Below are positions 1 to 26,153 of a stretch of DNA of 26,153 nt, in pieces; the stretch's first letter is position 1; the number at the start of each line of letters is the position of its first letter. The translations under genes and the position numbers were made by a program. The DNA lies in IMG/VR virus record IMGVR_UViG_3300021373_000026, positions 1-26,153 of that record; one strand, given 5' to 3'. The notes under the pieces were generated by a model. The model was not told the DNA's origin, did not search any database, and saw only the letters and a list, made by a program, of their open reading frames with translations. This stretch comes from a virus.

Positions 1-799
1 TGGGTACGTTCGACGCACCTGATAGCGTGTTTAGATACACGGCGCGAGTCTCTACGCCGTTGGTTGCATCCCAGTAGAAGATATCACCACCTCGTGGCCC
101 AAATACTAAGTCTTCACCAAAGTTAGACTGACTCCAGAGACGGATAGCTTCGGTCGATGTGCCACCGGTACCCCATACACCAGCACCCCATGTGCCACCA
201 CCCCAACCAGTCAGAGGCACTTCGTAAGGCTCACCTGTACGTATCTGATACGCACCAACAACTGAAGACCCGCCGTTACCTGTGTCGGACGCGTTGGCCG
301 TAGCTGTGGCTGTTATGGTGTAAGAGTTAGCATCTGGAACTGTTACGATCTGATACTCCGCATTCAGCACGCTAGCCGTAATGTTACCGCCTAGTGTTAC
401 CGCGCCACTAAACGTAACAAAATCTCCCTCACGTGCACCGTGGCCGGTATCAGTTACCGTCAGTGTGGTTGACCCGTTAGTAGCCGCAAAGGTCACATCA
501 CCAGCGGCGGTGGTCTCTCGAATCGGCGTAATGTCGTTGTATCCGCCACCTTGCTCTAAATAGAACTTGAGGTGCGTGCCTACGCCAATGAGGTTAATGC
601 TTCCAAGCGTTATCCAGTTGGATAGCGAACGGCATACGCCCTGAAAGGTAGACACAGAGATACGTTCCCAGCCACCAATCTTTTCGGGGTACCCTTGCCG
701 AAATCGTACCTTGTCACACTCATACCAACCAGCTTCGTTAGTGTATCGTGTTACCTCACGATTGATTCCCGGCTTGAAAGCTAATTTTTTTAACGCCAT
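1..799 (-). CDS. Tail/virion structural protein, partial (C-terminus beyond window)
   Basis: An open frame starts at ATG 799-797 and stays open to the window edge: 266 codons with no stop, so the 3' end lies outside. The product starts MALKKLAFKPGINREVTRY and continues with an aromatic, arginine-rich stretch (CDKVRFRQGYPEKIGGWERI), a pattern I know from uncultured marine phage structural proteins. The rest is rich in Gly, Thr and beta-prone residues. Around residue 200 there is a Trp-Gly motif, TGWGGGTWGAGVWGT, that recurs in the protein at 10565-11737. Its place as last gene of the late region and its general make-up are compatible with a tail-hub protein of P22 gp10 type, but that is inference. 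The gene follows the 69-residue zinc-ribbon gene by 7 bases and shares its transcript. Confidence 0.75.
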   Translation of the reverse strand, partial: MALKKLAFKPGINREVTRYTNEAGWYECDKVRFRQGYPEKIGGWERISVSTFQGVCRSLSNWITLGSINLIGVGTHLKFYLEQGGGYNDITPIRETTAAGDVTFAATNGSTTLTVTDTGHGAREGDFVTFSGAVTLGGNITASVLNAEYQIVTVPDANSYTITATATANASDTGNGGSSVVGAYQIRTGEPYEVPLTGWGGGTWGAGVWGTGGTSTEAIRLWSQSNFGEDLVFGPRGGDIFYWDATNGVETRAVYLNTLSGASNVP

Positions 800-806
800 A
801 TCGCAC

Positions 807-1016
807 CTATAGAGTGTCACCAAATACCGGTGGCAACGTGGTTACTTGTATAGATACGCTCTCTTTTAAGTTAAGAGGTTGACCACAATCTGAACAAGTG
901 TCGGCTTCTAGCTCGGCTTCGTCAAGGTCATAGCCGCAATGAGCACAAACAACTTCTACTGTGTGTGTTGGCTCAGTGTTACCATCGATGTCTCTCGCCT
1001 GAACAGTATTACGCAT
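807..1016 (-). CDS. Small zinc-ribbon protein (69 aa)
   Basis: The 69-residue product carries two CxxC knuckles, CAHC at about residue 24 and CSDC at about residue 41, separated by an acidic helix-like segment. This is the layout of a small rubredoxin-like zinc ribbon. The rest has no recognisable domain. Its start lies inside the last codons of the lysozyme gene (8-base overlap), so it is probably translated by coupling to lysozyme. Role unknown; a structural zinc site, or a small protein-protein or nucleic-acid contact, is possible. It differs in sequence from the other CxxC protein at 12937-13248. Confidence 0.7.
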   Translation of the reverse strand: MRNTVQARDIDGNTEPTHTVEVVCAHCGYDLDEAELEADTCSDCGQPLNLKESVSIQVTTLPPVFGDTL

Positions 1017-1440
1017 ACCCTTCTCCGTATCGACCAGTACGGATCATTTCGCAAACCTCGTCGGCGCGTGATCCTACCTGTTTGGCCCAACGCGAATCGT
1101 AAAATTCGTCGGCGGCTTTGGGGTAATCTCCTGCCTCCATCGCCGCTAAAGCATTCTTAAAACCTAGCAGACGCGTCATACCTAGATTAAAACACAGGTT
1201 AACAATGGCGTCTTGACGCACGGGATCAAGGTCCACGAACCACGACAGTGCGATCAACTCTTGTTTGCACCGTTTTATGTCGTTTTCAAGGAGGTAGTCT
1301 ATCTCGTCATCAGATAGACCTAAGCCATTGTTTTGACTGATGTTTCTACCCACACCGATAGTTTCAAAACCAGCCGGACACAGATAGCAAAACTTCTTTA
1401 CACCTTCATGGCGCTTTAATTGTGCAACGAGCTTACTCAT
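1009..1440 (-). CDS. Endolysin, T4-type lysozyme (GH24)
   Basis: This 143-residue enzyme should cleave the beta-1,4 bond between MurNAc and GlcNAc in peptidoglycan at the end of infection. The GH24 signature is clear: catalytic Glu12 in LKRHEG, then CPAGFETIGVGRN with Thr27, spaced as E11 and T26 of T4 lysozyme. The position matching T4 Asp20 is Cys21. The C-terminal half contains an FNLGMTRLLGFKNALAAM stretch typical of phage lysozymes. There is no signal peptide or SAR-like N-terminal membrane segment, so release should depend on the holin just upstream (stop at 1444, 3 bases before this ATG). A modest AGGA ribosome site precedes the start. Confidence 0.93.
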   Translation of the reverse strand: MSKLVAQLKRHEGVKKFCYLCPAGFETIGVGRNISQNNGLGLSDDEIDYLLENDIKRCKQELIALSWFVDLDPVRQDAIVNLCFNLGMTRLLGFKNALAAMEAGDYPKAADEFYDSRWAKQVGSRADEVCEMIRTGRYGEGYA

Positions 1441-1443
1441 AAG

Positions 1444-1917
1444 TCAGTCCTGTTTCTGAGACGCACCAAAATAGAACGATACGACTGCGGAAACAAGACC
1501 GCCAAGGTAACCCAAGATCAAATTAATAAGTTCCATAGACGTCGAACCGGGCGGCTCGATAACGATAAACGCACAGAAAGAACAGAAAAATAGGACCATG
1601 ATTAGCCCAATCGTTCGCGCTGTCCAGTCTGTAGAAAAGTTAGAGCGTGCGTCCTGAATGTCTTTAGTTTCAAGCGCAAACACGTCTACTTCGAGTTCCT
1701 TCATACGGACCTCAAAGTCTAGTTCAGCCTTTTTAATTTCAGCTAACTGCTCAGGTGTGGCCTGCTGTAAAGCTCTCTCCATTTTTGCCGGAACTGGATC
1801 GCAACCAAGCACATCTGCCAACATAGACGCCGCCGCACCGCCGACAGGACCGCCCAAAGCGGCTCCAAGTGTAGGAGCCAGTGACCCCACTAACCCTTTT
1901 ACTTTGTCAAAATTCAT
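1444..1917 (-). CDS. Holin, GTA-type 3TM family
   Basis: The 157-residue protein has a Gly/Ala-rich hydrophobic N-terminus (about residues 8-38, ALGGPVGGAAA), a charged helical middle (about 44-95) and two strong membrane segments at about 102-121 and 129-151, with a short polar tail. This matches the GTA_holin_3TM family, whose members release gene-transfer agents or phage. It would form inner-membrane lesions that let the lysozyme reach the wall. Its ATG overlaps the stop of the upstream 61-residue gene by 4 bases (ATGA), and the lysozyme gene follows after 3 bases, so the three are translationally linked. The family call rests on architecture and the N-terminal Gly-rich block. Confidence 0.85.
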   Translation of the reverse strand: MNFDKVKGLVGSLAPTLGAALGGPVGGAAASMLADVLGCDPVPAKMERALQQATPEQLAEIKKAELDFEVRMKELEVDVFALETKDIQDARSNFSTDWTARTIGLIMVLFFCSFCAFIVIEPPGSTSMELINLILGYLGGLVSAVVSFYFGASQKQD

Positions 1918-2099
1918 CTGAAATACTCCGCCGCGCCAATAACTGCAATCAGGAAGGGGTAGATTGCGAGGATCATACGCTCTAGTTTGTTAAACCGCTC
2001 GTTACCTTGGTCCAACCGCTTTTCAATGTTTTGTCGTAGCAGTTTGCACTCGGCTTCATGTATTTCAATGCGCTTGAGCGCTTCTTCTGCTGTGTCCAT
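1914..2099 (-). CDS. Small membrane protein, XhlA-like lysis accessory
   Basis: The 61-residue product has a charged amphipathic helix (about residues 1-40, heptad-like with many Glu, Arg and Lys) followed by one membrane segment (about 41-58, MILAIYPFLIAVIGAA). This resembles the haemolysin XhlA/holin-accessory layout, with a coiled coil in the cytoplasm and a C-terminal anchor. It sits between the spanin-like gene (TAATG overlap) and the holin (ATGA overlap), so a role in lysis timing or holin assembly is likely. Sequence alone cannot separate a holin from an antiholin. Confidence 0.75.
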   Translation of the reverse strand: MDTAEEALKRIEIHEAECKLLRQNIEKRLDQGNERFNKLERMILAIYPFLIAVIGAAEYFR

Positions 2100-2632
2100 T
2101 AGTTACCGCCTAAAGGATTTGTTGCGTCTATTGCCGTCCAAAGGTCATCCATATCGCGCTCAAAACGCTTGAGACGCTCATCTATTGTAGATAACGCATC
2201 TAATTTACCAGAAACACGTAGCTCTGTTTCGGATGATGTTTTCTCTACTGTACTGATACGATCGCGTAAGTCCAGTAGCTCTTGCTGTGCATCCATAATT
2301 TGCACGAGGTTAGCGCCAAGTTCTGCTAGCTTGCCTTGCAGATTCTCAACATCTGCCGCTGTCATAGCCTGCTCCATGTTCGACAGTTTGACGTCCATCG
2401 CTTGCAGTCGTGTGGTATTTGATTCTCTAAGGTCATCGAACCGCGTAGCCAAACCTTCTGCTTGCGCTGTAGCCGCGATCACCGCTTCAGACTGTTCGTT
2501 TAGTTGTGCAAAGAACTGAGATGCCGCCCAGATTCCGCCCCCAATTGTTGAGCCAAAAGTAAGCACGATAGCAATCCAAACGCCCTTGATGGACGTCCCG
2601 CCGACATTAACTTCTAAATCTTCAAGGGCCAC
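2099..2632 (-). CDS. Membrane-anchored coiled-coil protein, candidate i-spanin
   Basis: The 177-residue product has one membrane segment near the N-terminus (about residues 17-38, VWIAIVLTFGSTIGGGIWAA). A long coiled coil follows (about 40-165, rich in Leu, Glu, Gln, Arg and Asp with few Pro or Gly), then a short tail. A single N-terminal anchor plus a coiled coil next to holin and lysozyme is the layout of an inner-membrane spanin subunit, which helps disrupt the outer membrane. No short lipoprotein partner is evident nearby. The start codon is GTG (2632-2630), inside the last codons of the upstream gene (11-base overlap), with an AGGAG site 10 bases upstream. A tape or attachment role is the main alternative. 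Confidence 0.7.
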   Translation of the reverse strand: MALEDLEVNVGGTSIKGVWIAIVLTFGSTIGGGIWAASQFFAQLNEQSEAVIAATAQAEGLATRFDDLRESNTTRLQAMDVKLSNMEQAMTAADVENLQGKLAELGANLVQIMDAQQELLDLRDRISTVEKTSSETELRVSGKLDALSTIDERLKRFERDMDDLWTAIDATNPLGGN

Positions 2633-3464
2633 CGTTCAAGCACTCCTCTTGGTTTTCAGCGAACCAACACCCTCCCTCGGGGCTCGTGGTCCAAAATTCT
2701 TGTGTTTCAGCACGTGTTAACACATCTTCTGCGGCAACAAAGTAGTTACCTACCTGCAAGCCTTGAATGGTGCTACCGCCGTCAAACGATACCCAAACGG
2801 CTTGTGTGTCTAAGTCAAAGAAAACAGACGCGGCCTCCTCAAAAGTCACGTTGTACTCTCTAGCCATATTATCTGCTTGATTCAGTAAGTTTTCATCATT
2901 AGCGACCGCCATATACGCGGCGGCAACTTGTATTGCTTGTTCGGTGTTAGACAACGCGTCGTTGTAGGCTTCAATCTCTTCATCCTGTAACGTTACGTCG
3001 TTTGCACCCATAAACTCTTGTAAGGCCATAGCCTCGCGCTCATCTGCCGCTGTCTGTGCGTCCTGCGCCATTTCGTTAACAGTAGCGACCATAATGATGG
3101 TTTGTGCGGCTTCGACGTAGGCATCGATCATCTCTGACACAGTGTCCATTGCTTGATCGGCTTGGTCTTGGAAGTATTGATCCGCGTTGGGATCATAGGA
3201 GTAAGTAGCCGCTTGAACTGCGGCAACGGCGGCATTGTAGGCGTCTTGCTGTTCTTTAGATATGTAGCCGTTCTCGGCCATAGCTGGAGCAATGTAGCCT
3301 TCTCCAGCATAGGATTCGCCCCCTGCAATCGTCTTGATGCCGTAAGCAAACGTGTCACGAATGCTTTGAGAGGTGTTAACTAAATCGTCAATCTCGGTCG
3401 CGTTTAGTGGTACGGAAACGATCGCTAAGGCTACCGCTATTAGACTCTTGCTCGCCGCTGTCAT
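2622..3464 (-). CDS. Exported Ala-rich helical protein, unknown function
   Basis: The 280-residue product begins with a Sec-type signal peptide (about residues 1-22, with SLIAVALAIVS as the hydrophobic core and cleavage likely after LNA). The mature part is acidic, rich in Ala, Gln, Asp and Glu and largely helical. It ends in a small Cys-bearing stretch (GGCWFAENQEEC), which could form a disulphide in the periplasm. I recognise no catalytic motif. There is no lipobox, so it is not an o-spanin lipoprotein. A strong GGAGG site precedes the ATG. The first 77 bases overlap the end of the upstream exported gene in another frame. Position beside the lysis cassette suggests an envelope role, but it could be a virion component. 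Confidence 0.75.
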   Translation of the reverse strand: MTAASKSLIAVALAIVSVPLNATEIDDLVNTSQSIRDTFAYGIKTIAGGESYAGEGYIAPAMAENGYISKEQQDAYNAAVAAVQAATYSYDPNADQYFQDQADQAMDTVSEMIDAYVEAAQTIIMVATVNEMAQDAQTAADEREAMALQEFMGANDVTLQDEEIEAYNDALSNTEQAIQVAAAYMAVANDENLLNQADNMAREYNVTFEEAASVFFDLDTQAVWVSFDGGSTIQGLQVGNYFVAAEDVLTRAETQEFWTTSPEGGCWFAENQEECLNGGP

Positions 3465-4098
3465 CGCCCCCTCCGGCTAAAAGCTCATCGTAAAAAGCCT
3501 TGTCCTCTTCATAATCGGGAATCCACATAGCTGGATTCTGTTTAATCGCTAGTACGGCATTTTTACCCACAAGTAATTTGCCAGACCGAATAATTGGGCA
3601 TGGAGTTGCGCTCATAAACATAGCTCTCCATACCTGAGCATTTTGGCACATCAAACTGACAGAGGCCACTTTCATACCCATATTTGAGAGCGTAATCGCG
3701 TTTAATCTACGGTTGCACTCTTCATCTTGCCGATAAAGACCAGAAGACACGCCAAAACCTACTAACTGTACACCACCAGAAAGTGACTTAAGGCATGATT
3801 GTTGACCTGTGCTCATTAAAGAAGGAGAGACAGCAGTATTCGCAGGCATCTGTCTACCAGAGCCAGCACCGTTGTACGTCTTGTTGACGTTGTTATTGTT
3901 TGAGTTTGACGTGTTTAAGTCGCCCTCAATGTTTGTGTCATCCCCATCGCCGTCAAAGTCTGGCTCGTACTCACCATCGTCCCTTACTGGCGGTGGATCA
4001 ACCTCCGGTACGGGATCTACCTCAGGGGTGTCCTGCCCGAAGGCAGGACTTGAGAGACTAATCAGCAGAGTCAGCAGACACTTCTTCGTAATCCTCAT
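3388..4098 (-). CDS. Exported Pro/Asp/Asn-rich protein with four Cys
   Basis: I place the start at ATG 4098-4096, giving 236 residues, because an AGGAG site lies 7 bases upstream; the alternative upstream start would be TTG. The N-terminus is a signal peptide (residues 1-21, CLLTLLISLSSPAFG, then Q). Next come an acidic proline-rich segment (about 23-60) and an Asn-rich linker (NTSNSNNNNVNKTYNG). A more ordered domain (about 95-205) has Cys102, Cys128, Cys151 and Cys167, and the tail is charged. The linker suggests a spacer in the periplasm or on the cell surface. Function unknown. Its 5' end overlaps the upstream gene by 41 bases and its 3' end overlaps the next by 77 bases, both in different frames. 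Confidence 0.72.
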   Translation of the reverse strand: MRITKKCLLTLLISLSSPAFGQDTPEVDPVPEVDPPPVRDDGEYEPDFDGDGDDTNIEGDLNTSNSNNNNVNKTYNGAGSGRQMPANTAVSPSLMSTGQQSCLKSLSGGVQLVGFGVSSGLYRQDEECNRRLNAITLSNMGMKVASVSLMCQNAQVWRAMFMSATPCPIIRSGKLLVGKNAVLAIKQNPAMWIPDYEEDKAFYDELLAGGGDDSGEQESNSGSLSDRFRTTKRDRD

Positions 4099-4309
4099 CG
4101 GTGATCTCCTCACTTTCAAGATCTTGTGCTAAGTCTTCGATAAACTTTGTGCGGCAAAATGAAAGCTGTTCTAAGTTGAACTGAGAATTGCCGATCTTTC
4201 GATCGAGATCATTGATGTGGTTCAAGAGCGCTCTTTGTCGATCTGTAAAATCTTCAAGGATGTACTCTTGGCCGTTAACGGTGATTGGGGTCTTTTCGTC
4301 TTTTCCCAT
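4058..4309 (-). CDS. Small acidic phage protein (83 aa)
   Basis: The product starts MGKDEKTPITVNGQEYILED, then a helical segment with RQRALLNHINDLDRKI that looks coiled coil, then a second helix and a very acidic tail. This plan is common in tailed phages (DUF6447-like small proteins of marine T4-like and T7-like phages), usually with no assigned role. A GGAG ribosome site lies 8 bases before the ATG. The last 41 bases overlap the start of the downstream exported-protein gene, so the acidic tail is partly set by a second reading frame. The family name is from memory and tentative. Confidence 0.7.
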   Translation of the reverse strand: MGKDEKTPITVNGQEYILEDFTDRQRALLNHINDLDRKIGNSQFNLEQLSFCRTKFIEDLAQDLESEEITDEDYEEVSADSAD

Positions 4310-4336
4310 TTTCGTTACTCCAAGTTGTGGTTAAGT

Positions 4337-4588
4337 TTAAGCGGCAGTATAACCCTGCCCTGCGGTGATTGCGGCATTAGAGGCAGTCATGTCTTCGCTA
4401 TCCCAATCGTCCTTGGCAACCATAAGCTCAAGGTGAGCCACGTTACGGTCAACGCAGTCTTGACGCTCTGCGGCTTCCATATCGTCGTCTTGGTTACCAG
4501 CAACGATGTCGTTGATAAGATCTACGCTATGTCCCATAGCAGTAAAGTCTTGTGTGCGCTCTTCAGCGGTTCTTGCTTCGTCAGTCAT
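4337..4588 (-). CDS. Small acidic hypothetical protein (83 aa)
   Basis: The 83-residue product is acidic and mostly helical. A charged N-terminal half contains GHSVDLINDIVAGNQDDDME. A middle segment (CVDRNVAHLELMVAKDDW) is followed by an Ala/Thr/Gly-rich tail. I do not recognise a domain. A clean AAGGAG site lies 7-8 bases before the ATG, and 11 bases separate it from the preceding gene. It lies with two other small proteins between the fibre and the lysis genes, where chaperones or small virion parts are common; nothing in the sequence decides this. Confidence 0.7.
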   Translation of the reverse strand: MTDEARTAEERTQDFTAMGHSVDLINDIVAGNQDDDMEAAERQDCVDRNVAHLELMVAKDDWDSEDMTASNAAITAGQGYTAA

Positions 4589-4599
4589 GGATAGTCTCC

Positions 4600-4824
4600 T
4601 TAGCTAAATACTGCATTGCAGATAGTCTGCACGTTAGCAGGTTCGGACGACCAGTCGTCACCTGATTGAATTACATGACGGTGATAGCTTTGTGCGATCA
4701 CAGCGCCGTCCTTTAGTACCTTAGTGGTCATGCGAACTTGAACAGAGGTGACAGTGTTGCCGTCCTCGTCCTGCGTTTCAACCACTTCAATTTTGTCTGC
4801 AACTTCTTCTTCAGTTAATGCCAT
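4600..4824 (-). CDS. Small hypothetical protein downstream of fibre (74 aa)
   Basis: The product is 74 residues: a short acidic N-terminal helix (MALTEEEVADKIEV), then beta-type strands with TSVQVRMTTKVLKDGAVIAQ, and a final segment ending ICNAVFS. It looks like a small mixed alpha-beta domain. I do not recognise the family; similar short proteins follow fibre genes in marine phages. AAGGAG lies just upstream of the ATG. Between this gene and the fibre stop is a 7-bp-stem hairpin (4845-4864). Confidence 0.68.
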   Translation of the reverse strand: MALTEEEVADKIEVVETQDEDGNTVTSVQVRMTTKVLKDGAVIAQSYHRHVIQSGDDWSSEPANVQTICNAVFS

Positions 4825-4844
4825 TGTCTTTCTCCTTTAGTCCG

Positions 4845-4864
4845 TCTCAAGAATCCACTTGAGA
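4845..4864 (-). terminator. Intergenic hairpin after fibre gene, possible attenuator
   Basis: TCTCAAG and CTTGAGA form a perfect 7-bp stem with a 6-base loop in the 48-base gap between the fibre stop and the next ATG. No T-tract follows on the minus strand, so this is not a standard intrinsic terminator. It could protect a 3' end, be an RNase processing site, or dampen read-through from the fibre gene into the lysis region. Seen directly; the role is inference. Confidence 0.35.
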
Positions 4865-4872
4865 TAATTCAG

Positions 4873-7800
4873 TTAAACAAAATAAGTAAACGTACCTGTA
4901 AGAGTAGTTGTATCGCTTAAGTCATTAATACCTACATACTCTCTGCTGGCTGTGGCTGATTTTTTAGCCCAAAGATATGCTTTACTATTTCCTTCATAAC
5001 CTTGCAGGCCGACAGAAATAAAGTTTGTACCCATATCTGTGAAGTACATATTACCCATGTGCACTGTTCCGGGTGAACTTGCTAAAGTAAAAGGCAGTCC
5101 AGCAAGCAATATGTATGTATTTGTAAATGTCCCTTCAGCAGTTAATGTTAACTTGAATCTACAGGTAACCTGCCTTCCAATTTTTGTATAAGTGCCAGTT
5201 TGACTAGAATATGTTTGCCCGCTTTGACCTGAATTACCCTCTAAAACAGGAGTCCACGTCCCTTCTTCGTAGTCGTCTAGCTTATTGGCCGCCGCTGTGC
5301 CGCCTAGGTACGCACCGCCTGACAGGTAAAGGTCTTTCCAGCGAACAGCGGGGTGACCTATATCCAAAGTTGCGTCTAACTGCGGGTTAGTGCTTGACGG
5401 GTCAGCAGGCATCATGCTTCTAGTGCTAGGGTTAAAGGTAATGCCAGTAGTGTTAGTTCCTATTCCTACTTGAGTAGATCCATGACCTGAAAAAATACTA
5501 CCGACCCCTGTGCCGTCTTTGTAAAACTCTTGGATAGCTCCGTCGCTTGTCAAACGAGTTGCAACTATTGATGCGCCACCATCTCTGGTAAATCCAGCAA
5601 AACCTCCCGGCTTTATCTCATGTCCAGCAACAGTGAAGTTTGCCGCAGTTTTTCCAACCAACAAGTTGCCAGAACCATCAAAAATACCCCGTGGATTACC
5701 GTCACCATCTGACAAGACGATGTGGTTGTTTGAGGTGCGGATGTCGAGGCCGCCTTGGTTGCCGTTGTAACGGCCAAGGATGGTGTTGTCAGAGCCAGTT
5801 GTAATCGCAGAACCAGCAACATTTCCTACAAACGTGTTTTCTGTTCCTGTAGTAGCGGCTTCACCAGCGCTTGATCCTATAAACGTGTTATTGCCGCCTG
5901 TTGCTGCACTACCCGCACTTTGACCAACAGCCGTGTTGTTTGAGGCAGTGGTGTTTGCGTCTAAAGCAGATTTACCAACTGCGACATTATTACTTCCGGT
6001 GGTGTTAACTTCACCTGCGCTACCACCAACAAAAGTGTTGTTCGTGCCTGTAGTGTTATTTCTACCTGAAGAAGATCCAACGGCAACATTGTACATATCA
6101 ACAGAGCTAGTACTGTTCTGTGATTGCAGTGCAAGCCTACCTACCGCAACACTATGCCTTCCTGTTGTGTCAGTGGTAAGCGCTTGATAGCCAAAAGCCG
6201 TGTTGTAAAACGACGCTACACCTGCGCTAAGAGCTTGCGTTCCGACAGCCGTGTTATCACTTCCAGTTGTAACTGCGTCACCTGCAAGGCCGCCAATGAA
6301 GGTGTTGTATTTGCCCGTAGTTACTGACTTACCCGCTTGGTCACCAACAGCGACGTTATAAACATTTGTAGCAGAGGTAAAGTTTTGCGTGCTAAGAGCT
6401 TCATTACCTATTGCAACAGATGCACTTCCTTGTGTGTCCATTGTCAACGCGGCATAGCCAAGAGCTACGTTATGATCACCTGTTGTCAGGGCGTCAGCGG
6501 CTAAACCACCTACGAAAGTATTTTGAATACCTACGGTTAACTGCTGGCCAGCGTTGTGTCCTACAGCTACGTTGTAAGCGTTGGTAGCAGAAGTAAAGTT
6601 CTGACTGAGCAAAGCCATGCGGCCTACTGCAACTGACTTACTACCTAAAGTATCTCCTGTAAGCGCTTGATATCCTACTGCGGTGTTTTCACTACCTGTA
6701 GTAAGCCCATCACCTGCATAAGCGCCTATTGTTGTGTTCTGAATGCCCGTAGTATTGGCGGCTAACGAAGCATAACCAACAGAAGTATTATTATCTCCTG
6801 TTGTGTTGTTTTGGTTAGCAGAGCGTCCTATTGCCGTGTTGTTGGTGCCGGATGTGTTGTTTAAAAGAGAATACCAACCGAAAGCGGCATTATCTGTTCC
6901 TGTGTTGCTGTACAGAGAGAACTGACCTACCGCAGTGTTGCGCGAACCAGTAGAGTTAAGAGTAAGCGCCGCATAACCTACCGCTACGTTAGCAGTACCC
7001 GTCGTATTGTCACGCAATGCAATAGAGCCTACAGCAACACTATCTCCCGCTGTTGATGTTGTAAGCGCCTGATAGCCAACTGCCGTGTTGTTTGATGCTG
7101 AAGTGTTGGCGTCTAGCGCATAAGTACCAACCGCTACGTTGCTTGTGCCTGTAGTGTTTACACTTAAAGCCAGATGCCCAACAGCTACGTTGTTAGCCGC
7201 TGTAGTGTTTGCATTAAGAGCCGCATAACCTACAGCTGTATTATTCTCTCCTGTTGTAGTTGCTCCTAGAGACGAATAACCTAGAGCCGTGTTGTAGGAA
7301 GCGGTAGTAATTGCGTCACCAGCAAGGCCGCCAATGAGCGTGTTTTGAACGCCTGTGGTTAACTGGTCTCCTGCAAGCGCACCAATAGCAGTGTTATATC
7401 CTGAACCACTAGCATTGTTGTAAAGGCGAAGCGCGTTGAAGCCAATCGCCGTGTTTAACTCAGATCCAACATTTGCACTTAACGAAGCATAACCAACTGC
7501 GGTGTTGCCATCTGCTGTGGTGTTAGCGTCAAGTGCTGTAGCGCCCATAGCAACATTTCTGTCGCCTGTGGTGTTTGCCATCAGCGACTGGTAACCCACA
7601 GCAGTGTTGTTAGAAGCGGTGGTGTTTACTATTAACGCTGAGTAACCAATAGCAGTGTTGTTATTACCTGTCGTGTTATCACGAAGTGCCGCCACGCCAA
7701 ACGCCGAATTTTGTGCACCCGTAGTATTTGAGTACATAGTGGCGTTGGTCGTTCCGGTTAATTGGTTACCGAATGCCGCATTCGCACTACCTGTAGTATT

Positions 7801-10554
7801 TTGACGTAAAACATTTTTACCAAAAGCCGCGTTACCGGAGCCTGTGGTGTTTAAGTACAATGCGAACGCGCCCACGGCAGTAACATCGTTGGCTGTCGTT
7901 GACGATAGTGCGGCCTGATAACCTATAGCTACCGCGTGCTCTGCGGTTGTGAGTGATGTTAGAGCATCTCTACCAACAGCTACATTATAATTACCAGAAG
8001 AGGCCGCATCTAAAGCATAGTTACCTACAGCAACGTTTGATGCCCCTGTCGTAAGAGCAAACCCAGCATTTCTTCCTAAGCTAACATTATTGCTTCCAGT
8101 GGTTAGGCTGTAAGCCGCTTGCAATCCCATAGACGTGTTGTCACCGCCCGATGATTGCGCGTTAAAGCCGCCAGCCGCATAACCAACAGCCGTGTTGTTT
8201 GTGCCTGAAGTAACTTGTCGGCCAGCGCGGTAGCCCATAAATGTGTTGTTACCGCCTGTGGTCAAATATCCCGCTTGCTCACCAACTGCTACGTTTGCCG
8301 CCGCAGTTGTGTTTGAGGCTAATGCGTTTACACCAACTGCTGTATTTGCTCCGCCTGTAGTGTTAGCACCTAATGCGTTTTGACCAACAGCCGTGCCATC
8401 AGTACCTGTAGTGTTGAGTTGAAGTGCCGCAAGGCCTACCGCAACATTATTTGTACCTGTTGTGTTTGAATACAGCGCCTGATGCCCCAAGCCTGTGTTG
8501 CCAGAGGCGGTAGTGTTGGAGAAAAGGGCTTTTTGTCCTACAGCAACGTTGTTTGATCCGCTTGTGTTAAAGCGCATTGCCTCAGTGCCTAAAACCGCGT
8601 TTTGTCCTCCAGACTCATTTACATAAAGACTGGCGTTACCTACTGATACGTTTTCACTTCCAGAAACACCAGCCGAACTAGCGCCACCAAGCGCGAGACG
8701 CCCCACACCAACGTTGATAGTTCCTGTGGTTACGTTATAGCCTGCTTTATGGCCCGCTAGATAGTTATATGATCCAGTAGTGCTAAAACCCGCCTGCATA
8801 CCAATAAAGGTGTTTTCAGTGCCTGCGGTATTTGTGTACCCCGATTGATGACCAAGGGCAGTATTGTTGGAGGCGGTATTAGCCACCAGTGCCTGACGAC
8901 CTACCGCAGTATTTGAAGCGCCAGTAGCATTTGAAGTAAGCGCCGCTTGTCCTACCGCAGTGTTTGAAGCACCTGTCGTGTTTGTTGTAAGCGCCTGATA
9001 GCCCAAGGCAGTGTTGTGGGATGCGGTAGTGTTTGCGTCTAGTGACTGATAACCTAAGGCAACATTATTCGTGCCTGTAGTGTTTACACCTAAAGCAGAC
9101 CTACCAATTGCGACGTTGTTTGATGCAGTGGTATTAGCGTCAAGAGCATCTGCGCCTATGGCTACGTTGCTTCCTCCCGTTGTATTAGCTCGCATTGCGC
9201 TACGACCAAGCGCGACGTTGTTGTTACCTGTTGTTGTTTCTCCAAGCGCACCAACACCAACCGCAGTGTTTTCTTGGCCGGTGGTTAGATCTTGCAATGC
9301 AATATATCCAACCGCGACGTTGTTATCGCCTGTGGTAAGAGACGTTAATGCGGCATCGCCGATAGCTACGTTGTAAGATCCGCCAGACTCAACACTATCT
9401 AGTGCAGTGTTGCCCAGAGCTACGTTAGACGTACCTGTAGGATAGTTACCATCCAGCTTGATTGTGCCGCCGTCTACTGACAGGTTGCCTGCGACGGTGA
9501 TGCCTGTAGAAGTCGCTGTTAAAATAGTAACGCCAGAAGGCTTTAATGAAATATCGCCCGACGCGCTTGATATAGATAAGGCTCCTGACTGCTGGTAAAT
9601 AGTATTACCAGTGTCCGCTCCTGAAATCCTTAAACCATTTAAGTAAGAATATGCGTCAGTAGTTACACCGCCCGTTACGTCGATGCCTGTGGAACTGGTG
9701 TTTAGTTTAGAGGCATTGTCGTGGAACAGAGTCACACCGCCGTTAGGAATAGCATTTATCATGCTGTCTGCCGCACCATTGGCAGTTAGCTGAATTGCCG
9801 CACCATTTGAGTCGATATAAAGATTTCCAGAGCCTGCATCTTTAATCCAACTTTCTGTTCCTGTGTGATAAATCTGTAGGTCAGAGCCAGCACCGAAGAT
9901 AGCCTTGGAAGAATCAGCAAAGGTGATGTCGTCGCCTGACGAGACCGAGATGTCTGTGCCGCCGGTGGTGTTACCGTTAGCCAGAACCTCAGAGAGTTCG
10001 TTGTTAGCACCAACTTGAGAATCTACATACGCCTTGATGGACTGCTGGGTGGCGAGTGCTGTGGCGCTGTCAGACGCCATGTTGTCTTCGTCTTTGATGC
10101 TTGAAACAGTAGCGCCGTCACCATTGAGTGTAAGGCTGTTAATGTTTGTGATGCCTTCTTCGACGTTTGTGCCATCACAAAAGACCACCATGTTCTTGGT
10201 GTTTGGTACAGCAACACCCGTGCCAGAAGACGTTTTGACAGTGATTGTCTGGCCTGTGCCGTTCTCGACAATATAGATCTTAGACGCCGCTGGACAAATG
10301 ACCGTACCTGCACCAGTCAACGCTGTGCCTGTGTCAGTCAGAGTAAGAATTGCCGCACGAGACTCAGAGGTCGTGCCATCGGCAGTGGTTAGTGTGTGGG
10401 AGTTAGCGGTCCACGTATTGATAACTGCGCGGCCTGCGATGGCTTCTTCTACCATCGAAGTGATGTTGTCGTTTACAACATCGCCCCAAGTACCACTAAG
10501 CTCGCCTTGTACGGGAAGCGCTAGTTTAAGTATGCTGGTGTACTGTGTTGCCAT
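4873..10554 (-). CDS. Giant tail fibre with YadA-head-like repeats (1893 aa)
   Basis: This is the largest gene of the window. The N-terminal part (about residues 1-372) begins MATQYTSILKLALPVQGE and contains a short helix, ATQQSIKAYVDSQVG. Beta-rich segments follow (GSDLQIYHTGTESWIKDAGS, SSTGIDVTGGV) of the kind seen in marine phage fibres and probably virion-proximal. Residues about 373-1590 are a long array of 17-residue units of form NxAVGxxALxxNTTGxx. These resemble the head repeats of YadA-type trimeric adhesins, which fold as a left-handed beta roll. The C-terminal 300 residues include LDDYEEGTWTPVLEGN and a lectin-like beta domain ending GTFTYFV, the likely receptor-binding tip. I see no S74 intramolecular chaperone motif. 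A GAGG site precedes the ATG. Confidence 0.9.
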   Translation of the reverse strand: MATQYTSILKLALPVQGELSGTWGDVVNDNITSMVEEAIAGRAVINTWTANSHTLTTADGTTSESRAAILTLTDTGTALTGAGTVICPAASKIYIVENGTGQTITVKTSSGTGVAVPNTKNMVVFCDGTNVEEGITNINSLTLNGDGATVSSIKDEDNMASDSATALATQQSIKAYVDSQVGANNELSEVLANGNTTGGTDISVSSGDDITFADSSKAIFGAGSDLQIYHTGTESWIKDAGSGNLYIDSNGAAIQLTANGAADSMINAIPNGGVTLFHDNASKLNTSSTGIDVTGGVTTDAYSYLNGLRISGADTGNTIYQQSGALSISSASGDISLKPSGVTILTATSTGITVAGNLSVDGGTIKLDGNYPTGTSNVALGNTALDSVESGGSYNVAIGDAALTSLTTGDNNVAVGYIALQDLTTGQENTAVGVGALGETTTGNNNVALGRSAMRANTTGGSNVAIGADALDANTTASNNVAIGRSALGVNTTGTNNVALGYQSLDANTTASHNTALGYQALTTNTTGASNTAVGQAALTSNATGASNTAVGRQALVANTASNNTALGHQSGYTNTAGTENTFIGMQAGFSTTGSYNYLAGHKAGYNVTTGTINVGVGRLALGGASSAGVSGSENVSVGNASLYVNESGGQNAVLGTEAMRFNTSGSNNVAVGQKALFSNTTASGNTGLGHQALYSNTTGTNNVAVGLAALQLNTTGTDGTAVGQNALGANTTGGANTAVGVNALASNTTAAANVAVGEQAGYLTTGGNNTFMGYRAGRQVTSGTNNTAVGYAAGGFNAQSSGGDNTSMGLQAAYSLTTGSNNVSLGRNAGFALTTGASNVAVGNYALDAASSGNYNVAVGRDALTSLTTAEHAVAIGYQAALSSTTANDVTAVGAFALYLNTTGSGNAAFGKNVLRQNTTGSANAAFGNQLTGTTNATMYSNTTGAQNSAFGVAALRDNTTGNNNTAIGYSALIVNTTASNNTAVGYQSLMANTTGDRNVAMGATALDANTTADGNTAVGYASLSANVGSELNTAIGFNALRLYNNASGSGYNTAIGALAGDQLTTGVQNTLIGGLAGDAITTASYNTALGYSSLGATTTGENNTAVGYAALNANTTAANNVAVGHLALSVNTTGTSNVAVGTYALDANTSASNNTAVGYQALTTSTAGDSVAVGSIALRDNTTGTANVAVGYAALTLNSTGSRNTAVGQFSLYSNTGTDNAAFGWYSLLNNTSGTNNTAIGRSANQNNTTGDNNTSVGYASLAANTTGIQNTTIGAYAGDGLTTGSENTAVGYQALTGDTLGSKSVAVGRMALLSQNFTSATNAYNVAVGHNAGQQLTVGIQNTFVGGLAADALTTGDHNVALGYAALTMDTQGSASVAIGNEALSTQNFTSATNVYNVAVGDQAGKSVTTGKYNTFIGGLAGDAVTTGSDNTAVGTQALSAGVASFYNTAFGYQALTTDTTGRHSVAVGRLALQSQNSTSSVDMYNVAVGSSSGRNNTTGTNNTFVGGSAGEVNTTGSNNVAVGKSALDANTTASNNTAVGQSAGSAATGGNNTFIGSSAGEAATTGTENTFVGNVAGSAITTGSDNTILGRYNGNQGGLDIRTSNNHIVLSDGDGNPRGIFDGSGNLLVGKTAANFTVAGHEIKPGGFAGFTRDGGASIVATRLTSDGAIQEFYKDGTGVGSIFSGHGSTQVGIGTNTTGITFNPSTRSMMPADPSSTNPQLDATLDIGHPAVRWKDLYLSGGAYLGGTAAANKLDDYEEGTWTPVLEGNSGQSGQTYSSQTGTYTKIGRQVTCRFKLTLTAEGTFTNTYILLAGLPFTLASSPGTVHMGNMYFTDMGTNFISVGLQGYEGNSKAYLWAKKSATASREYVGINDLSDTTTLTGTFTYFV
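5780..9440 (-). repeat. 51-bp coding repeat array in the fibre, about 70 units
   Basis: The fibre gene holds a near-unbroken array of 51-base units encoding 17 residues, consensus N-[VT]-A-[VIL]-G-x-x-[AS]-L-x-x-N-T-T-G-x-x. From span over unit length I estimate about 70 copies. Units are imperfect at DNA level, with much silent variation, and a few are shorter or longer (TANTASNNTALG, an STTGSYNYLAG unit, and longer units with QNFTSATN). Higher-order similarity is visible: segments with SQNFTSATNAYNVAVG and NTFVGGLAADALTTG return several times, suggesting block duplications. Ends are approximate. Confidence 0.9.
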
Positions 10555-10564
10555 TCTCTTGTCC

Positions 10565-11737
10565 TCAAGCGGCTATATCGTCCCAATTTGGCGTCTGGTC
10601 TGTATCCAGATTACCCCAAGAAGGACTTTGCGTATCTGTAATATCCTGCCAATTTGGGGTCTGTCCTGATGATATATTACCCCAAGTTGGCGTTTGTCCG
10701 TCAGAAATCGCTTGCCAGTCTGGTGTCTGATCCGTAGGTATTTCACCCCAGATAAACACGTTTCCGACTGCACCCGAGGCTTCTACGCCCGTTGGAAGTG
10801 CAGTTGCTCCAGCAGTAACAGTTACTGTACCTAAACTTACGGTACTTTCAACTCCCGTAACTATAACATCAACAACGACCGCAACGTGTACAGTTCCGAT
10901 TGCGCCGGTCGCTTCGAGACCTGACGGGGTTGCAATGGCGTCACCCGTTACAGCAACGGTACCAAGAGACGTAGTAGCTTCTTCTCCTGTAACGCTTACA
11001 TTAGCGTCAGCAACAACAGAAACCGTTCCAAGAGCGCTAGTAGCTTCAAGCCCCGCTGGGGATACATTTGCTGTGCCGGTAACAGTGACAGAACCAAGGC
11101 CAGTAGTGGCTTCAAGTCCTGATGGAGAGACAATAGCGTCACCTGTGGCAACAACCGTGCCAAGCGCCGTCGTACCAGCAACGCCGGTAACTGTGAGGTT
11201 TGCATCGCCTGAAACGCTGACAGTGCCTATTGCACCTGTAGACTCAACGCCGGTTGGAGATACGTTCGCATCACCTGTAACAGTGACAGAACCAAGGGCT
11301 GTGGTAGCTTCTTCTCCTGTGACACTGACATTTGCGTCAGCGGCGACAACGACCGTACCAAGTGCGGATGTAGCAGAAAGACCCGTAACGCTGACATTTG
11401 CATCCGCAGTAACGGTGACGGAGCCTAAAGCAGAAGTACCGGCGACACCGGTAACGCCGACGTTAGCGTCGGCAACAACAAGAACGTTTCCTATACCACC
11501 AGTGGCTTCAAGCCCCGATGGTTGTACTGTAGCCGCACCAGTAACAGTAACATTACCAAGTGCGCCAGTAGCTTCTAATCCAGTAACACTGACATCGGCA
11601 TCAGCGGCGACAACAACGGTGCCAACTGCGCCGGTAGCTCCTACTCCATCGACGCTTACAATGGTGAGATCCGTACCCCAAGAGCCTTGGCCCCAAGCGG
11701 TAGAACCCCACCCTGTATACGTGACAGAGGAAGGCAT
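10565..11737 (-). CDS. Repeat-built virion protein: 14 x 22 aa plus Trp repeats
   Basis: The 390-residue product opens with a Trp-Gly motif (TGWGSTAWGQGSWGT). It then has 14 copies of a 22-residue beta unit (about residues 28-325, form GLEATGALGxVxVxxxAxVxxx) and ends with five copies of an 11-residue Trp unit (WxxIxxxQTPx). The regular two-strand pattern suggests an extended fibre or beta-solenoid, perhaps a trimer. The Trp-rich end may be a docking or sugar-contact strip. It lies just upstream of the giant fibre in transcription order (10 bases apart), so it may connect the fibre to the tail or form a second appendage. The start overlaps the stop of the preceding gene (TAATG). I know no biochemical function for it. 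Confidence 0.85.
   Translation of the reverse strand: MPSSVTYTGWGSTAWGQGSWGTDLTIVSVDGVGATGAVGTVVVAADADVSVTGLEATGALGNVTVTGAATVQPSGLEATGGIGNVLVVADANVGVTGVAGTSALGSVTVTADANVSVTGLSATSALGTVVVAADANVSVTGEEATTALGSVTVTGDANVSPTGVESTGAIGTVSVSGDANLTVTGVAGTTALGTVVATGDAIVSPSGLEATTGLGSVTVTGTANVSPAGLEATSALGTVSVVADANVSVTGEEATTSLGTVAVTGDAIATPSGLEATGAIGTVHVAVVVDVIVTGVESTVSLGTVTVTAGATALPTGVEASGAVGNVFIWGEIPTDQTPDWQAISDGQTPTWGNISSGQTPNWQDITDTQSPSWGNLDTDQTPNWDDIAA
10571..10750 (-). repeat. 11-residue Trp repeat (33 bp), five copies
   Basis: At the 3' end of the 390-residue protein gene, the unit W-x-x-[IL]-x-x-x-Q-[TS]-P-x repeats five times without gaps (WGEIPTDQTPD, WQAISDGQTPT, WGNISSGQTPN, WQDITDTQSPS, WGNLDTDQTPN) and ends in a partial WDDIAA. 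Units alternate WG and WQ starts, which suggests a 66-base double unit, the same length as the 22-residue repeat upstream. Confidence 0.9.
10757..11653 (-). repeat. 22-residue beta repeat (66 bp), 14 copies
   Basis: Fourteen units of the form G-[LVE]-E/A-[AS]-[TG]-x-x-[LIV]-G-x-V-x-V, followed by a nine-residue spacer such as TGDANVSPT or VADANVSVT, fill most of the gene. Two spacer types alternate irregularly: a VTG/ADAN type and one ending in SPSG or QPSG. This suggests growth by unit duplication. The repeat also keeps the opposite strand open for 272 codons, which is a by-product. Ends are approximate. Confidence 0.88.
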
Positions 11738-12165
11738 TACGCTATCCGAATAATGGCGTTACTCGCGTCGGCTGTAGGGAACTGAATCTGAAAATCGCCA
11801 GCAGTAGACGTTTTATCGGCACCAAAATCAAGTACGGCAACGGCAGGGTCGCCACCACCAGACTTATAGATCAACGCTCCCCGTGCGGTGATTGTTGCGG
11901 TAGACCACGTTGTATCTGCAAAGTCTAGGAACGCAGTGGTCCCAGACGTCGTAGGAGCCACAACAGTTAGCGTGTTACCACCTGCTGTATACCCAGTCCC
12001 TGAAACTTCGTTCGTTGTTGAGTACGCCGTTGTAGACGCTCCAAGAGTTGCAGATGAAGTAAACAACGCGATTTTGAACGTTGCCGACGTATCTGAACTA
12101 AAATCCATTTCGCCATCAAGAAGCGCTTTCTTGAATGACGTGCACATTGCTTGAGTAATTGCCAT
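11737..12165 (-). CDS. Small phage structural protein (142 aa)
   Basis: The product begins MAITQAMCTSFKKALLDGEM, then a Thr/Ser-rich beta domain (FKIALFTSSATLGASTTAYS, later TARGALIYKSG and a closing ASNAIIRIA). This 140-residue protein is familiar from many tailed phages, where it lies in the tail gene cluster and is usually called a virion structural protein; I do not know a tested function. It lies between the SU10-like adaptor and the repeat protein. An AGGGG site precedes the ATG and its stop overlaps the next start (TAATG). Confidence 0.78.
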   Translation of the reverse strand: MAITQAMCTSFKKALLDGEMDFSSDTSATFKIALFTSSATLGASTTAYSTTNEVSGTGYTAGGNTLTVVAPTTSGTTAFLDFADTTWSTATITARGALIYKSGGGDPAVAVLDFGADKTSTAGDFQIQFPTADASNAIIRIA

Positions 12166-12175
12166 CTTTTATCCC

Positions 12176-12805
12176 CTAAGTTACAGGTATCTGAGGTTGT
12201 CCTGAACGATAAGTATCGCCGCGAAGTTTACCATCGCCAAGGTTTTTGAGTAACTTCAACGACTGTACATACATGCGCTCGTACATCTGTACGAGGTCTG
12301 GCTCACCTTTCATAAAACGCAAGGCTTCCACCAACGCTCCGTTTAAGAGCGCAGAATCAAACTCTTCGCCTAACCATGTAGTACCCGCCGTTACTATCGA
12401 CTCAGGGTAATACCCGTAGTGAAGCTCCATTGTATACCCGCTATCAGGAGTTGGTCCCACAATAAAGCTATCATCATCAAAGTTAGCGTAGTGTTTAGGC
12501 AATCCTGTAGTAGTCTGTACTGGATACGCTTCACGAATAAAATTCACATCCTTGTTTAACAAGAAATGGTAATTACCGCTACCGTCTACAACCGCTAAAC
12601 TATAGGTATACAGATAATCAGCAGGTGTGGCTAGATATTTATTACTCGCTGTGAGCGTCCCTGTAACGTTTTTACGGAGCGCGGGGATCTGAACAGTGTT
12701 GTAAATTTTCTGTTCAGCCTGTTCTGTGAACATAGCGAGCTGATCATCAGTGAACGTATTTTCAGTGATGTCCTCAATGTTAGTTTTCAGCTCGGTATAG
12801 TTCAT
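12176..12805 (-). CDS. SU10-like head-tail adaptor protein
   Basis: The 209-residue product starts MNYTELKTNIEDITENTFTD, with a helical segment around EQAEQKIYNTVQIPALRK. A beta region follows (LATPADYLYTYSLAVVDGSG, PTPDSGYTMELHYGYYPESI), then a C-terminal helix (ALVEALRFMKGEPDLVQMYE). This order matches the adaptor family described from Escherichia phage SU10, whose copies sit below the portal and receive the tail. There is no strong ribosome site. The ATG lies 3 bases past the stop of the 38-residue gene, so coupled translation is likely. The family call is from pattern memory. Confidence 0.8.
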   Translation of the reverse strand: MNYTELKTNIEDITENTFTDDQLAMFTEQAEQKIYNTVQIPALRKNVTGTLTASNKYLATPADYLYTYSLAVVDGSGNYHFLLNKDVNFIREAYPVQTTTGLPKHYANFDDDSFIVGPTPDSGYTMELHYGYYPESIVTAGTTWLGEEFDSALLNGALVEALRFMKGEPDLVQMYERMYVQSLKLLKNLGDGKLRGDTYRSGQPQIPVT

Positions 12806-12808
12806 GAT

Positions 12809-12925
12809 TTATGCCATAGGACCGCGAGCATAAAGTCCTTTTGTAGCCGCGCCAGTACCACGAACCTTGACTTGCTTGTTCTTGGACTTTGGCTTCTTAG
12901 TAGCTTTTGGTGTTTGCTTACGCAT
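12809..12925 (-). CDS. Lys-rich mini-protein (38 aa) with KVRGxG motif
   Basis: A 38-codon gene fills the gap between the zinc-knuckle gene and the adaptor. ATG at 12925-12923 follows a strong AGGAG site (TAGGAGTGAATACG). The product is MRKQTPKATKKPKSKNKQ followed by VKVRGTGAATKGLYARGPMA. The N-terminal half is a basic tail and the C-terminal half carries a K-V-R-G-x-G-x-A-x-K-G motif that is also at the end of the protein at 14667-14963 (KVRGAGLARKG). It is probably a nucleic-acid-contacting virion peptide, by composition only. Confidence 0.75.
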   Translation of the reverse strand: MRKQTPKATKKPKSKNKQVKVRGTGAATKGLYARGPMA

Positions 12926-12936
12926 CGTATTCACTC

Positions 12937-13248
12937 CTACGAAATCTGAACTACAGCTTGCCCTATAAATCCAGTACCGACAACCGGCTTGACTGGCTCT
13001 ATTAACGCTCTGCTAGCCGCATACTGATTGGAATCAGGACGTGGATCACGTAGCGCTTGTGGGTCATTAACAGGAAACTCCCCCAGCTTTAACTGCGGAT
13101 GGTCTCCATCCCAACACTCAGGGCACGATTTAATGTTTGTATCGCGTCCCTTCTTGTAAACATTACGTAGCTCACGCAGTTTGTACGTAAAGCCACATAC
13201 ATCGCATACGCCGAGCGCTTTCTGACTTGACGCAAATCGATTGCCCAT
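12937..13248 (-). CDS. Zinc-knuckle phage protein (103 aa)
   Basis: The product starts MGNRFASSQKALGVCDVCGF and has two CxxC pairs: CDVC at about 15-18 and CPEC at about 42-45, with a basic stretch (ELRNVYKKGRDTNIK) between. This is a treble-clef or zinc-ribbon style site. The C-terminal half (HPQLKLGEFPVNDPQALRDP) is proline-rich. Small proteins of this type sit among the adaptor genes of many marine phages without assigned function. A GAGG site lies upstream and the ATG directly follows the stop of the gp4-like gene. Structural virion role is inferred from neighbours. Confidence 0.75.
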   Translation of the reverse strand: MGNRFASSQKALGVCDVCGFTYKLRELRNVYKKGRDTNIKSCPECWDGDHPQLKLGEFPVNDPQALRDPRPDSNQYAASRALIEPVKPVVGTGFIGQAVVQIS

Positions 13249-13249
13249 C

Positions 13250-13936
13250 TCAGATCCTCATAGCGCGAGGAACAAAACGAGCTGGTGTTTTTTCTCTATC
13301 TTCCCCCGCCGCTAAAGCAAATTGCTCTTCGTATGCTTGTTTGAGCATAGGCAAGCGTTCAGCAAGCTCCGGCACTTTCATGGCGATGTGGTATGCAAGA
13401 CCTGCGACAAGACATGGGAAAAAGCGGAAGTTCATGTCTGAAGTCTCAGCACCGGCACCGGCGTCTTGAATGCGGCGGAGCCTCCAATAACGGAAGGTAT
13501 AGTCGTTTGTGTCTGGCACAGGCCAAACGTTGATTTTAGGGTTATCTCGTAAGCGTTCTATCCACACTTGAATAGGTCTACCACGCGATAACTTGTTTGG
13601 GATAGATGCGTAGGTACTTACGCTAATACGACTTATCGTAAGGTCAGATTGTGTTGATTGGTTACCTGCACCTGTACGAATTACCTGCTCAAGAAGGTCA
13701 ATGGTGTCTGCTGGCAGATCGTACTCAGACGTACCAGCAACGAGGCTTACGGTGCCTTCATCGATGGTCCACAGGTTGATCCCACGGTTCTGCCACTCAA
13801 TGGTCATCAGGTTCATGGACCGACGTGCAGTACGCAAATCGTATCCAGAGCGCATTTCACGGCCAGCACGCTCCCACGCTTCTTCAGCGATCTCCGTGAA
13901 GTCCATGTTAAATGCGGTAGTACCTGACGTTGCCAT
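13250..13936 (-). CDS. Tail accessory / head-closure protein, P22 gp4-like
   Basis: The 228-residue product opens with a helical domain (FTEIAEEAWERAGREMRSG, then ARRSMNLMTIEWQNRGINLW). A beta section follows (TSEYDLPADTIDLLEQVI, NVWPVPDTNDYTFRYWRLRR), then C-terminal helices ending PARFVPRAMRI. The helical start, with a conserved EW..RGINLW turn, parallels the P22 gp4 tail-accessory family, which binds the portal and closes the head. In marine phages this protein sits near the adaptor gene, as here. Its ATG overlaps the stop of the Lys-rich gene (TAATG). Assignment rests on pattern and context. Confidence 0.75.
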   Translation of the reverse strand: MATSGTTAFNMDFTEIAEEAWERAGREMRSGYDLRTARRSMNLMTIEWQNRGINLWTIDEGTVSLVAGTSEYDLPADTIDLLEQVIRTGAGNQSTQSDLTISRISVSTYASIPNKLSRGRPIQVWIERLRDNPKINVWPVPDTNDYTFRYWRLRRIQDAGAGAETSDMNFRFFPCLVAGLAYHIAMKVPELAERLPMLKQAYEEQFALAAGEDREKTPARFVPRAMRI

Positions 13937-14157
13937 TACTTTTTACTCGCAGATTTCTTCTTGGCTGGAGCTTTTTTCTTAGCTACAGGCTTCTTTTCAA
14001 CGGGTTTTTTAACGCCCATTGCCTCTAGTTTAGCCTCTGCCTGCTCTTTAGTCATCAGGTCATACACAACAGTGACGTATGTACCGTCTGCGTTTTTAGT
14101 ACCTACCTGATAGACCGGCTCTCCCGTAGAAAACTTTCCGTTTTGAAACACTTCCAT
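13936..14157 (-). CDS. Small protein with Lys/Ala/Pro-rich tail (73 aa)
   Basis: The first 50 residues form a small domain (MEVFQNGKFSTGEPVYQVGT, then VTVVYDLMTKEQAEAKLEAM). The rest is a histone-H1-like tail of Lys, Ala and Pro (KKPVAKKKAPAKKKSASKK). Such a tail should bind DNA without sequence preference. The gene has a clear AAGGAG site and is followed by the gp4-like gene with a TAATG overlap. One of several basic small proteins in this block; a packaged or DNA-condensing virion part is a reasonable guess. Confidence 0.72.
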   Translation of the reverse strand: MEVFQNGKFSTGEPVYQVGTKNADGTYVTVVYDLMTKEQAEAKLEAMGVKKPVEKKPVAKKKAPAKKKSASKK

Positions 14158-14168
14158 TGTTTCTCTCC

Positions 14169-14498
14169 TTACGTATACAACGTCTTTTTACGTCTGTTAT
14201 TCATAACAGCACCGCAACCACGAGCTATGGAACGCTTACCACGAGCAAGTCCACCCTCGCGAAACTTTACTTCCGCTTGTTTGGTGTTCTTGACCACAGT
14301 CTTACCTTTCTTGCCTTCCCGCTTCTTCTTTTTAGCTGTCGAAGAACGTTCAGACTTAGATAGGCTTTGGGCCTTACTTCTAGGCAAACATCGATCAGGG
14401 TTCTTTTTGTCTTTAGAAGTGCCGCACTCGCCTTTGATTTCGCCATCAGTACCAATGCGAACCCACTCTTGATCTCGCCACTTCTTCAACTCACCCAT
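14169..14498 (-). CDS. Basic Lys/Arg-rich protein, DUF5872-like start (109 aa)
   Basis: The N-terminus (MGELKKWRDQEWVRIGTDGE, then IKGECGTSKDKKNPDRCLPR) has two Cys in a W..WVRI...CG....RCLP pattern that I associate with DUF5872-type viral proteins. The middle is nearly all Lys, Arg and Ser. The C-terminus is REGGLARGKRSIARGCGAVM followed by NNRRKKT, a motif familiar from other marine phages. Strong positive charge points to DNA or RNA contact. The ATG overlaps the stop of the 55-residue gene (TAATG). Function unknown. Confidence 0.75.
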   Translation of the reverse strand: MGELKKWRDQEWVRIGTDGEIKGECGTSKDKKNPDRCLPRSKAQSLSKSERSSTAKKKKREGKKGKTVVKNTKQAEVKFREGGLARGKRSIARGCGAVMNNRRKKTLYT

Positions 14499-14665
14499 TA
14501 CTTCTTCGCCTTTTTGCCTTTAGCACCCTTAGCATAATTAGGGTCTTTGCAGTATTTAGACGCCGCCATGTTTGCATAAGCAGACGGGTACGTATCAAAG
14601 GTGCGCTTCGCCCACGCCTTACCCTTGGCACATATTTTCCCGCCTGACTTATAGTAACGTCGCAT
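14498..14665 (-). CDS. Basic mini-protein MRRYYKSGG (55 aa)
   Basis: I choose ATG 14665-14663 over an upstream in-frame ATG because it directly follows the stop of the preceding gene (TAAC then ATG). It gives a product starting MRRYYKSGGKICAKGKAWAK, nearly the same start as the protein at 15642-15953 (MRAYYKKGG). The rest has YPSAYANMAASKYCKDPNYA and a Lys-Gly tail (AKGAKGKKAKK), with two Cys. The longer start would add 24 residues overlapping the previous gene. Function unknown; see the mini-protein family among the findings. Confidence 0.75.
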   Translation of the reverse strand: MRRYYKSGGKICAKGKAWAKRTFDTYPSAYANMAASKYCKDPNYAKGAKGKKAKK

Positions 14666-14666
14666 G

Positions 14667-14963
14667 TTATCGCATCTTACAAGGACGTACGCCTTTACGT
14701 GCAAGACCTGCGCCACGAACCTTGCCGCCCTTGGCATAGCCTTTCTTTGTCATACCACCTTTCTTCATAGCTTTACGGGGTGCGGCTGGACCAGTACCTG
14801 TAACAGCATCCATAGCATCGCTACGCTTCTTTTTAGCTTTTTTGGCCTTACCTTTTTTATCAAGCACGCCCCGCCCAATCAGGACATCTTCCTGAGTGAC
14901 TTCGCCATCGCCGCTTAAATCAGGCATTTTGCCGCCGCGCTTATAACCTTTCTTCTTCATCAT
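14667..14963 (-). CDS. Lys/Gly-rich protein with EF-hand-like loop (98 aa)
   Basis: ATG 14963-14961 is chosen because a GGAGG site lies 9 bases upstream; an upstream in-frame ATG at 14993 is possible. The product begins MMKKKGYKRGGKMPDLSGDG and holds a canonical calcium loop, DLSGDGEVTQED (residues 15-26: Asp1, Ser3, Asp5, Gly6 and Asp12 of the loop), like one half of a dockerin. A basic stretch (KKGKAKKAKKKRSDAM) follows, then KKGGMTKKGYAKGGKVRGAG and LARKGVRPCKMR. The start overlaps the end of the upstream gene by 23 bases. Function unknown; it is probably a virion peptide and may bind Ca2+. Confidence 0.75.
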   Translation of the reverse strand: MMKKKGYKRGGKMPDLSGDGEVTQEDVLIGRGVLDKKGKAKKAKKKRSDAMDAVTGTGPAAPRKAMKKGGMTKKGYAKGGKVRGAGLARKGVRPCKMR

Positions 14964-15642
14964 CGTCATCTCCCTCCGCATAGAGATTGTCAAAAACTTG
15001 GTTTACATCTAACGTGTAGTCTAGGTCAGACTTACTGTAATGGATATGCTGAGAAGGCATAAAGTCTGGAGCGCCTTCTCCTAATTCAAACTGTGCTGGA
15101 CGTGTAACGCGAACACGGTTATTTGGCAACGCCACTATGTTTCCTGTCCACTTCCCCGCATCTAACAACTCAAGCACGTGCGCTTGTTTGTGCTGTGCTG
15201 GGTCATCAGCGATATCGGACTCCGTATAGTCCACCGTAAAATAATACTTGGCTGGGTAGAACTTACCGTCAATCTTTGCCATCCACGGGCAAGGGGTACA
15301 GCTATCTAGCACATAAACACTGTGCGTATGTGACGGACAGTCCCACGGTTGAGCCGCCCAAACCGGCATAGGTTCAGGCCACTCTTGAAATGGTGTATCT
15401 CCGACAAGCGCTGTAATCGGCATACGTGCCCACATAGCACCGCCGTGAACGTTAGGCTCATCAGTATCGTCTGTCTCACAGCCAGTAAAAATGACCTGAA
15501 ACGAAAGACAACGCTTAGGTATGGTGGTCACGGCGATTACCATAGCGTGTAAAAACTCACCATGATACGCCGTGTGGTTGTGCGTATATTCCCTACGAAC
15601 CCAACATTTAAAGTACGGTATGTTTGACTGTAGGAACGCCAT
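14941..15642 (-). CDS. Conserved phage protein of unknown function (233 aa)
   Basis: I start at ATG 15642-15640 (MAFLQSNIPYFKCWVRREYT), which overlaps the stop of the DUF6321-type gene as TGATG; a start four codons upstream is less likely. The product is a compact alpha-beta protein rich in aromatic residues, with several Cys and His (EYTHNHTAYHGEFLHAMVI, DSCTPCPWMAKIDGKFYPAK) and a very acidic C-terminus (EGDDDDEEERL). Its first half is recognisable as a protein that recurs in uncultured marine phages, always unnamed. It is flanked by basic mini-proteins, to which its acidic tail could bind. No catalytic motif is evident. Confidence 0.78.
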   Translation of the reverse strand: MAFLQSNIPYFKCWVRREYTHNHTAYHGEFLHAMVIAVTTIPKRCLSFQVIFTGCETDDTDEPNVHGGAMWARMPITALVGDTPFQEWPEPMPVWAAQPWDCPSHTHSVYVLDSCTPCPWMAKIDGKFYPAKYYFTVDYTESDIADDPAQHKQAHVLELLDAGKWTGNIVALPNNRVRVTRPAQFELGEGAPDFMPSQHIHYSKSDLDYTLDVNQVFDNLYAEGDDDDEEERL

Positions 15643-15953
15643 CAGCAGTTCCACTTCCGCAAACTTTTGTTGATGCGGCTGTTAGGGTCATTCGCTGTCT
15701 TTGCGCTAGTGTTGCGCTTCTTCATACCCTTCATGCGGGCACAGAAAGACTTACGCCGTTTAGCGGCCTTAGAGCCTTTCTTTAACTTGCTAGGCTTAGT
15801 CGTTACAGCAGTCTTCAGCTTACTGCCGGGGTTCTCCCGGCGGTAGCTTTCAACCCCTTTCTTGTTAAGCCCGCCTGACTCGCTCTTACCTTCCTTGCGC
15901 GTCCACGCAGGGCTTTTCTTAACCGAGCCGCCTTTCTTGTAGTAAGCCCGCAT
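15642..15953 (-). CDS. DUF6321-type basic phage protein (103 aa)
   Basis: The product starts MRAYYKKGGSVKKSPAWTRK. It then shows the order of the DUF6321 family: GGLNKKGVESYRR, a basic linker, KGSKAAKRRKSFCARMKGMK and a final NKSLRKWNC. The SFCARM and LRKWNC blocks, each with a Cys, are the best conserved parts and could make a disulphide or a zinc site. Highly basic overall. The family occurs in phages and has no known function. Weak ribosome site; it starts 5 bases past the previous stop, which suggests coupling. Confidence 0.85.
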   Translation of the reverse strand: MRAYYKKGGSVKKSPAWTRKEGKSESGGLNKKGVESYRRENPGSKLKTAVTTKPSKLKKGSKAAKRRKSFCARMKGMKKRNTSAKTANDPNSRINKSLRKWNC

Positions 15954-15958
15954 AGTAT

Positions 15959-16234
15959 TTACCCATAGAACACTGTCATAGCAGTAATGTTAGTGAACGC
16001 ACTTACGTACACATCTGATTGACACCGGATACCGTCATCAGGAATGTTGACGGAGTGGGAATCAGAAGCAACGAAGTCTAGGTCTAATACAGTGCTTCCA
16101 CCATTACCATCAGTGATAGTAAGGCGGGGGCTTCCTGTAGTGCTCAAAACTTGCACTTGGCGAATACGCGCGGGGCCAACACCTAAAGATCCTACACCCG
16201 TGACGCGTTTGGACTGAACATCTGATCTAGGCAT
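15959..16234 (-). CDS. Small beta-rich structural protein (91 aa)
   Basis: The 91-residue product (MPRSDVQSKRVTGVGSLGVG, then RLTITDGNGGSTVLDLDFVA) is a small beta domain with no Cys-rich or charged tail, ending in NITAMTVFYG. It looks like a minor head or tail component and is of a type often found near capsid genes. AAGGAG lies upstream of the ATG. Second gene after the terminator-promoter element. Function not recognised. Confidence 0.75.
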   Translation of the reverse strand: MPRSDVQSKRVTGVGSLGVGPARIRQVQVLSTTGSPRLTITDGNGGSTVLDLDFVASDSHSVNIPDDGIRCQSDVYVSAFTNITAMTVFYG

Positions 16235-16244
16235 TGTTCACTCC

Positions 16245-16460
16245 TTATCCAGCGGATACAGTCAGAACACCTGAGTCGCTATACAGTTGACCTGCAACAG
16301 ATGGATCAGACGTTGGAAGGTCTTTGAAGATGATGACGCTATTAGTACCGTCGTGAGTAATTGAGATGTTCTCAGTTACTGTACCAGTGCTAGCGGCTTT
16401 AGTGATGTCCTTGAAGCCATTCTCCGAACGGACTGGACCTTGGAAAGTAGTATTAGCCAT
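16245..16460 (-). CDS. Small beta-rich structural protein (71 aa)
   Basis: This is the first gene after the capsid terminator. The 71-residue product (MANTTFQGPVRSENGFKDIT, then SITHDGTNSVIIFKDLPTSD) ends LYSDSGVLTVSAG. The FQGPVRSENGF start and the SVAGQLYSDSGVLTVS end are typical of short marine phage virion proteins that resemble fibre or decoration fragments. An AGGAG site precedes the ATG. A promoter candidate lies 59-87 bases upstream. No known function. Confidence 0.75.
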   Translation of the reverse strand: MANTTFQGPVRSENGFKDITKAASTGTVTENISITHDGTNSVIIFKDLPTSDPSVAGQLYSDSGVLTVSAG

Positions 16461-16518
16461 GTGAATCTCCTGTCTCGGCTAGTGTCAGTCACGGAATGCG
16501 ACTGTCAGGGATTCATTT

Positions 16519-16547
16519 TTTATAACACACAAAAAGAAAGGGGGCAA
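16519..16547 (-). promoter_or_regulatory. Candidate sigma70-type promoter overlapping terminator
   Basis: On the minus strand TTGCCC (16547-16542) is followed by a 17-base spacer and TATAAA (16524-16519), preceded by TG one base upstream (extended -10). That is 4 of 6 and 5 of 6 consensus matches at the ideal spacing. The -35 hexamer lies in the 3' arm of the terminator hairpin at 16540-16558. Transcription would start near 16512 and serve the small structural genes and all downstream tail and lysis genes. Confidence 0.5.
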
Positions 16548-16559
16548 CGAATGCCCCCC
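16531..16559 (-). terminator. Rho-independent terminator after major capsid gene
   Basis: On the minus strand GGGGGCA - TTCGT - TGCCCCC forms a 7-bp GC-rich stem with a 5-base loop (16558-16540). It is followed at once by TTTCTTTTT (16539-16531), a textbook intrinsic terminator. It begins 10 bases beyond the stop of the major capsid candidate, so it would limit read-through from the packaging and head block. Confidence 0.9.
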
Positions 16560-16567
16560 TCTAATCA

Positions 16568-17476
16568 TTAAGCTCCGGGCGAACCGAAAATGCCTAATGG
16601 GTCTGACACGCCGAACGAGTAACGCTCACGAGCCTTGTAGCGGCTGTTGCCAGTATCAAAGTCAGCATCCATAGATGTAGACATTGGGGTACGGACAAAG
16701 TGCTTGAGGCCGTTAGGAACGTCAGTCATCAAGAACCAAGCGTCAGTATCAGTCAGGTAATGGTTAACAGTGTAACCCTCTGGGATAGAACCGTTATTGC
16801 GAATCGCATTAAGGTCGTTATCCGCAGTACCCACGCGACCTTCTGTTTCGAGCAAACGAGTTGCAACGAACTGAAGAGCGGGTGGAATTACCAGCTTCTT
16901 AGGCTTGGCGGCGATGAGAAGACCACGCTCGTCTGTCCAACCAGCGATCTGAATAACGGCGGCTTCCAAAGAAGTCTCGTTAAGATCAGCCGCAACAGTT
17001 GGCTCATTCGAGTTGCTACCACCGCTAACCAGTGGGTGATCGGTAGTGCAAAGTGCCTTACCGTCGCCGTAGGTCACACCAGTGTCAAACGCACTATTCA
17101 AGATAGTAGCGGCCTTGACCTGCTTGGTGTACGCCATAGCACGTGCGAGAGCCTTCGTATAACGAGCAGACAAAGAGTCATACAAGTTATCTTCGATAGC
17201 TTCCTCAGTGATTGAGAAGCCCATCGCGATGGTCTCGTGTGTATAGCGAGCAGTCCACGCTTCCTGAGCATTGTCATACTCAATTGCGGCACCTTCGTTT
17301 TTAACAGGTGCGGCTGAGAAGCCTGAGAGCTTGGTCTCTTCCTCAAACGAGCGATCTGAGGTTTCGGTTTCAAAGATTTCGGCGTGCTCTTCGCCGTATT
17401 TTGCGTACTCCATTCCAAACAGAGCGTTCAGTCCGGGAAGGAGTTCCTTAAGTAGCTGGGCGCGTGAAATAGCCAT
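16568..17476 (-). CDS. Major capsid protein candidate, HK97-fold
   Basis: The 302-residue product lies directly after the decoration candidate and two genes past the scaffold candidate, ends at a strong terminator, and has an AAGGAG site. It starts MAISRAQLLKELLPGLNALF and holds a helical stretch around ITEEAIEDNLYDSLSARYTK. A TKQVKAATILNSAFD segment follows and may be the spine helix. Next comes a beta domain with LVIPPALQFVATRLLETEGR and WFLMTDVPNGLKHFVRTPM, and it ends YSFGVSDPLGIFGSPGA. This pattern matches the Mu gpT-like family of major head proteins, which I expect to have the HK97 fold. It would form the icosahedral shell, helped by the scaffold and perhaps host GroEL. Confidence 0.87.
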   Translation of the reverse strand: MAISRAQLLKELLPGLNALFGMEYAKYGEEHAEIFETETSDRSFEEETKLSGFSAAPVKNEGAAIEYDNAQEAWTARYTHETIAMGFSITEEAIEDNLYDSLSARYTKALARAMAYTKQVKAATILNSAFDTGVTYGDGKALCTTDHPLVSGGSNSNEPTVAADLNETSLEAAVIQIAGWTDERGLLIAAKPKKLVIPPALQFVATRLLETEGRVGTADNDLNAIRNNGSIPEGYTVNHYLTDTDAWFLMTDVPNGLKHFVRTPMSTSMDADFDTGNSRYKARERYSFGVSDPLGIFGSPGA

Positions 17477-17489
17477 TGCTTAAATCTCC

Positions 17490-18083
17490 TTATACGCCAG
17501 TCGTGTTGTCGTACTGGTGACCTGCGTTCCACTTAACGTAAGCCTCAGTAAAACCACCCGAGCTGTTTTTAGTTTCCTCAACCAAGCCGACGATGCGGAA
17601 AGGAAGAGTGTTAGTAGTAGCGCTGGTGTGAGAAATCGCGCAACGAGAGTTGCCTGAAGTCGAATCACCAGTGTTATCTACACCTGCGACGTTAGCACCG
17701 ATGTCAGTCTGTGCAAGGTCACCGATAGTAGTACCCGAAGATACAACAGCGGCCTTAAACAAAACGTCAGTCGCATCGACAACATATGCTTCGATGTCAG
17801 ATGCAACAGTGCTAGCGGGGTATGACTGACGGAACACCTTGTAACCTAGGTTAGGATCGGTGTAGGTACAGCCAAGGAAAACACCCACGGGTGTCATAGC
17901 GGCATCGAACGTATCACGCTCGACAGTGCCTCCGGTAACGAGCTTCACAGCATCCCCATAAAAAATAGCTGTTGCATAGCCACTTGCAATTTTGAAGTGA
18001 CGAGTAACACCTACGAAAGGAGAGCCGCTCAACAGTTTTACCGGAACAAGTCCATAAGGACCACTTACAGTAGGATAAGCCAT
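17490..18083 (-). CDS. Capsid decoration / minor head protein candidate (197 aa)
   Basis: The product begins MAYPTVSGPYGLVPVKLLSG and is beta-rich (FKIASGYATAIFYGDAVKLV, GVFLGCTYTDPNLGYKVF), ending in VKWNAGHQYDNTTGV. The MAYPTVS-PYGL-P start is a recurrent signature in marine phages, where the gene sits beside the major capsid gene as here. Its size and beta content fit an outer-surface decoration protein that stabilises the head after expansion. An AGGAG site precedes the ATG. Role inferred from position. Confidence 0.72.
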   Translation of the reverse strand: MAYPTVSGPYGLVPVKLLSGSPFVGVTRHFKIASGYATAIFYGDAVKLVTGGTVERDTFDAAMTPVGVFLGCTYTDPNLGYKVFRQSYPASTVASDIEAYVVDATDVLFKAAVVSSGTTIGDLAQTDIGANVAGVDNTGDSTSGNSRCAISHTSATTNTLPFRIVGLVEETKNSSGGFTEAYVKWNAGHQYDNTTGV

Positions 18084-18097
18084 TTTAAGCTCCTAAA

Positions 18098-18550
18098 TTA
18101 AGTTCCGTTACCAAAAGTGACCTTCGTTTTTCTCTCATGAAAGAGAGGCATACGAGGATCGTTCTCTCGCATGAGGTTGTTGTCTACAGATTCCATCTGC
18201 GAACGTGTCTGCTGTTTGTAGTAGTCAGTACGTTCTTCGATGAGTTCGACTGGAGCTTTGCACAGTAACAAACCACCAATCACAACGTTGTCTTTGAACC
18301 TATCGTTCTCAATAGTGACCAACGTAATTTCTGGATGATCTGAAGCCTTTACGGGCTCCCAACCTTCACGCAGTTTGGAAGAAACATTTGTGGCATCAGT
18401 CGTACCTTGCGAACTGACTCTTATCCAGCGGAATTCATAACCCGGCTCGGGATTAGGTGAGGGTAGTACCTCGGGGCGCGTCCAAGCCTTTTTGCGGGTC
18501 GTCTTTTCACGAGATTTAAGCTCTCGGTCTATACGATTCTCAGCCATCAT
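18098..18550 (-). CDS. Conserved head-region protein of unknown function (150 aa)
   Basis: The product starts MMAENRIDRELKSREKTTRK, a basic helix. A small domain follows with PGYEFRWIRVSSQGTTDATN and WEPVKASDHPEITLVTIEND, then a helix-rich C-terminus (LIEERTDYYKQQTRSQMESV). I have seen this protein in uncultured phage genomes between scaffold and capsid genes, unnamed. The ATG overlaps the stop of the scaffold gene (ATGA), with GAGG just upstream, so synthesis is coupled to the scaffold. A head-assembly or completion role is inferred from position. Confidence 0.72.
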   Translation of the reverse strand: MMAENRIDRELKSREKTTRKKAWTRPEVLPSPNPEPGYEFRWIRVSSQGTTDATNVSSKLREGWEPVKASDHPEITLVTIENDRFKDNVVIGGLLLCKAPVELIEERTDYYKQQTRSQMESVDNNLMRENDPRMPLFHERKTKVTFGNGT

Positions 18551-19557
18551 TGTTTCCTCATATCTAATGCAACCTGTTTGGCGTACTGTTCTGGGGTAAG
18601 ACCTAAGCGTTTTGCCAACGTTAGCTGTGTTTGCGTAAGCCTAATTTTCTTAGGCGCTGTGCTCCGCGTAGCGGGGGCAACCACATTGTTGGATCTTCGT
18701 CTTACCTCCGGTTCATCCTCGAAGTTCTCGGGGAATACCTCTCGCATACGAGTATTAATTCGCTCGTAGTAATCGTCAGTTTGAGGGTCTACACCCTCTT
18801 TGACAAGCCTATTATGCAACCCTAAGGCGAAACTTGTCATTTCTTCATCTTCATTAAACCACGGATTCTCTTTTTGCCAAGTCCGTGTCTTTTCGTCAAT
18901 TTGAACAGGCTGTGGAGCAGATTCCTGTTCAGGGCTATCAACGGGTAGCGTATACTCTTCTTGAGGCAGTTTAAACTCTTCGAGCTTATCAGCTTTGATC
19001 TTTGCTGTTGACAACCTATCCTGCGCCGCCAAAACCTTGTCAGAATCACCCGCATCGTACGCACGTTTGTAAGCGCGTTTCGCGGCGTTGATCTCAGCTT
19101 CAGCCGACTTCTTAGCATTCTCAAGCAGGGCAGTCTGGCTCTTGTACTCGCTATCCTTGAGCTTCTTGTTCTCTTCAACAAGACGTTGAGACAGGCGTTC
19201 TAGCTCTTCACGCTCTCTAAGCGCCTTCTCTTTCTCTCGACGCTCATCATGATATCCCTTACTAAAGTGCTGAATACGTCGTCGAACTTTCTCGGAGTAA
19301 TCCGCCAGTTCTTCTTCCGTAACATCTTCTGGGGGGTCTGAAGGCTTACGATTGCGGTCGGCTTTTGGCGTATCGTCAACCACCTCAATCTCAAGTCCGT
19401 CATCAGAAGAATCCACCTCGCTTGGAGCCGGTGCTTCAGGTTTTTTAGCTTTAGTGTCAATGGTCTCTGCACTTGAACCCTCGACCTCGATAGTTAAATT
19501 TTTCTCGTTTCCGTCGTCATCATGAGGAAACTCGAACTCTACTTTCTGAAAAGGCAT
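18547..19557 (-). CDS. Capsid scaffolding protein candidate (336 aa)
   Basis: This product is very rich in Glu, Asp, Lys and Arg. A disordered acidic N-terminus (about residues 1-85) leads into a long coiled coil (about 85-205, with many Glu, Lys and Arg and few Pro). A second region (about 225-290, KTRTWQKENPWFNEDEEMTS) includes a helical domain. The C-terminus is basic (KKIRLTQTQLTLAKRLGLTP). Acidic start, coiled coil and basic helical C-terminus, together with its place between portal and capsid genes, are the classic marks of a scaffold. It should fill the procapsid and leave or be cut before packaging. No protease gene or domain is evident nearby. Confidence 0.82.
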   Translation of the reverse strand: MPFQKVEFEFPHDDDGNEKNLTIEVEGSSAETIDTKAKKPEAPAPSEVDSSDDGLEIEVVDDTPKADRNRKPSDPPEDVTEEELADYSEKVRRRIQHFSKGYHDERREKEKALREREELERLSQRLVEENKKLKDSEYKSQTALLENAKKSAEAEINAAKRAYKRAYDAGDSDKVLAAQDRLSTAKIKADKLEEFKLPQEEYTLPVDSPEQESAPQPVQIDEKTRTWQKENPWFNEDEEMTSFALGLHNRLVKEGVDPQTDDYYERINTRMREVFPENFEDEPEVRRRSNNVVAPATRSTAPKKIRLTQTQLTLAKRLGLTPEQYAKQVALDMRKQ

Positions 19558-19567
19558 TGTCTATCTC

Positions 19568-20017
19568 CTATACTGCCATGATCCCACGGGGATCGGGAAT
19601 TACAGCTTCAATAGAGTCGTCGTTCATCAAACGAAACTCTTTACCATTAACCTTGAACCGTGTGCCTGTGTTCATACGAAACATCACGTAGTCACCTTCT
19701 TTACACCACGGACCCTCAGGAAAACGCTCTTTATCAGCGTACGCCCCATCGCCCATCTCCAGAACTACACCCATGATTGACATGATGTATTCCTTTCGCA
19801 TGGCGTCAGAGGTTTTGATTAGAGCGCTACCATCGTAAGACTCTTCAATATCAGGAAGAGCTACTAGCAGACGGTAGCCTACGGGTTTTGGGAGCTGTTT
19901 ATCCCAGTCAGTATCGGAAACTTCTTCGCTAGCAGAGTGCAATCGTTCTGCTTGTGCGTTGATTTTTTCTTCCAGTGCATCAGGCAATTTTAGCGGCTGA
20001 GTGTTAGTCATCATCAT
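19568..20017 (-). CDS. groES-like: Phage-encoded co-chaperonin, GroES/Cpn10 family
   Basis: The 149-residue protein has an N-terminal extension of about 45 residues (acidic, helical), then a Cpn10 domain. It contains PVGYRLLVALPDIEESYDGS, GVVLEMGDGAYADKERFPEG, PWCKEGDYVMFRMNTGTRFK and a closing FRLMNDDSIEAVIPDP. The segment between SALIKT and MGVVLEMG should be the mobile loop that docks on GroEL. Residues YRLLV and the G-D-Y-V-M-F strand are those expected of the family. It would work as a lid for host GroEL, probably to fold the capsid protein, like T4 gp31. Its start overlaps the 65-residue gene by 14 bases. Start choice among three tandem ATGs is uncertain. Confidence 0.9.
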   Translation of the reverse strand: MMMTNTQPLKLPDALEEKINAQAERLHSASEEVSDTDWDKQLPKPVGYRLLVALPDIEESYDGSALIKTSDAMRKEYIMSIMGVVLEMGDGAYADKERFPEGPWCKEGDYVMFRMNTGTRFKVNGKEFRLMNDDSIEAVIPDPRGIMAV

Positions 20018-20201
20018 TGTCCATAAAGTTACGCGAGAGGTCTTCTATGATTAATTTTGCGGACTCCAGACCCCGAATAAGTCCAACAACTTCTCTGTAG
20101 CTGGCGTAATCTTGTGGGACACCCCCCGCTACAAAAGTATGTGCAGACGAGACTTGCTCGTCGATTTTATCTGTAAGCACGTCAAAGACGGTTTTAGGCA
20201 T
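20004..20201 (-). CDS. Small conserved protein after portal (65 aa)
   Basis: The 65-residue product is helical (MPKTVFDVLTDKIDEQVSSA, then YREVVGLIRGLESAKLIIED) with an acidic end (SRNFMDNDDD). The segment SYREVVGLIRGLESAKLIIE recurs in marine podovirus-like genomes next to the portal gene, without known function. A GAGGTGAG ribosome site lies upstream. The final Asp codons are also the tandem ATGs of the GroES gene in another frame. It may be a small portal or packaging accessory; position is the only evidence. Confidence 0.75.
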   Translation of the reverse strand: MPKTVFDVLTDKIDEQVSSAHTFVAGGVPQDYASYREVVGLIRGLESAKLIIEDLSRNFMDNDDD

Positions 20202-20209
20202 TACTCACC

Positions 20210-22624
20210 TCATTTTGGTTGATCCGATAATTTCGCTAGTTCAAGATCGAGTTTCGCGGCGTCTTGTTGCGCGTCCATCTGAAGTTCTTGTCGATCCAGT
20301 TTGAGCTTCTCTGCGTCTAGCATGGCGTCCATCTGATCTTTCTGCGCTTTGCGTTGCAGTTCAGCTTGCTTAAGCTGAGTATCCTGCTGATCTTTAGCGG
20401 CCTTACGCTGGACTTCCTGTGCTCTAAGTTGCAACTCAGCTTGCTTCTGTTGCATGACAGGATCTTTCGCCTGTTGTTGAGCTTGCTGTGCGGCGGCTTT
20501 CTGCTTGTTACCTTGCATAAGCTGTGCGCCTGCCTCGGCTACGAGGCGCGACAGATCCACTTCGATCTGCTCTGGTAGCTCTTCTCCGGGCGGTGGAAGC
20601 GGTGCTCCCAACTTCTCTTCGATATCTTGGCGATATTGGAACCCAAGGTGTTCTGCAATGTGCGCCTGTAAAGACGCCATGATTCGCTTTGCTTGTGGGT
20701 TTTGACCGATCATAGCCGCAATCGAGGGATCCTGCATAAAGGATGTGTGCGCCGCGATGTGTGCTTTGTGGTCTTGGTAGATAAACGCACGTAGGGGTTT
20801 GCCCGTTAGTGCGTCCATGTTTTCGCTGACCGGATCGGTCGGTTTTGCGTCGTCCTTTGTGGGGACCAGCTTGTCGGCGTTTTTGACGCCTAGTACCTCG
20901 ATCATCTGCCTGTGTAGCTGTGGCAGATCGTAGATCTGAGGCGCGGCTTGTGCCATCTGCAATACCGCTTGGTACTGTACGACTCGCTGGGCCATAGTGG
21001 ATGAGTTCGGGTCGCTGACGGGGATCACGTCCACCATCGCATAGTCCATCTGACGTGCGCTCACCTCGCCACGGATCGGCTCGTAGCCGTACTCCTGCGG
21101 GGCGTACTCCGCCATGATCTCCTTGAGCATCTTGAACTCTTGCTTCATGGCATAGTGGACACGTGCCTGTACTGCCGCCATTGGCTTGAGAGTTCGCTCT
21201 AGGAGCGCAAGGGTTGTGCCTACAGGCGCGTTAGCCGACATGTCAGAGATGTTCATGTCAGAGATAGCACCCAGACGACGCCCTTCGTTCGTAATCTGGT
21301 TCAGAAGCGCAAGCAGTGTCTGGCTTGGCTCCTTGTAGGGAAGTGGCATGATGTTGTCGCGGATAGAGCCGCTAGGCACATCAACGTCTTTAAACTCGCC
21401 GGGTTCTATCGGCGTGTCATCACCCTTGATTCGTAGGCCACGAGACTTGAGTCCGCCGGGCAGGTTAGACAGCGTACCAGCGTCCACCAACTGCCGTATG
21501 AGCGACGTTCCCGCCTTGGCGTATCCCCCGATGATGTGGATCAATCCAAGGCCGTAGAAGCCAAATCCGGGGACGTAAACGTAGTGTACGAAGTGCTGAC
21601 GCTTGAGCTGTAGCGGGTCTATCTCGTTCCAGTTTCGGCGTATCGCTAGGATCTCACCGCTACCACGCTCGATAGTCACCACGTAGGGCTTGGCGATGTC
21701 GTCCTCTGAGTCATCCAGACCCTCGATAACCATATCCACGTGCACTTCATACAGCGCATAGCGGTTGTCATCTGTAAGCGAGAACCCGCCCTCTTCTGCC
21801 TTACGCTCCTCAATATCTGAGTGGTAAGGCTGTGGCTCGTTAAGTTCGATGTCACGGTAGAACCCAGCCGCCTGTAGCTTACGCAACTCGTTCTTAGTCT
21901 TACGCATAACATGCGTTACACGCTCCGCAGTCTCAATATGACTTGCGCCGTAAGGCACGATAACGTCTTCTGCTGGGATATAGATAGCCGCCTGACGTCC
22001 CATATTGGGGTCGTAGTAAACCTTCTTAAACGCCGAACCAGAGAGTCCTAGGCTATATAAGAGTCGCTCGTGCTCAGGTCTGTACTCGACCATACGCTCC
22101 GTCAACTCGTAGTTCATGTCCGCTTTGACGCGTTGAGCGGCCTCTTCCTTCTCTTTAGACTCTTCCCCCAGAATCTTAACTTTTACAGGACCAGCGGCAG
22201 GAAACGTTTCTGACATGGTTTCGGCTTGGAACCGGATAGCCGCTTCCGCCAAGATCGTAGAATAGACGCCACACGCGCCTTCCCACGGGTCAGTACGCTC
22301 TTCGTACTTGAAGCCCAGCACATCCAGACCCTTTACAAAGGTATCCGCCCACTCTTTACGACCGTCAATATCTGACTCAATCAGGCCAGTCAGTTCGCCT
22401 GATATCTCTTGTAGGTGTGATTCGTCCAGTACCTCGGCAAGGTTGATGTCAAACGCCATCATGTCCTCGATACCCGCATCAGGGATCAAGGTGATCTCCA
22501 TAGATCCATCATCAAGGATGACCGCTTCAGGGTCAATGATCTCAATTTCTAGCGCAGATCCACCCTGTTCAGCGATCTCATCCATGCCTTCTGGCGCAGA
22601 GTACATTCCTTTTTCTATAGCCAT
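20210..22624 (-). CDS. Portal protein (804 aa)
   Basis: The product is large and acidic at the start, with a core of portal type: WADTFVKGLDVLGFKYEERT, EDVIVPYGASHIETAERVTH, a wing region, GFGFYGLGLIHIIGGYAKAG, and a clip/stem region with ANAPVGTTLALLERTLKPMA. About the last 110 residues are a Gln/Ala/Lys-rich coiled coil (QQAQQQAKDPVMQQKQAELQ), which could form a barrel like that of the P22 portal. It should assemble as a dodecamer at one capsid vertex, through which TerL pumps DNA and the adaptors attach. Length is above P22 gp1 (about 725). It follows TerL by 12 bases. Confidence 0.93.
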   Translation of the reverse strand: MAIEKGMYSAPEGMDEIAEQGGSALEIEIIDPEAVILDDGSMEITLIPDAGIEDMMAFDINLAEVLDESHLQEISGELTGLIESDIDGRKEWADTFVKGLDVLGFKYEERTDPWEGACGVYSTILAEAAIRFQAETMSETFPAAGPVKVKILGEESKEKEEAAQRVKADMNYELTERMVEYRPEHERLLYSLGLSGSAFKKVYYDPNMGRQAAIYIPAEDVIVPYGASHIETAERVTHVMRKTKNELRKLQAAGFYRDIELNEPQPYHSDIEERKAEEGGFSLTDDNRYALYEVHVDMVIEGLDDSEDDIAKPYVVTIERGSGEILAIRRNWNEIDPLQLKRQHFVHYVYVPGFGFYGLGLIHIIGGYAKAGTSLIRQLVDAGTLSNLPGGLKSRGLRIKGDDTPIEPGEFKDVDVPSGSIRDNIMPLPYKEPSQTLLALLNQITNEGRRLGAISDMNISDMSANAPVGTTLALLERTLKPMAAVQARVHYAMKQEFKMLKEIMAEYAPQEYGYEPIRGEVSARQMDYAMVDVIPVSDPNSSTMAQRVVQYQAVLQMAQAAPQIYDLPQLHRQMIEVLGVKNADKLVPTKDDAKPTDPVSENMDALTGKPLRAFIYQDHKAHIAAHTSFMQDPSIAAMIGQNPQAKRIMASLQAHIAEHLGFQYRQDIEEKLGAPLPPPGEELPEQIEVDLSRLVAEAGAQLMQGNKQKAAAQQAQQQAKDPVMQQKQAELQLRAQEVQRKAAKDQQDTQLKQAELQRKAQKDQMDAMLDAEKLKLDRQELQMDAQQDAAKLDLELAKLSDQPK

Positions 22625-22635
22625 GTCCTAGCCTC

Positions 22636-24189
22636 TTAGTAATACCCGCCACTTCGACGTTTAAAGTACCGTGGTTCATCTGGTTCGTCCGTGGGCAAGC
22701 GGATAAATCCTCCCTGCCTGAATCGCATCAGGGCCATCACCGTTGAGTCCACGAGGTCATCATGGCTCATAAACGGAAATCCAGCAATTTCTTCTACGAC
22801 CTCTTCAGCCCACCGCGTCGGCGGTACCCACACTAACTCTGACGCCACAATGTCCGCAACAGAGTTCAACCGTGCCATCTTATCACCTGAGCCACGGTGT
22901 GGTGTGTATTCTGACACGGGCAGGCCCATTCGTCGCATCTCTTGATACAGCGCCGTACCAGCGGACTTCTTCTCCACAATAAACGCATCGGGATCCCAGT
23001 CCTGATACTCCTCCATCGCCATCTGCTTCAACTCAGGAAACTCCATCCGCTTCTTGATACTGTTGAGCAGGATGACGTTGTACGCGTTAGTCTCCTCGTT
23101 GAGGAACACCCCCCAAGTCGTCAGTGCGGTGTAATCGGCACGGTTATGGGTCTCTGCCGCCGCATCCAGCGACATAATAATGTACTCACATGCGGGCGGA
23201 TTGTCCTGCTCCCACACGTTCCACCACTCACGTTTGACGATCGACGCCTCTTCTGCGGTGGGTTGTTGCTGATACTGCGCGTTCCACTGAAACGTCGGCA
23301 TAGATGCCTTGGTACGCAGGAGCGCCTCAAGGTCAAAGAACTCAGGCCACAGGGGTTTCTCGACGTACTTCTTCGTCTTCTTGTTCTGCACCTCTAGGAT
23401 CGCGGGGAACTCCACCACCTCGTACTGGTCAGCACGAGCGTTCTTAGACATGTCGTTCGTCACACGCCCCGTCAGATCGTCCATGTGCCAGCGTGTCTGG
23501 ATAATCGCTACCCGTCCACCGGGCATCAAACGGGTTCGTGCACCGAAGGTAAACCACTCGTATGCCTTCTCGAATACCTCGAAGTTGCCATTGATGACGT
23601 CTTGCTCAGAGTGAGGGTCATCGACCAGAAGTAAATCGGCACCGCGACCAGCAAGAGCGCTACCAATACCACACGCATAGTATTCTCCACCGACGTTCGT
23701 GTTCCATCTACCTGCTGACTTACTATCCTGCGCTAGCATTGTGGTAGGAAATACACTTTTGTATTGATCTGTGGCAATCAGGTTACGTACCTTTCGCCCG
23801 AAATCCACCGCCAGATCCGTGGTGTGGGACACCATCATGACCTTTTTATCGGGATTTCGACCCAAAAACCACGCTGGATAGAAGATAGAAACAAGCTGAG
23901 ATTTGCCGTGACGGGGCGGTATATTGACGCAAACACGGTCTTTATCGCCCGATTCGATCGCCATCAGCATGTCTGCCAGTATCCGATGGTGCTTACCCAC
24001 AATGAAATCCGGCATCATAAGCTGGCAAAACGCAATCAGATCGTTGTATGCGGCCTGATTCTCCTTCCTCGCGGACAATTCACCCGTGATTTTCTCGATT
24101 TCAGCTATCTCATCAGCAGAAAACGTGTCCAGATTGTCCAAAAGTGTCTGGATATCCTCATCTGAGAAGTCCAACACGGCTTCAGTCAT
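22636..24189 (-). CDS. terL: Terminase large subunit (packaging ATPase-nuclease)
   Basis: This 517-residue motor protein packages DNA and cuts it. Walker A-like PPRHGKSQ is at residues 91-98 and Walker B LLLVDD at 186-191, followed by the coupling motif QTRWH (231-235). The C-terminal RNase H-type nuclease has Asp342 (IIMSLDAAAE), Glu406 (FIVEKKSAG) and Asp477-Asp478 with Asp481 (HDDLVD). Length and motif order are normal for a complete enzyme. The start overlaps the small terminase stop by 8 bases (ATGACTGA), so the subunits are co-translated. It is followed by the portal gene. Confidence 0.96.
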   Translation of the reverse strand: MTEAVLDFSDEDIQTLLDNLDTFSADEIAEIEKITGELSARKENQAAYNDLIAFCQLMMPDFIVGKHHRILADMLMAIESGDKDRVCVNIPPRHGKSQLVSIFYPAWFLGRNPDKKVMMVSHTTDLAVDFGRKVRNLIATDQYKSVFPTTMLAQDSKSAGRWNTNVGGEYYACGIGSALAGRGADLLLVDDPHSEQDVINGNFEVFEKAYEWFTFGARTRLMPGGRVAIIQTRWHMDDLTGRVTNDMSKNARADQYEVVEFPAILEVQNKKTKKYVEKPLWPEFFDLEALLRTKASMPTFQWNAQYQQQPTAEEASIVKREWWNVWEQDNPPACEYIIMSLDAAAETHNRADYTALTTWGVFLNEETNAYNVILLNSIKKRMEFPELKQMAMEEYQDWDPDAFIVEKKSAGTALYQEMRRMGLPVSEYTPHRGSGDKMARLNSVADIVASELVWVPPTRWAEEVVEEIAGFPFMSHDDLVDSTVMALMRFRQGGFIRLPTDEPDEPRYFKRRSGGYY

Positions 24190-24775
24190 CCGATAGCCCT
24201 AGTTCTGCGTCCACATCCAACGCATCACCGTCAATAATCACCGCGTCCTCGGCTTCTTCGGCGGGTTCTACGAGTTTTGCCAGCTTTGCACGCAGGCTTT
24301 CGCGCAATTCGTCCGTTGTTTTGTGGGTTATGGTGACTTCAGCCTTCTCTGTGAACAGACCTACGTCCGAAATCTTGCCCAACAACTCCAATGCACGGAT
24401 TCTAACGCGTGGATCGGGGTTCTCGGTCTCTTCAATCAGCTTATTGGTCACCAAATGGCGCACTTGGGTGGCACTTTCCACTACGGAATGCCCAAATTGG
24501 GTCAAAATCCCGTGTGTTGCCACCAATGCGGCGGGTGGTAGGGTGGATGCACGCTTGTTACTGACCTTCTTCGAGGTTTTCTCGGGGTCATCAGCGTAGG
24601 CAAGGGTCAATTTAGCCGCGATGTTGTTGTCTTCAGCGGTCGGTTCGACCTCCAACCCGTGTTCAGCGAGCATAGAGGCAGTGTTACTCGCGGCTTCAAC
24701 CCGAGTACGTAGATCGATACTAGGAACTTTGTCCGAAAACGGTACACCGACTTCGGGTTCTATCTCTAAAGACAT
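24182..24775 (-). CDS. terS: Terminase small subunit candidate (197 aa)
   Basis: The 197-residue product is helical, with a central conserved block (PPAALVATHGILTQFGHSVV, VRIRALELLGKISDVGLFTE), a beta turn (KAEVTITHKTTDELRESLRA) and an acidic C-terminus. Its position directly before TerL, with a start-stop overlap, and the ALELLGKISDVGLFTE block recurring in marine phages fit the small subunit, which recognises viral DNA and feeds it to TerL. No clear helix-turn-helix is visible by eye. It has its own promoter candidate upstream. Confidence 0.82.
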   Translation of the reverse strand: MSLEIEPEVGVPFSDKVPSIDLRTRVEAASNTASMLAEHGLEVEPTAEDNNIAAKLTLAYADDPEKTSKKVSNKRASTLPPAALVATHGILTQFGHSVVESATQVRHLVTNKLIEETENPDPRVRIRALELLGKISDVGLFTEKAEVTITHKTTDELRESLRAKLAKLVEPAEEAEDAVIIDGDALDVDAELGLSDD

Positions 24776-24809
24776 GTTGTTTCCGCAGGTACTAAACCGT
24801 TAGTGCCGA

Positions 24810-24838
24810 TTTATACCGCAGATCATGTTTAGGCACAA
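24810..24838 (-). promoter_or_regulatory. Candidate promoter for the terminase-head operon
   Basis: On the minus strand TTGTGC (24838-24833), a 17-base spacer and TATAAA (24815-24810) lie in the 73-base gap between the HNH gene and the small terminase. The -10 matches 5 of 6 consensus bases, the -35 only 3 of 6, at ideal spacing. Transcription would start near 24803, leaving about 28 bases of leader. The weak -35 would suit phage-specific or activated control. Confidence 0.42.
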
Positions 24839-24848
24839 TGGTTTACGT

Positions 24849-25196
24849 TTAGTCGTGGGTCTCATCCCAATGTAATATGCGGTGGCAGTTCGCACAGAGG
24901 GGTACGCACCGCTCCTCTGCCTCCTTTCTCGCCGTACGGTACTGCCCATTCGAGGTAAGCACGCTGATCTTTCGGTCATCTGGCGAAGGATCTATGTGGT
25001 GGAAATCAATAGCGGCAGGATGAGCGAAACCGCACCGCGAACATTTCTGCTCGCTTTTAAACTGATTCCATTCGGCGCGATACCTCTTGCGGTGTTCAGC
25101 GTTCCTAGCTTTCTGCTTTTCTTTGTTACGTTCGTACCATTCTTTGTGGTATCGCTTATGCCGCGCTTTCTTATCGCTTGCGCGTTTGTATGGCAC
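24849..25196 (-). CDS. HNH endonuclease next to terminase (115 aa)
   Basis: The start is GTG (25196-25194) with a G-rich ribosome site. The product has a basic coiled N-terminus (SDKKARHKRYHKEWYERNKE), then a zinc-bound HNH core: CSRC (Cys52, Cys55), DFHHIDP (His66-His67), and CVPLCANCHRILHW (Cys101, Cys104, His105, His109). The Cys pairs hold zinc and the His residues serve the one-metal nuclease centre. HNH proteins beside terminase are frequent in phages and in cos phages are needed for cutting at cos, so a packaging role is plausible. A free-standing homing nuclease is the alternative. It lies first in the leftward block, bordering the non-coding interval. Confidence 0.88.
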   Translation of the reverse strand: MPYKRASDKKARHKRYHKEWYERNKEKQKARNAEHRKRYRAEWNQFKSEQKCSRCGFAHPAAIDFHHIDPSPDDRKISVLTSNGQYRTARKEAEERCVPLCANCHRILHWDETHD

Positions 25197-25232
25197 GGGT
25201 AGCCCCCCAGCTACTATCCCGTTATACCTACT

Positions 25233-25258
25233 GTAACAAGTTATTATTTATTTGTTAC
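25233..25258. repeat. 7-bp inverted repeat with AT-rich centre
   Basis: GTAACAA (25233-25239) and TTGTTAC (25252-25258) are perfect complements separated by 12 AT-rich bases. This is a typical size for a dimeric repressor or activator site. It lies about 40 bases upstream of the HNH start, near the -10-like TATAAC, so it could control leftward transcription. Function is inferred. Confidence 0.45.
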
Positions 25259-25307
25259 TTGAAAATTACACACAAAAAATTTTTGCTACGCCGATTTCAA
25301 ACAGTAT

Positions 25308-25340
25308 GGGGGGTGTTCCCTATATAGAGGGGGGTGGGGG
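25308..25340 (+). other. G-run cluster with quadruplex potential
   Basis: Three G-runs of 6, 6 and 5 bases (25308-25313, 25329-25334, 25336-25340) occur on the plus strand. The middle spacing contains TATATAG. Splitting one 6-base run gives four G-tracts, so a G-quadruplex is possible though the first loop is long. Such strong strand bias in a phage intergenic interval may mark an origin or end-processing site. Confidence 0.4.
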
Positions 25341-25449
25341 TGCCGAACTCAAAATTGGACTCTAAATTTGTGCAAATTAGTAATATATACGTTGATGGCT
25401 ACGCGTTGCTGACGTCGGGGTCATAGGGGGTGGGTACCCCATCGGATAT

Positions 25450-25466
25450 CACGTTTCGCCACGTTT
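25450..25466 (+). repeat. CACGTTT direct repeat at 10-bp phase
   Basis: CACGTTT occurs at 25450-25456 and 25460-25466, exactly 10 bases apart, so both copies face the same side of the helix. They sit directly before the 20-bp palindrome at 25467. Tandem phased boxes next to a palindrome are usual for regulator or replication-initiator binding. Function is inferred. Confidence 0.45.
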
Positions 25467-25486
25467 AGTTAGGGAATTCCCTAACT
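25467..25486. promoter_or_regulatory. Perfect 20-bp palindrome, putative operator
   Basis: AGTTAGGGAATTCCCTAACT is its own reverse complement over all 20 bases. It lies 107 bases upstream of the rightward gene and 15 bases before a weak -35-like TTGATT. A gapless 20-bp palindrome is unlikely by chance in a window of this size. It fits a homodimeric DNA-binding protein, but a protein-primed or cruciform origin element cannot be excluded. Confidence 0.6.
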
Positions 25487-25593
25487 TGTCAGATTATCTA
25501 TTGATTCGTTACCACACATCATGGTTTACTAGCCCTGTCTTCGGGAGATAACCCCTAGACATCCATTTACGTCATAACAAGAGGATATATGAC

Positions 25594-26127
25594 ATGAGCA
25601 ATTCAACAACTAACCCAGTGTTTGTTAACACTGAAATGAGCAAAGCAATTATCGAAGGGCTGAAGTCCAGCGATAAAGCTACCAGAGCTATGGCAAAAAT
25701 CGCGGATCTAGCGGTAGCACAATGGGGCGATGATGCGGAGTTTCACTTCGTTTCGCATACGAAAAAACATTCACTGGCTACCGAAGATGAATGGACGGCG
25801 CTACGTGAATTAGTGGTCTCGACCTTTTCAGCCGCTGAGAAAAGAGTGTTGGCACTCCCTAAATCTGCGATAGGCGATGACAATCGGAAACATCGCAGTG
25901 ATACTCAAAAGAAAATCGGCTCCAAGATCACGGACATTAAAAACGCTGTTCAGAGACGTGTTAATGCGGATAAGCCAAAAGATAAAAAGGCTCCCCGCGC
26001 TCCCGATGTCCGCATCCGCGATGCCGCGCAGGATATCATCAAAGTCTGCGAGAACCTCGAGGGCGATGCTACTTTCCGCCCTGCTGAGGTCAAAGCATTG
26101 GCCGAACAGATCATCCGATCTATCTAA
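25594..26127 (+). CDS. Hypothetical protein, only rightward gene (177 aa)
   Basis: The start has a good GAGG site (AAGAGGATATATGAC before ATG). The 177-residue product is mostly helical: residues 1-60 (MSNSTTNPVFVNTEMSKAII, then KATRAMAKIADLAVAQWGDD), a central segment (TALRELVVSTFSAAEKRVLA), then a basic stretch (KHRSDTQKKIGSKITDIKNA, RRVNADKPKDKKAPRAP). A final helical part with DAAQDIIKVCENLEG follows, ending AEQIIRSI. I do not recognise a family. Orientation, the upstream regulatory interval and the terminator directly after it suggest a separately expressed early gene, perhaps a DNA-binding or host-interaction protein; the basic linker allows nucleic acid contact. Confidence 0.8.
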   Translation: MSNSTTNPVFVNTEMSKAIIEGLKSSDKATRAMAKIADLAVAQWGDDAEFHFVSHTKKHSLATEDEWTALRELVVSTFSAAEKRVLALPKSAIGDDNRKHRSDTQKKIGSKITDIKNAVQRRVNADKPKDKKAPRAPDVRIRDAAQDIIKVCENLEGDATFRPAEVKALAEQIIRSI

Positions 26128-26133
26128 CCCATC

Positions 26134-26153
26134 GGGCCCTTCGGGGCCCTTTC
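26134..26153 (+). terminator. Rho-independent terminator with UUCG loop
   Basis: GGGCCC - TTCG - GGGCCC makes a 6-bp GC stem closed by the very stable C(UUCG)G tetraloop (26134-26149). It is followed by TTTC to the window end, where the T-tract may continue. It begins 6 bases after the stop of the rightward gene, so that gene is probably a one-gene transcript, or terminated early by design. Confidence 0.75.

Follow-up and report, generated by a model that had tools for sequence, protein, structure and literature searches.

Five small basic proteins of this marine phage (c109, d55, f103, e98 and a38) are best read, with moderate confidence, as late mini-proteins that are packaged in the virion, lie inside the head and associate with the viral DNA. 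Their genes are found in a window, here meaning the whole 26 kb virus record that was analysed, which codes almost wholly on the minus strand and holds terminase, portal, a GroES-like gene, a scaffold-like gene, the major capsid protein (MCP), an adaptor and tail genes. The nearest relative of its capsid protein is that of Planktothrix phage Pag-Yong1 (71% identity), and other near relatives occur in DSL-LC04 and the pelagiphages HTVC023P and HTVC027P.

The first-pass annotation had described six small, strongly basic proteins of 38, 73, 109, 55, 98 and 103 residues, and all six ORFs are present on the minus strand where it had placed them, with these lengths (Table 1). Each protein carries a net charge of +8 to +28, or +11 to +32 per 100 residues, and they are the only strongly basic ones in the window, the remaining 24 CDS checked ranging from −14 to +9 charges per 100 residues. 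The six genes start with ATG, and several abut or overlap their neighbours. They form a block bounded by the capsid gene and a gene for a 209-residue protein (12176-12805), interrupted by the adaptor, a 103-residue Cys-rich protein and an acidic 233-residue protein. A homologue of this acidic protein adjoins the small basic cluster of HTVC033P, and it is possibly a partner of the basic proteins. All six are real genes, with pN/pS against relatives of 0.10–0.27 in the five tested (a38 0.27, b73 0.25, c109 0.25, d55 0.10, f103 0.19; 0.22 for the adaptor, which is similar), values to be read with synonymous sites near saturation; e98 offered too few alignable pairs. Of 80 contigs selected by their MCP, 26 encode a homologue of a38, which in most cases sits between the zn103 and gp209 genes. 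The sixth protein, b73, has neither leader nor tail and a weak Pfam match (E 0.0057) below the cut-off. An EF-hand assignment was considered for e98 and rejected, as e98 itself has no direct match in Pfam; a similarly placed mini-protein of P-SCSP2 matches EF-hand_5 at E 9e-6, just under the cut-off.

Table 1. Positions in the window of the basic proteins, their parts and neighbouring genes, with the basis of each assignment.
Feature	Position	Strand	Basis
a38, 38-aa basic protein, net +12	12809..12925	-	ORF; pN/pS
a38 C-terminal tail KVRGTGAATKG	12836..12868	-	sequence; tail statistics
Head-tail adaptor, SU10_adaptor (context)	13250..13936	-	Pfam PF24175, E 4.9e-14
b73, 73 aa, H1-like Lys/Pro/Ala-rich C-terminus	13936..14157	-	ORF; pN/pS
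c109, domain A protein, 109 aa, net +21	14169..14498	-	PHROG 23735, E 1.4e-25
c109 C-terminal tail ARGCGAVMNNRRKK	14184..14225	-	tail statistics
Domain A in c109	14259..14492	-	HMM
d55, domain B (YPSAYA) protein, 55 aa, net +14	14498..14665	-	PHROG 27331, E 1.5e-26
d55 leader MRRYYKSGG	14639..14665	-	sequence; leader statistics
e98, 98 aa, net +22, GYKRGG near N-terminus, KVRGAGLARKG tail	14667..14963	-	ORF; tail statistics
e98 C-terminal tail KVRGAGLARKG	14691..14723	-	tail statistics
e98 putative loop DLSGDGEVTQED	14886..14921	-	inference from likeness to EF-hand/dockerin calcium loop
e98 motif GYKRGGK	14928..14948	-	sequence
Acidic 233-aa protein, net −19, between f103 and e98	14941..15642	-	PHROG 3704, E 2.4e-26
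f103, domain C (DUF6321) protein, 103 aa, net +28	15642..15953	-	Pfam PF19846, E 7.7e-19
f103 leader MRAYYKKGG	15927..15953	-	sequence; leader statistics
Major capsid protein (context)	16568..17476	-	PHROG 371, E 8e-23

Three cores can be recognized among the six genes: A in c109, B in d55 (with the motif YPSAYA) and C in f103. The one DUF6321-like member announced by the first-pass annotation is f103, the MRAYYKKGG protein, a full-length member of that family (68.5 bits against a cut-off of 28.5; model positions 1-72 of 72). The same annotation had taken the six proteins for one family, arisen by duplication and shuffling of a basic module. Profile–profile comparison found no relation among the A, B and C cores, and on this ground a single family by duplication was rejected; judged in this way, what the proteins share is limited to the leader and the tail, so that shuffling is supported for the ends and duplication is not supported for the cores. 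PHROG 23735 (c109) and PHROG 27331 (d55) are both families of unknown function. Invariant cysteines mark the cores, two in A (30/30 sequences) and two in C (49/49); in B, one aligned cysteine is present in 25/25 and the position of the second is shifted between its two subtypes. The AlphaFold2 model of domain C is helical (pLDDT 85), that of domain A is of low confidence (pLDDT 68), a PDB sequence search with the three profiles gave no usable match, and Foldseek found no fold in the PDB matching the DUF6321 model.

These unrelated cores bear the same ends, and this is the key point of the motif counts. Across relatives, the leader MRxYYKxGG is found on A, B and C proteins, and the C-terminal tail RGxGxA on A, B, e98-type, a38-type and further proteins. 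The motifs quoted by the first-pass annotation are present, and leader and tail are both far above shuffled expectation: in a set of 6,618 small ORFs in the vicinity of A/B/C genes, the leader pattern M..YY[KRSG] was counted 71 times (8.3 in shuffles; B proteins carry 32 of these, C proteins 26, A proteins 6 and other proteins 7) and the tail [KRVIA]RGxGx[AV], counted if no more than 35 residues from the C-terminus, 141 times (3.4 in shuffles), counts that are not independent events because the ORFs come from related contigs. The RGxG of the tail mostly lies 10–30 residues before the protein end. The ARGCGAVMNNRRKK type of c109 is carried by A proteins and by some B proteins (e.g., those of contigs L015 and L107). 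In the window, the leaders of d55 and f103 are encoded by different synonymous codons, which points to selection on the peptide. Beyond the window's lineage the cores often lack the leader (e.g., DUF6321 proteins beginning MAKSPAW), and it is thus a habit of the lineage and not a requirement. A further case of tail reuse comes from some e98-like proteins in which the same tail follows an N-terminal part of another kind, the SRAQH region, with matches to PHROGs whose annotation is virion structural protein.

The first-pass annotation had tied its claim to the motifs recurring together in related genomes, and their co-occurrence there is strong. Contigs picked by B hold A in 79/80 and C in 47/80, and those picked by A hold B in 72/77 and C in 46/77, whereas A, B and C occur in 0/23 control contigs drawn with a random 15-mer; the former counts are inflated because most contigs belong to one broad capsid lineage. 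A and B lie within 150 bp of each other on the same strand in 163/182 loci. In pelagiphage HTVC027P, which like HTVC023P grows on SAR11 strain HTCC1062, the B, A and C proteins are gp49, gp50 and gp52. T7-like phages outside this lineage carry the same set between the scaffold and capsid genes (P-SCSP2 and contig L240), and P-SCSP1g encodes DUF6321 directly after its capsid gene. In T4-like cyanophages, the cores are found fused in longer proteins: A, B and C in S-CAM9 by HMM, and B and C by HMM in S-SM1 and S-RIM2, where A is seen by eye in the translation. DUF6321 is present in 502 of 50,697 phage records, mostly of cyanophages, where it is often the C-terminal part of longer proteins, whereas f103 stands alone behind its YYKKGG leader. 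No mention or functional account of DUF6321 was found in the literature searched.

Fused homologues have been detected in purified particles. The virion proteome of CsCl-purified S-CREM2 includes gp137 with four peptides and gp160 with seven (PMC10665884, Table 3); by our domain scan, gp137 carries C and gp160 carries A and B. For S-SCSM1, 45 virion proteins were reported by mass spectrometry (PMC9602691); its gp29 holds all three domains in the order A (79-147), B (217-250) and C (438-517), and takes the name “virion protein” from its sequence record, ORF29 not being named in that paper. Whole-genome scans of both phages found no further A/B/C ORFs, and 3/3 of these ORFs are thus reported from purified virions. 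Detection of all three by chance would be expected about once in 100 (virion proteomes of 52 among about 219 ORFs and 45 among 282), a rough estimate that ignores bias toward structural regions. This support concerns fused homologues in a distant phage group and not the window proteins themselves; gp137, whose four peptides may come from regions other than DUF6321, is an acidic protein overall (pI 5.0). Virion association of the A/B/C homologues is nevertheless well supported, and homology lends weight to the first-pass proposal of virion peptides, of which condensation of DNA and injection with it are the conjectural part. Most likely, the window genes are not random small ORFs and their products are packaged along with the viral DNA, and by this homology the basic proteins of the window phage would be present in its own virions.

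We hypothesize that the basic mini-proteins are made late, beside the capsid and neck genes, and go into the head during assembly, where their Lys/Arg-rich surface would lie against the packaged DNA; they may exit the head together with it. The nine-residue leader would act as an exchangeable docking signal bringing unrelated cores to the same place, in the way that the capsid targeting sequence serves the T4 internal proteins IPI–IPIII, and the RGxGxA tail perhaps as another. In T4-like cyanophages, one or two longer proteins with the same cores would do the same job. What is inferred here is a position inside the head, contact with DNA, the function of leader and tail, and ejection. The T4 internal proteins are small and basic, have N-terminal leaders of 10–19 residues and are ejected; each is present at about 360 copies (PMC9026906). 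As with IPI, IPII and IPIII, the window set consists of more than one small basic protein, produced together with head genes, and a common short N-terminal leader sits on proteins otherwise unrelated (A, B and C). Four features fit this logic and therefore favour the head-internal, DNA-associated reading: the neighbourhood of head and neck genes, the strong positive charge, the small size and the sharing of one leader by unrelated cores. The differences are also clear. Pfam, PHROG and PDB profile searches linked the set by sequence neither to T4 internal proteins nor to solved structures, the Pfam and PHROG scans returning only families without known function; the window set has an additional shared C-terminal tail, and its cores turn up again in phage groups that are unrelated, and also in fused form. 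The T4 leader is removed by gp21. Prohead-protease sites in the linkers of the fused proteins number 31 against 15.9 in shuffled sequences, but a single acidic protein accounts for the excess, which P-SSM4 does not show.

The main rival, which we regard as unlikely yet worth keeping in view, is that these are structural virion proteins that bind capsid, portal or neck, in assembly or as cement, with their charge serving protein contacts and not DNA. It is consistent with genes that sit between those for capsid and adaptor, or for scaffold and capsid, with the confident helical prediction for domain C and with the fused homologues of P-HM1 and S-SM1, which adjoin terminase genes. The strongly positive charge of all six proteins speaks against it. 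An ordered shell component in particular is tentatively argued against by the cryo-EM structure of P-SCSP1u, whose shell consists of the major capsid protein only, without decoration proteins (PMC10575957); DUF6321 is seen in its relative P-SCSP1g.

We consider it improbable that the set serves host takeover, reaching the cell by delivery or expression in order to cover host or phage DNA or counter a defence, with the head merely a carrier. T4 IPI provides a precedent (PMC9026906), and the strong shuffling of the ends recalls fast-evolving effector sets; however, the cores are conserved (pN/pS of 0.10 for B) and common to phages of very different hosts, unlike typical anti-defence genes. Assembly-time or regulatory proteins absent from the mature particle, such as terminase or scaffold helpers, would fit the adjoining terminase genes in T4-like cyanophages and scaffold gene in T7-like phages, but for the two genomes checked, 3/3 homologues have been reported from purified particles, which makes this reading very improbable.

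The head-internal, DNA-associated reading also invites comparison beyond T4. Baculovirus P6.9 and ascovirus P64 are strongly basic, genome-condensing virion proteins (PMC6163548). The window set resembles them in charge, and in virion presence through its homologues; P6.9 and P64 are Arg/Ser-rich, and we found no sequence relation between them and the window set. DNA condensation has been demonstrated for P64; for the window set, charge is the observation that bears on it. A second connection leads to DUF5872 (PF19197), reported from an algal giant virus (PMC12085832). It runs through homologues: c109 has no match at E 1, its pelagiphage homologues match under the cut-off (E 5e-4 and 0.0018), and those of contig L044 and P-SCSP2, which belong to the HMM family and gene neighbourhood of c109, reach 53.3 bits (cut-off 27.5; E 5e-14). 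A proteins cover positions 46-112 of the DUF5872 model (5e-14) and B proteins positions 1-44 (E 0.001–0.002). Since A matches the second half and B the first, the model looks like B fused to A.

A broader reading, tentative and rather doubtful at present, is that small basic head proteins make up a portable, general kit for DNA packing and delivery, in which three unrelated Cys-bearing cores are combined with swappable ends, the leader being a new capsid-targeting signal; the kit would be passed among short-tailed and T4-like marine phages, with A and B shared with algal giant viruses. Through the virion link, the fused A–B–C homologues and the swappable leader, three families of unknown function gain one testable role in common. 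These families belong to some of the most abundant phages in the ocean, and our results suggest that phage heads may be loaded with proteins by means of a new short signal.

Coordinates of the proteins and segments considered here
Feature	Location	Strand	Details
TGFTGAAAPEGPVAGYDPLM-like segment	S-CREM2 (L088) 36343-37236		gp160, residues 17-70
TGFTGAAAPEGPVAGYDPLM-like segment	S-SCSM1 (L278) 8122-8307		gp97
SRAQH-type domain, then KVRGAGCAKKGVRPCKMM tail	related sequence L101 5425-5841		
Mini-protein, EF-hand-like loop	related sequence L095 5174-5299		EF-hand_5, E 9e-6
Mini-protein, EF-hand-like loop	related sequence L086 16361-16726		EF-hand_5, E 5e-4
Tail-region protein, 1893 aa	window 4873-10554	-	NTAVGYxAL-type repeats
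Repeat protein, 390 aa	window 10565-11737	-	composition; net -35
Conserved 103-aa protein, CxxC...CPxC	window 12937-13248	-	between adaptor and a38
Acidic 233-aa protein	window 14941-15642	-	amid basic genes; net -19

The acidic protein carries the PHROG 3704 label "ferredoxin", which we consider doubtful; its homologue in HTVC033P also adjoins the small basic cluster. The CxxC...CPxC pattern is a possible zinc site. Lysine and arginine are nearly absent from the 390-aa protein (fraction <0.005), and the repeats of the 1893-aa protein are numerous and similar to YadA-like trimeric adhesin heads.

Outside the window, the EF-hand-like mini-proteins adjoin genes of the A (DUF5872-like) and B (YPSAYA) core domains. 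The SRAQH-type domain is assigned by PHROG to virion structural proteins and is also carried by phiKZ-size Pseudomonas phages.

Distinct virion proteins of cyanophages contain the TGFTGAAAPEGPVAGYDPLM-like segment, and the copy in gp160 sits inside a region that matches PHROG 696 (major head protein). The segment is possibly a further shared packaging element.
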